In this document: piece by piece, positions 1 to 46,824 of the stretch
How positions within the stretch are numbered: position 1 is the first letter of the stretch
Layout of the letters: each line of letters begins with the position of its first letter
Origin: Solirubrobacterales bacterium
Lineage (GTDB): Bacteria; Actinomycetota; Thermoleophilia; Solirubrobacterales; 70-9
Direction: 5' to 3'
DNA: 46,824 nucleotides
NCBI GenBank assembly: GCA_017882505.1
Contig: JADGPJ010000012.1
Location: 1-46,824 of the forward strand
Made by a program: the position numbers and the translations under genes
The notes under the pieces: model-generated
The model's input: the letters and a program-made list of their open reading frames with translations, nothing else
Database searches by the model: none
Told to the model about the DNA's origin: nothing

Positions 1-44
1 CCCACCGAGTCGGGACGCACGGGCCCCGCAAAGACCTTCACCAT
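1..44 (-). CDS. start-proximal fragment of an unidentified protein
   Basis: Reading the minus strand from 44, an ATG opens a frame that runs off the left edge after 14 codons (MVKVFAGPVRPDSV). A strong Shine-Dalgarno AGGAGGT lies 8 nt before the ATG (complement of about 53-59), which is why I believe the start is real. The fragment is too short to identify. It lies just outside the IS66 element's left end, and it reads away from the element. Confidence 0.4.
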   Translation of the reverse strand, partial: MVKVFAGPVRPDSV

Positions 45-69
45 GTGAGTGACCTCCTGATGTCAGGCC

Positions 70-89
70 GCGGCTGCCGAATCAGCCGC
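70..89. repeat. inverted repeat upstream of the left-edge CDS
   Basis: GCGGCTG at 70-76 and CAGCCGC at 83-89 form a perfect 7-bp stem around a 6-nt loop. It lies between the left-edge CDS start and the IS66 end, so it could be an operator or a terminator remnant. No T-run follows it. Confidence 0.3.
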
Positions 90-99
90 TATTTGCCTG

Positions 100-113
100 G
101 TAACCGTTCAGTC
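100..113 (+). repeat. IS66 left terminal inverted repeat
   Basis: GTAACCGTTCAGTC is the exact reverse complement of 1736-1749. The flanking base also matches on each side (G99/C1750), but the family's GTAA tip argues that the element starts at 100. Confidence 0.85.
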
Positions 114-200
114 CCCTACCCCCAAGCCGCCAAGCGCGAAAGGCCAACGGGGCGGTTGACATAACGCAGGGACGACCGCGCCCACGTCGAACCGCGGGGC

Positions 201-1685
201 ATGGAGCGCGCCGAGGCCGAGGCCATCTATGACGCCGGCCGGGAGGCCTGCGTCGAGTTCATGCTCGATCTGGCGCAGCGCTTCGAGGAGTTGGCGGAGC
301 GCTCAGAACGCCAGATCGCCCGCCTGCAGGCACGGGTCGAGCGGCTCGAAGAGGAGCTGCGCAAGGACTCGCGCAACAGCTCCAAGCCACCCTCCTCCGA
401 TCCGCCGAAGAGCCGCCAGGAGCGGCGTGCCGAGGCGCGCGAGAAGGCCAAGGAGCTCCTGCGCGGCGAGGCAGAGCAGCGCCAGCCCGGAGCCCAGCCC
501 GGGCACCGGGGCTCGGGTCGCAGGCTCGCCCCGGAGGACCAGATCGATGAGATCGTCGACCACTTCCCCGAGTCCTGCGGGCGCTGCGGGCACGGCTTCG
601 CCGAGTCAGAGCGCCGCCCCTCCTCGCGCTTCGGCCGCCACCAGGTGGCAGAGCTGCCGCTGATCGCGGTGCGGATGACCGAGCATCGCACCCACCGCCT
701 GCGCTGCCCCGAGTGCAAGGCCAAGACGACGGCCGAGCTGCGCGAGGGGCTACGGGACTCGGCCTTCGGCCCCCGCGCCCAGGCGGCGGCGGTGACGATG
801 AGCGCCCGCAACCGGATCTCGCGCCGCGACATGGCCGAGCTCGCCGATGACCTGTTTGGCCTTGAGATGTCGGTGGGGGCGGTCGACGCGATCTGCCAGC
901 GCGCCTCGGCGGCGCTTGATGAGCCGCACGAGCGGCTCGCCGCATCGGTCCTGGGCTCCCCGGCCATAAACGTCGATGAGACCGGCTGGCGCACCGCCGG
1001 GGAGGGTCGGGCGCTGTGGACGGCGACCACACCGGGCGCGGCGATCTTCCGCATCGGCGCCGATCGCCACCGCGATCGCTTGGAGGAGCTGATCGGCGAC
1101 TACGAGGGGATCGTCTGCTCGGATCGCTGGTGGGCCTATGACCACCTCGATCCCACCTGCCGCCAGGCGTGCTGGGCGCACCTGTGGCGGGACTTCACCC
1201 GCCACGCCGAGGGACTCGCCGAGCAGCAGGCCTTCGGCGCGGCCGGCCTCGAGCTCACCAAGCGGCTGTTCTCTGCCTGGCATGCCTTCGCCGAACACGG
1301 CGACCGCGATCGGCTGCGGACCGAGATGGCGCCGATCGAGGCGGAGCTGCGCTTACTCTGCGAGCGCGCCGCCCGCAAATCGAAGCGCACCCGCCTGCAC
1401 CGCGTCTTCGCCAACAACCTGCTGAAGATCTGGCCGGCGCTCTGGACCTTCGTCACGATCCCGGGAGTCGAGCCGACCAACAACGCCGCCGAGCGCTCCC
1501 TGCGCGGGCCGGTCATCCAGCGCAAGCTCTCCCACGGCACCCGATCCGAAGACGGCGAGCGCTTCGTCGAGCGCGCTCTCTCGGCCTCGGTCACCTGCCG
1601 GCTGCAGAGCCGCTCGCTCTTCGCCTACCTGGCCGAGCTGCTCACCGCCCGCTCCCGCGGGCAGCCGCTGCCCGCGCTCGCCTGA
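201..1685 (+). CDS. IS66-family transposase (TnpC type)
   Basis: This 494-aa DDE transposase fills the IS66 element and would cut and join its GTAA-tipped ends. The N-terminus is a predicted coiled coil (about residues 20-60) followed by the family's DSRNSSKPPSSDPP signature. A zinc-binding region has CGRCGHGF and CPECK pairs. The catalytic triad is visible as D259 (NVDETGW), D308 (CSDRWWAYDH) and E431 (TNNAAERSLRG). The frame is uninterrupted and of normal family length, so the enzyme may be active. The ATG at 201 follows a poor Shine-Dalgarno. Confidence 0.93.
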   Translation: MERAEAEAIYDAGREACVEFMLDLAQRFEELAERSERQIARLQARVERLEEELRKDSRNSSKPPSSDPPKSRQERRAEAREKAKELLRGEAEQRQPGAQPGHRGSGRRLAPEDQIDEIVDHFPESCGRCGHGFAESERRPSSRFGRHQVAELPLIAVRMTEHRTHRLRCPECKAKTTAELREGLRDSAFGPRAQAAAVTMSARNRISRRDMAELADDLFGLEMSVGAVDAICQRASAALDEPHERLAASVLGSPAINVDETGWRTAGEGRALWTATTPGAAIFRIGADRHRDRLEELIGDYEGIVCSDRWWAYDHLDPTCRQACWAHLWRDFTRHAEGLAEQQAFGAAGLELTKRLFSAWHAFAEHGDRDRLRTEMAPIEAELRLLCERAARKSKRTRLHRVFANNLLKIWPALWTFVTIPGVEPTNNAAERSLRGPVIQRKLSHGTRSEDGERFVERALSASVTCRLQSRSLFAYLAELLTARSRGQPLPALA

Positions 1686-1735
1686 GCACGGAGCCCGCCG
1701 TCGATCGTCACCGAAGCCGCGCCCGAGGGGTCGAT

Positions 1736-1749
1736 GACTGAACGGTTAC
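1736..1749 (-). repeat. IS66 right terminal inverted repeat
   Basis: GACTGAACGGTTAC is the exact complement of the left end at 100-113. The first base of the truncated tRNA-Ala fragment lies only 7 nt beyond this end. Confidence 0.85.
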
Positions 1750-1755
1750 CGTTTT

Positions 1756-1796
1756 GGGGCTATAGCTCAGCTGGCAGAGCGCCTGGATCGCACCCA
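1756..1796 (+). pseudogene. tRNA-Ala(CGC) 5' half, truncated in the anticodon stem
   Basis: Bases 1756-1796 fold as the 5' half of a tRNA: acceptor strand GGGGCTA, D stem GCTC/GAGC, anticodon 5' stem CCTGG, loop ATCGCAC (anticodon CGC, alanine), then only CCA of the expected CCAGG 3' stem. From 1797 the sequence departs, and no variable loop, T arm or TAGCCCC acceptor strand follows. It cannot make a tRNA. It starts 7 nt after the IS66 right end and faces the tRNA-Phe half at 1980-2019. Confidence 0.75.
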
Positions 1797-1979
1797 ACCT
1801 CCTGGCTAGCTGAGATGCCTGTCGGACCCCGCCCCAGAGCCATTGGGTCACGATTGGGTCACGGCCCCCACCCATGCCCAGTCAGCCACGGATCGCGAGC
1901 AGCCGACAGAGGGCAAAGCAGGCTTATTTGCAGGCATTCCCGTCGGGCCGCCCAATTCGTATCGAACAACGGCGACCCA
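1797..1979. other. non-coding joint between two tRNA halves (possible element remnant)
   Basis: This 183-bp stretch has no credible gene. It contains the 11-bp tandem repeat and a dispersed inverted pair ATGCCTG/CAGGCAT (about 1815-1821 and 1931-1937). Next to the tRNA-Phe break, the minus strand keeps a GTTCGAT heptamer typical of a T loop, with no matching T stem or acceptor strand. It looks like the relic of an integrated element or a deletion joint. Confidence 0.4.
1842..1863 (+). repeat. perfect tandem 11-bp direct repeat
   Basis: ATTGGGTCACG occurs twice head to tail (1842-1852 and 1853-1863) inside the DNA joining the two tRNA halves. Short direct repeats beside tRNA attachment sites are often arm-type integrase sites, but no integrase gene is present, so the role is unproven. 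Confidence 0.6.
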
Positions 1980-2019
1980 GATTTTCAGTCGTGTGCTCTA
2001 CCAACTGAGCTACCTCGCC
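1980..2019 (-). pseudogene. tRNA-Phe(GAA) 5' half, truncated in the anticodon stem
   Basis: On the minus strand from 2019 the acceptor strand GGCGAGG, TA, GCTC, D loop AGTTGGTA, GAGC, A, stem CACGA and loop CTGAAAA (anticodon GAA, phenylalanine) are all canonical. Then TC of the expected TCGTG follows and the match stops. The acceptor complement CCTCGCC is not found downstream. The break is at nearly the same tRNA position (about nt 40) as in the opposing tRNA-Ala fragment. Confidence 0.8.
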
Positions 2020-2079
2020 TGGGGCGCCGGACGGCTTGCGCAGCGGGAAGGCTAGCGGCCGGAGGGCGATCGGGGCTGA

Positions 2080-3633
2080 TTGCATTGGGGGGTGGCCTGG
2101 ACTCGTGCAGCGGTGGCGCTGGTGGTCGTGGGGGCGGTGGCGCTCGTGGTGGTCTCGGGGGGCTCGGACGCGGATCCGCGGACGCCGCCGGCCCTGCCGG
2201 GAATGCCGGCGCCGTTTCTCGGCACCGCGGTGGCAGGCGGCGGCGGGATGACGGCCGCGATCGACGCCTACGGGGACGTCGTCGACCTGCGGGCGCCGGG
2301 GCCTGCGGGCCGCGAGCTGATCGATAACCCGGCCGACCGCCAGGCGGCCGGCACCGTCTCCCCCGAGACCGGGATCGTGCCGCGGGTGAGCATCGACCTC
2401 GGCCCGGCGCAGGCGCTCTGGCGCGCCGACTCGGTATCGCAGCGCTACCTGCCGGGGACGAACGTGGTGCGAACCGTCGCTCGATTCGGCCGGGTCAGGG
2501 CCGAGGTGACCGCCGCCGCTTCGAGCGGTGCGCTGGCGGAGACCCTGGAGGTGAGGGGGCCGATGGAGCGAGCGGTCGTACCGACCTTCGACGCCAACGT
2601 GATCGATCGGTCGGGGGCTCGGTGCCGGCAGGGTCGCCGGCCGGGCGAGGTGACGATCGTCTGCTCCGCCGGCAGTTCGATCATCGGCGAAGACTCGAAC
2701 CCCGTCGCGATCGATGTCGACGAGATCATCCGCGCCAGCGAGGCCGCCGGGCGTGGCTGGATCGCCCGTGCGCGGCCGCTGGGATCCGCCGCCCCCGCCT
2801 GGGCGAGGCGAATGTACGCGCGCTCGCTGCTAACCCTGCGGGCGCTGACCGACCGCCGCACCGGCGCCGTCGCGGCGGGCGCCCGCGACGGCTGGGCCTA
2901 CGTCTGGCCTCGCGACGCCGGCGCCGCCGCCCTCGCCTTGTCGGCCTCCGGGTACCCGGCGCAGGCGCGAAGCGTCGCGCGGTTCCTGCTCGGCCTCAAC
3001 CTCGACGCGGCCGCGCGCTTCGGCGGCACCGGCGCGCCGGTGCCCGGGCGCGGCCCCCAGGGCGACGCCGCCGGCTGGGCCGCGGTTGCCGCCCGCGCCA
3101 CCGGGCTCCCCGCCCCCGAGAACGAACCATCCTGGCGCAATCGCCCCGATTACCAAGAGAGCTCCCCAGGCGACTACCTCGCCAACGCCATCGCCTCGAG
3201 CACCGTCAATGAGCCGTTCGAGACCGCGCGGGGGCTGGTGCGGCGGGCAGGCGACCCAGGCTCGGGGCTCGACTCGGCGGCCGCCTGGGCGGTGCGGCCG
3301 TTTCCCCAGCCCACCCTCTTCCCGGCGGCCCGCAGGACCCTCCTCGACCTGACCGCCAAGCAGACCCGCTTCGGGATCACCCCCAGCGAACGGTGGCCCG
3401 GCGTCGATCCCTGGTCCGCCCCGACCGCTTGGACCGCCTGGAGCCTCGCCGCCCTCGGCGAGCGCCGCCAGGCGCTGCGCCTTCTCGCCGATCTGCGACG
3501 TGCCGCGACTCCGGCCGGCGCGATTCCCGAGCGCGTCGACGCCAACACCGGCATCCCCCGCTCCACCACCCCGCTGGCCTGGTCGCACGCCTTCGCGATC
3601 CTCGCCCTGCGCCGACTCTGGCCCGGAACCTAG
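2080..3633 (+). CDS. GH15-family glucoamylase-like protein, exported or membrane-anchored
   Basis: A 517-aa protein with an N-terminal hydrophobic segment (about residues 9-26) that would export or anchor it. The second half carries glycoside hydrolase family 15 features: DGWAYVWPRDAGAAAL, the W-x-RD substrate-site signature of the (alpha/alpha)6 barrel, then repeated helices, DPWSAPTAWTAWSL, and a late IPERVD like the family's catalytic-base region. The likely role is removal of glucose from alpha-glucans or related oligosaccharides outside the membrane; the substrate is unknown. The start is uncertain: TTG 2080 follows GGAGGG at 2061 by 13 nt, and GTG 2092 is an alternative. It converges with the methyltransferase. 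Confidence 0.8.
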   Translation: MHWGVAWTRAAVALVVVGAVALVVVSGGSDADPRTPPALPGMPAPFLGTAVAGGGGMTAAIDAYGDVVDLRAPGPAGRELIDNPADRQAAGTVSPETGIVPRVSIDLGPAQALWRADSVSQRYLPGTNVVRTVARFGRVRAEVTAAASSGALAETLEVRGPMERAVVPTFDANVIDRSGARCRQGRRPGEVTIVCSAGSSIIGEDSNPVAIDVDEIIRASEAAGRGWIARARPLGSAAPAWARRMYARSLLTLRALTDRRTGAVAAGARDGWAYVWPRDAGAAALALSASGYPAQARSVARFLLGLNLDAAARFGGTGAPVPGRGPQGDAAGWAAVAARATGLPAPENEPSWRNRPDYQESSPGDYLANAIASSTVNEPFETARGLVRRAGDPGSGLDSAAAWAVRPFPQPTLFPAARRTLLDLTAKQTRFGITPSERWPGVDPWSAPTAWTAWSLAALGERRQALRLLADLRRAATPAGAIPERVDANTGIPRSTTPLAWSHAFAILALRRLWPGT

Positions 3634-3639
3634 TGGGTG

Positions 3640-3677
3640 CCTGAGGTTAAGGCCCCTATGGGGACCACAAACTCAGG
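3640..3677. terminator. hairpin between convergent genes
   Basis: CCTGAG at 3640-3645 pairs with CTCAGG at 3672-3677, enclosing a second small hairpin, CCCC-TAT-GGGG, at 3653-3663. It sits where the GH15 gene and the methyltransferase converge, as expected for a bidirectional terminator. There is no U tract. Confidence 0.35.
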
Positions 3678-4443
3678 AACGCCGCCAGCGGGTGAGCGAG
3701 TTGTGCAGCGCCAGCCGGCGCTCCTCGCCCTCGCCGACGACGCGGAAGCTGTCCGCTGTCTCCGGGGCTTCGGTCAGCAGGCGGTCGATCAGCGCCGCCG
3801 CCGCGGGACCGCCCGATCCACGCCCCAGCCACTCGCCGAAGTCGAGATCGAATGGGATCAGCTCCTCGAGGTCTAGGTGGAGGCCGACCTCCTCGCCCAT
3901 CGCCCGCAGGCGGTCCGGCGTCAGACAGGCCCAGTGGGAGGGATCGCGCAGGCGCTCGATCTCCTCGTGCCAGGCGGCGGCATCGCCATCGGCGTCGGTG
4001 ACGTGATCGCCGACGATCACCCAACCGCCCGGCCGCACCACCCTCGCCATCTCCTCCAGCACCCGCTTCGGCGCCGGTATGTGGTGGAGGCTGAAGCGAG
4101 TTAGCGCGCCGTCGAAGCTCGCGTCCTCGAACTCGAGCGCGGTCGCGTCGCCGAGCGAGAACTCGACGTTGGCGATGCCCTCCCGCTCCGCTTCCGCCGC
4201 CGCCTTCTCGACCATCGCCGGAGTCAGGTCGACACCGTGGACCGAGCCGACCCGGCCGGCCAGCGCCTGCGAGACCGCTGCCGGGCCGCAGGCGACCTCG
4301 AGCCAGCGCGCCCCGGCGTCGGCCGGGGCGAGTTCGACCAGCGCACCGAGGGTCTCGGCCGCGTTCATCACCGGCGCCCTGGCGAAGGAATCGGTCTGGT
4401 GCGTGAACTCGTCGCGGATCGACTCCTCGTACATGGGTTCCAT
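3673..4443 (-). CDS. class I SAM-dependent methyltransferase
   Basis: A 256-aa Methyltransf_11/UbiE-like enzyme. Motif I is LEVACGPAAVSQAL (SAM glycine loop), the acidic residue binding the ribose follows as VHGVDLTPAM, then the SLGDAT and GALTRFSLHHI blocks and a VRPGGWVIVGDHV post-motif. The substrate cannot be read from sequence. It is the last gene of a minus-strand run after folP, the helicase and the SLOG protein, 27 nt behind the last. An in-frame ATG at 4434 is an equally possible start; neither has a clear Shine-Dalgarno. Confidence 0.88.
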   Translation of the reverse strand: MEPMYEESIRDEFTHQTDSFARAPVMNAAETLGALVELAPADAGARWLEVACGPAAVSQALAGRVGSVHGVDLTPAMVEKAAAEAEREGIANVEFSLGDATALEFEDASFDGALTRFSLHHIPAPKRVLEEMARVVRPGGWVIVGDHVTDADGDAAAWHEEIERLRDPSHWACLTPDRLRAMGEEVGLHLDLEELIPFDLDFGEWLGRGSGGPAAAALIDRLLTEAPETADSFRVVGEGEERRLALHNSLTRWRRS

Positions 4444-4470
4444 GTTAGATGCGGTCGTAGTTCCATCCGC

Positions 4471-5049
4471 CTACCGGCGGGCATTACGACATCCCAAGGC
4501 CGCCAGGGCGGCCGCAACGGCCTGCTCGGCCGACTCGGTCGGGATCACGCCGGGGGCGCCGTCCATCCGCTCGCGCCCGCTCAGCTCCCAGCTGCGCAGC
4601 GCGACCACGGTGCGGCCGATCGCCCGCGCGTGGCCGATCTCCGAGAGCGTTCCCCACTCGCCGCCAACCGCGATCACGACCTCGCCCGAGCCGACCACCG
4701 CCAGGTTGCGGGCCTGGCCGATGCCGCTGGCCACGACCTCGGTGCAGTAGGGGTTCGCCTCCGCGGCCGAGCTGCCGGGGACGATCCCGATCACGCGGCC
4801 GCCCGCCTCGGCGGCTCCGCGGGACACCGCTTCCATCACGCCCTCGCCGCCGCCGCAGACCACGGTCACGCCGGCCTCCGCCAGACGCCTCCCGACCTCC
4901 TCGGCGAGCCCGGCGATCTCAGAGTCCTGGGCGCACCCACTGGCCCCGATCACCGCAACCTGACGCGCGCGGCCCTTGAAGCCAGGGGAGGGGGCCTCGA
5001 CGGAGCCTCCCCGCTGTTCGTGACGGCGAGGCCCCCGCCCCTGGCTCAC
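4471..5049 (-). CDS. TIGR00725/SLOG-family nucleotide-binding protein
   Basis: A 192-aa Rossmann-like protein of the TIGR00725 branch of the SLOG/LOG superfamily, which binds nucleotides or nucleotide-sugar-like ligands. The signatures are VAVIGASGC, VVCGGGEGVMEAVSRGA, IGIVPG, IGQARNLAVV and AVGGEWGTLSEI (the GGxGT-type loop). The frame stays open another 95 codons upstream, but that part lies within the helicase gene. The GTG at 5049 gives a GTGA overlap with the helicase stop and is the natural coupled start. The biochemical role is unknown. Confidence 0.85.
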   Translation of the reverse strand: MSQGRGPRRHEQRGGSVEAPSPGFKGRARQVAVIGASGCAQDSEIAGLAEEVGRRLAEAGVTVVCGGGEGVMEAVSRGAAEAGGRVIGIVPGSSAAEANPYCTEVVASGIGQARNLAVVGSGEVVIAVGGEWGTLSEIGHARAIGRTVVALRSWELSGRERMDGAPGVIPTESAEQAVAAALAALGCRNARR

Positions 5050-7328
5050 CGCGGCGCCCCCTTCATCTGCCCCATCAGCTCCAGCGCCCCCGCCTTGTGC
5101 AGCGGTTCGTTGAGATTGCCGCACTTCGGGCTCTGCACGCAGGAGGGGCAGCCGGACTCGCAGGGGCACTCGGCGATCAGCCGCTCGGCGTCGTCGAGCA
5201 GGCGCTCGAACTGCTCGTAGCCGCGCTGGGTTATCCCCACCCCGCCCGGGTGCCCGTCGTAGATGAAGATCGTCGAGCGGCCGGTCTGGAAGTGGACGTT
5301 GGTCGAGAGGCCGCCGATGTCCCAGCGGTCGCACATCGCGATCAGCGGCAGCACCGCGATCTGGCCGTGCTCGGTCGCGTGCAGGGCGCCCAGCAGGACG
5401 TCCGGCGGCAGCGCCCCGCTGAGCCGCTCCGGCAGCACGTACCAGAGCGCCTGGGTGACGAAGTTCTGCTCGGGCAGCTCGAGGGCGACGATGTCGATCG
5501 GCTCCTGCTCTGAAATCGAAACGCGCTGGAAGGCGATCACCTGCTCGGTCACCGAGACTTCGCCGAAGTTGAGCTGCACCCCGGCCACCTGGCGCTGCTC
5601 GAGGGTGCGCTCGATGTAGATCTCGGTCTCCTTTTTCGGCCGCGTGTACCAGTCGCCGTCGAACTCCGAGACGATCGCCCGCCGCTCGGAGATGTCGAGT
5701 CGCTCCACCTCGTAGGAGCGGCCGAGGTGGAGGTAGATCGCGCCGGGATGGATCGTCGTGAAGGCCCGCTCCGCCTCGACCAGGCCGAGCATCTCCCCCG
5801 CGTCGCGCTCGATCACCGCGACCGAGTCCGAGGAGGCCGAGCGCAGCGGGATCCGCGAGGCGACGAACTCGCTGCGCCGCGGCAGCAGCCGCCCGCCGGC
5901 GCTGCGCAGCTCCCCCGCCGCCAGCAGCCGCTCCGCCCGCTGGCGCCAGTCCGGCCCGAAGAACTCCTCGTCGGCGTCGCTCAGCGGCAGCTCGTAGGCG
6001 GCGGCGATCAGGTGCCGGGAGGCGATCTGGTCGTTGTTGTGGTCAAGGATCGCCGCCTCGACCGGCCGCTCGAGGAACTCCTCGGGGTGGCGGCAGAAGA
6101 ACTGGTCGAGCGCATCCTGGCCGGCGACGTAGACGGCGAGCCCGCGCCGGCGCCGCCCCGCCCGGCCCCACATCTGCCGCAGGCTCGCGACCGTTCCCGG
6201 GAAGGTGACGCAGATCGCCGCGTCGAGCTCGCCGACGTCGATCCCCAGCTCCAGCGCGTCGGTCGCGACCACCGCCAGCAGCTGGCCGGAGCTGAGCCGG
6301 TCCTCGATCTCGCGGCGCTGCTGGGACGTGTAGCCGCCGCGGTAGGGGGCGATCCGCGCCGCCAGCTCCGGCTTGCCGCGGCGCTCGAGGTTTTCCCGGG
6401 CGAAGCGCTGGATCAGCTCGATCCCGCGCCTGCTTTTGAGAAAGCAGATCGTCCGCACGCCCTGCGCGACCAGCTCGGCCAGCAGGTCCGCCGCCTCCGA
6501 GAGCGCCGAGCGCCGGGTCCCGCTTGCCTTGTCGATCAGCGGCGGGTTCCACATCGTCACCTCGCGCCCGGCCCGCGGCGCGCCGTCGTCGTCGATCAGC
6601 TGGAACGGCGTCCCGACCAGCCGCTCGGCCAGCTCGACCGGGTTGGCGATCGTCGCCGAGGCGAGCAGGAAGCGCGGCTCGGAGCCGTAGGCGCGCGCCA
6701 CCCGCCGCAGCCGCCGCAGCACGTTGGCGACGTGGGAGCCGAAGACGCCGCGGTAGGTGTGGGCCTCGTCGACGACGACCCAGCGCAGGTTGGTGAGGAA
6801 GTCGCCCCAGCTCTTGTGGTTGGGCAGCAGACCGACGTGGAGCATGTCGGGATTGGTGAGGACGAGGTTGTTGCGGCGGCGGATCGCCGGGCGCTCCTCC
6901 TTCGGCGTGTCGCCGTCGTAGATCGCCTCGCGCAGGCCGGGTGGCCGTAGCTGCGCCAGCTTGCGCGCCTGGTCCTGGGCCAGCGCCTTGGTCGGGTAGA
7001 GGTAGAGGGCGCGCCGCTTGGGCTCGCGGGCGATGCCGTCGAGCACCGGCAGGTTGAAGGCGAGGCTCTTGCCCGAGGCGGTGCCGCTGGTGATCGCCAG
7101 GTTGGAGTGCGCCGCCGCCTCGTAGGCCTCGAGCTGGTGCGTGTAGAGCCGCTCGATGCCGCCGCGCCGCAGCGCCGCGGCGAAGGCTGGGTCGAGCGAG
7201 TCCGGCAGCGCCACCGGCCGCGCCCGCCGCTCCTTCTCGGAGCTCTCGGCGACGATCCGCCCGTCGCGCCGCGCTGGCTCGATCGCGACCGACCAGGGGT
7301 TCTCCAGCAAGCTGGAACCGCGTGCCAT
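5046..7328 (-). CDS. DEAD/DEAH-box helicase with DUF1998 domain (MrfA/YprA-like)
   Basis: A 760-aa superfamily 2 helicase. Walker A TSGTASGKS is near residues 80-88, DEAH at 187-190, motif III SATIANP follows, and the motif VI arginine finger is in QMWGRAGRRRRG. The C-terminal part matches DUF1998 and ends in a cysteine cluster, C721, C723, C727, C730 and C736, the zinc-binding site of MrfA-type repair helicases. The family acts on DNA lesions such as mitomycin adducts in Bacillus; that role here is inferred. The start at ATG 7328 shares one base with the folP stop (TGATG). The frame is open further upstream only through folP. Confidence 0.92.
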   Translation of the reverse strand: MARGSSLLENPWSVAIEPARRDGRIVAESSEKERRARPVALPDSLDPAFAAALRRGGIERLYTHQLEAYEAAAHSNLAITSGTASGKSLAFNLPVLDGIAREPKRRALYLYPTKALAQDQARKLAQLRPPGLREAIYDGDTPKEERPAIRRRNNLVLTNPDMLHVGLLPNHKSWGDFLTNLRWVVVDEAHTYRGVFGSHVANVLRRLRRVARAYGSEPRFLLASATIANPVELAERLVGTPFQLIDDDGAPRAGREVTMWNPPLIDKASGTRRSALSEAADLLAELVAQGVRTICFLKSRRGIELIQRFARENLERRGKPELAARIAPYRGGYTSQQRREIEDRLSSGQLLAVVATDALELGIDVGELDAAICVTFPGTVASLRQMWGRAGRRRRGLAVYVAGQDALDQFFCRHPEEFLERPVEAAILDHNNDQIASRHLIAAAYELPLSDADEEFFGPDWRQRAERLLAAGELRSAGGRLLPRRSEFVASRIPLRSASSDSVAVIERDAGEMLGLVEAERAFTTIHPGAIYLHLGRSYEVERLDISERRAIVSEFDGDWYTRPKKETEIYIERTLEQRQVAGVQLNFGEVSVTEQVIAFQRVSISEQEPIDIVALELPEQNFVTQALWYVLPERLSGALPPDVLLGALHATEHGQIAVLPLIAMCDRWDIGGLSTNVHFQTGRSTIFIYDGHPGGVGITQRGYEQFERLLDDAERLIAECPCESGCPSCVQSPKCGNLNEPLHKAGALELMGQMKGAPR

Positions 7329-8176
7329 CAGGCGACGCTCCGCCGCGGCCGCGCGATCCGCCCCGCGACTCGCATCGCCTGCAGTGAGGAACGGTCGTGG
7401 ATGCGGAGGACGTCGGCGCCCTCGCGGACCGCCAGGGCCACCGCGGCGACGGTCCCCCACTCGCGCTCCCCCGCCGGAAGTCGTCGCTCCCAGGACCCGC
7501 CGAGCACGGCGCCGATGAAGTCCTTGCGCGAGAGCGAGACGTAGAGCGCCAGCCCCAGCGAGCGCAGCTCGCCGAGCCGGCGCAGGATCTCCAGATCCTG
7601 CTCGGGGCTGAGGTCGAAGTCGAGTCCGGGGTCGATCGCGATCTGCTCCTCCGCGACGCCAAGCTCTCGCGCCAGCTCGACCCTCCCCTCGAACCAGGAC
7701 CTGAGGTGGTCGATGACGTCGCCGTACTCGCGCCAGGGCCGATCGACCCGCGGCGGCCCCTCGATGTGCATAAGCACGTAGCCGCAGCCCGCCCCGGCGA
7801 CGAGGTCGAACATCTCCTCCGAGCCGCCGCCGATGTCGTTGACCGCGCCGGCTCCCGCCGCCAGCGCCCGCCGCGCGACCTCGACCGAGAAGGTGTCGGC
7901 GGAGATCGGGACTCCGCAGCCGGCCAGTCCCTCCAGCGCCGGCACCAGCGCTGCCGCCTCGTCCTCCGGCGCCACCGCCGGCCCGCTGCGCGCCGCCACG
8001 GCGCCGACGTCGAGCATGTCGAAGCCCGCCTCGACCAGCGCCAGGCCGTCGGCGGCGGCCCGCTCGGGAGTCCCGCTCCTCGCCCCCTCGAACATCGAGT
8101 CGACGGTGACGTTGACGATCCCCGCCGCCTGCGGCTGCTCCAACTCGAGGGTCCTGTCAGCCAGCCGCCATTGCAT
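7328..8176 (-). CDS. folP: dihydropteroate synthase
   Basis: A 282-aa TIM-barrel enzyme that joins dihydropterin pyrophosphate to p-aminobenzoate in folate synthesis. The family landmarks are present but drifted: GIVNVTVDSMFEGA where most enzymes have NVTPDSF, LDVGAVAARSG for DVGGESTRPG, VNDIGGG, IDPGLDFD, SLSRKDFIG and RIHD. It leads the run folP - helicase - SLOG - methyltransferase. The ATG at 8176 has no Shine-Dalgarno, but TACCGT lies 7 nt upstream, suggesting a leaderless transcript. The loop changes could alter sulfonamide binding or mean a folP-like paralogue. Confidence 0.85.
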   Translation of the reverse strand: MQWRLADRTLELEQPQAAGIVNVTVDSMFEGARSGTPERAAADGLALVEAGFDMLDVGAVAARSGPAVAPEDEAAALVPALEGLAGCGVPISADTFSVEVARRALAAGAGAVNDIGGGSEEMFDLVAGAGCGYVLMHIEGPPRVDRPWREYGDVIDHLRSWFEGRVELARELGVAEEQIAIDPGLDFDLSPEQDLEILRRLGELRSLGLALYVSLSRKDFIGAVLGGSWERRLPAGEREWGTVAAVALAVREGADVLRIHDRSSLQAMRVAGRIARPRRSVA

Positions 8177-8182
8177 CGTCGC

Positions 8183-8189
8183 TACGGTA
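8183..8189. promoter_or_regulatory. shared symmetric -10 region between folP and the HAD gene
   Basis: The core GCTACGGTAGC (8181-8191) is symmetric except for its central base. It reads TACCGT on the minus strand, 7 nt before the folP ATG, and TACGGT on the plus strand, 13 nt before the HAD ATG at 8202. The two starts are only 25 bp apart, so both promoters must overlap here. Confidence 0.4.
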
Positions 8190-8201
8190 GCGACCGGGCC
8201 G

Positions 8202-9017
8202 ATGGCACTCCGATGCGTCTACACCGATCTCGACGGAACCCTGCTCGGGATGGGCGGGGCGCTCTTCCGCGACGCCGACGGCGCCTTCTCGATGGCGCAG
8301 GCTCGCGGCCTCGAGGCCTGCCAGCGGGCCGGGGCCGAGGTCGTGATCATGTCCGGCCGCCGCGAGCCCCAGGTCCACGAGGCGGCGCGGCTGATGGGCC
8401 AGGCCTCCTACATCTACGAGGCCGGCTCGGCCTTCGCGATCGCAGGCGAGACGACGCTGATGACCGGCGACATGGGCCCCAACGAGGACGGCACGATCTA
8501 CGAGCAGATCGAGGCGCGGGGGATCCCGAAGCTGCTCTTCGACCACTTTCCCGGGCGGCTCGAGTACCACGCCCCCTGGCATCACGGCCGCGTCCTCTCC
8601 CACCTCTTCCGCGGCAAGGTCGACGTCGACGAGGCCAACACGCTCCTCGGCGAGCACGGCGACGACGACCTGCGGCTGCTCGACAACGGCGCGATCGGGA
8701 CCCCGATGCCCGCGATCGACGGCCGCACCCACGCCTACCACCTGGTTCCGCGCATGGTCAGCAAGGCCGGGGCGGTCGCCGCCCACGCCCGCGCCCAGGG
8801 CTACCACCCCTCCGAGTGCATCGCCGTCGGCGATTCGGTCGAGGACCTCGAGGTGGCGGCCGCGGTGGGCCGCTTCTTCGTCGTCGCCAACGGGCCCGAG
8901 CGCGACGCCGGCCTGCGCGCCGCCCTCTCCAGCTGGGACAACGTCACGGTGACCGAGGGCAGTATGGGCGACGGCTTCTACGAGGCGATCGTCTCGACCC
9001 TGGTCGAGCGACGTTAG
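8202..9017 (+). CDS. HAD-superfamily phosphatase (Cof/sucrose-phosphatase-like)
   Basis: A 271-aa haloacid-dehalogenase-fold hydrolase with a C2-type cap. The nucleophile motif is YTDLDGTLL (first Asp forms the phospho-intermediate), motif II is VVIMSGRR, the motif III lysine is in MVSKAGAV, and motif IV is AVGDSVEDLEVA. This pattern fits Cof-type, mannosyl-3-phosphoglycerate or sugar-phosphate phosphatases. The substrate is unknown. The ATG at 8202 starts 25 bp from divergent folP, and the DtxR-type regulator follows 10 nt downstream. Confidence 0.87.
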   Translation: MALRCVYTDLDGTLLGMGGALFRDADGAFSMAQARGLEACQRAGAEVVIMSGRREPQVHEAARLMGQASYIYEAGSAFAIAGETTLMTGDMGPNEDGTIYEQIEARGIPKLLFDHFPGRLEYHAPWHHGRVLSHLFRGKVDVDEANTLLGEHGDDDLRLLDNGAIGTPMPAIDGRTHAYHLVPRMVSKAGAVAAHARAQGYHPSECIAVGDSVEDLEVAAAVGRFFVVANGPERDAGLRAALSSWDNVTVTEGSMGDGFYEAIVSTLVERR

Positions 9018-9020
9018 TAT
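9015..9020 (+). promoter_or_regulatory. candidate -10 hexamer of a leaderless dtxR-type transcript
   Basis: TAGTAT ends 7 nt before the ATG at 9028, the spacing expected when transcription starts on the start codon. It overlaps the last codons of the upstream HAD gene, and no Shine-Dalgarno is present. Confidence 0.4.
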
Positions 9021-9027
9021 CGAGCCG

Positions 9028-9735
9028 ATGGCCGGGGCAACCGTCGCAGAGCAGGAGTACCTCGAGATCATCTTCTGGCTGGAAGAGGCCGGGCTGCCGA
9101 TGACCGGCGCCAACATCGCCCGCGCGATGCGGCTCTCCCCGCCGACCGTGCACGAGATGGTCGGCCGCCTGATCGACGACGGCTACGTCGAGCGCAACCC
9201 GAACAAATCGCTCTCCTTCACCGAGTCCGGGCGCGAGCACGCCAGCCATATCGTCCGCCGCCACCGGATGATCGAGCGCTTCCTCACCGATGTCCTCGGC
9301 ATCCCCTGGGACGAGGTCCACGAGGAGGCCGAGCGGATCGAGCACGCGATGTCGCCGGTGCTGGAGGAGCGGATGCGGGCGGCGATCGGCGACGCCACCA
9401 CGTGCCCCCACGGCCACCCGATCGTCGAGGGGATCCGCGAGCAGGGATCGCTGCTCGCCGACGTATCGGTCGGCGCCGACGTCACCGTCCTGCGCTTCGA
9501 GAACGAGGCCGAGGAACTGCTCCACTACCTGCGCGCCGCCGGTCTCGAGCCGGGCCTGGAGGGCAAGGTCGAGAGCTCCAACTCCGACAGCGTCACGATC
9601 GCCTCGTCGTCAGGCAGCCACGAGGTCAGCCGCAGCGTCGCCGAGACCGTCTCGGTCCGCGCCGACCCGGCGCCGCCGCCGCGGGCGGCGATCCCGGAGC
9701 AGCTGGTGCTCTCCAGCGACCGCTACGGCAGGTAG
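9028..9735 (+). CDS. DtxR/MntR-family metal-dependent transcriptional regulator
   Basis: A 235-aa metalloregulator with the family's order of domains. An N-terminal winged helix (YLEIIFWLEEA, then GANIARAMRLSPPTVHEM as the recognition helix) is followed by the metal-binding dimerisation region with HRMIERFLTDVLGI, EEAERIEHAMS and the CPHGHPI motif. A C-terminal FeoA/SH3-like domain holds GADVTVLRFE. It probably represses iron or manganese uptake genes when metal is sufficient. No such transporter is adjacent; the only iron gene in the window is a ferritin 35 kb away. Confidence 0.92.
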   Translation: MAGATVAEQEYLEIIFWLEEAGLPMTGANIARAMRLSPPTVHEMVGRLIDDGYVERNPNKSLSFTESGREHASHIVRRHRMIERFLTDVLGIPWDEVHEEAERIEHAMSPVLEERMRAAIGDATTCPHGHPIVEGIREQGSLLADVSVGADVTVLRFENEAEELLHYLRAAGLEPGLEGKVESSNSDSVTIASSSGSHEVSRSVAETVSVRADPAPPPRAAIPEQLVLSSDRYGR

Positions 9736-9746
9736 GCCGCCGGCCC

Positions 9747-10478
9747 CTACTGGGGAATGGGGACGGTCGCTATCGGCGAGGAGGTGGGGACCTCGCTGCC
9801 GCCCGCCGGCTCGGTCGTGACCATCACCAGGTCGACGCCGCGCATGTCGCCGATCGTCGTCGAGGCGTTGCCTTCGCGGTCGGGGACGAACAGCGCCTTG
9901 ACCGCTTCGACTTCGCCGTCGCGACGGACCCAGGCCTCGAGCACCCGGTCTTCGGGGAGCTTCTTCACGTCGGCGAGACGAAGTTCGCCGCCATTGTCTT
10001 CGCGGACTACTTCCGCGGTGACGCCGGGAGCTTTGCCGGAGACGAAGGTGGTCGTGCTGCCGCCGCTTTCGGAACCGCCGCCGCCGATCTCGTAGCCGAC
10101 GAGGGCTACGACGACCAGGGCCATCAGCGCGAGGCCGGCGAGGCGGCGCCAATCGTGAGAGCCAGAGCCCAGGCCCTGCAGCCAGGACCCGGCACGATGA
10201 AGCACACCGCCCCCGGCTGAACCTGTCTCGACGCCCGCCGCGCGAGCGTCGGCGCGCACCTCGCTCATCAAGCTCTCACGCAGCCGCGGCGGCGGCCTGT
10301 GCCGCTCGACCGCCTCCGGCAGCACCTCGACCGCCGCGGTCAGCCAGCGCATCTCCGAGCGGCAGCGTTCGCAGTCCTCCGCGTGGCGCTCCAGCTCGGT
10401 GGCTTCCCCGGGCTCCAGCGCGCCAAGCATGTAGGCGGCGAGGTCCTCGCTCCAGCGATCGTGCACGTTGTCCGTCAC
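9747..10478 (-). CDS. RskA-like anti-sigma factor, membrane protein
   Basis: A 243-aa partner of the ECF sigma factor encoded just upstream. The cytoplasmic N-terminus has a zinc-binding anti-sigma motif, H32-x3-C36-x2-C39 (HAEDCERC). A single membrane helix spans about residues 112-128, and the outer part has the anti-sigma-K C-terminal fold pattern (VLEAWVRRDGEVEAVKALF, then MVTTEPAGGS). It would hold the sigma factor at the membrane until regulated proteolysis or redox change. The start is GTG at 10478, overlapping the sigma stop by 4 nt (GTGA), so the pair is translationally coupled. Confidence 0.9.
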   Translation of the reverse strand: MTDNVHDRWSEDLAAYMLGALEPGEATELERHAEDCERCRSEMRWLTAAVEVLPEAVERHRPPPRLRESLMSEVRADARAAGVETGSAGGGVLHRAGSWLQGLGSGSHDWRRLAGLALMALVVVALVGYEIGGGGSESGGSTTTFVSGKAPGVTAEVVREDNGGELRLADVKKLPEDRVLEAWVRRDGEVEAVKALFVPDREGNASTTIGDMRGVDLVMVTTEPAGGSEVPTSSPIATVPIPQ

Positions 10479-11056
10479 GCCAGTCCCTCCGCCAGCTCGC
10501 CCCTGATCTTTTCCAGTCCCAGCCTCATTCTTCCCTTCACGGTGCCGAGCGGCACCCCGAGCATCCTCGATATCTCCGACTGGCTGAAGCCGCCGAAGTA
10601 GGCGAGCTCGATCACCTTCGACTGCTCGCCCGGCAGCTGGCCGAGCGCGCCGCGGACCTCGCTCGCGGTCTCGCGCCGCATCGCCTCCTCCTCGGTCAAC
10701 TCCTCGGAGGGCCGCTGCTCGAGGACGGCGTCGTCGTCGAAGGTCAGCTTCGGTGCTTTACCGGCCTTGCTGCGGAGCGAGTCGATGGCGCGGTTGCGGA
10801 CGATGCTGAGCATCCACGAGCGGACGCTTCCGCGGGTGCGGTCGAAGCGGGCGCCGCTACGCCAGATCGAGATGAAGGCCTCCTGGGTGACGTCCTCGGC
10901 GGCCGCCCGCTCGCCGACGATCCTGTACGCCAGCGAGTAGGCGACGCCGCCGTGGCGGTCGTAGAAGACCTCGAAGGCCTCGGGGTCCTTGGCCGCGATC
11001 AGCGGCATCAGCTCCTCGTCCGCCAGCCGCTCGGCCGTCTCCCTCTTCACGCTCAT
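10475..11056 (-). CDS. ECF (SigK-like) RNA polymerase sigma factor
   Basis: A 193-aa group 4 sigma factor. Region 2 contains FYDRHGGVAYSLAYRIV and AEDVTQEAFISIWR (core binding and -10 recognition), and region 4 has FGGFSQSEISRMLGVPLGTV, the helix-turn-helix that reads the -35. It overlaps the downstream anti-sigma gene by 4 nt and follows a 57-aa gene by 35 nt, so three genes probably share one transcript. The pairing with an RskA-type zinc anti-sigma is the typical SigK/ECF19 arrangement. The regulon is unknown. Confidence 0.93.
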   Translation of the reverse strand: MSVKRETAERLADEELMPLIAAKDPEAFEVFYDRHGGVAYSLAYRIVGERAAAEDVTQEAFISIWRSGARFDRTRGSVRSWMLSIVRNRAIDSLRSKAGKAPKLTFDDDAVLEQRPSEELTEEEAMRRETASEVRGALGQLPGEQSKVIELAYFGGFSQSEISRMLGVPLGTVKGRMRLGLEKIRGELAEGLA

Positions 11057-11091
11057 CTCGACCTATCTTCCGCTTCTGCGAACCGCCGCCG

Positions 11092-11265
11092 CTAGGCGAT
11101 GAACGGTTCGACCGCCTTCAGCACCTGCGCTTCGTCGAGCGAGGGATCGAATGCTTCGGGAGCCGGTTCTTCCTTGTTCTGGCGCGAGATCGGGCCTTTG
11201 GCGGCGCGAGCCACCGCGCTGCGCGCCGGTGCATCTGATCTCTCGCGTTCGCTGCTCTCAGGCAT
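11092..11265 (-). CDS. 57-aa protein leading the sigma/anti-sigma operon
   Basis: From ATG 11265 to TAG 11092 the minus strand encodes a 57-residue polar protein (MPESSERERS... ending AVEPFIA). A good Shine-Dalgarno, AGGAG, lies 8 nt before the ATG. The gene is 35 nt ahead of the ECF sigma gene on the same strand. There is no membrane segment, cysteine or known motif; the C-terminal third (FDPSLDEAQVLKAVEPF) looks helical and acidic. Its position suggests a modulator of the sigma pair, but function is unknown. The clear ribosome site and operon position make it more than a chance frame. Confidence 0.6.
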   Translation of the reverse strand: MPESSERERSDAPARSAVARAAKGPISRQNKEEPAPEAFDPSLDEAQVLKAVEPFIA

Positions 11266-11325
11266 TTCGTCGTCTCCTCGCTGGTTTGCGCATCTGTCGG
11301 TCCCCTACGCGCCCTCCCAGCCGGC

Positions 11326-11364
11326 CGGATCACAATTGCCCGTCCGAATCGGAACCGTGATCCG
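11326..11364. promoter_or_regulatory. inverted repeat in the sigma-operon promoter region
   Basis: CGGATCAC at 11326-11333 and GTGATCCG at 11357-11364 are perfect complements with centres 31 bp apart, about three helical turns on one face of the DNA. It lies between the 57-aa gene and the divergent cupredoxin relic, where the operon promoter should be. The regulator is unknown. Confidence 0.3.
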
Positions 11365-11390
11365 TCTTGCCTCCGGCCCGTATCGGTCGG

Positions 11391-11660
11391 CATGAAGGCC
11401 ACCGGGCTTCTGTCACCGTGCTCGCGCTCTTCCTGGTCGGCTGCGGCGGCGGCTCCGGCTCGAGCTCCTCGGACTCGACCGCGTCGAGCTCCGCTTCCAG
11501 CGGCGGCGGCACGGAGGTGACGATCAAGGACTACATGTTCAAGCCCGCCAGCATCACCGTTCCGGTCGGCACCACGGTCAGGTTCACCAACGAGGACTCG
11601 GCTCCCCACCCGGCGACCTCGAGAGAGTCAGCCGCCTTCGAAAGCGGGATGCAGGTGTCC
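11391..11660 (+). pseudogene. cupredoxin (plastocyanin-like) lipoprotein, frameshifted and truncated
   Basis: The mature region reads TEVTIKDYMFKPASITVPVG then FTNEDSAPHPATS, the typical start of a secreted blue-copper domain including its first copper histidine. It is preceded by VTVLALFLVGC, a lipobox signal peptide. Two defects are visible. The natural start ATG 11391 (MKATGL) is one base out of frame with the signal peptide core. After FESG (about 11655) homology stops, so the Cys-His-Met copper ligands of the C-terminus are missing where the minus-strand aminotransferase ends. A TTG at 11367 keeps the later frame open but would not restore the protein. Confidence 0.65.
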
Positions 11661-11683
11661 AGCTCGGGCGCCTGCCTCCGGGC

Positions 11684-12787
11684 TCAAGCGGGTGAGGCGG
11701 CGCGGATGCGCTCGAGTGCGGCGGCGATGCGCGAGACGCCCTCGGACATCTGCTCCGCCGGGACCGGTGCGAAGGAGAGGCGGAGGCTGTTCTCGCCGCC
11801 GTCGATCATGAAGTCGGGACCCGCGACGAACGTGACCCCGCCACCTTTGGCCTCGGCCAGAAGGGCCGAAGCGTCCGTTCCCGCGGCGAGGTCCAGCCAG
11901 AGGAAGTAGCCACCCTCGGGGACGACGAACTCGGCCTCGGGAATCTGCTCACGCAGCGCCGCGACCAGAGCGTCGCAGCGATCCTTCAGCGCCCCTTTGA
12001 CGAAGTCGATGTTGCGGTCGAGCTCACCGGAGTTGCAGAGCTCGAGGACGATCGACTCGGCCAGCATGTTCGGTGAGATGTAGGTCTCGTTGGCCCGTTT
12101 CGAGAGCTTCGCGATCTCTTCTACGGGGCCGGCGAGGTAGCCGACCCGGACGCCGGGGCTGACCGTCTTCGAGAAGGACGAGGCGTGGATCACGTGGCCG
12201 GTGGCGTCGAGCGAGAGCATCGTCTCCAGCGGCTCGCCCTCGAAGGGCAGCTCGCGGTAGGGGTCGTCCTCGAAGATCCAGAAGTCGTGCTCGGCGGCGA
12301 GCTCGACCAGCCGCGCGCGCTTCGCAGAGGAGAGCGTGCAGCCGGCCGGGTTGTGGGCGTTGGGGATGATGTGGGCCAACTTGATCGGCCCCTCGGCGAG
12401 CGCCACCTCGAAGGCCGCCAGGCCGAGCCCGTCGGCCTCCAGCGGCACCGGCACCAGCTCGACCCCGAGCCGCTGCAGGAGCAGCAGCGTGCGGTCGTAG
12501 GTCGGCTGCTCGACGACGACGCGGTCGCCCGGGCCGAGGAGGTGCTCGAACAGCATCGCCCCGCCCTCGAGCGAGCCGTTGGTGATCATCACCTGCGAGG
12601 CGTCGAGCCCGCCGTGCCGCTCGGCGACCCATTGACAGAGGCCGGGATGCCCGATTCCAACCCCGTAGGAGAGGGCCGTTTCCCAGTCGCCGGCGAGCGC
12701 CCGCGCAGCCGCGTCCCGCACCGCCTCGTGGGGCAGGATGTCGGCGCTGGGGGCGCCGCGAGCAAAGGAAATCGTCTCGCCAGCCAT
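11684..12787 (-). CDS. PLP-dependent aminotransferase (class I/II, 2-aminoadipate/MocR-like)
   Basis: A 367-aa fold-type I aminotransferase. Visible landmarks are SYGVGIGHPGLCQWV near the N-terminus, ITNGSLEGG (cofactor phosphate cup), IIPNAHNPAGCTLS, FEDDPYRELPF (Asp and Tyr contacting the pyridine ring and phenolate), and HASSFSKTVSPGVRVGY with the PLP-binding lysine. It resembles LysN/valine-pyruvate type enzymes; the amino donor is unknown. The start at ATG 12787 was chosen because the open extension upstream has no homology. TAGGGT lies 8 nt upstream. The gene stands alone between two patches of gene debris. Confidence 0.9.
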   Translation of the reverse strand: MAGETISFARGAPSADILPHEAVRDAAARALAGDWETALSYGVGIGHPGLCQWVAERHGGLDASQVMITNGSLEGGAMLFEHLLGPGDRVVVEQPTYDRTLLLLQRLGVELVPVPLEADGLGLAAFEVALAEGPIKLAHIIPNAHNPAGCTLSSAKRARLVELAAEHDFWIFEDDPYRELPFEGEPLETMLSLDATGHVIHASSFSKTVSPGVRVGYLAGPVEEIAKLSKRANETYISPNMLAESIVLELCNSGELDRNIDFVKGALKDRCDALVAALREQIPEAEFVVPEGGYFLWLDLAAGTDASALLAEAKGGGVTFVAGPDFMIDGGENSLRLSFAPVPAEQMSEGVSRIAAALERIRAASPA

Positions 12788-12795
12788 ACGGTCCG

Positions 12796-12801
12796 ACCCT
12801 A
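12796..12801 (-). promoter_or_regulatory. candidate -10 hexamer of a leaderless aminotransferase transcript
   Basis: TAGGGT on the minus strand, with 8 nt to the ATG at 12787 and no Shine-Dalgarno. Confidence 0.35.
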
Positions 12802-12888
12802 GCAACGGCCCGGCGTCTGCCGCCCGGCGACCGTGACCAGGACCAAGCACCGGTCCGGGGGGCGAAGGCCTCAAGTCGCGAGCAGCGG

Positions 12889-13008
12889 ATGGCGGTGCTG
12901 GCGACCAAGCAGTACGGCGTCGTGAATCGAACCCAGCTGGCGGCTCTGGGCTTTGGTGGGCGTGCGATTCAAATACGGCTCCGGGACGGACGCCTTCACC
13001 TTCGCCGC
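12889..13008 (+). pseudogene. N-terminal remnant of an AbiEi/DUF559-type protein
   Basis: About 40 codons (MAVLATKQYGVVNRTQLAAL, then IQIRLRDGRLHLRRI) match the winged-helix N-terminus found on AbiEi-type antitoxins and on DUF559 nuclease-like proteins in actinobacteria. The rest of the gene is gone; the same frame continues as arginine-rich nonsense. Its 3' end overlaps, in another frame, the fragment starting near 12953, so this is a joint between two broken genes. Confidence 0.55.
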
Positions 13009-13395
13009 ATCCAGAGAAGGCCCTCCCGGAGAGAAGGTCAGCCTCTGGTACGAAGCCTTCACCGTCGATGCCTGGACCCGCGCGAGCTGGAAGCGCTTCA
13101 ACCGCTCGATGCTGGGACCGCTGAACCGCAAGTGGCGCTGCACGACCTCCACCCGGGTCCAGCTGCCGCGCGGCCACGCCGACGTCTTCGCAGCCTACGG
13201 AAGGGACTTCCACGCCTGCCCGAAGCGTGCGCCCGACCGCTTCTACGCGATCGCCCGCATCGGCGGCATGGTGATCGGCGTCAACCTCGTCCTCTGCAGC
13301 AAATGCATCGGAGCCGGCTACGGCCCCTACAACTCACTGGCCGCGATGAAGGCGATCGTGCGCGCTCTGACGCCCGCCCCAAGCCCGTCTACTGA
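12953..13395 (+). pseudogene. C-terminal fragment of an uncharacterised protein, frameshifted at its end
   Basis: From about 12962 a coherent frame encodes roughly 135 residues, including FKYGSGTDAFTFAASREGPP, SMLGPLNRKWRC, YGRDFHACPKRA and GPYNSLAAMKAIVRAL, with four to five cysteines. It has no plausible start of its own (only a TTG inside the preceding remnant). Near 13370-13385 it slips: one extra base would continue the frame to PKPVY and the TGA at 13393, whereas as it stands it reads on into sucD antisense. I do not recognise the family. It is most likely the tail of a protein whose N-terminus was lost in the same rearrangement that cut the AbiEi-like gene. Confidence 0.5.
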
Positions 13396-13409
13396 GCGGC
13401 GCCGCGGCG

Positions 13410-14285
13410 CTAGAGCGCGCGCAGCATCTCGACGGCGATCGCCGCCGCCTCGGTCGGGCTCTGCCCGACCCGCACGCCCCTGGCTTCGAGCGCGTCCTTC
13501 TTCGCCTGCGCGGTCCCCGAGGAGCCGGAGATGATCGCGCCGGCGTGGCCCATCTGCTTGCCGGGAGGCGCGGTGAAGCCGGCGATGTAGGCGACCACCG
13601 GCTTGGAGATGTCGGAGGCGATGAACTCGGCGGCCCGCTCCTCGGCGTCGCCGCCGATCTCGCCGACCATCACGATCAGCTCGGTCTCGGGGTCGGCCTC
13701 GTACAGGGTGAGGATGTCGATGAAGTCGGAGCCGACGATCGGGTCGCCGCCGATGCCGACGATCGAGGAGTTCCCGGCGCCGGCCTGCTTCAGCTCGTTG
13801 CCGATCTGGTAGGTCAGCGTCCCCGACTTGGAGACGACGCCGATCGAGCCCGGCTCGAAGAACTGGGCCGGGATGATCCCGACGTTGGCCTTGCCGGGCG
13901 AGAGGACGCCGGGGCAGTTGGGGCCGATCAGACGCACCCCCGCCTCCTTCGCCTTCCAGTAGGTGGCGAGCATGTCGAGGACCGGGATCCCCTCGGTGAT
14001 CGCGATCACCGTTTCGACCCCGGAGTCGATCGCCTCGTCTATCGCCGCCGCCGCGAAGCGCGCCGGGACGAAGATCATCGAGGTGTTGGCGCCGGCCTCC
14101 TCGACCGATTCCTTGATCGTGTCGAAGACCGGAACGCCCTCGACGTCCTGGCCGCCCTTGCCGGGCGTGACCCCGGCGACGAGGTCGGTTCCGTAGGCGC
14201 GGTTGCGCAGCCCGTGGAAGGAGCCCTCGCGGCCGGTCAGGCCGGAGACCGCCAGCTTCGTCTCGTTGCCGACGATGATGCTCAT
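13410..14285 (-). CDS. sucD: succinyl-CoA synthetase alpha subunit
   Basis: A 291-aa subunit of the TCA-cycle ligase that interconverts succinyl-CoA and succinate with ATP or GTP formation. It has the CoA-binding Rossmann start ([19 protein letters not shown]), [13 protein letters not shown], the [10 protein letters not shown] loop, and the phosphohistidine region [17 protein letters not shown] (catalytic His in GHAGA). It overlaps sucC by 4 nt (ATGA). Confidence 0.97.
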
Positions 14286-15442
14286 GCGGAACCCGCCAGC
14301 TCGACGACGCGGCGGGCCGCGTCGAGCATCGTCTTCTCCTGGTGCAGGTTGGGAAGGTCGGCCTCGGCGAGAATCTCGAGCCCCTGCTCGGAGTTGGTGC
14401 CGTCGAGGCGGACGACCAGCGGCAGCTCGAGGCCGAGCTGGCTGGAGGCGGTGACGATCCCGTTGGCGATCTCGTCGCAGCGGGTGATGCCGCCGAAGAT
14501 GTTGAAGAGGATCGCCGAGACCTTCTTGTCGGAGACGATCACTTCGAGCGCGTTGACGATCGCCTCGGCTTTGGAGCCGCCGCCGGCGTCGAGGAAGTTG
14601 GCCGGAGCGCCGCCCGCCTGGGCGACGACGTCGAGCGTCGACATGCAGAGCCCGGCACCGTTGGCGAGGATGCCGACGTTGCCGTCGAGCTTGACGTAGG
14701 TCAGGCCCTTCTCCTTCGCCATCGCCTCCTGCGGGTCGTCGACCGTGTCGGCGATCTCGGCCAGGTCCTGGTGGCGGAAGAGGGCGTTGCCGTCGATCGT
14801 CACCTTGGCGTCGAGCGCGACGACCTCACGGGCGGAGGTGACGATCAGCGGGTTGACCTCGATCAGACTCGCGTCCTCGTTGGTCGCGACCTCGGCCAGC
14901 TTCACCAGCACCTCGGCGGCCTGGTCGAGCGCGTCCTCCGCCAGCCCCGCCTCCGCGACGATCGCCCGCGCCGCGACGACGTCGAACTCGCGGGTCGGGT
15001 CGATGTGGCGTTTGACCAGGGCGTCGGGGTCCTCGGCGGCGACCGCCTCGATGTCCATCCCGCCCTTGGCGGAGACCATCGCCAGCAGCTTCTTCTCGCC
15101 GCGGTCGAGGATCACCGAGGCGTAGTACTCGGAGGCGATGTCGGAGCCGCCCTCGATCCAGACCTGGTCGACCCGGAACGGCCCCTCGCCATGGGGCCCG
15201 ACGATGTCCATGCCGATGATCGCGTCGGCGTACTCGCGAGCCTGCGCGGCGTCGGAGGCGATCTTGATCCCGCCCGCCTTGCCGCGGCCGCCGATCAGGA
15301 CCTGGGCCTTGATCGCGCAGGGGTAGCCGATCTTCTCCGCCGCAGCGACCGCCTCGTCGACCGTCTTGGCGACCTCGCCACCGGGCACGGCGATGCCGTG
15401 CTTGGCGAAGAGCTGCTTGCCCTGATACTCGAGAAGGTCCAT
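14282..15442 (-). CDS. sucC: succinyl-CoA synthetase beta subunit
   Basis: A 386-aa subunit that grasps the nucleotide and pairs with SucD. It starts MDLLEYQGKQLFAKHGI, followed by the ATP-grasp region (AIKAQVLIGGRGKAGG), EVNPL, and the C-terminal flavodoxin-like part (GNVGILANGAGLCM, FNIFGGITRCDEIANGI). The start ATG 15442 matches the family; the longer open frame upstream does not. Translation of sucD is coupled through ATGA. Confidence 0.97.
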   Translation of the reverse strand: MDLLEYQGKQLFAKHGIAVPGGEVAKTVDEAVAAAEKIGYPCAIKAQVLIGGRGKAGGIKIASDAAQAREYADAIIGMDIVGPHGEGPFRVDQVWIEGGSDIASEYYASVILDRGEKKLLAMVSAKGGMDIEAVAAEDPDALVKRHIDPTREFDVVAARAIVAEAGLAEDALDQAAEVLVKLAEVATNEDASLIEVNPLIVTSAREVVALDAKVTIDGNALFRHQDLAEIADTVDDPQEAMAKEKGLTYVKLDGNVGILANGAGLCMSTLDVVAQAGGAPANFLDAGGGSKAEAIVNALEVIVSDKKVSAILFNIFGGITRCDEIANGIVTASSQLGLELPLVVRLDGTNSEQGLEILAEADLPNLHQEKTMLDAARRVVELAGSA

Positions 15443-15473
15443 TGGGGAGGCACCCGGAGGCGCGGTCGGGGAC

Positions 15474-15523
15474 CCTATCCAAGATCGGCGCGGGGTCGCG
15501 GATTGGTGCCCGCCGGGGATAGG
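15474..15523. promoter_or_regulatory. inverted repeat between divergent sucC and the HAD gene
   Basis: CCTATCC at 15474-15480 and GGATAGG at 15517-15523 are exact complements in the 112-bp divergent intergenic region. Each arm also contains a -10-like hexamer on one strand (TAGGGT on the minus strand, TAGGTG on the plus strand), so the symmetry may reflect two facing promoters rather than an operator. Confidence 0.35.
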
Positions 15524-15554
15524 TGAAACCCCCAGGAGGGGGGGCGCTGCCATA

Positions 15555-16253
15555 ATGCCGCGCTCGCCGATGGCCCTTCCCAGTCTAAAAAATGTCAATT
15601 GGGTAACCACCGATTGCTATGGAACCCTGATCGACTGGGAGAAAGGGATCATCGACGCCTGCAAGAAGGAGGCGGCGAAAGACGGCTTCAGCTTCGAAGA
15701 AGGTCCCTTCCTCGCCCGCTTCATGGAAGTCCAGGCCGAAATCATGGCCGGTTCCTACGAGCTCTACGCCGAGGTGCTGCGGCGCACGATCGTCAAAGTC
15801 GCCGGCGAGCTGGGCTGGGAGGTCGAGCCCTCGCGGGCGCAGTTCCTGCCCAACAGCGTCGCCTACTGGCTGCCCTTCCGCGAGGCCAACGCGGCGATGG
15901 ACCGGCTCGGCAAGAAGTACGAGATCGGGATCATCTCCAACATCGACGACAAACTGCTCGGGATCTCGCGCCGCCACCTGCGGACCGAACTCGACCTCGT
16001 CGTCACCGCCCAGCAGGTCCGCAGCTACAAGCCCGACCCGGTCCACTTCAAAGAGTGCGCGCGACGGATCGGCGGCAAGAAAGGCTGGCTGCACATCGGT
16101 TGCGACTACACGACCGACATCGCCCCGGTGCTGAAAATGAACGTGCCGGTGATCTGGGTCAACCGCCATGGCGAGAAACTCGAAGGGCGCAAAGCCCCCA
16201 GCGCCACGGTTAAAAACTTCCGCGAAGCAGCGAAAAAGCTCGGCGCGTCCTGA
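15555..16253 (+). CDS. HAD hydrolase resembling type II haloacid dehalogenases
   Basis: A 232-aa enzyme. The nucleophile motif is TTDCYGTLIDWEKG (Asp), the second motif is IISNIDD, the lysine follows in QVRSYKPDPVHFKEC, and the acidic motif is HIGCDYTTDIAP. The DxYGTLID pattern is that of (S)-2-haloacid dehalogenases and related phosphatases; the typical dehalogenase substrate-pocket residues cannot be judged by eye. A run of G with AGGAGG ends about 10 nt before ATG 15555; ATG 15570 is an alternative. It runs toward the sulfatase gene 67 nt downstream. Confidence 0.85.
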   Translation: MPRSPMALPSLKNVNWVTTDCYGTLIDWEKGIIDACKKEAAKDGFSFEEGPFLARFMEVQAEIMAGSYELYAEVLRRTIVKVAGELGWEVEPSRAQFLPNSVAYWLPFREANAAMDRLGKKYEIGIISNIDDKLLGISRRHLRTELDLVVTAQQVRSYKPDPVHFKECARRIGGKKGWLHIGCDYTTDIAPVLKMNVPVIWVNRHGEKLEGRKAPSATVKNFREAAKKLGAS

Positions 16254-16320
16254 GCGTCTTCTAGCGTTCAGGCGCAACTCCGGCGGCAGGCGCCGGTTTC
16301 GACGGTAGGCGCTTCCCCTG

Positions 16321-18207
16321 ATGGATATGTTCGCTCAACCAAGGACTCAGTCCCGTGCCCTGGCGGTCGCACGCCTGGCGCTGGCCGCGAGCGTGGTGGT
16401 GCTCCTCGCCAGCCTCGTCTTCGCTGGGACCCAGAACGCGAAGGCCGCGCCCTCCCACGCGCCGGCCAAGAGCTCGAAGGCGGGCACCTCGGCGAAACAA
16501 AGGCCCAGCTTCGTCGTGATCCAGACCGACGACCAGACGCTGGACCAGCTCTACGCGACCTTCACCGTGCCGGGAGGGGTGCCGCTGGTGGCGATGCCCA
16601 ACACCCTCGACCTGATCGCCGCCAAAGGCGTCACCTTCAACCGCTACTACGTCTCCTACCCGCTCTGCTGCCCCTCGCGCGTCAGCCTCCTCACCGGCCG
16701 CTACGCGCACAACCACAACGACCGCGGCAACGTGCCCCCGGAAGGCGGCTACACCGGCTTCTCGATCCGCCAGGCGTACAGCCACAACATCGCGACCTGG
16801 CTGCAGGGCGCCGGCTACCGGACGATCCACGTCGGCAAGTTCCTCAACGGCTACGGTGACGAACCGTTCGACAACGGCAGGACCGTGCCGCCCGGCTGGA
16901 GCGCCTGGCACACGGTCCTCAATGCCGACACCGATCACTACTACTACGGCTACACGCTCAACGACAACGGCTCTATCGACGGTCCCTTCGGGGACCCAGG
17001 CAGCTGGGAAACGCGCGAATACGGGAAGCGGGACGACTTCGGCTGCCCCAACGCCCCGCTCGACGGGTCCCCATGCCTCTACGAGACCGATGTCTTCAGC
17101 CGCATCGCCTCCGAAGAGATCGCCGGGACGTCCCCGGAACAACCCTTCTACCTGCAGCTGGACTACACCGCGCCGCACGGCGACTTCCGCCGCCCGGCCG
17201 GGCCCGAGCCGGCCACCCGCCACTACGACACCTTCGCCGGTGCCCCGTTTCCCCATGGCTCCTCGCAGGGCTTCAACGAGGGCAACGTCAACGACAAGCC
17301 GCGCTTCATCCGCGAAGCGCCCTACCTCTCCTCCAGCGACATCCACACCTACCGCGTCTACTACCAGAAGGCGCTGGAGTCGTTGCGTGCCGTCGACGAC
17401 GGCGTCAAACAGATCGTCGACACCCTCGGCGGCCTGCACCGGCTGCGCAACACCTACATCATCTTCACCTCGGACAACGGCTTCTTCTACGGCGAGCACC
17501 GGCTCACCGGTGGCAAGTTCCTCGCCTACGAGCCCTCTACCCACCTGCCCTTCCTGATGCGCGGGCCGGGGATCAAACCGGGAACCGAAACCGGCCAGCT
17601 GACGGCCAACATCGACATCGCGCCGACGATCCTCGAACTCGCCGGCGTCGAAGCCGACAGAAGCATCGACGGCACCTCGTTCTACCCCTACGCGCACGAC
17701 CCCTCGCTGCGCAGCCGGCGGCCGATCCTCTTCGAGTCCTTCGTCGAAACCAACGACGTCGAAGAGAACGGCGGCGGTCCGGCGGCGGCTCCGGTCAGCG
17801 TCGCCGCGGGCAAGTCGGGGGGCGGACCGGGCATCAACACCCGCCCCAACAAGGCCAGCGCCTCGATCGCCGCCCCGCCGAAGAACTACTACGGGATCCG
17901 CCTCGGCCCCTACAAGTACATCGAGTGGCCCGACGGCGAGAAAGAGCTCTACGACATCACCAAGGACCCCTACGAGCTCAACAACAAGGTCCGCGATCCC
18001 AACCTCTTCCCGATCCGCGACTTCCTCCACCGCGAACTGGAACGGCTCGAGACCTGCGTCGGCCGCGTCTGCCAGGAAGTCGCCCCCAAATTCCCCCTGA
18101 CCCGCGATCAGCAGCGGAAGATCAAACTTCAGAAAGAAAAGGAACAGCGGGAACGCGAACGGGAACAGAAGAAGAAAGAAGAAGAAGCGAAGAAGCACCA
18201 CAAATAG
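16321..18207 (+). CDS. secreted sulfatase (type I, formylglycine-dependent)
   Basis: A 628-aa alkaline-phosphatase-superfamily sulfatase. A signal peptide or anchor covers about residues 15-42. Metal ligands D70-D71 are in QTDDQT, and LCCPSRVSLLTGR contains C-x-P-S-R with C116 as the residue converted to formylglycine. Further landmarks are VGKFLNGYG, TAPHGDFR and FTSDNGFFYGEH. The closing 35 residues are almost all Lys/Glu/Arg/Gln and probably form a charged helix. It would release sulfate from esters outside the cell, feeding the assimilation operon 3 kb away; that link is inference. No formylglycine-generating enzyme is present in the window. Confidence 0.92.
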   Translation: MDMFAQPRTQSRALAVARLALAASVVVLLASLVFAGTQNAKAAPSHAPAKSSKAGTSAKQRPSFVVIQTDDQTLDQLYATFTVPGGVPLVAMPNTLDLIAAKGVTFNRYYVSYPLCCPSRVSLLTGRYAHNHNDRGNVPPEGGYTGFSIRQAYSHNIATWLQGAGYRTIHVGKFLNGYGDEPFDNGRTVPPGWSAWHTVLNADTDHYYYGYTLNDNGSIDGPFGDPGSWETREYGKRDDFGCPNAPLDGSPCLYETDVFSRIASEEIAGTSPEQPFYLQLDYTAPHGDFRRPAGPEPATRHYDTFAGAPFPHGSSQGFNEGNVNDKPRFIREAPYLSSSDIHTYRVYYQKALESLRAVDDGVKQIVDTLGGLHRLRNTYIIFTSDNGFFYGEHRLTGGKFLAYEPSTHLPFLMRGPGIKPGTETGQLTANIDIAPTILELAGVEADRSIDGTSFYPYAHDPSLRSRRPILFESFVETNDVEENGGGPAAAPVSVAAGKSGGGPGINTRPNKASASIAAPPKNYYGIRLGPYKYIEWPDGEKELYDITKDPYELNNKVRDPNLFPIRDFLHRELERLETCVGRVCQEVAPKFPLTRDQQRKIKLQKEKEQREREREQKKKEEEAKKHHK

Positions 18208-18236
18208 GGGTGGTGCGGGGCGGGGTCGGGTAGCGA

Positions 18237-18248
18237 CCGAAGCTTCGG
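18237..18248. repeat. 12-bp perfect palindrome between convergent genes
   Basis: CCGAAGCTTCGG lies between the stops of the sulfatase and the biotin carboxylase gene. It has no loop, so it could be part of a bidirectional terminator or a protein site; no T-run is present. Confidence 0.3.
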
Positions 18249-18288
18249 GCGTAGACGGACCTACCCGCCCACCCTCCAACCGGGATCG

Positions 18289-20046
18289 CTACTCGATCGT
18301 CGCGATCGTGTCGCCGCTGTTTACAGCGGCACCCTCGGTCACGTTCAGCGCCGTCACTTTGCCCGACCGATGCGCGGTGATCTCGTTCTCCATCTTCATC
18401 GCCTCGATCACGCAGACCAGATCGCCCTCGCTGACCTCCGCACCCTCGGCAACGGCGACTTTGAGGACGGTGCCCTGCAGCGGCGAGGGCAGGGCCTCGC
18501 TGGAGGCGCTGGGGCCACCGCCGGCTTTGCGCTCGCGCTTGGGCGGTTTCCTCCCGCCCGCGGCCGAGCCGGCGCCACCGGCGCCGGCCTCGCCGATCAC
18601 CTTGACATCGAAGAGCCTGCCCGAGACCTCGACCTTGTAGTCCCGCGTGACCAGCTCGGCCGCGTCCTCGGCGGCCGGCTCGGGTGCCGTCTCCGGCGCC
18701 GTCGATTTCAGCCACTCGCGGTCCTCCATCAGGTCGCGGCAGGTCTCCCCGCGCGCCCACTGGTCGGTGGCGAGGATCGCCTTGTGGAAGGGGATCAGGG
18801 TGGTGAGGCCGCCGACCTCGAACTCGCCGAGCGCCCGCAGCATCCGCCGCGTCGCGTGCTCGCGGTCGATGTCCCAGACGATCAGCTTGGCCACCATCGG
18901 GTCGTACATCGGCGTCACCTCGGAGCCCGCTTCGACCCCTGAGTCGACCCGCACCCCGGGCCCGGCCGGCTCGCGGTAGGTGGTGATCGTGCCCGGCGCT
19001 GGAGCGAATTTCTTGTGCGCGGCCTCGGCGTTGATCCGGCACTCGATCGAGTGCCCGCGCAGCTCGACCTCGTCCTGGGAGATCGAGAGCGCCTCGCCGG
19101 CGGCGACCAGGACCTGCTCGCGGACGATGTCCACGCCGCTGACCATCTCGGTCGCGCAGTGCTCGACCTGGATCCGGGTGTTCATCTCGAGGAAGAAGTA
19201 CTCGTCGCCGACCTGCATTCCCTCGACCGTGCCGGCGCCGCGATAGCCGACCGCGGCGGCGGCGTCGGTGGCGATCTTGCCGATCCGCTCGCGCATCTCG
19301 GCGTCGACGCGCGGGCCGGGCGCCTCCTCGATCACCTTCTGGTGACGGCGCTGGACCGAGCAGTCGCGCTCGCCGAGGTGGATCACGTTGCCCCGCGAAT
19401 CGGCCAGGACCTGGACCTCGACGTGGCGGGGATCTTCGAGGTAGCGCTCGACGTAGACGCGGGCGTCGGAGAAGAACTTCTCGCCTTCGCGGGCGGCGCC
19501 GTCGAAGGCCTCCCCGAGGTGGTCGGGGGTCAGCGCGACTCGGAAACCCTTGCCGCCGCCGCCGCCCGCGGCCTTGCAGGCGACCGGGTAGCCGGCTTCC
19601 TCGGCCTGCTTGCGCGCCGCCTCGAGGTTCTGCGCCGGTTCGGTCGCGCCGGGCACGATCGGCACCCCGGCCTCGGCCATGATCTCGCGCGCTTTGGTCT
19701 TCGAGCCCATCGCTTCGATCGCCTCGGGGGGCGGACCGATGAAGACGATGTCGGCCTCGGCGCAGGCGCGGGCGAAGTCGGAATTCTCGGCGAGGAACCC
19801 ATAGCCCGGGTGGATCGCCTCCGCCCCGGCCTCCCTCGCGGTGTCGATGATCTTCTGGACGTTCAGATAGCTCTCGGCCGGCACCGCGGGCCCGATCAAG
19901 AACGCCTCGTCGGCCTCGCGCACGTGCGGCGCCTCGCGGTCGATCTCGGAGTAGACCGCGACCGAGGCGATCCCCATCTCCTTCAGGGTCCGGGCGACCC
20001 GGATCGCGATCTCGCCGCGGTTCGCTATGAGCACCTTTCGGAACAC
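18289..20046 (-). CDS. acyl-CoA carboxylase alpha chain: biotin carboxylase fused to biotin carrier
   Basis: A 585-aa protein. Biotin carboxylase domains occupy about residues 1-450: FRKVLIANRGEIAIRVART, the ATP-grasp loop KAAGGGGGKGFR, HVEVQVLAD and EMNTRIQVEHCATE. A linker rich in Ala and Pro precedes a C-terminal biotinyl domain with the lysine in CVIEAMKMENEI. It carboxylates biotin for acetyl-, propionyl- or other acyl-CoA substrates; the carboxyltransferase beta subunit is not in this window. The start GTG 20046 was chosen because homology begins there; TAGACT lies 8 nt upstream and there is no Shine-Dalgarno. Confidence 0.93.
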   Translation of the reverse strand: MFRKVLIANRGEIAIRVARTLKEMGIASVAVYSEIDREAPHVREADEAFLIGPAVPAESYLNVQKIIDTAREAGAEAIHPGYGFLAENSDFARACAEADIVFIGPPPEAIEAMGSKTKAREIMAEAGVPIVPGATEPAQNLEAARKQAEEAGYPVACKAAGGGGGKGFRVALTPDHLGEAFDGAAREGEKFFSDARVYVERYLEDPRHVEVQVLADSRGNVIHLGERDCSVQRRHQKVIEEAPGPRVDAEMRERIGKIATDAAAAVGYRGAGTVEGMQVGDEYFFLEMNTRIQVEHCATEMVSGVDIVREQVLVAAGEALSISQDEVELRGHSIECRINAEAAHKKFAPAPGTITTYREPAGPGVRVDSGVEAGSEVTPMYDPMVAKLIVWDIDREHATRRMLRALGEFEVGGLTTLIPFHKAILATDQWARGETCRDLMEDREWLKSTAPETAPEPAAEDAAELVTRDYKVEVSGRLFDVKVIGEAGAGGAGSAAGGRKPPKRERKAGGGPSASSEALPSPLQGTVLKVAVAEGAEVSEGDLVCVIEAMKMENEITAHRSGKVTALNVTEGAAVNSGDTIATIE

Positions 20047-20054
20047 GGCGGCGC

Positions 20055-20060
20055 AGTCTA
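20055..20060 (-). promoter_or_regulatory. candidate -10 hexamer of a leaderless carboxylase transcript
   Basis: TAGACT on the minus strand, 8 nt before the GTG at 20046, with no ribosome-binding site between them. Confidence 0.4.
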
Positions 20061-20081
20061 TTTGGGCGGACGGCGTGGTGT

Positions 20082-20103
20082 AGGGAGGGCGGACACCCTC
20101 CCT
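20082..20103. repeat. 8-bp-stem hairpin between divergent carboxylase and PHP genes
   Basis: AGGGAGGG (20082-20089) pairs perfectly with CCCTCCCT (20096-20103) around a 6-nt loop. It lies between two divergent genes with -10 candidates on either side, so an operator is more likely than a terminator. Confidence 0.35.
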
Positions 20104-20157
20104 GGATCGACCGTGCCGCCGGGGTTTGCTCGCACGGGACGGAGCCGTTATTGGCAT

Positions 20158-20163
20158 TAGGCT
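20158..20163 (+). promoter_or_regulatory. candidate -10 hexamer of a leaderless PHP-gene transcript
   Basis: TAGGCT ends 7 nt before ATG 20171. The intervening CCGGAGC has a partial GGAG, but it directly abuts the ATG and is too close to serve as a Shine-Dalgarno. Confidence 0.4.
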
Positions 20164-20170
20164 CCGGAGC

Positions 20171-20980
20171 ATGCTGATCGAGCTGCAGTCGCATTCGACG
20201 GTCTCAGACGGCCAGCTCGCCCCCGCCGAGGTCGTCGAGAAGGCCGCCGAGGCGGGCGTTACGACGCTGGCGTTGACGGATCACGACGCGATCGCGGGGG
20301 TTCCCGAGGCGGCGGAGGCGGCGGCGCGGCTGGGGATCGAGCTGGTGCCGGCGATCGAGATGTCGTGCGTGCACGAGTACGCGGAAGACCTCCACATCTG
20401 CGGTTACTGGATCGACCTCGAGAAGATGGCGCCGGCCTGCGATCGCGCTCAGGAGGAGCGGCGCACCAGGGCAAGGGAGATCGTCGAGAACCTGCGCCGC
20501 GAGGGCTTCGACCTGACCCTCGACGACGCGGTCCGCGAGGCCGGCGCCGCCGACTCGATCGGCCGCCCCCACATCGCCCGCGCCGCCGGCGCCAGCGGCG
20601 ACCTCGGCCCCTTCTTCGAGGAGTACCTGGTGCCCGGAGCCAAGGCCTTCGTCCCGCGCCGTTGGCCGAACGCCGCCGAGGCGATCGAGCTGATCCACGA
20701 CGCCGGCGGCGTCGCCGTCATCGCCCATCCCTACTGGGACATCCCCGGCCCCGGCGAGGTCGAGGACCTGATCCGCTCACTGAAACCCGACGGCGTCGAG
20801 ACCTTCTACCCGCCCCACACCCGCGAGCAGACCGCACACCTGCTGGCCCTCTGCGAGGAGCTGAACATGGTCCCCACCGCCTCCTCCGACTACCACGGCC
20901 CGACCCACAAGACGTTCTCTCGCTTCGGCGCCTACGAGACCTACGGGCTCGGCGAACCTCGGGTGCCGGCGAAGCCCTAG
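20171..20980 (+). CDS. PHP-domain metal-dependent phosphoesterase
   Basis: A 269-aa PHP protein. The metal-binding motifs appear in order: LQSHSTVSDG (HxH-type), ALTDHDAIAG (DHD), PAIEMSC, CGYWID, HPYWDIPG and SSDYHGPTH. This is the pattern of stand-alone 3',5'-nucleoside bisphosphate phosphatases/RNases, and also of trpH-like proteins; the exact substrate is not certain. The longer open frame upstream of 20171 lacks homology. Its TAG stop lies inside the same CTAG as the convergent cysNC stop. Confidence 0.9.
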   Translation: MLIELQSHSTVSDGQLAPAEVVEKAAEAGVTTLALTDHDAIAGVPEAAEAAARLGIELVPAIEMSCVHEYAEDLHICGYWIDLEKMAPACDRAQEERRTRAREIVENLRREGFDLTLDDAVREAGAADSIGRPHIARAAGASGDLGPFFEEYLVPGAKAFVPRRWPNAAEAIELIHDAGGVAVIAHPYWDIPGPGEVEDLIRSLKPDGVETFYPPHTREQTAHLLALCEELNMVPTASSDYHGPTHKTFSRFGAYETYGLGEPRVPAKP

Positions 20981-22839
20981 CCGAGCAGCTTGAGGATCTC
21001 CCGCACGGCATCCTCGAGCTCGGCGTCGGTCCGCAGCTCCGGATTCGTCGGCGGCTCGTAGGGGCTGCCGACTCCGGTCAGGTCGGTGATCTCGCCGGCA
21101 CGAGCCTTCGCGTAGAGCCCCTTCGGGTCACGCCGTTCGCACTCCTCCAGTGGCGTGTCGACGAAGACCTCGTAGAAGGGGATCCCGGCCTCTTCGTGGG
21201 CGGCCCGGACCTGGTCGCGGGCGCCTTTGAACGGGCTGACCAGAGAGACGATCGCGACGACGCCGGCCTCCGCGAGCAGCTTCGCGACCTCGCCGACGCG
21301 GCGCACGTTCTCGGCCCGGTCCTCCTCACTGAAGCCGAGGCCGGCGTTCAGCCCGTGGCGGAGGTTGTCGCCGTCGAGCATGAAGGCGGAGCGGCCGCTG
21401 CTGACGAGCGTGTGCTCAACCGCGGTCGCGATCGTCGACTTGCCCGAGCCGGAGAGCCCGGTCATCCAGATCGTCGCGCCGCTCGTCCCCAGCGCCTTCC
21501 AGCGTTTCTCGCGGGAGAGATCGCTGGGATGGAAGGTGATGTTCTCGGCGATCACCGGCTCGGCGGTGGCAATCGTCGGCTCGTTGCCGGCGCCGATGAT
21601 CATCCCGGCGGCCACGGTGAGGTCGGTGGCGGGGTCGACGAGGATGAAGCTGCCGGTGGTCCTGTTCATCCGATACTCGTCGAAGAAGAGCGGCGAGGTG
21701 GCGTGGATCGCGACCCGGCCGATGTCGTTGACCTCTAGCGTCTCGACGCCGAGATCGCGGTGCAGGGTGTCGACGTCGAGTCGGTAGCGCAGCACCTCGA
21801 CCTCGGCGGTGATCCACCGGGTCGTGTGCTTGAGCTGGTAGGGCACGCCGGTCCGCAGCGAGGAGGTCTCGTCGAACCAGCAGAGCGTCGCCTCGAAGCG
21901 GCGGTTCGCGGTCGGCTGGTTCGAAGGCCGGCAGAGCATGTCGCCGCGGGAGATGTCGAGCTCGTCGTCGAGCAGCATCGTCACCGCCATCGGCGGGAAG
22001 GCCTGGGAGACGACGCCGTTAGGGGTGTCGATCCGGCTGATCGTCGAGACCTTGCGCGAGGGCAGGACCATCACCTCGTCCCCCTGCTTGAAGATGCCGC
22101 CGACGACGGAGCCGGCGTAGCCGCGGTAGTCGGGGTACTCGGCCGACATCGGCCGGATCACGGTCTGCACCGCGAGGCGGTTGTCGAGCAGGTTGCGGTC
22201 GGAGGCGATGTGGACATCCTCGAGCTGGCCGAGCAGCGGCTGCCCGTCGAACCACGGCATCCTGGTCGAGCGCTCGACCACGTTGTCGCCCCCCAGCGCC
22301 GAGATCGGCACGAAGCCGAGGTCGGTGATCTCGAGCTTGGCGGCGAAGGCGGTGAACTCCTCGCGGATCTCTTCATAGACCGCCTCGTCGTAGCCAACGA
22401 GGTCCATCTTGTTGACGCAGAGCACGAGGTGGGGAACCCGCAGCAGCGAGGAGAGCAGCGCGTGGCGCCGGGTCTGTTCGAGGACGCCCTTGCGGGCGTC
22501 GACCAGCAACAGCGCCAGGTTGGCGGTCGAGGCGCCGGTGACCATGTTGCGGGTGTACTGGATGTGGCCGGGGGTGTCGGCGATCACGAACTTCCGCCTC
22601 GGCGTCGCGAAGTAGCGGTGCGCGACGTCGATCGTGATCCCCTGCTCGCGCTCGGCCCGCAGGCCGTCGGTCAGCAGCGCCAGGTCGGTCTGCTCGTCGC
22701 CGCGCGCGACCGAGGTCTTCTCGATCGCGTCGAGCTGATCCTCGAAGATCGATTTGGTGTCGTGCAGGAGCCGCCCGATCAGGGTCGACTTGCCGTCGTC
22801 GACCGAGCCGGCGGTGGCGATCCGAAGCAGCTGACCCAC
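20977..22839 (-). CDS. cysNC: sulfate adenylyltransferase subunit 1 fused to APS kinase
   Basis: A 620-aa bifunctional protein of sulfate activation. The N-terminal GTPase resembles EF-Tu: P-loop GSVDDGKST (about 11-19), DTPGHIQYTRNM and NKMDLVG; it stimulates the CysD reaction giving APS. From residue 461 an APS kinase domain follows, with P-loop GLSGSGKST, LDGDNLRHGLN and FVDTPLEECERRDPKGLY, which would make PAPS. The start GTG 22839 shares one base with the cysD stop (TAGTG); the ORF remains open upstream only as a shadow of cysD. Last gene of the sir-cysH-cysD-cysNC run. Confidence 0.96.
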   Translation of the reverse strand: MGQLLRIATAGSVDDGKSTLIGRLLHDTKSIFEDQLDAIEKTSVARGDEQTDLALLTDGLRAEREQGITIDVAHRYFATPRRKFVIADTPGHIQYTRNMVTGASTANLALLLVDARKGVLEQTRRHALLSSLLRVPHLVLCVNKMDLVGYDEAVYEEIREEFTAFAAKLEITDLGFVPISALGGDNVVERSTRMPWFDGQPLLGQLEDVHIASDRNLLDNRLAVQTVIRPMSAEYPDYRGYAGSVVGGIFKQGDEVMVLPSRKVSTISRIDTPNGVVSQAFPPMAVTMLLDDELDISRGDMLCRPSNQPTANRRFEATLCWFDETSSLRTGVPYQLKHTTRWITAEVEVLRYRLDVDTLHRDLGVETLEVNDIGRVAIHATSPLFFDEYRMNRTTGSFILVDPATDLTVAAGMIIGAGNEPTIATAEPVIAENITFHPSDLSREKRWKALGTSGATIWMTGLSGSGKSTIATAVEHTLVSSGRSAFMLDGDNLRHGLNAGLGFSEEDRAENVRRVGEVAKLLAEAGVVAIVSLVSPFKGARDQVRAAHEEAGIPFYEVFVDTPLEECERRDPKGLYAKARAGEITDLTGVGSPYEPPTNPELRTDAELEDAVREILKLLG

Positions 22840-23768
22840 TAGAAGTAGCCCTCCTTCTTGCGGTCCTCCATCGCCGCTTCGGAGAAGCGGTCGTCGCCGC
22901 GGGTCGCGCCGCGCTCGGTGATCCGCGAGACCGCGGTCTCGGCGATCACGGCCTCGTAGTCGACGGCGGTGGAAGGGACGGCGCCGGTGGCGGTCGCGTC
23001 GCCGACGGTCCGGTAGCGGACCATCTCGCGTTTCACCACGGCGCCCTCGGGGACGGGGAAGAACTCGTTCACCGCCATCAACAGCCCCTCCGACTCGACC
23101 ACGTCGCGTTCGTGGGCGAAGTAGATGCCGGGCAGCTCGACCTGCTCGCGGGCCAGGTAGCGCCAGACGTCGAGCTCGGTCCAGTCGGAGATCGGGAAGA
23201 CACGGATGTGCTCTCCCTTGCGGTGGCGCCCGTTGTAGAGGCGCCATAGCTCCGGACGCTGGTTCTTCGGGTCCCACTGCCCGAAGCGGTCGCGGAAGGA
23301 GAGCACCCGCTCCTTCGCCCGCGCCTTGTCCTCGTCGCGGCGACCGCCGCCGAAGACGGCGTCGTAGCCGCCGTTCTGGATCGCCTCCAGCAGGGCGACG
23401 GTCTGGTGGCGGTTGCGGCTCTCCAGAGGATGGCTGACCTTGATCTGGCCGGAGTCGATCAGATCCTGCACCGAGGCCACCTCGAGTCGCACCCCGTACT
23501 CCTCGACTTGACGGTCGCGGAACTCGATCACCTCGGGGAAGTTGTGCCCGGTGTCGACGTGCATGATTGGGAATGGGATCGGCGCCGGATGGAACGCCTT
23601 GCGGGCGAGGTGCACCATCAGGACCGAGTCCTTGCCGCCCGAGAAGAGCATCACCGGGTGTTCGAACTCCGCCGCGACTTCGCGGATGATGTGGATCGAC
23701 TCGGCTTCGAGCGTGTCCAGGTCCGACAGCTCGACGGCGGCCGTGCGCACTTTGGTGGTCTCCTTCAT
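22839..23768 (-). CDS. cysD: sulfate adenylyltransferase subunit 2
   Basis: A 309-aa ATP pyrophosphatase-fold subunit that adenylates sulfate together with CysN. It shows the PP-loop FSGGKDSVLMVHLA, HVDTGHNFPEV, GGGRRDEDKARAKERV, FPISDWTELDVWRYL, and the usual C-terminus EDRKKEGYF. ATG 23768 is preceded by an in-frame GTG at 23771; neither has a clear Shine-Dalgarno. A gap of 88 nt separates it from cysH, the largest in the operon, so a second promoter is possible. Confidence 0.96.
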   Translation of the reverse strand: MKETTKVRTAAVELSDLDTLEAESIHIIREVAAEFEHPVMLFSGGKDSVLMVHLARKAFHPAPIPFPIMHVDTGHNFPEVIEFRDRQVEEYGVRLEVASVQDLIDSGQIKVSHPLESRNRHQTVALLEAIQNGGYDAVFGGGRRDEDKARAKERVLSFRDRFGQWDPKNQRPELWRLYNGRHRKGEHIRVFPISDWTELDVWRYLAREQVELPGIYFAHERDVVESEGLLMAVNEFFPVPEGAVVKREMVRYRTVGDATATGAVPSTAVDYEAVIAETAVSRITERGATRGDDRFSEAAMEDRKKEGYF

Positions 23769-23856
23769 CACCGAAGAATCTTCAATATCGCGTGATTATC
23801 GGCTCTGTACGGCAACCGGGTGGGTGCCGCCGCTCCAGGAGATCTGCCCTGGCGCG

Positions 23857-24570
23857 CTAGTTGATCCCGCACTCGGTCTTTGCGACGCCCGCCCAGCGGC
23901 CGTCGCGGGGCGAGCCACCCGGGCTGACCGGCTGCGTGCAGTGCGTGCAGCCGATCGAGGGGTAGCCGCGATCGTGGAGCGGGTTGTATGGGAGGTGGTG
24001 CTCACGGATGTAGTTCCAGACGTCGCGCTCGGACCAGTCCGCGATCGGGTTCAGCTTCCAGAGGTTGAATTTGTTGTCCCAGCCGAGCTTCGGCGTTTTG
24101 GAACGAGTGCTGGAATCTCCGCGTCGGACGCCGGCGACCCAGCAGTCTACGGAAGAAAGCGCGCGCCGCATCGGCTCGACCTTGCGCAGGCCGCAGCAGG
24201 CGTCGGGATCGCTCTTCCAGAGCTCGTCGCCGTACTCGGCGGCCTGCTCCTCGAGGGTCAGGTTGTGGAAGCGGTCGAACTGGACGCCGAGTGTCTCCGC
24301 GAGCTGATCGCGGGTCTCGTAGGTCTCCTTGAAGAGGACGTCCGTGTCGAGATAGAAGAAGCGCGCCTCGGAGTTGATCCGGCTCACCATGTGGGCGGTC
24401 ACCGAGCTGGTTTTCTGGAACGAGCAGGCGATGTAGTGATCGGCCCCGAAGGTCTCGAACATCCACTCCAGCGCCTGCTGCGCGGTGCGATCCTCGAGTT
24501 CGGCCGCAACCGTCTCGTGGTCGGTGACCGTCGGCACGGTGCCGGAGAGGGTGATGGGAGGTGGTTTCAT
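23857..24570 (-). CDS. cysH: adenylyl-sulfate (APS) reductase, CysH family
   Basis: A 237-aa reductase turning activated sulfate into sulfite with thioredoxin. PP-loop-like CSFQKTSSV, the YLDTDVLF strand and GVRRGDSSTR are present. Two cysteine pairs, C125-C126 (DACCGLRK) and C208/C211 (GCTHC), ligate the [4Fe-4S] cluster of APS-type enzymes, which PAPS-only reductases lack. The catalytic cysteine is C234 in KTECGIN. The gene follows sir by 24 nt. Confidence 0.95.
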   Translation of the reverse strand: MKPPPITLSGTVPTVTDHETVAAELEDRTAQQALEWMFETFGADHYIACSFQKTSSVTAHMVSRINSEARFFYLDTDVLFKETYETRDQLAETLGVQFDRFHNLTLEEQAAEYGDELWKSDPDACCGLRKVEPMRRALSSVDCWVAGVRRGDSSTRSKTPKLGWDNKFNLWKLNPIADWSERDVWNYIREHHLPYNPLHDRGYPSIGCTHCTQPVSPGGSPRDGRWAGVAKTECGIN

Positions 24571-24594
24571 TAGTCGTTGGCGCGAACTAGATAA

Positions 24595-26427
24595 CTAGAT
24601 CGCGCACTCCCCCTCGCCGCGCTCGACTTTGTAGGGGCTGTTGCGATTCCAGTCAATGAACTGCTGCATCGTCTCAAGACTGAACTCTGCGGGCAGCGTC
24701 AGGTCCTTGACCTCCGCTTCGAAGGGCTCGGCTCCGGTCCGCTCGGCGAAGGCGTTGAACTCCTCGCCCTCGTCCCGCTGGGCCTCGTACAAGCGTACCC
24801 AGCGCTCGACCGCCTCGGGGACTCGTTTCGCCGGCAGCCGTGATTTCAGCCGCTTGCCGAAGATCACCTCACCGCCCTCGAAGTTGCCGCCGATGTGCGG
24901 GATGTAGGCGGGCATCTGGCGGCCGCCGACTTTCAGCGAGGCGCCGTAGAAGCCGATGCTGGAGATGTGGTGCTGGCTGCAACCGTTCGGGCAGCCGCTC
25001 ATTTTGATGTGGATCCGCTTCGTCAGCTCGTCGGTGATCCGCATCGAGTCGACCCGCTCCTTGATCGCCCGGTTGAGGCCCATCGAGCTGGTGATGCCGA
25101 GTTTGCAGCTGTCGGTGCCGGGGCAGCTGACGACGTCGGTGATCTCGCGGGCGCCGGCCTCGCCGAGGCCGAGCTCGGTCAGCCGCTGCCAGACGTCGTA
25201 GAGCGCCTCGTCGCGGATCCAGCGCAGGACGAAGTTCTGCTGCACGGTGCTGCGGGCGTGGCCGCCGGTGTATTCGCGCATGATCGCGGCGAGGCCGCGG
25301 AACTGCTCCGGGGTCAGGTCGCCGCGGGTGATCTTCACCTCGACGGTCGAGAAGCCGGGCTGGCGCTGGGCTTGGACGTTGCCCTCGAGGAAACGCTCGA
25401 ACTCGGTCCGGTCGCCGTTGGGGGAGGCCGTCTCCGGCGGCGCACCGGGGGCACTCTCTTCCTCGTCGACGTCGAAGCGCAGCCGGTCGACGTCGAAGTC
25501 GCGCTCGCCGACCCAGTCGCCCTCGAGCTCCTCGTCGACCAGCTCGCGGAAGGCCTCGATCCCGATCTTGTCGACGAGGACCTTGATCCGGGCGCGGGCG
25601 CGGTTGACGCGCAGCCAGTCCTGGCGGTCGAAGATGCGGAAGACGGCCTCGGCGACCTTGATGTAGTCGCCGTTGTCGGCCTCGACGAAGTCGTAGACGG
25701 TCGGCGCGACGCGAGCCATGATCGAGGTGCCGCCGCCGACCCGGACCTCGAAGCCCTTGACGCCGTCCCTTTCGCGCGAGATGAAGGCGATGTCGTGGAT
25801 GCCGGTGATCGCGCGGTCCTCGTCGGAGCCGGTGAAGGCCGTCTTGATCTTGCGCGGCATCAGCTGCGTCGTCGGGTGGCGGACGAAGTAGCGGACGTAG
25901 GCGCCTGCGTAGGCGGTCGGGTCGAAGATCTCGTCCGGCGCGACCCCGGCCCAGGGGTCGCCGGTGACGTTGCGGACGGTGTTGCCGCAACCCTCGCGAG
26001 AGGAGAGGCCGACGGCGGAGATCTCGCGGATCAGCGCCTCCATGTCGCGCAGCGGCACGTGGTGGATCTGGATGTTCTGGCGGGTGGTGATGTGCCCCTT
26101 CTCGAGCGGCGCGTATTTCTCCACCGCCGTCGCGAAGGCGTCCATCTGGTCCGGGGTGACGCCGCCGAACGGCAGCTTCACGCGGACCATCTGCACGTCG
26201 GGCTGGCGCTGGCCGTAGACGCCCTGTTTGAGGCGGAAGCCGATGAACTCGTGTTCCGGCAGGCGCTGGGCGAGGAACTCCTCAGCTTCGTTGTCGAAGT
26301 CATCGAACTCGCGCTCGATGATCGGGATCACGTTGCCGGGGACGTTCTCGTACGCCTCGGGGTTCTCGAGCGTGCCGAGGCGGCCCTTGCCCGGTTGCTC
26401 CTTGTTCTCGGCTACCACGACCTCCAT
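24595..26427 (-). CDS. sir: ferredoxin-dependent sulfite (nitrite/sulfite) reductase
   Basis: A 610-aa siroheme/[4Fe-4S] reductase giving sulfide from sulfite. Both pseudo-symmetric halves are present. HITTRQNIQIHHV and VRNVTGDPWAG fit the first; the cluster cysteines are C435 and C441 (CPGTDSCKLG) and C479 and C483 (SGCPNGCSQHH), the last also bridging siroheme. A 30-residue acidic insert lies around residues 325-360. Context with cysH, cysD and cysNC favours sulfite over nitrite. First gene of the operon; TATTTT is 7 nt before ATG 26427, suggesting a leaderless mRNA. Confidence 0.95.
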   Translation of the reverse strand: MEVVVAENKEQPGKGRLGTLENPEAYENVPGNVIPIIEREFDDFDNEAEEFLAQRLPEHEFIGFRLKQGVYGQRQPDVQMVRVKLPFGGVTPDQMDAFATAVEKYAPLEKGHITTRQNIQIHHVPLRDMEALIREISAVGLSSREGCGNTVRNVTGDPWAGVAPDEIFDPTAYAGAYVRYFVRHPTTQLMPRKIKTAFTGSDEDRAITGIHDIAFISRERDGVKGFEVRVGGGTSIMARVAPTVYDFVEADNGDYIKVAEAVFRIFDRQDWLRVNRARARIKVLVDKIGIEAFRELVDEELEGDWVGERDFDVDRLRFDVDEEESAPGAPPETASPNGDRTEFERFLEGNVQAQRQPGFSTVEVKITRGDLTPEQFRGLAAIMREYTGGHARSTVQQNFVLRWIRDEALYDVWQRLTELGLGEAGAREITDVVSCPGTDSCKLGITSSMGLNRAIKERVDSMRITDELTKRIHIKMSGCPNGCSQHHISSIGFYGASLKVGGRQMPAYIPHIGGNFEGGEVIFGKRLKSRLPAKRVPEAVERWVRLYEAQRDEGEEFNAFAERTGAEPFEAEVKDLTLPAEFSLETMQQFIDWNRNSPYKVERGEGECAI

Positions 26428-26434
26428 GCGGAAG

Positions 26435-26440
26435 AAAATA
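26435..26440 (-). promoter_or_regulatory. candidate -10 hexamer of the sir-cysHDN operon
   Basis: TATTTT on the minus strand, separated by 7 nt from the sir ATG at 26427. There is no Shine-Dalgarno. An AT-rich island in otherwise GC-rich DNA supports a promoter. Confidence 0.5.
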
Positions 26441-26445
26441 GCAAA

Positions 26446-26464
26446 ACCTGACCGGGATTCAGGT
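26446..26464. promoter_or_regulatory. candidate operator of the sulfate assimilation operon
   Basis: ACCTGA-N7-TCAGGT is a perfect 19-bp palindrome. Relative to the -10 at 26435-26440 it covers the spacer and the -35 position, where a bound dimer would block polymerase. The regulator is not in the window, and no second copy was seen before cysH or cysD. Confidence 0.5.
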
Positions 26465-26531
26465 ATTTAACCCGAGAACACGATTCGCGCTTCGCTCGGT
26501 CGCGCTGATTATGACCGGAGATCTCGTTCCC

Positions 26532-26921
26532 TCACTCCGCGCTCAGGGTCCTTTTCCGTGCCTGCAGGACGGCTGCGGCCTCTCCGGACTCGGCCACGTA
26601 ACCGCCCTCCGGCTCGATCGGCAGTCCGGCTTCGGTCCAGCCGACGATCCCCTCGCTCAGCTTCGCCGCCTCGTAGCCGGCGGCGGCCAGGGCCGCGGTA
26701 GCCATCGTCGAGCGGTTGCCGCCGCGGCAGTAGAGGACGACCGGGCGCTCCCTGTCGATCTCGCCGGAGCGCTCGGCCAACTCGTCCAGCGGCAGGTGGG
26801 TGGCGCCGGTGATCCTGCCGACCTCCCACTCATGGTCGGTGCGCACGTCGACCAGCTGGGCGCCGTCCTCGATCAGCTTCCGGGCCTCCTCCCGCGAGAC
26901 CTCGTTCCCCGCCTCCATCAT
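26532..26921 (-). CDS. single-domain rhodanese-like protein
   Basis: A 129-aa sulfurtransferase domain. It begins VSREEARKLIEDGAQLVDVR, continues HEWEVGRITGATHLPLDEL, and has the active-site loop YCRGGNRS with the persulfide-carrying cysteine. It would transfer sulfane sulfur to cyanide, thiols or a protein partner. The start ATG 26921 overlaps the dodecin stop (TGATG). It is the last gene before the sulfate operon promoter, so a link to sulfur metabolism is plausible. Confidence 0.9.
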   Translation of the reverse strand: MMEAGNEVSREEARKLIEDGAQLVDVRTDHEWEVGRITGATHLPLDELAERSGEIDRERPVVLYCRGGNRSTMATAALAAAGYEAAKLSEGIVGWTEAGLPIEPEGGYVAESGEAAAVLQARKRTLSAE

Positions 26922-27130
26922 CAGTCGATCTCCGTCCCCTCGATCAGGAAGGCCACGCGCACGTGAGCCCGATACTCGTCGAGGTTCTCGCCGCGGATCC
27001 CGGTCGAGACGATGTCGACGGCGCGAATGTTGCGCAGCGAGCCCTCCGCCTGGTTCAGTGCCTGTTTCGCAGCGTCGTCGGTGGACGTCTTCGAGCTACC
27101 GACGAGCTCGATGATTTTCACGACAGCCAT
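26921..27130 (-). CDS. dodecin family flavin-binding protein
   Basis: A 69-aa protein matching dodecins: VVKIIELVGSSKTSTDDAAK, then the A-x(n)-SLRNIRAVDIVSTG beta strand and HVRVAFLIEG. Dodecins form hollow dodecamers that store or buffer flavins or CoA; the usual flavin-stacking tryptophan position (DIVSTG rather than DVxWxR-type) is altered, so the ligand is uncertain. An excellent Shine-Dalgarno, AAGGAGG, precedes ATG 27130; the start lies 13 nt inside the upstream 65-aa gene. Confidence 0.9.
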   Translation of the reverse strand: MAVVKIIELVGSSKTSTDDAAKQALNQAEGSLRNIRAVDIVSTGIRGENLDEYRAHVRVAFLIEGTEID

Positions 27131-27315
27131 GTCGATCCTCCTTTTGAGTCCTGGACGGTCTCCTTCGCACCCACCCCTTCGAGCAGCGCCGCGCGCTGCC
27201 ATGGGCTGACCGTCGCCGGGGTATCCCCGGGGACGGCTCCGACCTCCACCTCGAACCGCGCCACGGCCGCGGCAATCGCCGCCGCCTCGTCTCCAGTCGC
27301 GGTCTTTCGTGCCAC
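27118..27315 (-). CDS. 65-aa protein of unknown function
   Basis: GTG 27315 opens a 65-codon frame (MARKTATGDEAAAIAAAVAR..., then SPWQRAALLEGVGAK). Its end overlaps the dodecin start by 13 nt, typical of real coupled genes. The middle SPWQRAALLEG resembles the C-terminal patch of small acyl-CoA carboxylase epsilon-type subunits, but the similarity is too short to assign. TAGGCT lies 6 nt before the GTG. Confidence 0.6.
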   Translation of the reverse strand: MARKTATGDEAAAIAAAVARFEVEVGAVPGDTPATVSPWQRAALLEGVGAKETVQDSKGGSTWLS

Positions 27316-27321
27316 GGAGCA

Positions 27322-27327
27322 AGCCTA
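27322..27327 (-). promoter_or_regulatory. candidate -10 hexamer for the 65-aa/dodecin/rhodanese unit
   Basis: TAGGCT on the minus strand, 6 nt before GTG 27315, inside the 29-bp gap after the RTX gene stop. Identical to the hexamers before the PHP and enolase-like genes. Confidence 0.35.
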
Positions 27328-27344
27328 GTTCAAGGGACCTCGCG

Positions 27345-29060
27345 TCAGCCGCCGAGACCGGGGACGGGGTGGCCGTACCTGACGACCGCGCACTTGAAGG
27401 GGGGCGGGTCGAACGGATCGGTCAGAGCGCGGCCGGTCGAGTTGCCCCGGACGGGCTTGCCTCTTTTCGGCAGCGGGCCGGGGGCGCACTGGACCGACTT
27501 GTCGCGAACGCCGTCGCGGGCGTCGATCACGTCTTCGCCGCCGTTGCCGAAGAACTCGTCTTCGCCGGGCTGGCCGAGCATGCTGTTGGCGCGCCCGTCG
27601 CCGATCAGGACGTCGTTGTCGAAAGAGCCCTCCATGTCCTCGTCGGTGCGGGAGAGATGGACCCGCTTGCAGTTCTTGACCGTGGTCACGTAGGCGACGT
27701 GCCTTGGGAAGGAGATGATCAGCAGGCCCGGGTGCGCCTTGGTCTCCGCGAAGGAGGCATCGTCACGGCCCGGGCCGCCGACCAAAGCGCCCCCGGCGCA
27801 GCCCCCGCCCGCCGCGAGCAGGTCGCCGTTGGGGCCGCCGTAGAGGTAGGTCGGCCCCGGCAGGCCGCCGACCAGCCCGTCGGCCCCGGCGCCGCCGTAT
27901 AGACGATCGCTGCCGCGGCCGGACTCGATCAGATCGTCCTCGGGGCCGCCGTGGATGACGTCGTTGCCGTCGCCACCGGCGATCCGCACCCCGCCGACGG
28001 CGAGCAGCGAGCCTTCGACCCGCAGGCTGTCGTTGCCGGGACCGAGGTCGGCCATCAGCCAGCGCCCCGGCCCGTTGGCCGGGCACGAGACCTGATTGGA
28101 GACACCGGGTGGCCGGGTGCAACCGGAGCTGACCGCGAGGCTCTTGGCGGCCGTCACCCCGAAGGTGTCGGTCGTTTCGTCGAAGGCGACCGCGATGTCG
28201 TCGCTTCCGGAGCCGCCGATGATCTCCAAGCCGGAGCCGCCGGCCGAGGTCGGATCGAGCTGGACGTAGGCCGAGCCCTTCGGCGGCCTTTCCTTGCCAC
28301 AGGAGACCGTCCGGCCCTTGGCGCCGGTGCAGCTGTCGCTGCCCTGGCCGCCGTCGATGAAGTCGTGACCTCCGCCGCCGGTCAGGTGGTCGTCGCCGGG
28401 GCCGCCGTCGATCGCGTTGCCCTGCTTGTCGCCGATCAGGGTGTCGCGGAATCCCGAGCCTTCGAGGCTCTCGAAGCCGAACAGCCTGTCGTGGCCGTCG
28501 CCGAGGGCACGGTGGGCCTTGAGCGAGGCCCAGACGCCGTCACCCTTTCCCCCGGCCACCGCGGTCGCGAAGGAGGCGATGTCCCCCTTGCCGGCACCGC
28601 CCGACATCCGGTCCCAGCCGTAGTCGCCGTGGATCAGGTCTTCGTTGCCGGGGCCGCCGTTGACGATGTCGATGCCGAGGTCGCCGGCGACGTCGTCGCC
28701 GTTGCCGGAACCGCCGAGGACCTTGTCGTCGCCGAGGTCTCCGTTGACCTGATCGCCGTTGCCGGCGCCGCCGTCGACTTCGTCATTGCCGCGGCCACCG
28801 TGGATCAGGTCGGCGCCGGGCCCGCCGCAGAGCAGGTCGTTGCCGAGGCTGCCGTAGATCGCGTCGTCGCCCTTGCCGCCCCAGATCACGTCGCGGCCCG
28901 GCGTGCCGTGGATCACGTCGTTGCCGTCGGTGCCGACGATCGTCGCCTGACGCCCATGACAGCGGGGATTTTCGAGCTGCTCGTTCAGGGCCGCGCTGGC
29001 GAGCGCCGCGAAGGCGGCGAAGGCCGCCAGCGCGGCGAGAACTCCGATCCGAAGCTTCAT
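27345..29060 (-). CDS. secreted RTX-like calcium-binding repeat protein
   Basis: A 571-aa protein with a signal peptide (MKLRIGVLAALAAFAAF, cleavage near residue 24). Two blocks of glycine/aspartate nonapeptides follow, at about residues 43-250 (GTDGNDVIHGTPGRDVIWGG and on) and 350-510 (GDGNDVIHGGPEDDLIESGR and on). Such GGxGxDxUx repeats form calcium-bound beta rolls. Scattered cysteine pairs (about C34/C78, C243/C254) hint at disulfides. No toxin or enzyme domain and no type I secretion genes are seen, so a structural or adhesive surface role via the general export route is likeliest. It starts 9 nt after the dehydrogenase stop. Confidence 0.88.
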   Translation of the reverse strand: MKLRIGVLAALAAFAAFAALASAALNEQLENPRCHGRQATIVGTDGNDVIHGTPGRDVIWGGKGDDAIYGSLGNDLLCGGPGADLIHGGRGNDEVDGGAGNGDQVNGDLGDDKVLGGSGNGDDVAGDLGIDIVNGGPGNEDLIHGDYGWDRMSGGAGKGDIASFATAVAGGKGDGVWASLKAHRALGDGHDRLFGFESLEGSGFRDTLIGDKQGNAIDGGPGDDHLTGGGGHDFIDGGQGSDSCTGAKGRTVSCGKERPPKGSAYVQLDPTSAGGSGLEIIGGSGSDDIAVAFDETTDTFGVTAAKSLAVSSGCTRPPGVSNQVSCPANGPGRWLMADLGPGNDSLRVEGSLLAVGGVRIAGGDGNDVIHGGPEDDLIESGRGSDRLYGGAGADGLVGGLPGPTYLYGGPNGDLLAAGGGCAGGALVGGPGRDDASFAETKAHPGLLIISFPRHVAYVTTVKNCKRVHLSRTDEDMEGSFDNDVLIGDGRANSMLGQPGEDEFFGNGGEDVIDARDGVRDKSVQCAPGPLPKRGKPVRGNSTGRALTDPFDPPPFKCAVVRYGHPVPGLGG

Positions 29061-29069
29061 CGGGTGGGA

Positions 29070-30437
29070 TCAGGCGCTGCGGATCAGCTTCTTGTTGACG
29101 AACTCGTCGGCGCCGAAGCGGCCGAGCTCGCGGCCGAAGCCGGAGCGCTTGAAACCGCCGAACGGCAGCTCGGGGCTATCCGCCCCGACCAGATTGATGT
29201 AGACCATTCCGGCTTCGATCTTGTCGGCGACCCGCTCGCCCTGCTCCTTGTCGGTGGTCATCACGTAGGAGCCGAGGCCGAACGGGGTCTGGTTGGCGAG
29301 GGCAACCGCCTCCTCCTCGGAGCCGACTCGATAGACCTGGGCCACGGGACCGAAGAACTCTTCCTGGGACGCCTCGTCGCCGGGTTTGATTCCGGTGAGG
29401 ATCGTCGGTTCGAAGTAGTTGCCGTCGCGCTTGCCGCCGACGACGACCTCGGCCCCGTTGTCGACAGCCTTCTTGACCTGCTCCTCGAGCCGGTCGGCCG
29501 CCACCTCCGAGGAGAGCGGCCCGACGGCCGTGTCCTCGGCGGTGGGGTCGCCCGGCTTCGACGCGGCCAGCGTCGCGGTGAACTTCTCGAGGAACTCGTC
29601 GTAGAAGTCGTCGACGACGATGAAGCGCTTGGCGGCGTTGCAGGACTGGCCGGTGTTGTCGAGCCGCGCTTCGGCGGCCGCCTGCACGGTCGCGTCGAGG
29701 TCGTCCGTCCCGAGCAGGATGAACGGGTCCGAGCCGCCGAGCTCGAGCACGACCTTCTTCAGGTTGCGCCCGGCGATTTCGGCGACGGCGGCGCCGGCGC
29801 GCTCGGAGCCGGTGACCGAGACGCCGTGCAGGCGCGGGTCGGCGATCACCCACTCGATCTGCTCATTCGTCGCGTAGATGTTCTCGTATGCCCCCTCGGG
29901 GAAGCCGGCGTCGCTGAACATCTGCGCCATCGCCTCGGCCGATTCCGGGCACTGCGACGCGTGCTTGAGCAGGATCGGATTTCCGATCACCAGGTTCGGC
30001 CCGGCGAAGCGGGCGACCTGGTAGTAGGGAAAGTTCCAGGGCATGATTCCGAGCAGGACGCCGAAGCTGCCGCGGCGGACCACCGCTGTGCCCTCGCCGC
30101 CGAGCAGCTCGATCGGTTCGTCGGCCATCAGGGCCTCGGCGTTATCGGCGTAGTAGGCGTAGATTTCGGCCGCGAAGTCGACCTCCATCAGCGCCTGCTC
30201 GATCGGCTTGCCCATCTCGCGGACGATGATCTCGGCCAGCTGCTGACGCCGCTCGCTGTGGAGCTCACCAACCTTGCGCACCAGAGCGGCGCGCTCCGCC
30301 ACCGTGGAGGAGCCGGACCAGGTCCGGGAAGCCTCCTCGGCCCGGTCGATCGCGGCGCGGAGATCGGCGTCGCCGATCCCTGGATACTCCTTGATCGTCT
30401 CGCCCGTGGCTGGATTGACTACCGCGTAAGTGTTCAT
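29070..30437 (-). CDS. aldehyde dehydrogenase (succinate-semialdehyde/4-aminobutanal type)
   Basis: A 455-aa NAD(P)-dependent dehydrogenase. It has GIMPWNFPYYQVARF (catalytic Asn in PWNFP), GSERAGAAVA (cofactor loop), the general-base Glu in VLELGGSDPF, and the nucleophilic Cys in TGQSCNAAKRFI. The length and start (MNTYAVVNPATGE) fit the short GabD/YneI-like succinate-semialdehyde dehydrogenases. Being last in the aminotransferase - PucR - alanine dehydrogenase operon, it would oxidise the aldehyde made by the aminotransferase, for example 4-aminobutanal or succinate semialdehyde. The exact substrate is inferred. Confidence 0.93.
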   Translation of the reverse strand: MNTYAVVNPATGETIKEYPGIGDADLRAAIDRAEEASRTWSGSSTVAERAALVRKVGELHSERRQQLAEIIVREMGKPIEQALMEVDFAAEIYAYYADNAEALMADEPIELLGGEGTAVVRRGSFGVLLGIMPWNFPYYQVARFAGPNLVIGNPILLKHASQCPESAEAMAQMFSDAGFPEGAYENIYATNEQIEWVIADPRLHGVSVTGSERAGAAVAEIAGRNLKKVVLELGGSDPFILLGTDDLDATVQAAAEARLDNTGQSCNAAKRFIVVDDFYDEFLEKFTATLAASKPGDPTAEDTAVGPLSSEVAADRLEEQVKKAVDNGAEVVVGGKRDGNYFEPTILTGIKPGDEASQEEFFGPVAQVYRVGSEEEAVALANQTPFGLGSYVMTTDKEQGERVADKIEAGMVYINLVGADSPELPFGGFKRSGFGRELGRFGADEFVNKKLIRSA

Positions 30438-30496
30438 TCAGCTCCCCCTATGGGTGTCAGTATCGGATCCCGAGATCATTCAAGCAACCGCCGGGT

Positions 30497-31654
30497 TCAG
30501 ACCTCGGCCGCCTCCGTGCCCGCCGTCTCCCGCCCCTCGAGGCCCAGGGCCTCCTCGACCGGCACGTAGTCCACCCCGACTCCCTCCGCCACCGCCGGGT
30601 GGGTCACCTTGCCGGCGGCGACGTTGACGCCCGGGCGCAGGCCCGGGTCGCGCCGGATCGCCTCGATGACGCCGTGGTCGGCAAGCGCGATCGCGTAGGG
30701 CAGCGTCGCGTTGGTGAGGGCGTGGGTGGAGGTGATCGGGACCGCGCCGGGCATGTTGGCGACGCAGTAGTGAGTGATCCCGTCGACCTCGAAGGTCGGC
30801 TTGCGGTGGGTCGTCGGCCGCGAGGTCTCGAAGCAGCCGCCCTGATCGATCGCGACGTCGACCAGCACCGCCCCGGGCTTCATCAGCGCCAGCTGGTCGC
30901 GGCGGACGACGAACGGCGCCCGCGCCCCGTGGACGAGGACGGCGCCGATCACGAGGTCGGCGCGGGGCAGCATCTCCTCGACCGCGAGCGTGGTCGAGTA
31001 GACGGTCGAGCAGCGACCGCCGAAAGCGACCTCAAGCTCGCGCAGGCGGTCGATCGAACGGTCGAAGACGAAGACGTCGGCCTCCATCCCGATCGCGATG
31101 AAGGCGGCATTCATGCCGACGACGCCACCGCCGATCACCATCACGTTGGCGGCGGCGACGCCGGGAACGCCGCCGAGCAGGATGCCGCGGCCGCCGAGCG
31201 GCTTCTCCAGCATGAAGGCGCCGGCCTGGGTGGCGATCTTGCCGGCGATCTCGCTCATCGGCGCCAGTAGCGGCAGCCGGCCGTGCGCGTCCGCGACCGT
31301 CTCGTAGGCGATGCAGGTCGCGCCCGAACCGCAGAGGCCGCGGGTCTGCTCGGGGTCTGGAGCCAGGTGCAGGTAGGTGAAGAGCAGCTGTCCCGGCCGC
31401 AGCATCTCGATCTCCGTCGGCTGCAGCTCCTTGACGTGGAGGATCATCTCGGCCTGGGCGAAGATCGCGGCGGCGTCGGCGACGATGCTGGCGCCCTGGG
31501 CTTCGTAGTCGGCGTCGGCGATGGCGCTGCCGTTGCCGGCGCCGGCCTGGACCAGCACCTGATGGCCGTGCTCGTTCATTTCGCGGACGCCGGCCGGCGT
31601 CACCGCGACCCGGTACTCGTCCAACTTGATCTCGGTCGGGATTCCAATCTTCAC
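30497..31654 (-). CDS. ald: alanine dehydrogenase
   Basis: A 385-aa NAD-dependent enzyme interconverting alanine and pyruvate plus ammonia. It starts VKIGIPTEIKLDEYRVAVTP; the catalytic Lys (MILHVKELQP) and His (FTYLHLAPD), the NAD loop VIGGGVVGMNAAFIAIG, DVAIDQGGC and THRKPTFEVDGI are all canonical. The GTG start at 31654 overlaps the regulator's stop by 4 nt. In this operon it can regenerate pyruvate from the alanine that the neighbouring aminotransferase produces, releasing ammonium. Confidence 0.95.
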   Translation of the reverse strand: MKIGIPTEIKLDEYRVAVTPAGVREMNEHGHQVLVQAGAGNGSAIADADYEAQGASIVADAAAIFAQAEMILHVKELQPTEIEMLRPGQLLFTYLHLAPDPEQTRGLCGSGATCIAYETVADAHGRLPLLAPMSEIAGKIATQAGAFMLEKPLGGRGILLGGVPGVAAANVMVIGGGVVGMNAAFIAIGMEADVFVFDRSIDRLRELEVAFGGRCSTVYSTTLAVEEMLPRADLVIGAVLVHGARAPFVVRRDQLALMKPGAVLVDVAIDQGGCFETSRPTTHRKPTFEVDGITHYCVANMPGAVPITSTHALTNATLPYAIALADHGVIEAIRRDPGLRPGVNVAAGKVTHPAVAEGVGVDYVPVEEALGLEGRETAGTEAAEV

Positions 31655-33207
31655 GCGATCAACTCCCTCGCTCGCAGGGCCAGCCAAAACTCGATTCGGT
31701 CGTGCGCGCGCGAGAGGTCGCGGCCGGTCAGCTCCTCGACCTTGCGCATCCGGTAGCGCAGCGTGTGACGGTGGCAGTAGACCTCGCGCGCCGCGCGCTC
31801 CCACTGGCCGTTCTGCTCGATGAACGCCTCCAGCGAGCGCAGCAGCTCGCCGCCGTACTCCTGGTCGCCCTGCTCGATCGGCCCGAGGACGCTGTCGCAG
31901 TAGAGACCCAGCGCCTCGTCGTCCTGGATCGAGAGCAGCAGCGTGAAGGCGCCGAGGTCGCGCCAGGAGGCGACCTCGGGGGCGGAGCCGTTGTCGAAGG
32001 AGGTCGCCTCGAGCGCGCAGCGGGCTTCGTGGAAGGAGTGGCGCAGGCTCTCCGGCGAGGCCGGGCGGCTGGCGGCGGCGCGGACGGCGCCGCGTTCGGG
32101 GCTGAGCGCCCGGCGGGCGTCGGCGGCGACGTCGATCGGGTCGCGGTCGGCGGCGTCGACGACGGCGCAGAGCAACTCGCGACCGCCGGACACGTGGGGG
32201 GCGACGACGGCCGGGCAGGCGTCGGCGGCGAGCGCCCGTTCCAGCGCTCCTGCCGCCGCGGCAGGGTGGTCGAGAGCGAACACAAGCACCGCCGCTTCCT
32301 CGCCGATCCCGAACGGCTCCAGGCGCCGGCGCAGCTCTGTCGCCTCCATCCGCCCGCCCAGCGCCCCCGCGAGGACGTCGCCGGCGAGGCGCCGCTCGGT
32401 CTCGCGGGCGACCCGGCGCCGCATCAGCTCGAGGGCGACGACGGCGACGGCCTGCTGCAGGATCAGCCGCTCGAAGTCACCGAGCCCGCCCGAGTCGCGG
32501 ACGATCACCACCCAGGCCTGCGGCGGCCCGCCGCCGGGTGAGATCACCGGGTGGGCCAGCGCCCGGCCGGCGACCGAGGGGTGGGAGGGAACGAAGGGCA
32601 CGCCGTCGACGGCGTGCCCGAGGGCCTCCTTGCGGATGCCGCCGATCGCGTCGGCGGAGAGCTGGCGGCGGAAGCCGCGCCCGGCGAGGCGCTCGCCGCG
32701 GCCGTCGAGGATCGCCACCGTGCCGCCGACGGCCGAGGCGATCGTCGCCGCGATTTCCTCCAGGCCGCGCTCCTCCAGGACCAGCCGCTCGAGCCGTCGC
32801 TGCACCGCGATCCCGCGCTGCAGGACCTCGTACTGCTCGTTGACCAGGCGGGCGAAGGCTTTCTCGGTGATCGCGATGAACGGCGTCGAGTAGGGGACCT
32901 CGAACAGCGGGAAGTCCCGTTTCTCCGCCTCGTCGATCAGTGCCTTCGGCAGCTTGTCGTGGCTGAAGCCGGTGCCGAAGCCGAGCCCGGCGAGGTTGCA
33001 GTCGGCGAGGATGCGGACGAAGGAGCGCTGCTTGGCGGCGGTGTCGAGCGGGATGCCTGTGGTCAGCATCAGCTCGCCGCCGGAGAGCCACGGCGTCGGG
33101 TCCTGCAACTCGGAGATATGTACCCAGCGGACCGGCGCCGCGGCGGCCTTGGAGCCGGCCGCCAGGTCGAGATCGAGCTCATCGAGCAGGCTCTGGACAG
33201 TGAGCAC
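31651..33207 (-). CDS. PucR/CdaR-family transcriptional regulator
   Basis: A 518-aa regulator. The N-terminal PucR (purine catabolism regulator-like) domain spans about 1-130 with LSGGELMLTTGIPLDTAAKQ and FPLFEVPYSTPF. A central GGDEF-like/GAF-type region follows, and the C-terminal HTH_30 contains NGQWERAAREVYCHRHTLRY. Such proteins usually activate catabolic genes on sensing a metabolite. It sits inside the operon, 8 nt after the aminotransferase and overlapping ald, so it probably controls its own unit via the repeated boxes at 34652-34744. The start is GTG 33207; the long frame upstream is antisense shadow of the aminotransferase. Confidence 0.9.
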   Translation of the reverse strand: MLTVQSLLDELDLDLAAGSKAAAAPVRWVHISELQDPTPWLSGGELMLTTGIPLDTAAKQRSFVRILADCNLAGLGFGTGFSHDKLPKALIDEAEKRDFPLFEVPYSTPFIAITEKAFARLVNEQYEVLQRGIAVQRRLERLVLEERGLEEIAATIASAVGGTVAILDGRGERLAGRGFRRQLSADAIGGIRKEALGHAVDGVPFVPSHPSVAGRALAHPVISPGGGPPQAWVVIVRDSGGLGDFERLILQQAVAVVALELMRRRVARETERRLAGDVLAGALGGRMEATELRRRLEPFGIGEEAAVLVFALDHPAAAAGALERALAADACPAVVAPHVSGGRELLCAVVDAADRDPIDVAADARRALSPERGAVRAAASRPASPESLRHSFHEARCALEATSFDNGSAPEVASWRDLGAFTLLLSIQDDEALGLYCDSVLGPIEQGDQEYGGELLRSLEAFIEQNGQWERAAREVYCHRHTLRYRMRKVEELTGRDLSRAHDRIEFWLALRARELIA

Positions 33208-33215
33208 TCGCGCCC

Positions 33216-34595
33216 CTAGCGGACGACTCGGTCCCAGGCCTCGGCGAGAACGGTGCTGAGCACGTCGTGGATCTCTTCGAACTGCTCGGTGTCGGCGATC
33301 AGCGGCGGCGCCAGCTGGACGACGGGGTCGCCGCGATCGTCGGCACGGCAGATCAGGCCACGCTTGTAGAGCTCGCCGGAGAGGAAGCCGCGCAGCAGTT
33401 CCTCGGACTCCTCGTCGTTGAAGCTTTCCTTGGTGTCCTTGTCTTTGACCAGCTCGACCGCATGGAAGTAGCCGGCGCCGCGCACGTCGCCGACGATCGG
33501 CAGCTCGTGCAGGCTCTCCAGCATCTGCCGGAACTCGCCCTCTTTGGCGAGCACGTGCCCGCAGAGATCCTCGCGCTCGTAGACGTCGAGGTTGGCCATC
33601 GCGATCGCGGAAGCGATCGGGTGGCCGGCGAAGGTGAAGCCGTGGGCGAAGGAGGCGTCCCCCTCCATGAACGGCTCGGCGACCCTGTCGGAGGCGATCA
33701 CGCCGCCCATCGGCGCGTAGGCCGAGGTCAGCGCCTTGGCGACGGTGATGATGTCCGGGACGTAGCCGAAGCGATCGCAGCCGAAGTAGTGGCCGAGACG
33801 GCCCCAGGCGCAGATCACCTCGTCGGAGATCATCAGCACGTCGTGGCGGTCGCAGATCTCGCGGACCTGCTGGAAGTAGCCGTCGGGCGGGACGAAGCAG
33901 CCACCGGCGTTCTGGACCGGCTCGAGAATCACCGCGGCGACGGTGTCGGCGCCCTCGAATTCGATCCGCTCCTCGATCGCGTCCGCCGCCCAGAGCGGGT
34001 GACGGTCCTCGGGCCAGCGGTAGATGTTGGTGTTCGGCACGTGGCATCCGCCCGGCGCCAACGGCTCGAACTGGCTGCGCAGCTCGGTGATTCCGGTCAC
34101 CGAGAGGGCTCCCAGGGAGGTGCCGTGGTAGGCGATCTCGCGGGCGATCGTCTTGAACTTCTGCCCTTTGCCGTGCATGCGGTGGTAGTTGCGGGCGAGC
34201 TTCAGCGCCGACTCGACCGCCTCCGAGCCGCCGCTGGTGAAGAAGACCCGGTTGAGGTCGCCCGGCGCCAGCGAGGCGATCCGGGCGGCGAGTTCGATCG
34301 CCCGCGGGTGGGCGTAGCTCCAGAGCGTGAAGAAGTCGAGCTCTTCGACCTGGCGGGCGGCGGCCTCGCCGTACTCGGTCCGCCCGTGGCCGGCGTTGAC
34401 GCAGAAGAGGCCGGAGAGGCCGTCGAGGTAGCGCTTGCCGTGCTCGTCGTAGACGTAGCAGCCCTCGGCGCGGGTGATGATCGGGATCTCGTGCTCGGCG
34501 CCATAGCCGCCCATCCGCGAGAAATGCATCCAAAGGTGGTCCCGGGCCAGTTTCTGAAGTTCGGTGCCTACTGGGGTCTGCGACGCGGTGGCCAT
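33216..34595 (-). CDS. class III aminotransferase (omega-amino acid/putrescine:pyruvate type)
   Basis: A 459-aa PLP enzyme. Key parts are GYGAEHEIPIITRAEGCYVY, FFTSGGSEAVESALKLARN (phosphate cup), AAVILEPVQNAGG, ISDEVICAWGRLG (Asp to the pyridine nitrogen) and TVAKALTSAYAPMGG with the PLP lysine. Subgroup III members move terminal amines from putrescine, beta-alanine or GABA to pyruvate. The neighbours (alanine dehydrogenase, semialdehyde dehydrogenase, polyamine-type importer) support an omega-amine donor and alanine as product. ATG 34595 follows GAGGAG. First gene of its operon, divergent from the APC permease. Confidence 0.92.
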   Translation of the reverse strand: MATASQTPVGTELQKLARDHLWMHFSRMGGYGAEHEIPIITRAEGCYVYDEHGKRYLDGLSGLFCVNAGHGRTEYGEAAARQVEELDFFTLWSYAHPRAIELAARIASLAPGDLNRVFFTSGGSEAVESALKLARNYHRMHGKGQKFKTIAREIAYHGTSLGALSVTGITELRSQFEPLAPGGCHVPNTNIYRWPEDRHPLWAADAIEERIEFEGADTVAAVILEPVQNAGGCFVPPDGYFQQVREICDRHDVLMISDEVICAWGRLGHYFGCDRFGYVPDIITVAKALTSAYAPMGGVIASDRVAEPFMEGDASFAHGFTFAGHPIASAIAMANLDVYEREDLCGHVLAKEGEFRQMLESLHELPIVGDVRGAGYFHAVELVKDKDTKESFNDEESEELLRGFLSGELYKRGLICRADDRGDPVVQLAPPLIADTEQFEEIHDVLSTVLAEAWDRVVR

Positions 34596-34629
34596 GCCGC
34601 TCTCCTCTCGTACTACGACGATATGGACA

Positions 34630-34658
34630 AAGCTAGTCCCAGGATGGCACAGGCGCAA
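34630..34658 (-). promoter_or_regulatory. promoter of the aminotransferase operon
   Basis: On the minus strand TTGCGC (complement of 34653-34658) and TAGCTT (complement of 34630-34635) are separated by exactly 17 bp. The -35 lies inside a CCACTTGCGCC box. Expected transcription start is near 34623, leaving a leader of about 28 nt with a good Shine-Dalgarno. Confidence 0.55.
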
Positions 34659-34662
34659 GTGG
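34652..34662 (+). promoter_or_regulatory. regulator box 1, GGYRCAAGTGG
   Basis: GGCGCAAGTGG is one of three copies of an 11-bp motif in this intergenic region that differ only at positions 3 and 4. Its complement covers the -35 of the minus-strand promoter. Confidence 0.55.
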
Positions 34663-34699
34663 TCGTTGGGTCAAGCGCGGGCGGCGCACTTATACACAA

Positions 34700-34710
34700 G
34701 GTACAAGTGG
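34700..34710 (+). promoter_or_regulatory. regulator box 2, GGYRCAAGTGG
   Basis: GGTACAAGTGG is the middle copy, in the same orientation as box 1 and 48 bp from it. With box 3 it forms an inverted pair with an 8-bp core (CAAGTGGC/GCCACTTG). It has no -10 at proper spacing, so it is likely a pure binding site. Confidence 0.55.
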
Positions 34711-34733
34711 CAACTGTGCCTTTGGGACATTCG

Positions 34734-34744
34734 CCACTTGCACC
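34734..34744 (-). promoter_or_regulatory. regulator box 3, GGYRCAAGTGG (reverse)
   Basis: CCACTTGCACC on the plus strand covers the -35 of the APC permease promoter, in the same relative position that box 1 has on the opposite promoter. Confidence 0.55.
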
Positions 34745-34766
34745 GTGGTGCTCTGGGGCATACGGT
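34738..34766 (+). promoter_or_regulatory. promoter of the APC permease operon
   Basis: TTGCAC at 34738-34743 and TACGGT at 34761-34766 are separated by 17 bp. The leader to the TTG start at 34819 would be about 45 nt and has GAGGAG at 34805-34810. Confidence 0.5.
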
Positions 34767-34818
34767 CGCCGGAAAGTAGAACCGGCTCGTGGCAGAGCCG
34801 TAGAGAGGAGACGGACCG

Positions 34819-36363
34819 TTGGAGAGCGCCGCAGTTCCCGCTTCGGGTGCCCCGGCGGCCGCCGGCCCGGAAACCGGCGACAAGGGTCTGAAGAAGAACG
34901 CGATCGGCTTCGTCTCCAGCGTCGTCATCGGCGTCGCCTCGACGGCGCCGGGCTACAGCCTCGCCGCGACCCTCGGCTTCGTCGCCGCCGCCGTCGCCCT
35001 GCAGTCACCGGCGATCCTGCTGATCAGCTTCGTCCCGATGTTCCTGGTCGCGGGCGGCTACTACTACATGAACAAGGCGGACCCGGACTGCGGCACCAGC
35101 TTCTCCTGGGTGACCAAGGCGATGGGCCCGCAGCTCGGCTGGATCTCCGGCTGGGCGATCGTCGTCGCCGACATCATCGTGATGGCCAACCTGGCCCAGA
35201 TCGCCGGCCTCTACAGCTTCGAGCTCGTCAGCTGGCACGCCGCGGCGGAATCCACCGTCGCCGTGACCGCGGTCGGGGTGATCTGGATCGTGATCATGAC
35301 CGCGATCGTGGTGATCGGTATCGAGCTCTCGGCCCGCACCCAGGTCGGGCTGCTCACCGCCGAGATCTTCACCCTGGCGCTGTTCTCGATCGTCGCCCTG
35401 GTCAAGGTCTACTCGGGCAGCGCCCCGTCCGCCTCGGTCCACCCCAGCCTCTCTTGGATCAACCCCTTCTCGCTGAGTCCAAGCCAGATCTCGGCGGGGA
35501 TGCTCTTAGCCGTGTTCATCTACTGGGGCTGGGACACGACCGCGACGGTCAACGAGGAGACCGAGGATCCGGGCGAGGCGCCGGGCAGAGCGACGGTGAT
35601 CAGCACCGTGATCCTGCTCGGCATCTACATCGTCGTCGCCGTCGCCGCGCAGGCCTACGCCGGCGTCCACAACCTCGTCGCGAACCAGGAAGACGTGCTC
35701 AGCTCGCTCGGCACCGAAGTCTTCGGCTCGCCGCTGGACAAGCTCCTGATCATCGCCGTGCTGACGTCGGCGGCGGCCTCCACGCAGACGACGATCCTGC
35801 CCACCGCCCGAACTACGCTCTCAATGGCCCGGGCGCAGGCGATGCCGGAGAGCCTCGGCAGGGTCCACCCCCGCTTCCTCACCCCGCACATCTCGACGAT
35901 CCTGATGGGCGGGCTCTCGATCGCGTGGTACGTCGGATTGACGATCTTCAGCGAAGACATCCTCTTCGACTCGCTCGCCGCGCTCGGGTTGATGATCGCC
36001 TTCTACATCGGCATCACCGGCTTCGCCTGCACCATCTACTACCGTCGCGAGCTGATGCGCAGCGTCAAGAACTTCTTCTTCATCGGCGTCGGCCCGACGG
36101 TCGGCGGCCTGATCCTCTTCTACCTGCTGATCAAGAACGGGATCGAACTCGCCGACCCGGCCAACTCCGAATCGGGCAACTCGTGGTTCGGCATCGGCCC
36201 GCCGCTGGTGATCGCCGTCTTCTTCCTGCTTCTGGGAATCTTCCTGATGGTGATCCAGTGGCGCAAGGTCCCCGCCTTCTTCAAGCGCCGGCCCGAGGTC
36301 GTGCCGGCCGGCTTCCTCGAGGGCGAAGTGGAGCCACCCGGCCCGACCGGGGTGGGTGAGTGA
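34819..36363 (+). CDS. APC-family amino acid/amine permease
   Basis: A 514-aa membrane protein with about 12 hydrophobic helices. The N-terminal GVASTAPGYSLAATLGF is the unwound TM1 substrate/ion motif of APC transporters; other landmarks are GWISGWAIVVADIIVMANLA and VFIYWGWDTTATVNEET. It probably imports amino acids or diamines by proton symport. TTG 34819 has a Shine-Dalgarno at 8 nt; no better start exists before TM1. The stop overlaps the universal stress protein start (TGATG). Divergent from the aminotransferase operon. Confidence 0.93.
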   Translation: MESAAVPASGAPAAAGPETGDKGLKKNAIGFVSSVVIGVASTAPGYSLAATLGFVAAAVALQSPAILLISFVPMFLVAGGYYYMNKADPDCGTSFSWVTKAMGPQLGWISGWAIVVADIIVMANLAQIAGLYSFELVSWHAAAESTVAVTAVGVIWIVIMTAIVVIGIELSARTQVGLLTAEIFTLALFSIVALVKVYSGSAPSASVHPSLSWINPFSLSPSQISAGMLLAVFIYWGWDTTATVNEETEDPGEAPGRATVISTVILLGIYIVVAVAAQAYAGVHNLVANQEDVLSSLGTEVFGSPLDKLLIIAVLTSAAASTQTTILPTARTTLSMARAQAMPESLGRVHPRFLTPHISTILMGGLSIAWYVGLTIFSEDILFDSLAALGLMIAFYIGITGFACTIYYRRELMRSVKNFFFIGVGPTVGGLILFYLLIKNGIELADPANSESGNSWFGIGPPLVIAVFFLLLGIFLMVIQWRKVPAFFKRRPEVVPAGFLEGEVEPPGPTGVGE

Positions 36364-36782
36364 TGCGCCAGATCGTGGTCGGATACGACGGCTCGGCCTG
36401 CGGCGAGGCGGCGCTCGCAGCCGCTCTCGAGATCGCCGGAGAGCTGGGCGACAGAGTCGTGGTCATCTTCGGATACGCACCGCCGGGGCTCTGGGGTGGT
36501 GAGATCGCCGAACACGAGGAGGCGATCGAGGAGCTCGGCGAGAAGCTGATGGCTCAGGCGAAGAGCCATGCCGCCGAGCGCGGAGCCGAGGTCGAGGTCG
36601 AGCTCGTCCCCAAGCGCCCCGCCGAGGCCCTGATCGACGCCGCCGCCGAGCGCGACGCGCGGATGATCGTCGTCGGCAGCTTCGGCGACCCGCCGCTGAA
36701 GGGGATGATCTTGGGATCGACGCCGAACAAGCTCCTCTACATGTCGGAGCGTCCGGTCCTCGTAGTGCCTGCGAGTGAATAG
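36363..36782 (+). CDS. universal stress protein (UspA family)
   Basis: A 139-aa alpha/beta protein. It starts RQIVVGYDGSACGEAAL and ends with VGSFGDPPLKGMILGSTPNK, the G-x2-G-x9-GS nucleotide-binding loop, so it is probably an ATP-binding type. It is coupled to the permease by a shared A in TGATG; permease-USP pairs are common and suggest nucleotide-dependent control of transport. Confidence 0.92.
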   Translation: MRQIVVGYDGSACGEAALAAALEIAGELGDRVVVIFGYAPPGLWGGEIAEHEEAIEELGEKLMAQAKSHAAERGAEVEVELVPKRPAEALIDAAAERDARMIVVGSFGDPPLKGMILGSTPNKLLYMSERPVLVVPASE

Positions 36783-36828
36783 TGGCGCCCTCGGGGTCGC
36801 CACACTTGACGAAAGGACTCTCATAAGA

Positions 36829-37989
36829 GTGGCTGCCGCGCAGGATCAGGACTCGAACGTCGTTCTCCACGGAGTGACGAAACGGTTCGACGAGTTCGTC
36901 GCCGTGGATGACCTCAGCCTCGAGTTGGCGCGCGGCGAGTTCTTCACGCTGCTCGGTCCCAGCGGCTGCGGGAAGACGACGACGCTGCGGATGATCGCCG
37001 GCTTCGAGCGCCCCAGCGAGGGTGAAATCAGGATCGAGGGCGAGGACGTCGCGACCCTGCCGCCGCACAAGCGCCCGACCAACACCGTCTTCCAGAGCTA
37101 CGCGCTCTTCCCCCACCTCAGCGTCGAGGCGAACGTCGCCTTCGGCCTGAAGCGCAAGAAGGTCGCCAAGGACGAGATCGCCGAGCGGGTGGCGACCGAG
37201 CTGCGGCGGGTCGGCCTCGCCGCCGACGCCAACCGGCGCCCATCGCAGCTCTCGGGCGGGATGCAGCAGCGGGTGGCGCTGGCCCGGGCGCTGGTCAACC
37301 TGCCCAAGGTGCTGCTGCTCGACGAGCCGCTCGGCGCCCTCGACCTGAAGCTGCGCAAGGGCCTGCAGGTCGAGCTGAAGCGGATCCAGCGCGAGGTCGG
37401 GATCACCTTCGTCTACGTCACCCATGACCAGGAGGAGGCGCTGACCATGAGCGACCGGATCGCGGTGATGAACCGCGGCCGGGTCGAGCAGGTCGACGTC
37501 CCCGAGGAGATCTACGCCCGCCCGACGACGACCTTCGTCGCCGGCTTCATCGGCGTCTCCAACCTGATGCCGGCCACCGTCTCCGGGCCCGGCAAGGTGA
37601 AGCTCGACAGTGGCCTCGAAGTCGCCGCCAGCACCGGCGCACTCGCGGCCGGCGAAGGCTGCGCCGCGGTGGTGCGACCGGAGAAGCTGCGGATCGGGCT
37701 GAGCGGCGAGACCGAGGCGGCGGGGGACGGCCTGCCTCGGGTCGAAGGCGTGGTCGAGAGCTCGGTCTACCTGGGGACGGCGACGCAGATCGTCGTCAAC
37801 CTCGGCGGCGATGTGCGGATGACGGTCCTCGTTCCCAACGCCGACGAGGCCGAGCGACAGCGACTGCCGGGCGGCGGCGCCAAGGTCGTGCTCAGCTGGG
37901 AGCCCGATCACATGCACGTGGTGACCGAGTCGGTGGGAGGCGATTCGGCCGACCCGGAGCCAGCACTTTCAACCAACCAAGAGGGGTGA
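36829..37989 (+). CDS. potA: spermidine/putrescine-type ABC transporter ATPase
   Basis: A 386-aa ATPase. Walker [12 protein letters not shown]-loop [13 protein letters not shown], signature [15 protein letters not shown], Walker [13 protein letters not shown] and switch His in THDQEEAL are all present. A C-terminal TOBE regulatory domain starts near residue 260. GTG 36829 lies 46 nt after the stress-protein stop; the track of in-frame codons before it shows no homology. Order potA-potD-potB-potC with overlaps. Substrate class inferred from PotD and context. Confidence 0.93.
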
Positions 37990-39149
37990 GCGGGATGCGG
38001 ATCAGGAAACCCGGCAGAACGGCAGGAACGGTGGTGACGGCGGTGTTGGTGCTCGCGTCGGCACTGGGACTGATCGCCTGCGGTGGCGGCAGTGGCATCG
38101 AAGGCGGCAGCAGCACCGAAGCGGAAGAAGTAAAGCTGGAAAACGAACCAACCGGCAGCCTGACGATCTCCAACTGGCCGCTCTACATCGACAAGGGAAC
38201 GGTCCCCGCCTTCGAAAAGGCGTCCGGGATCTCGGTCAAGTACATCGAAGACATCAACTCCAACGAAGAATTCTTCTCGAAGATGCAGCCGCTGCTGCAG
38301 GAAGGCGAATCCGGCGGTCGCAGCATCTTCGTCCTCGCCGACTACGAGGTCACCAAGATGCACAACCTCGGCTACCTGCAGGAATTCGACAAATCGGCGC
38401 TGCCGGAATTCGAAAAGAACCTCACCGCCAGCCTCAAGAGCCCGCCCTTCGATCCCAACCGCGACTGGACCGCGCCCTGGCAGAGCGGCATGACCGGAAT
38501 CATCGTCAACAAGGAACTGGCGCCGGAAGTGCGCTCGATCTGCGACCTGTTCGACCCCAAGTACAAGGGCAAGGTCGACTTCCTCAACGAAGTCCGCGAA
38601 ACCGTGCCGCTGGTGATGAAGTGCGAAGGCGTTGATCCGAGCAAGGCGACCGAAGCCGACTGGATGAAGGCGATCGAAAAAATCAAGGGCGCGGCCGAAT
38701 CGGGCCAGATCCGCCGCTTCACCGGCAACGACTACGCCCGCGACCTGACCAGCGGCGACGCCGTCGCGGTGATCGGCTGGTCCGGCGACGCGGTGCAGCT
38801 GCAGGCCGACAACCCGGACCTCGAATGGCGGATGCCGACCGAAGGCTGCATGCTCTGGTCCGAAGACATGGTGATCCCGGTCGGGGCGCCGAACCCGACC
38901 GCCGCCGAGGCCTGGATCAACTACGTCTACGAACCGGAAGTGCAGGCGAACATCGCCGAATACGTCAACTACGTGACGCCGGTGGAAGGGGTCAAGCCGA
39001 TCCTCGCCAAGCGCGACCCCGAATTGGCTGAAAACCAGCTGATCTTCCCCAGCGCCTCGTTCACCAAGAACTGCTCCCCGACGCCACCGCTGGAAGGCGA
39101 AGAGGAACTGAAGGTGATCAAAGCGTTCGACGCCGTTCTCAACGGCTAG
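37986..39149 (+). CDS. potD: polyamine-type ABC transporter substrate-binding lipoprotein
   Basis: A 387-aa lipoprotein. Signal peptide with lipobox LGLIAC, a Gly/Ser/Glu linker, then the PotD/PotF fold: SLTISNWPLYIDKGTVPAFE, GISVKYIEDINSNEEFFSKM, DWTAPWQSGMTGIIVN, FLNEVRETV and MLWSEDMVIPVGAPN. The NWxxYI start and acidic pocket residues are typical of polyamine or related cation binders. GTG 37986 gives a GTGA overlap with potA; ATG 37995 with GAGGGG at 8 nt is equally likely. Glutamate is written almost only as GAA, unlike potA, which uses mainly GAG. Confidence 0.92.
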   Translation: MSGMRIRKPGRTAGTVVTAVLVLASALGLIACGGGSGIEGGSSTEAEEVKLENEPTGSLTISNWPLYIDKGTVPAFEKASGISVKYIEDINSNEEFFSKMQPLLQEGESGGRSIFVLADYEVTKMHNLGYLQEFDKSALPEFEKNLTASLKSPPFDPNRDWTAPWQSGMTGIIVNKELAPEVRSICDLFDPKYKGKVDFLNEVRETVPLVMKCEGVDPSKATEADWMKAIEKIKGAAESGQIRRFTGNDYARDLTSGDAVAVIGWSGDAVQLQADNPDLEWRMPTEGCMLWSEDMVIPVGAPNPTAAEAWINYVYEPEVQANIAEYVNYVTPVEGVKPILAKRDPELAENQLIFPSASFTKNCSPTPPLEGEEELKVIKAFDAVLNG

Positions 39150-39153
39150 CGGC

Positions 39154-40002
39154 ATGAGGCGCCGGATCGTCCCCTATTTCCTGCTTGGCCCGGGGACGAT
39201 CTGGCTGGTCCTCTTCTTCGTCCTCCCGCTCTTCTACATGGCCGAACTGTCGCTCTGGTCCGGGGCCGTCGGCAGCTTCGAATTCAGCTGGCACTGGGCC
39301 AACTACAGCGAAGCGCTGGAACTCTATGACTCGCAGTTCGTTCGCTCCTTCTTCTACGCCGGGGCGGCGACGGTGCTCTCGCTGCTGCTCGCCTACCCGC
39401 TCGCCTACGCGATCGCCTTCAAGGCCGGCCGCTGGCGCAACGTGATGCTGTTCGCGGTGATCGCGCCGTTCTTCACCACCTACCTGATCCGAACCATCGC
39501 CTGGGAGACGATCCTCTCCGACGAAAGCCCGGTGACCGAAGTTCTGAAGGCGATCGGGTTGGCCCCCAGCGGCCATGTCCTCGCCACCAGCGGCGCCGTC
39601 ATCGCCGGCCTCACCTACAACTACCTGCCGTTCATGATCCTGCCGCTCTACGCCAGCCTCGACCGGATCGACGTGCGGCTGATCGAGGCGGCGAAGGACC
39701 TCTACAGCTCGGCGACGCAGAGCTTCCTGCGGGTCACCCTGCCGCTCTCGGCGCCGGGGATCGTCGCCGGCACCCTGCTCACCTTCATCCCCGCCGTCGG
39801 CGACTACGTCAACGCCCAGTTCCTCGGCGGCGTCGGCAACCGGATGATCGGCAACGTGATCCAGTCGCTCTACCTGAGCCAGTCCGACTACCCCTCGGCG
39901 GCGGCGCTCTCCTTCGTCCTGATGGTCCTCATCATGATCGTGGTCGTCGTCTACATCCGCTTCGCCGGTTCGGAGGCGTTGATGGGTGAGGAGGCACGGT
40001 GA
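39154..40002 (+). CDS. potB: ABC transporter permease, PotB type
   Basis: A 282-aa permease with six hydrophobic helices. The EAA loop, which docks on PotA, reads EAAKDLYSSATQSFLRVTLP. It starts MRRRIVPYFLLGPGTIWLVL 4 nt after potD. The first periplasmic loop (FEFSWHWANYSEALEL) matches PotB-like permeases. Confidence 0.92.
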   Translation: MRRRIVPYFLLGPGTIWLVLFFVLPLFYMAELSLWSGAVGSFEFSWHWANYSEALELYDSQFVRSFFYAGAATVLSLLLAYPLAYAIAFKAGRWRNVMLFAVIAPFFTTYLIRTIAWETILSDESPVTEVLKAIGLAPSGHVLATSGAVIAGLTYNYLPFMILPLYASLDRIDVRLIEAAKDLYSSATQSFLRVTLPLSAPGIVAGTLLTFIPAVGDYVNAQFLGGVGNRMIGNVIQSLYLSQSDYPSAAALSFVLMVLIMIVVVVYIRFAGSEALMGEEAR

Positions 40003-40862
40003 GCGGCGAGAGCACGCGGGCGCGGACCTGGCGCTGGCTGCGCGAGCACGCGGTCAACATCGTCGCCGGGCTGGTGGTCCTGTACCTGCTGATCCCGATC
40101 GCGGTCATCTTCGTCTTCTCCTTCAACAACCCGGCTGGTCGCTACAACTACACCTGGGTCGGCTTCACTCTCGAACACTGGGCACACGCCTTCGGCCGCG
40201 AAGACCTGACCGAAGCGCTGCTGACCAGCCTCAAACTGGCGCTGCTGGCGACGGTGATCTCGACGAGCGTCGGGACGATGATGGCGCTGGCGCTCGTCCG
40301 CCACAAGTTCTTCGGCCGCCGCGCCGCCAACTTCCTGATCGTGATCCCGATGGCCACCCCGGAGGTCGTAATGGGCGCCGCCCTGCTCTCGTTCTTCCTC
40401 ATCCTCGGCAGCCCGTCGCTCGGCTTCGAAACGCTGCTGATCGCCCACGTGATGTTCTGCATCAGCTTCGTCGTCGTCGTCGTCCGCTCGCGGCTGATCG
40501 GCTTCGACCGCAGCCTCGAGGAGGCGGCCAAGGATCTCGGCGCGACCGCGTTTACGACCTTCCGGCTGATCACGCTGCCGCTGATCCTGCCCGGCATCTT
40601 CGGCGGCGCGATGCTCGCCTTCGCGCTCTCGATCGACGACTTCGTGATCTCCAACTTCAACTCGGGGACGACCGTGACCTTCCCGCTCTACATCTTCGGC
40701 GCCGCCCAGCGCGGGATCCCGGTCGAAGTCAACGTGATCGCGATGATCCTCTTCTTCGCGACGGTCAGCGCCATGGGGTTCGTCACCTGGCAGCAGCGCC
40801 GCGCGGAAAAGATGGCCTCAGTCCGACCGGATCAAGAGGAGATCGTCGTAGTACCCGCCTAG
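39999..40862 (+). CDS. potC: ABC transporter permease, PotC type
   Basis: A 287-aa second permease. Its EAA loop reads EEAAKDLGATAFTTFRLITL, then SIDDFVISNF, typical of PotC. The GTG start overlaps potB by 4 nt (GTGA). The stop TAG shares a CTAG tetramer with the stop of the convergent oxidoreductase. Confidence 0.93.
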   Translation: MSGESTRARTWRWLREHAVNIVAGLVVLYLLIPIAVIFVFSFNNPAGRYNYTWVGFTLEHWAHAFGREDLTEALLTSLKLALLATVISTSVGTMMALALVRHKFFGRRAANFLIVIPMATPEVVMGAALLSFFLILGSPSLGFETLLIAHVMFCISFVVVVVRSRLIGFDRSLEEAAKDLGATAFTTFRLITLPLILPGIFGGAMLAFALSIDDFVISNFNSGTTVTFPLYIFGAAQRGIPVEVNVIAMILFFATVSAMGFVTWQQRRAEKMASVRPDQEEIVVVPA

Positions 40863-42259
40863 CGGCCGATGTGGAAGCCGATCAGCTCGGGGACCTTCGC
40901 CGCCGCGGACGCAAGCTTTCCCGGGGCCTTACCGGCCATCTCGGCCTCCTCCTTGGCTTGGATGCCGAGGCGGATCGCTTCGCCGCCGATCCAGTGGAAG
41001 GGCTCAGGGGGGACCCTGGGTGTCGCGCCGTCGATGAAGGCGAGGTTGGTGGAGTCGTCGCGCCTGTCCAGCGCTAGGGCGGCGAGGCTGCGGCCGACCA
41101 TGTTGGTCGGGCCGACGCCGTTGCCGGTGTAGCCGGCAGCGGCAAAGGCGCGGCCGTGGCGCAGAGAACGAATCTCCGGCAGGTGGGTCGGCGAGGCGTC
41201 GATAGGACCGCCCCAGGCGTGGGTGATGCGCTTGCCACGCAGGCCGGGGAAGTAGTCGTAGAGGTGGGCGGCGGTGGCCGCGATGACGGCGGCGTCGACC
41301 TCGGCGCGACCCTTCGTCCTCGCCCCCATCGCGATCCGGCCGCCACCCCAGCCGAAGGCGATGCGGCCGTCCGGAGTGGTGCGGAAGTAGTCGAGCAGGG
41401 CGCGGCAGTCGGTGATGCACTCGCCGCCGTCCCAGCCGACCTGCTCGAGCAGCTCGGGCACCGGCTCGGTCAGGACCATGTGGGATGAGGCGACGGTGAG
41501 GCGGCCGCGCAGCGGGCCGTGCCGTCCCTTGGCGGCGCTGCCGATCGCGAGCACGGCTCGTCCGGCGCGCACCGAGCCGCCCTCGGTCCTGGCCTCGACC
41601 CCGTCCGCGCCTTCGCGGAACGAGCGCACCGCCGAGGACTCGAAGATCTCGACGCCCGCAGCGCGCAGCCGGTCACGCAGACCCAGCGCCAGGCGGGCCG
41701 GCTGCACCGTCGCCGAGCTGGGGCAGACGGCTCCCTCGCGGAAGACGGGAGACGCGCAGCGCTCGGCAACCTCGGCGCGGGTGAGCGGGCGCATCGCCTC
41801 CGGCATCCCGAGCTCGCGGCAGGCCTCCAGCGCCGCCAGCCAGGCGCCGTCGTGCGCCGCCGCGGTCGAGACCTGCATGTAGCCGGCGGGACGGAACCAG
41901 GCGTCGACCTCCTCGCGCTCGCAGAACTCGGCGATCCGCCCCACCGCCTGCTCGGCGGCGACGGCGATCGCCAGCGCCGCCTCGTCCCCCCAGCGCCCGC
42001 GCAGCGACGGAAGCGAGATCCACATCGCGTTGCAGAAGCCGCCGTTGCGGCCGCTCGGCCCGTGCCCGCAGACCTCCTCCGCCTCAAGCAATACGACCCG
42101 GGCCTCGGGCTCGAGCTGGCGCAGGTACCAGGCGGTCCAGAGCCCGGTGTAGCCGCCGCCGACGACGAGCGCGTCGGCCTCGCGCTCGCCGGCCAGGGAC
42201 GCCCCGGGGGCGACCTCGCCGGCCTCTTCGATCCAGTAGCCGAGCCGCGTGTGCTTCAT
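40859..42259 (-). CDS. DAO-family FAD-dependent oxidoreductase
   Basis: A 466-aa flavoenzyme of the D-amino-acid-oxidase/glycine oxidase superfamily, close in layout to gamma-glutamylputrescine oxidase (PuuB/OrdL). The dinucleotide motif is DALVVGGGYTGLWTAWYL, followed by GHGPSGRNGGFCNAMW (FAD contact), a SHMVLTEPVP strand and the late GYTGNGVGPTNMVGR motif. It would oxidise an amine or amino acid with oxygen. Position beside the Pot importer supports an amine substrate. No PuuA-like ligase is present, so a gamma-glutamylated substrate is doubtful. Confidence 0.88.
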   Translation of the reverse strand: MKHTRLGYWIEEAGEVAPGASLAGEREADALVVGGGYTGLWTAWYLRQLEPEARVVLLEAEEVCGHGPSGRNGGFCNAMWISLPSLRGRWGDEAALAIAVAAEQAVGRIAEFCEREEVDAWFRPAGYMQVSTAAAHDGAWLAALEACRELGMPEAMRPLTRAEVAERCASPVFREGAVCPSSATVQPARLALGLRDRLRAAGVEIFESSAVRSFREGADGVEARTEGGSVRAGRAVLAIGSAAKGRHGPLRGRLTVASSHMVLTEPVPELLEQVGWDGGECITDCRALLDYFRTTPDGRIAFGWGGGRIAMGARTKGRAEVDAAVIAATAAHLYDYFPGLRGKRITHAWGGPIDASPTHLPEIRSLRHGRAFAAAGYTGNGVGPTNMVGRSLAALALDRRDDSTNLAFIDGATPRVPPEPFHWIGGEAIRLGIQAKEEAEMAGKAPGKLASAAAKVPELIGFHIGR

Positions 42260-42297
42260 CTCCCCTGCAGTCTCCCGGACCGGCCACCCCGGCGGCG

Positions 42298-42303
42298 TAG
42301 ACT
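42298..42303 (+). promoter_or_regulatory. candidate -10 hexamer before the decarboxylase
   Basis: TAGACT ends 9 nt before ATG 42313. The divergent oxidoreductase starts 53 bp away. No Shine-Dalgarno precedes this ATG. Confidence 0.35.
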
Positions 42304-42312
42304 CGGGCGCAG

Positions 42313-43782
42313 ATGCCCGACCCCAACCAGGACTCGACCCCTTTCGTCGACGCCCTGCTCGCCTACGCGGCGCTCGATCCAGGTCGCTTCCAGGTCCCCG
42401 GTCACAAGGGCGGTGCCGGCGCCGACCCGGCGATGCGCGAGCTGGTCGGCGAGGCCGGGATGCGCAACGACATTCCCTCGGTCACCGAGGGGGTCGACAT
42501 CGGCCCCGAACCGACGCCCTTCCAGCAGGCGCAGCTGCTCGCCGCCGGGGCCTGGGGGGCGCAGCGGACCTGGTTCCTGATGAACGGGGCCTCGCAGGGG
42601 AACCACACCGCCTGCCTGGCGCTGGCCCACGGTGGCAGCCGCGTCGTCGTCCAGCGCAACGTCCACTCCTCGATCATCGACGGGCTGGTGCTGAGCGGGA
42701 TGCGGCCGACCTTCGTCGCCCCGGAGCTCGACCCCGAGCTGGGGATCGCCCACGGCCTCACCCCCGAGTCGCTGGCGGCGGGACTCGACGAAACGCCCGG
42801 CGCGGTCGCGGCGATGGTCGTCTCCCCCACCTACTTCGGCGCCTGCGCCGAAGTCGCCGCCCTGGCCGAGGTCGCGCACGGGCGCGGCGTGCCGCTGGTC
42901 GTCGACGAGGCCTGGGGCGCCCACCTGCACTTCCACCCCGACCTGCCGGCCGACGCCCTCGCCAGCGGCGCCGACCTGGTCACCTCCTCGACCCACAAGA
43001 TCGTCGGCAGCCTGACCCAGGCGGCGATGCTCCACCTCGGCGCCGGCGGCCGCATCGACGCCGCCGTCGTCGACCGCTGCGTCAGCCTGGTCGAAACGAC
43101 CAGCCCCAGCGGGCTGCTGACCGGCTCACTCGACGCGGCCCGGCGCCAGGCCGCGGTCCACGGCCGCGAGCTCCTGGGCGAGACGCTGACCGCCGTCGCC
43201 GCGACCCGCGAGGGGATCGCCGCGATCCCGGGCCTGGCGGTCCTCGACGAGGAGATGGTCGGGCAGCCGGGAATCGCCGGCTGGGACCCGCTGCGGCTCT
43301 CGATCGACGTCCGCAAAACCGGCTCGACCGGATACCGGCTGGCGAAAACGATCTTCTACTCGCACGGCATCGACCTCGAGCTCTACTCGGAGAACGTCGT
43401 CGTCGCGATCTTCGGCCTCGGTGAGCCGGCGGCCCGTGCCGGCGAGCGCCTGGTCGCGGCACTGCGCGGGGCGGTCAGCGAGATCGAGGCCGAGCCCGGG
43501 CCCCCCGAGGAGAAGCTGGCGCCGCCGCCGCCCTGGGGCGAGCTGGTGTTGACGCCGCGCGAAGCCTTCCTCGGCCCGCAGGAGGTGATCCCCTTCGACA
43601 GCGCCGCCGGGCGGATCGCCGCCGAGGGGCTCGCCGCCTACCCGCCGGGGATCCCCAACGTCCTCCCCGGCGAGCGCCTGAGCAGCGAGACCCTCGACTA
43701 CATCCGCGAGAGCGTCGCGCATGGCGGGTACGTGCGGGGTGGCTCGGACCGCGAGTTGAAGACGCTCCGGGTGTCGCGCTGA
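42313..43782 (+). CDS. Orn/Lys/Arg-type PLP decarboxylase
   Basis: A 489-aa fold-type I enzyme of the bacterial lysine/arginine decarboxylase group, in the short form lacking the N-terminal receiver-like wing. FQVPGHKGGAGADP at the start, NGASQGNHTACLAL, VVDEAWGAHLHFHP (PLP ring Asp) and TSSTHKIVGSLTQ with the PLP lysine are clear; the C-terminal domain ends with IPFDSAAGRIAAEGLAAYPP and GIPNVLPGE. Products would be agmatine, cadaverine or putrescine. This places amine synthesis beside amine uptake and breakdown. Confidence 0.92.
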   Translation: MPDPNQDSTPFVDALLAYAALDPGRFQVPGHKGGAGADPAMRELVGEAGMRNDIPSVTEGVDIGPEPTPFQQAQLLAAGAWGAQRTWFLMNGASQGNHTACLALAHGGSRVVVQRNVHSSIIDGLVLSGMRPTFVAPELDPELGIAHGLTPESLAAGLDETPGAVAAMVVSPTYFGACAEVAALAEVAHGRGVPLVVDEAWGAHLHFHPDLPADALASGADLVTSSTHKIVGSLTQAAMLHLGAGGRIDAAVVDRCVSLVETTSPSGLLTGSLDAARRQAAVHGRELLGETLTAVAATREGIAAIPGLAVLDEEMVGQPGIAGWDPLRLSIDVRKTGSTGYRLAKTIFYSHGIDLELYSENVVVAIFGLGEPAARAGERLVAALRGAVSEIEAEPGPPEEKLAPPPPWGELVLTPREAFLGPQEVIPFDSAAGRIAAEGLAAYPPGIPNVLPGERLSSETLDYIRESVAHGGYVRGGSDRELKTLRVSR

Positions 43783-43825
43783 GGGAAGCCTCGATTGCCG
43801 CGCATGGCCGGCGGAATCGATCATT

Positions 43826-43831
43826 TAGGCT
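43826..43831 (+). promoter_or_regulatory. candidate -10 hexamer before the enolase-like gene
   Basis: TAGGCT ends 8 nt before ATG 43840, with no Shine-Dalgarno between. Confidence 0.4.
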
Positions 43832-43839
43832 CATCCGCG

Positions 43840-44916
43840 ATGGCCTCCTTTGACGTGATCGCCGACCTGCCACTGGAGATCGATTCGTGCGAGTTCGAGG
43901 GCCTGGAAATCGTCCTCGGCGAGTTCGAACGGCTGACCACGGTGATCAAGCTGCGCGGCGGCGGACACGAGGGGATCGGCGAAGACGTCACCTACGACGC
44001 CGTCGACCACATCGCGCAGCAGAGCGCGGGCCCGCCGGCGGGCCTCGCCGGCAGGGAGAACTTCGCCGCGTTCTCGCGGCGACTCGACTCGATCGACCTC
44101 TTCCCCGCCGCCGTCCCCGAGCGCGACGTCTCGCGCGATTACCGCCGCTGGGCCTTCGAGTCGGCGGCGCTGGACCTGGCGCTGCGCCAGGCTGGCACCA
44201 ACCTCGCCGCCGTCCTCGGCCGCGAGCCGCGACCGCTCAACTTCGTCAACTCGATGCGGCTGGCGGGCTTCGGCGACGGGGAACGCTCATCGATCGAGCC
44301 GCTGCTGGCTCGCCTCGCCGTCTACCCGACGCTGCGCTTCAAGCTCGACCCCTTCAACGACTGGGACGACGAGCTGATCGCCGCGCTGGTCGAGACCGGC
44401 GCGGTCGACTCGCTCGACCTCAAGGGCTTCTACAAAGACACTCCGGTCGACGTCGAGACCGACCCCGAGCTCTACGCGAAGCTGATCGAGGCCTTTCCCG
44501 AGGCCTGGCTCGAGGACCCCGACGTCACCGAGGAGACCAAACCGCTGCTCGACCCGGTCTCCGAGCGGGTCACCTGGGACGCGCCGATCCACTCGATCGC
44601 CGACATCGAGGCGATGCCGTGGTCGCCGCCGAAGACGGTCAACGTCAAGCCCTCGCGCTTCGGGCCGATCCGCAACCTCTTCGCCGCCTACGACTACTGC
44701 GAGGCTCGCGGCATTCGCGCCTACGGCGGTGGCCAGACCGAGCTCGGCCCCGGCCGCGGCCAGATTCAGTACCTCGCCTCGGTCTTCCATCCCGATACGC
44801 CCAACGACGTCGCCCCGATCGGCTACAACGATCCCGCTCGGGCGACCGAGCCGGGGTTGCCCTCGAGCCCGCTGGCGCCCGCGATCGACGACGTCGGCTT
44901 TCGCTGGGTCGCCTAA
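43840..44916 (+). CDS. enolase-superfamily protein, divergent
   Basis: A 358-aa protein with an N-terminal capping domain (FEGLEIVLGEFERLTTVIKL) and a barrel. Possible active-site positions are Lys in LRFKLDPFNDW, Asp in SLDLKGFYKD, Glu in WLEDPDVTEE, Asp in TWDAPIHS and Lys in VNVKPSRFGP; the end, GLPSSPL...GFRW, is typical of the superfamily. The third-strand motif DLKG replaces the usual D-x-N, so it is not a standard epimerase, racemase or OSB synthase. Reaction unknown. A ferritin gene follows 76 nt later. Confidence 0.75.
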   Translation: MASFDVIADLPLEIDSCEFEGLEIVLGEFERLTTVIKLRGGGHEGIGEDVTYDAVDHIAQQSAGPPAGLAGRENFAAFSRRLDSIDLFPAAVPERDVSRDYRRWAFESAALDLALRQAGTNLAAVLGREPRPLNFVNSMRLAGFGDGERSSIEPLLARLAVYPTLRFKLDPFNDWDDELIAALVETGAVDSLDLKGFYKDTPVDVETDPELYAKLIEAFPEAWLEDPDVTEETKPLLDPVSERVTWDAPIHSIADIEAMPWSPPKTVNVKPSRFGPIRNLFAAYDYCEARGIRAYGGGQTELGPGRGQIQYLASVFHPDTPNDVAPIGYNDPARATEPGLPSSPLAPAIDDVGFRWVA

Positions 44917-44992
44917 CTCCCGCTTCGGCCGACCGAACTCTGCGATTCGGCTACGTTGGTCCCGCCCGCCACCGCCGACAAGGAGCATTGAG

Positions 44993-45523
44993 ATGGCAGA
45001 CAAGACCTTCGCCGACGCTCTCAACGAGCAGATCGCCAACGAGTTCGCCGCTTCGCAGCAGTACGTGGGAGCCGCCGTCTACTACGACGCCGAGACCCTC
45101 CCCCGCCTCGCCGCCTTCTTCTACCGCCAGGCGCTGGAGGAGCGCGAGCACGCGATGATGATGATCCGGTACCTGCTCGACGTCGGCGAGTCCGTCCACA
45201 TCCCCGACATCAAGGCCCAGGAGACGACCTACTCCGACGGCAGCTCCCCGGTGCGGATGGCGCTGGAGCAGGAGAAACGTGTCAGCGACGAGATCTTCGC
45301 CCTGTTCGAGCTCGCCCGCGAGCTCAAGGACTTCCGGGCCGAGCAGTTCCTGCAGTGGTTCGTCAAGGAGCAGGTCGAGGAGGTCGCGCTGATGGGCGAC
45401 CTGCTCAACGTGGTCGAGCGCTCTAAAGACAATCTCCTGTTGGCCGAGGACTACATCGCCCGCGAGAACCTCGGCGCCGAGGGTTCGGACCCGACCGCTC
45501 CGCCGGTGGCTGGCGAGGAGTAG
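44993..45523 (+). CDS. ferritin
   Basis: A 176-aa four-helix-bundle iron storage protein. It starts FADALNEQIANEFAASQQYV, where the two Glu begin the ferroxidase site; EEREHAMMMIRYL supplies Glu-x2-His, and LQWFVKEQVEEVALMGDLL the last Glu/Gln ligands. The ATG at 44993 follows AAGGAG. A TACGTT hexamer at 44952 could be its -10. A stem-loop lies just after the stop. Confidence 0.93.
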   Translation: MADKTFADALNEQIANEFAASQQYVGAAVYYDAETLPRLAAFFYRQALEEREHAMMMIRYLLDVGESVHIPDIKAQETTYSDGSSPVRMALEQEKRVSDEIFALFELARELKDFRAEQFLQWFVKEQVEEVALMGDLLNVVERSKDNLLLAEDYIARENLGAEGSDPTAPPVAGEE

Positions 45524-45529
45524 ACAGGC

Positions 45530-45549
45530 GCCTCGGGACGTTCCGAGGC
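45530..45549 (+). terminator. stem-loop after the ferritin gene
   Basis: GCCTCGG-GACGTT-CCGAGGC is a perfect 7-bp stem with a 6-nt loop, 7 nt after the ferritin stop. No U tract follows, as is usual in GC-rich actinomycetes. Confidence 0.6.
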
Positions 45550-45614
45550 CGAGCGGTGCGGAAGCTCTTTCGAAAGCTGCCGTGAGATGGACGTCGACCT
45601 GGGCTCGCTCCGTT

Positions 45615-45640
45615 GGAAGGTGTCTGTACCGACACCTTCC
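45615..45640 (-). terminator. stem-loop after the S51 peptidase gene
   Basis: GGAAGGTGTC and GACACCTTCC form a perfect 10-bp stem around TGTACC, 18 bp beyond the end of the minus-strand peptidase gene. It may act for that gene and back up the ferritin terminator. Confidence 0.6.
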
Positions 45641-45657
45641 CCTGCAGCGCTAGGTCC

Positions 45658-46506
45658 CTACCCCAACCAGCCGGCCCGCTTGCGCATGCTTTTGATCCGC
45701 CGGAACTCGGCGATGTCCTCGCGCAGGGCGGCCGGTGCCGGCGCCGGCAGGAAGCGCGCCGGCAGCGGCGACTCCGAGACGCCCTCCTCGCGAGCGCAGA
45801 CGCGGTAGGCACGGGCGCCCCGGCGGGCGGTGACGGCGGAGGGCGAGTCCCTGCCCTCCCAGAGCAGGCCGGCGTAGTCGTCGAGTCCGTAGCCGCCCGG
45901 CATCCCGTCGCCGACCGCCTCCAGGTATGCCGCGCGGCGCTCGGGTTCGTTGTTGTAGTGGACGCAGAGGCTGCCGGAGAGCAGGCCCAGGCCCGCCGCC
46001 GCGAGCGGCTTGCCGGAGGACTTGGTGATGCCGGCCTCGAACCAGCACATCGCGCCGGCGCTCTGGCCGGCGAGGACGATCCCGCGCCGCCAGGCGAGGC
46101 TGAGGATCGAGGCGATGTCATGCGCCTCCCAGACCGCGAGGAGGTTGACGAGGCTGCCGCCGCCGACGTAGATCAGGTCCTGGGAGAGCAGGTGGTCGCG
46201 CAGCGCCATCGGCCGCCGCCCGAGCCTGAACAGGGAGAGGTCCGATGGTTCGCAGGAGCGCTCGCCGAAAGCGGCGTAGAAGCGACCGATCTGCTCGGAG
46301 GTGTCGCCGCTCGCGGTCGGCAGGATGCAGATCCGCGGCCGTTCGGCGCCGCGCTCGCCGGCCAGTCGCAGCAGCAGCTCGCAGACGGCGCGATCGGGGG
46401 GCCGGGAGGTGAAGTCGTGGCCGCCGAGGGCGAGGATCCGGCGCACGGCCGTCGCCGGCGCGGGCGGGGTCGAGCCGTTCTCGAGGCTGGGACCCGGTGG
46501 CCCCAT
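45658..46506 (-). CDS. S51-family peptidase (peptidase E/cyanophycinase-like)
   Basis: A 282-aa Ser peptidase. The nucleophile elbow is VLAGQSAGAMCWF (Ser in GQSAG), preceded by RPRICILPTASGD, DLIYVGGGSLVNLLAVW and followed by LCVHYNNEPERRAAY and GYGLDDYAGLLW. S51 members cut after aspartate in dipeptides or degrade cyanophycin; the exact target is unknown. The start ATG 46506 overlaps the stop of an upstream paralogue (TGATG). Confidence 0.9.
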   Translation of the reverse strand: MGPPGPSLENGSTPPAPATAVRRILALGGHDFTSRPPDRAVCELLLRLAGERGAERPRICILPTASGDTSEQIGRFYAAFGERSCEPSDLSLFRLGRRPMALRDHLLSQDLIYVGGGSLVNLLAVWEAHDIASILSLAWRRGIVLAGQSAGAMCWFEAGITKSSGKPLAAAGLGLLSGSLCVHYNNEPERRAAYLEAVGDGMPGGYGLDDYAGLLWEGRDSPSAVTARRGARAYRVCAREEGVSESPLPARFLPAPAPAALREDIAEFRRIKSMRKRAGWLG

Positions 46507-46824
46507 CAGGCCGCGACCGCGGTGGAGAGCGCCTCCGGTAGCGGTGCGGCGGGGACGACCCCGCGTTCGCCGAGGTAGGTGGTGGCGATCCGCATCTCCA
46601 CGACCCGCTGGCCGGACACGTCGAGCCGGTAACCGCGGGCCTCGGGCCGGGAGGAGATCACCCGGCTCAGTTCCTCGCCGGTGAAGTGAAGCGCGGCGCC
46701 GTCTTCGGCCGCGTATCCCGGCCGCATCCCCTCGCGCAGGAAGCGGTGGTAGGACTCGCGGCGTTTGGAGCCGGGCTCGTAGTGGACGCAGTTGCTGAAC
46801 GGCAGCAGCCCGAGCCCGTCGAGC
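46506..46824 (-). CDS. C-terminal part of a second S51-family peptidase
   Basis: The window edge cuts this gene; the last 105 codons remain. LDGLGLLPFSNCVHYEPGSK and YHRFLREGMRPGYAAEDGAA align with LLSGSLCVHYNNEPERR and AVGDGMPGGYGLDDYAG of the downstream gene, so the two are tandem paralogues. The nucleophile region lies outside the window, so it cannot be said whether this copy is catalytic. Confidence 0.8.
   Translation of the reverse strand, partial: LDGLGLLPFSNCVHYEPGSKRRESYHRFLREGMRPGYAAEDGAALHFTGEELSRVISSRPEARGYRLDVSGQRVVEMRIATTYLGERGVVPAAPLPEALSTAVAA

What the first reader, a model, noticed from the sequence alone, without database searches (positions are those of the whole stretch)
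1756..2019. Two convergent tRNA genes, both cut at the same anticodon-stem position
Seen: tRNA-Ala(CGC) on plus and tRNA-Phe(GAA) on minus each keep a perfect 5' half to about nt 40, and both 3' halves are replaced by one 183-bp segment with a tandem 11-bp repeat. Known: tyrosine integrases often recombine in tRNA anticodon or T loops, but they normally leave the tRNA whole. Inference: a deletion or element excision whose ends both fell in anticodon stems, or an element class that cuts there. An assembly joint is the dull alternative.
Basis: partly seen in the sequence, partly recalled or inferred. Interest (0 to 1): 0.6.

Follow-up and report, generated by a model that had tools for sequence, protein, structure and literature searches.

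The report
Mobile element splitting a tRNA-Phe gene
One of the two half tRNA genes is the edge of a mobile DNA element that cut this bacterium's only known phenylalanine tRNA gene in two at the anticodon loop; relatives show that such elements, at least one loaded with anti-phage defence genes, bring their own replacement tRNA, whereas the origin of the second (alanine) half gene stays unresolved.

Summary
The Phe side is explained. It is attL of a tyrosine-integrase element inserted in the anticodon loop (9-bp core CTGAAAATC); 124-127 bp from the core lies the paired arm site found at five other Solirubrobacterales att sites. The missing Phe 3' half is in another contig of the same genome (C127) behind a matching P arm; joined, the halves give a perfect tRNA-Phe identical to four relatives. 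Neither junction rebuilds a tRNA. In relative G148 a single contig holds the whole arrangement: 5' half, integrase, divergent complete tRNA-Phe, CBASS and AbiE genes, 3' half (12.3 kb). This is the logic of tRNA-dependent lysogeny (mBio 2024), here in a defence island, not a phage. In G000 the replacement tRNA-Phe and integrase were not found (IS66 and IS21 interrupt the element; contigs end). The Ala half, next to an IS66, is not explained: an intact Ala(CGC) gene exists at its native locus; it may be debris of a second such insertion or a rearrangement.

The parts
1980..2019 (-). tRNA-Phe(GAA) nt 1-40, host 5' half (left behind at attL)
   Evidence: identical to intact relatives
1980..1988 (-). 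9-bp common core CTGAAAATC (nt 32-40, anticodon loop), shared by attL (window) and attR (C127)
1839..1979 (-). P' arm of the element; only a weak trace of a tRNA 3' half
   Evidence: same layout as five other att sites; translated homology with the attL regions of G068 and G066 begins at 1838/1839; residual T-arm similarity reached by 34 of 2000 shuffles
1842..1863 (+). tandem arm-type integrase sites (ATTGGGTCACG x2), 125 bp from the core
   Evidence: same motif as an inverted pair in the C127 P arm
1927..1938 (-). AATGCCTGCAAA motif, also in the C127 P arm
1797..1838 (.). 42 bp of unknown origin between the Ala half and the Phe P' arm; starts ACCTCCTGG, the reverse complement of tRNA-Ala nt 39-47
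1756..1796 (+). tRNA-Ala(CGC) nt 1-41, extra 5' half; intact copy at the native locus in C16
99..1750 (+). IS66-family insertion sequence (inverted repeats at its ends, transposase 201-1685) next to the Ala half; no target-site duplication seen
2080..3633 (+). GH15-like gene: native chromosomal flank of tRNA-Phe

Best explanation
The Phe half plus about 1839-1979 is the attL junction of a tyrosine-integrase integrative element. The integrase exchanged strands in the tRNA-Phe anticodon loop, with a common core of only about 9 bp. The element does not bring a working 3' half, so integration breaks the gene: 5' half at attL (window), 3' half at attR (contig C127). By analogy with G148 and G011, where the only complete tRNA-Phe found is a divergent copy beside an integrase of this family, the element supplies its own tRNA-Phe, so the host depends on it. 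Shown here: attL, attR, the perfect empty site, the arm sites, and the complete arrangement in G148. Inferred: that the G000 element carries or carried integrase and tRNA-Phe (not in the assembly). The Ala half and IS66 occupy the place where the integrase gene should lie and come from a later rearrangement or a second element.
For: Joining window 5' half and C127 3' half gives a perfect tRNA-Phe, identical to G001, G002, G009, G010; attL and attR alone give none. The same arm motif occurs at both ends, tandem in P' and as an inverted pair in P. Core-to-tandem distance 124-127 bp, period 11-12, in six att sites; in G148 the tandem is 111 bp from the core. Same split state in G011 (C247/C170) and G066 (C12, with a stem-matching 3' half in C147), each pair joining to a perfect tRNA-Phe. 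G148: 5' half, integrase, complete tRNA-Phe with another anticodon stem, 3' half on one contig, no other complete tRNA-Phe found. The integrases of G011, G148, G066, G067 and G068 form one family, 48-61% identical.
Against: No integrase of this family except a pseudogene at tRNA-Asn, and no complete tRNA-Phe, was found in the G000 assembly, so rescue is not shown for this genome. attL and attR lie on different contigs; element length unknown. C127's downstream flank was not shown to be the native one. The Ala half does not follow from this explanation.
Confidence: 0.88

Rival explanations
1. A canonical, tRNA-restoring Phe island whose element-borne 3' half decayed after integration, the function being taken over by another tRNA-Phe.
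For: Canonical relatives with a full 3' half exist (G067, G068); G066's attL has a clearly recognisable decayed 3' half (0 of 2000 shuffles); the window has a weaker trace (34 of 2000).
Against: The attL of G011 and G148 shows no usable 3' half and a complete divergent tRNA-Phe lies beside the integrase; decay of an essential gene needs a replacement first, which is the same dependence.
Confidence: 0.25
2. The Ala half is attL of a second, tRNA-Ala(CGC)-directed element, fused to the Phe element by a deletion; both 5' halves end at the right border of a 9-10-bp core starting at nt 32.
For: tRNA-Ala(CGC) is an island hotspot in the genus: free 3' halves, many starting at nt 32 or a few bases upstream, in several genomes. 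The cut lies one nucleotide from the Phe cut.
Against: No Ala 3' half partner elsewhere in G000; intact Ala at the native locus; no arm sites assignable to it.
Confidence: 0.35
3. The Ala half was brought in with IS66 or by a fold-back or inversion (the joint starts with the reverse complement of tRNA-Ala nt 39-47), or this one joint is an assembly chimera.
For: IS66 ends 5 bp before nt 1 and lacks a target-site duplication; 9-bp palindromic joint; window 1-98 is a repeat at three contig ends.
Against: The cut at the core border would then be coincidence; no read-level evidence is available.
Confidence: 0.4
4. Both halves are an assembly artefact.
For: Fragmented assembly (127 contigs).
Against: Phe attL and attR share arms and have the geometry seen in independent assemblies.
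Confidence: 0.04

Closest known systems
tRNA-dependent lysogeny of actinobacteriophages (Fionnbharth, LeBron, Gaia; Guerrero-Bustamante & Hatfull 2024, PMC10865867)
   Same: tyrosine integrase with paired arm sites; 8-17-bp core; host tRNA gene not rebuilt; element-borne cognate tRNA (seen in G148 and G011)
   Different: its table lists tRNA-Lys, Ile2 and Leu as targets of this mode, not Phe; the G148 element is a 12.3-kb defence island without recognised phage genes; the P0001-like integrase has no match in the phage collection; dependence not tested by experiment
Rhizobium phages vTRX32-1-like (PMC8631192)
   Same: 12-bp core in tRNA-Leu; the phage tRNA-Leu lacks the core and is presumed to replace the interrupted gene
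   Different: phages of alphaproteobacteria
Canonical tDNA islands (Islander, PMC4383910)
   Same: anticodon-loop attachment by tyrosine integrases; tandem islands with displaced fragments occur in this genus
   Different: canonical islands restore the tRNA; here it is not restored

Membership tests
tRNA-dependent integration (tRNA-dependent lysogeny) | short (about 10 bp) core between attP and a tRNA attB | tested here: met
   9 bp CTGAAAATC between window attL and C127 attR; about 10 bp in G148
tRNA-dependent integration (tRNA-dependent lysogeny) | functional tRNA not reconstructed at attL or attR | tested here: met
   ARAGORN finds none in attL or attR of G000, one in the joined empty site; same for the attL of G148, G011 and G066 (in G148 ARAGORN reports a 71-nt call over attR)
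tRNA-dependent integration (tRNA-dependent lysogeny) | element encodes a tRNA of the disrupted isotype | tested here: inconclusive
   G000: interior not assembled. G148: met on one contig. G011: met, if C247 and C170 belong to one element
tRNA-dependent integration (tRNA-dependent lysogeny) | element tRNA required for stable integration | not testable with these tools
   needs deletion of the element tRNA
tRNA-dependent integration (tRNA-dependent lysogeny) | tyrosine integrase with arm-type sites flanking the core | tested here: inconclusive
   arm-like sites present at both ends in G000, but its integrase gene was not found; integrase present in G148, G011, G066
Canonical tRNA-restoring genomic island | attL holds a complete tRNA gene | tested here: not met
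Temperate phage | phage structural genes in the element | tested here: inconclusive
   G148: nine element proteins scanned; defence, integrase and other non-phage domains only; G000 interior unknown

The most novel reading that the evidence does not exclude
Defence-carrying genomic islands of Solirubrobacterales use tRNA-dependent integration: they break the single-copy essential tRNA-Phe gene and carry an att-resistant replacement, which makes the defence island hard to lose, a kind of addiction without toxin; the Ala half would be a second target of the same strategy next to it.
Probability: 0.5. Interest if true: 0.65.

Novelty: new variant of a known kind. Interest (0 to 1): 0.52.

Why it matters
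The strategy was described for temperate phages in 2024. Finding it with tRNA-Phe in another actinobacterial lineage, and in an island that carries CBASS and AbiE (G148), suggests that elements can tie a host to a defence cargo by holding an essential tRNA. It also explains 5' tRNA halves, which island finders that need an intact tRNA next to its fragment can miss.

Tried and rejected
Intron-split tRNA: no tRNA found in the window, and the Phe 3' half is in another contig behind element arm sites. Elements that carry the 5' half of the tRNA in attP: rejected for Phe, because the C127 attR has no 5' half. The 183-bp segment as a repeat: no other copy in the genome or in 40 relatives. Viral contigs: no exact match of the arm tandem or of the cut 5' half. 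Phage collection: no match to the integrase. G036 and G014 short matches to the 183 bp: taken as chance or unassignable.

Full report
OBSERVATION. Confirmed. tRNA-Ala(CGC) nt 1-41 at 1756-1796(+), tRNA-Phe(GAA) nt 1-40 at 2019-1980(-), 183 bp between, tandem 11-bp repeat at 1842-1863. No tRNA is called in the window (Rfam 18 bits, below the 29-bit cut-off).

WHOLE GENOME. The window is contig C25 of a 2.63-Mb, 127-contig genome (93% complete); the named relatives reached through its integrase family are mostly Solirubrobacterales and Patulibacter. Among the tRNA genes found by Rfam and typed with ARAGORN none is an intact Phe. An intact Ala(CGC) lies in C16 with an upstream flank similar to that of G009 and G010. 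A free Phe 3' half lies in C127:18456-18498(-), another, diverged, in C45:3815-3856(-).

PHE HALF = attL. In G001, G002, G009 and G010 an intact tRNA-Phe lies just upstream of the same GH15-like gene. Window 5' half + C127 3' half, joined at CTGAAAATC, give a perfect tRNA-Phe, identical over the whole gene to those four; the two junctions alone give none. The C127 side carries an inverted pair of the window's 11-mer (one copy with one mismatch) and the AATGCCTGCAAA motif before the core; the window carries the 11-mer in tandem and the same motif after the core. In six att sites (G000, G066, G011 twice, G067, G068) the tandem pair starts 124-127 bp from the core; in G148 at 111 bp. Inference: these are arm-type integrase sites of a lambda-like att system.

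RELATIVES. G067 and G068 have the canonical state: complete tRNA-Phe at attL and an integrase of this family in the same contig. G014, a one-contig genome, has a complete tRNA-Phe and a free 3' half 96 kb apart. G066 has a Phe 5' half with decayed 3' half next to an integrase, and a stem-matching 3' half in C147. G011 has the 5' half in C247 and, in C170, integrase, a complete divergent tRNA-Phe, a P arm and the stem-matching 3' half. G148 shows all on one contig: 5' half 69841-69878(-), integrase, complete tRNA-Phe 67927-67999(+), 3' half 57459-57506(-). In G148 and G011 the complete tRNA-Phe has another anticodon stem than the split gene, which would protect it from the element's own integrase (inference). 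No other complete tRNA-Phe was found in either genome. Cargo of G148: AbiEi/AbiEii, a CBASS set (cyclase, TRIP13, SAVED-TIR effector, CapP-like peptidase), an ion-channel protein and the integrase.

MECHANISM. Shown: split gene, short core, arm-like sites, complete arrangement in G148. Inferred: the tRNA is essential, the element's copy replaces it, and loss of the element other than by precise excision is lethal. For G000 the replacement is not in the assembly; IS66 (window) and IS21 (C127) interrupt both known ends.

ALA HALF. Unexplained. It lies 5 bp from an IS66 end; the adjoining 42 bp match nothing found and begin with the reverse complement of Ala nt 39-47. Translated homology to other Phe attL sites starts at 1838/1839. 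tRNA-Ala(CGC) is an island hotspot in the genus, so debris of a second insertion is plausible, but no partner 3' half was found in G000.

KNOWN. The closest is tRNA-dependent lysogeny (PMC10865867); a Rhizobium phage group is similar (PMC8631192); classical islands restore the tRNA (PMC4383910). A study of Sinorhizobium prophages and islands reports islands that bring tRNA genes and compares this with tRNA-dependent lysogeny (PMC11476347), so the idea is not wholly confined to phages. Differences here: target tRNA-Phe, another lineage, a defence island with both halves and the replacement on one contig. The mBio paper does not use the word island; searches of one library do not prove absence elsewhere.

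Noticed in passing
L256 1960-14379 (G148:C20): 12.3-kb tRNA-Phe-splitting element with AbiE, CBASS (cyclase, TRIP13, SAVED-TIR, CapP-like), integrase and its own tRNA-Phe.
   Followed up: partly
L046 155-250 (G000:C19): tRNA-Glu(TTC)-like gene (ARAGORN says Pro or SeC) with about 20 extra nucleotides, apparently a hairpin, in the D loop; real insertion or assembly effect unknown.
   Followed up: no
L117 3524-3565 and 3815-3856 (G000:C45): 3' halves of tRNA-Gly(GCC) and tRNA-Phe 250 bp apart on the same strand: two island ends of different targets close together.
   Followed up: partly
L155 (G008:C21), L154 (G006:C7) and others: tRNA-Ala(CGC) is a hotspot with several free 3' halves per contig, many starting at nt 22-32.
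   Followed up: partly
L152 1733-1761 and 1951-1975 (G010:C34): A degenerate tRNA-Ala(CGC) 5' fragment about 190 bp from a tRNA-Gly 3' half: another Ala 5' fragment near an att site.
   Followed up: partly
L112 2058-2110 (G011:C170): A tRNA-Glu(TTC)-like 3' piece directly beyond the tandem arm sites of a Phe att site, a place comparable to that of the Ala half in the window.
   Followed up: partly
L158 3498-4292 (G000:C108): Pseudogene of the P0001-like integrase next to tRNA-Asn.
   Followed up: no
window 1-98: Repeat shared with the ends of contigs C50 and C14, which diverge at 93-99.
   Followed up: partly
L186 1849 (G066:C62): The inverted-repeat end of an IS66 relative like the window's lies directly behind a Phe 3' half in another genome.
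   Followed up: no

What the first reader, a model, noticed from the sequence alone, without database searches (positions are those of the whole stretch)
34596..34818. Three-box operator controlling mirror-image promoters of the amine operons
Seen: GGYRCAAGTGG occurs at 34652, 34700 and 34734 (reverse). Two copies sit exactly over the -35 (TTGCRC) of divergent promoters with 17-bp spacers to TAGCTT and TACGGT. The middle copy pairs with the third. Inference: the PucR-type protein encoded in the operon binds these boxes and co-regulates both directions, with looping possible between boxes 48 bp apart.
Basis: partly seen in the sequence, partly recalled or inferred. Interest (0 to 1): 0.6.

Follow-up and report, generated by a model that had tools for sequence, protein, structure and literature searches.

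The report
PucR operator centred between mirror-image promoters
Between two amine-use operons lies one palindromic switch site, exactly midway between two outward-facing promoters and conserved across a whole bacterial order; the regulator encoded in the operon very probably binds it to turn both operons on together.

Summary
The three GGYRCAAGTGG boxes are real and non-random: only 5 exact copies in the 2.63 Mb genome, 3 of them here. The two divergent promoters are also supported. The "three-box operator" is not. In 28 orthologous intergenic regions the 11-mer itself is not kept. Boxes 1 and 3 are the -35 regions of the two promoters (TTGC, 17 bp to a TANNNT -10). Box 2 is one arm of a different element, the palindrome TTGTAC-N5-GTACAA (window 34690-34706, one mismatch). 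Its centre, 34698, is exactly 40 bp from the first base of both -35s and 63 bp from both -10s. The same offsets, plus an extra TTG at 24 bp on each side, recur in almost all relatives with a divergent polyamine-transporter or permease gene. The divergent half is missing where that neighbour is absent. Exact palindromes are rare (17 in 201 genomes of the order); 15 lie in front of this operon. In other classes, pucR homologues at 39-45% identity carry the same palindrome about 30 bp upstream of pucR itself. I conclude that the operon's PucR-type protein binds this palindrome and co-activates both operons, with a probable second site over the aminotransferase start site. Binding and activation are inferred, not shown.

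The parts
34690..34706 (.). Main operator O2: palindrome TTATAC-ACAAG-GTACAA (reverse strand TTGTACCTTGTGTATAA); dyad centre 34698
   Evidence: Top hit of an unbiased inverted-repeat search (25 of 57 regions vs 0.17 expected); only site with <=1 mismatch in the genome; conserved order-wide
   Evidence: TTG at 40 (+-1) bp from the dyad centre in 27 of 29 loci
34630..34635 (-). -10 (TAGCTT) of the aminotransferase-operon promoter
   Evidence: TANNNT at 63 (+-1) bp in 28 of 29 loci
   Evidence: TTG at 40 (+-1) bp in 26 of 29 divergent loci; none of 8 loci without pot/permease at 39-41
34761..34766 (+). -10 (TACGGT) of the divergent promoter
   Evidence: TANNNT at 63 (+-1) bp in 24 of 29 divergent loci; none of 8 loci without pot/permease
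34669..34674 (-). Flanking half-site-like TTGACC, TTG 24 bp from the dyad centre
   Evidence: TTG at 24 (+-1) bp in 22 of 29 loci; typical offset about 1.4
34722..34727 (+). Mirror flanking element TTGGGA, TTG 24 bp from the dyad centre on the other side
   Evidence: TTG at 24 (+-1) bp in 19 of 29 loci; typical offset about 1.0
34614..34630 (-). Probable second, weaker site O3: TTGTCC-ATATC-GTCGTA over the -10 and predicted start of the aminotransferase promoter; centre 34622
   Evidence: Order-wide consensus TTGTMC-RNARC-GTCGA at this position, also in loci with a weak O2
34652..34744 (.).
33216..34595 (-). Class III aminotransferase (omega-amine/polyamine:pyruvate type)
   Evidence: Pfam PF00202; NCBIfam; PDB relatives
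31651..33207 (-). PucR-type regulator (PucR + GGDEF_2 + HTH_30)
   Evidence: Pfam
30497..31705 (-). Alanine dehydrogenase; the called frame overlaps the pucR 3' end, so the true start is probably slightly downstream of 31705
   Evidence: TIGR00518 above cut-off
29070..30437 (-). Aldehyde (succinate-semialdehyde-like) dehydrogenase
   Evidence: PF00171; NF006915 best hit, below cut-off
34819..36363 (+). APC amino acid/polyamine permease, first gene of the divergent operon
   Evidence: PF13520
36360..40862 (+). Universal stress protein, then PotA, PotD, PotB, PotC polyamine ABC transporter

Best explanation
The region is a bidirectional control region with one main operator. A dimer or higher oligomer of the PucR-type protein encoded in the left operon binds the palindrome TTGTAC-N5-GTACAA (34690-34706). 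The palindrome sits on the symmetry axis of two outward promoters, centred about 75 bp upstream of each predicted start, so one bound complex can activate both: uptake genes (APC permease, Usp, PotADBC) to the right, and catabolic genes (amine:pyruvate aminotransferase, pucR, alanine dehydrogenase, aldehyde dehydrogenase) to the left. TTG-bearing half-site-like sequences at +-24 bp may be extra contacts toward each -35. A weaker copy over the aminotransferase start site (O3) probably lets the regulator limit its own operon. Shown here: sequence, spacing, conservation, co-occurrence with pucR. Inferred: binding, activation, autoregulation, inducer (a polyamine or omega-amino acid).
For: Unbiased inverted-repeat search over 57 regions puts TGTAC-N5-GTACA first (25 vs 0.17 expected), with TGTCC-N5-GGACA also high (13 vs 0.37). 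Exact palindrome 17 times in 201 genomes of the order: 15 lie in front of the aminotransferase-pucR operon, the other two inside unrelated genes. Both sides show TTG at 24, TTG at 40 and TANNNT at 63 bp; the position profile's best mirror axis is the dyad, with the core excluded. Divergent-side -10 in 24/29 divergent loci vs 0/8 others, P about 3e-5; in most of those 8 the upstream gene looks co-directional. pucR homologues elsewhere in the phylum carry the palindrome close upstream of pucR itself: 40 sites with spacer 5 vs 0-4 for other spacers and 2 for the reversed control, with a nearly unchanged recognition-helix region. Known PucR-type proteins mostly activate and mostly bind inverted repeats: GabR two 21 bp, PutR 17 bp, AdeR 24 bp (PMC7652997); MabR is dimeric/tetrameric and compatible with a palindrome in adjacent major grooves (PMC11617747).
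Against: No binding, footprint or expression data. O2 is weak or unrecognisable in several loci that keep pucR (L042, L043, L061, L099 and much of family f2), and absent near pucR in L156, L158, L159 and L161. Phylum-wide, 22 of 35 exact palindromes are not beside pucR, about the chance level of the reversed control. Start sites are predicted, not mapped.
Confidence: 0.77

Rival explanations
1. One reading: PucR binds three GGYRCAAGTGG boxes, two of them over the -35s, with looping between boxes 48 bp apart.
For: Three exact copies in 93 bp, non-random; same 34/48-bp spacing with copies of at most one mismatch in L033 and L047.
Against: 11-mer not conserved in 29 loci; box 2 flanks vary while the far palindrome arm is kept; other exact genomic copies are a likely -35 of an unrelated gene and a coding sequence.
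Confidence: 0.06
2. The palindrome is bound by a different, unlinked regulator (for example a nitrogen or polyamine regulator of another family), and pucR is a passenger.
For: Binding was not tested; TTGT...ACAA palindromes are used by several regulator families (general knowledge).
Against: The palindrome follows pucR into other classes, where it lies upstream of pucR itself; only one site with <=1 mismatch in the genome argues against a global regulator; spacing differs from GlnR/TnrA TGTNAN7TNACA (consensus in PMC9894248).
Confidence: 0.12
3. PucR binds O2 but mainly represses: O2 and O3 hold RNA polymerase off the promoters until the amine appears.
For: O3 overlaps the -10 and predicted start of the aminotransferase promoter; in other classes the site lies about 30 bp before pucR, close to its start.
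Against: O2 lies upstream of both -35s, an activator position; nothing like O3 was seen at the divergent start; characterised PucR-type regulators are activators except B. subtilis PucR, which does both (PMC7652997).
Confidence: 0.13

Closest known systems
GabR of Corynebacterium glutamicum (PucR-type activator of gabTDP; PMC7652997)
   Same: PucR-type regulator next to aminotransferase, aldehyde dehydrogenase and permease genes; binds inverted repeats upstream of the -35; local regulon
   Different: GabR lacks the GGDEF-like domain and binds two 21-bp repeats in front of one catabolic promoter; here one main palindrome lies midway between two operon promoters and pucR is inside the catabolic operon
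AdeR (alanine dehydrogenase) and PutR (proline use) of Bacillus subtilis, as cited in PMC7652997
   Same: PucR-type activators of amino-acid catabolism with inverted-repeat sites (24 bp and 17 bp); AdeR controls ald, and this operon holds ald
PmfR of plasmid pAO1 (PucR-type activator of purU-mabO-folD)
   Same: Best NCBIfam hit for the N-terminal part (NF045769); activator in catabolism of a GABA derivative (PMC3891541)
   Different: No TTGTAC-N5-GTACAA near pmfR on pAO1 (best 3 mismatches); far below the model cut-off, so not a PmfR

Membership tests
PucR-type transcription factor | N-terminal PucR domain (PF07905) | tested here: met
   E 3e-30, 105 bits vs cut-off 33.5
PucR-type transcription factor | C-terminal HTH_30 (PF13556), GGDEF-like domain between | tested here: met
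   HTH_30 76.8 bits vs cut-off 27; GGDEF_2 30.2 vs 24.5
PucR-type operator (inverted repeat upstream of the controlled promoter) | Conserved inverted repeat upstream of the -35 of the target operon | tested here: met
   TTGTAC-N5-GTACAA
PucR-type operator (inverted repeat upstream of the controlled promoter) | Bound by the PucR protein | not testable with these tools
   Only co-occurrence with pucR across classes
PucR-type operator (inverted repeat upstream of the controlled promoter) | Regulator activates on inducer | not testable with these tools
   Position about -75 is activator-like; inference only
   At most one mismatch in 3, 7 and 3 of 29 loci
Divergent housekeeping-type promoters | -35/-10 pairs at fixed spacing, conserved on both sides | tested here: met
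   the strict consensus scan alone finds none
PmfR or AdeR orthologue | NCBIfam score above model cut-off | tested here: not met
   111 vs 800 and 41 vs 700 bits

The most novel reading that the evidence does not exclude
The region is a strictly two-fold symmetric, activator-driven bidirectional promoter: one PucR oligomer on a central palindrome, helped by mirror contact sites at +-24 bp, engages two RNA polymerases at identical distances, so that uptake and catabolism rise in fixed proportion; selection keeps the symmetry for as long as the neighbour is divergent.
Probability: 0.3. Interest if true: 0.6.

Novelty: new member of a known kind. Interest (0 to 1): 0.42.

Why it matters
It gives a testable operator sequence for a PucR subfamily found in several classes of the phylum; few PucR-type sites are characterised. 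It also offers a clean natural comparison: relatives without the divergent transporter keep the catabolic promoter but lack the mirror half. This lets one ask how one activator serves two promoters at once.

Tried and rejected
Strict sigma-70 scan: no promoter. Rfam: no RNA element in 34400-35000. Using 396 kb of the genome plus the window to show that ACTTGC is a general -35: too few pairs, inconclusive. TGTCC-N5-GGACA beside box 3 as a separate operator: good only near the window's own genus; farther away only CCYAAAA remains, so not claimed. Exact palindromes in G176 and G198: inside unrelated genes. The palindrome near more distant PucR proteins on plasmids (pAO1, Rhodococcus, Arthrobacter, Paracoccus, Rubrobacter): not found, so the site belongs to this subfamily. 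The AdeR paper was not held. No structure prediction was run, since a monomer model would not test binding.

Full report
OBSERVATION. The window belongs to a 2.63-Mb Solirubrobacterales-type genome. The region 34596-34818 separates a minus-strand operon (class III aminotransferase, PucR-type regulator, alanine dehydrogenase, aldehyde dehydrogenase) from a plus-strand operon (APC permease, universal stress protein, PotADBC). GGYRCAAGTGG is exact at 34652(+), 34700(+) and 34734(-), with nothing closer than two mismatches elsewhere in the window. The genome has five exact copies. Of the other two, one is inside an acyl-CoA dehydrogenase gene; the other reads TTGCGC-16-TATACT, ten bases before the likely start of an mIHF-type gene, i.e. 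it looks like a -35.

ORTHOLOGUES. pucR orthologues were collected from 201 genomes of the order and from named contigs. Upstream regions were fetched, oriented on the aminotransferase and aligned or compared without gaps. The 11-mer is not conserved. Conserved instead are a central palindrome CTTGTAC-N5-GTACAAG and, outward on both sides, TTG at 24 bp, TTG at 40 bp (-35) and TANNNT at 63 bp (-10). In the window the dyad centre is 34698 and the -35s start at 34658 and 34738, exactly 40 bp each way. Across 29 loci with a divergent pot or permease gene, within one base: aminotransferase side 22, 27 and 28; divergent side 19, 26 and 24; typical offsets 0.2-1.4. With the palindrome core excluded, the best mirror axis of the position profile is the dyad itself, about 3.8 standard deviations above the mean over 61 axes. 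An unbiased inverted-repeat count ranks TGTAC-N5-GTACA first, 25 of 57 regions against 0.17 expected. The loci are related to one another, so these counts overstate independence.

NATURAL COMPARISON. In 8 loci without an adjacent pot or permease gene, the aminotransferase -10 stays (7 of 8), while the divergent -10 and -35 are absent (0 of 8; P 3e-5 and 4e-6). In most of these the upstream gene looks like a co-directional membrane-protein gene. The divergent first gene itself varies: permease-Usp-pot in the window, L047, L033 and L041; pot directly in most others. The control region thus outlasts changes in which gene comes first.

WHO BINDS. The exact palindrome occurs 17 times in 201 genomes of the order. 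By comparing coordinates lie just upstream of the aminotransferase-pucR operon; the other two are inside unrelated genes. In the own genome, 34690-34706 is the only site with at most one mismatch. In other classes, where pucR (39-45% identical) is divergent from a more distant aminotransferase, the same palindrome lies 27-33 bp before pucR, often with a second site about 51 bp upstream. Spacer 5 gives 40 sites against 0-4 for other spacers from 2 to 10 and 2 for the reversed pattern. The recognition-helix region RHTLRYRMRKVEELTG is unchanged in most of these proteins despite nearly 60% overall divergence. Across 397 genomes of the phylum, 13 of 35 exact sites lie within about 60 bp of a pucR start; the rest look like chance (compared). 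More distant PucR proteins on plasmids, including PmfR of pAO1, lack the site.

SECOND SITE. TTGTMC-RNARC-GTCGA overlaps the -10 and predicted start of the aminotransferase promoter throughout the order (window TTGTCC-ATATC-GTCGTA, 34630-34614). Its left half resembles a palindrome arm. It may be a weaker PucR site used for autoregulation, or part of the promoter; I cannot tell which.

MECHANISM (inferred). PucR-type regulators are mostly activators and mostly bind inverted repeats (PMC7652997); MabR forms dimers and tetramers compatible with a palindrome in adjacent major grooves (PMC11617747). A PucR complex on O2, at about -75 of both starts, would activate uptake and catabolism together. 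The enzymes fit import of a polyamine or omega-amine, transamination with pyruvate, aldehyde oxidation, and recycling of alanine to pyruvate and ammonia by alanine dehydrogenase. The inducer is unknown.

VERDICT. The promoters and the choice of regulator are supported. The operator sequence was misread and is corrected here. It is a new member of a known kind (PucR-type inverted-repeat control), with an unusually symmetric and well-conserved layout.

Noticed in passing
L049:4936-5129: Array of GGTGCAYGTGG-like units in direct and inverted orientation plus a repeated AGAGTCTTGCGCTAAACCCG unit, between the aminotransferase and a distant pucR.
   Followed up: no
window 40859-42259: FAD-dependent oxidoreductase whose best NCBIfam hit is the 'putative aminophosphonate oxidoreductase' model (below cut-off); it lies convergent to potC and recurs near this locus in L033, L038 and L046.
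   Followed up: partly
window 27345-29060: Protein with many GGxGxD-type (RTX-like calcium-binding) repeats just beyond the end of the aldehyde dehydrogenase gene.
   Followed up: no
L139-L155: In other classes two palindromes about 51 bp apart precede pucR (TTGTAC-N5-GTCCA-type upstream, perfect one near the start), resembling the two-site layout of C. glutamicum GabR.
   Followed up: partly
L106, in the 75 bp upstream of its O2-like site: Long inverted repeat TAAGGGGATGTCCTGCC ... GGCAGGACATCCCCTTA just upstream of the palindrome position, perhaps a terminator.
   Followed up: no
L169:2205-2420: Rubrobacter pucR fragment pair with repeated TTGTAC half-sites (CTTGTACAGGTCTTTTGTACG) near its start, next to alanine dehydrogenase: the half-site may be shared more widely in a different arrangement.
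   Followed up: no
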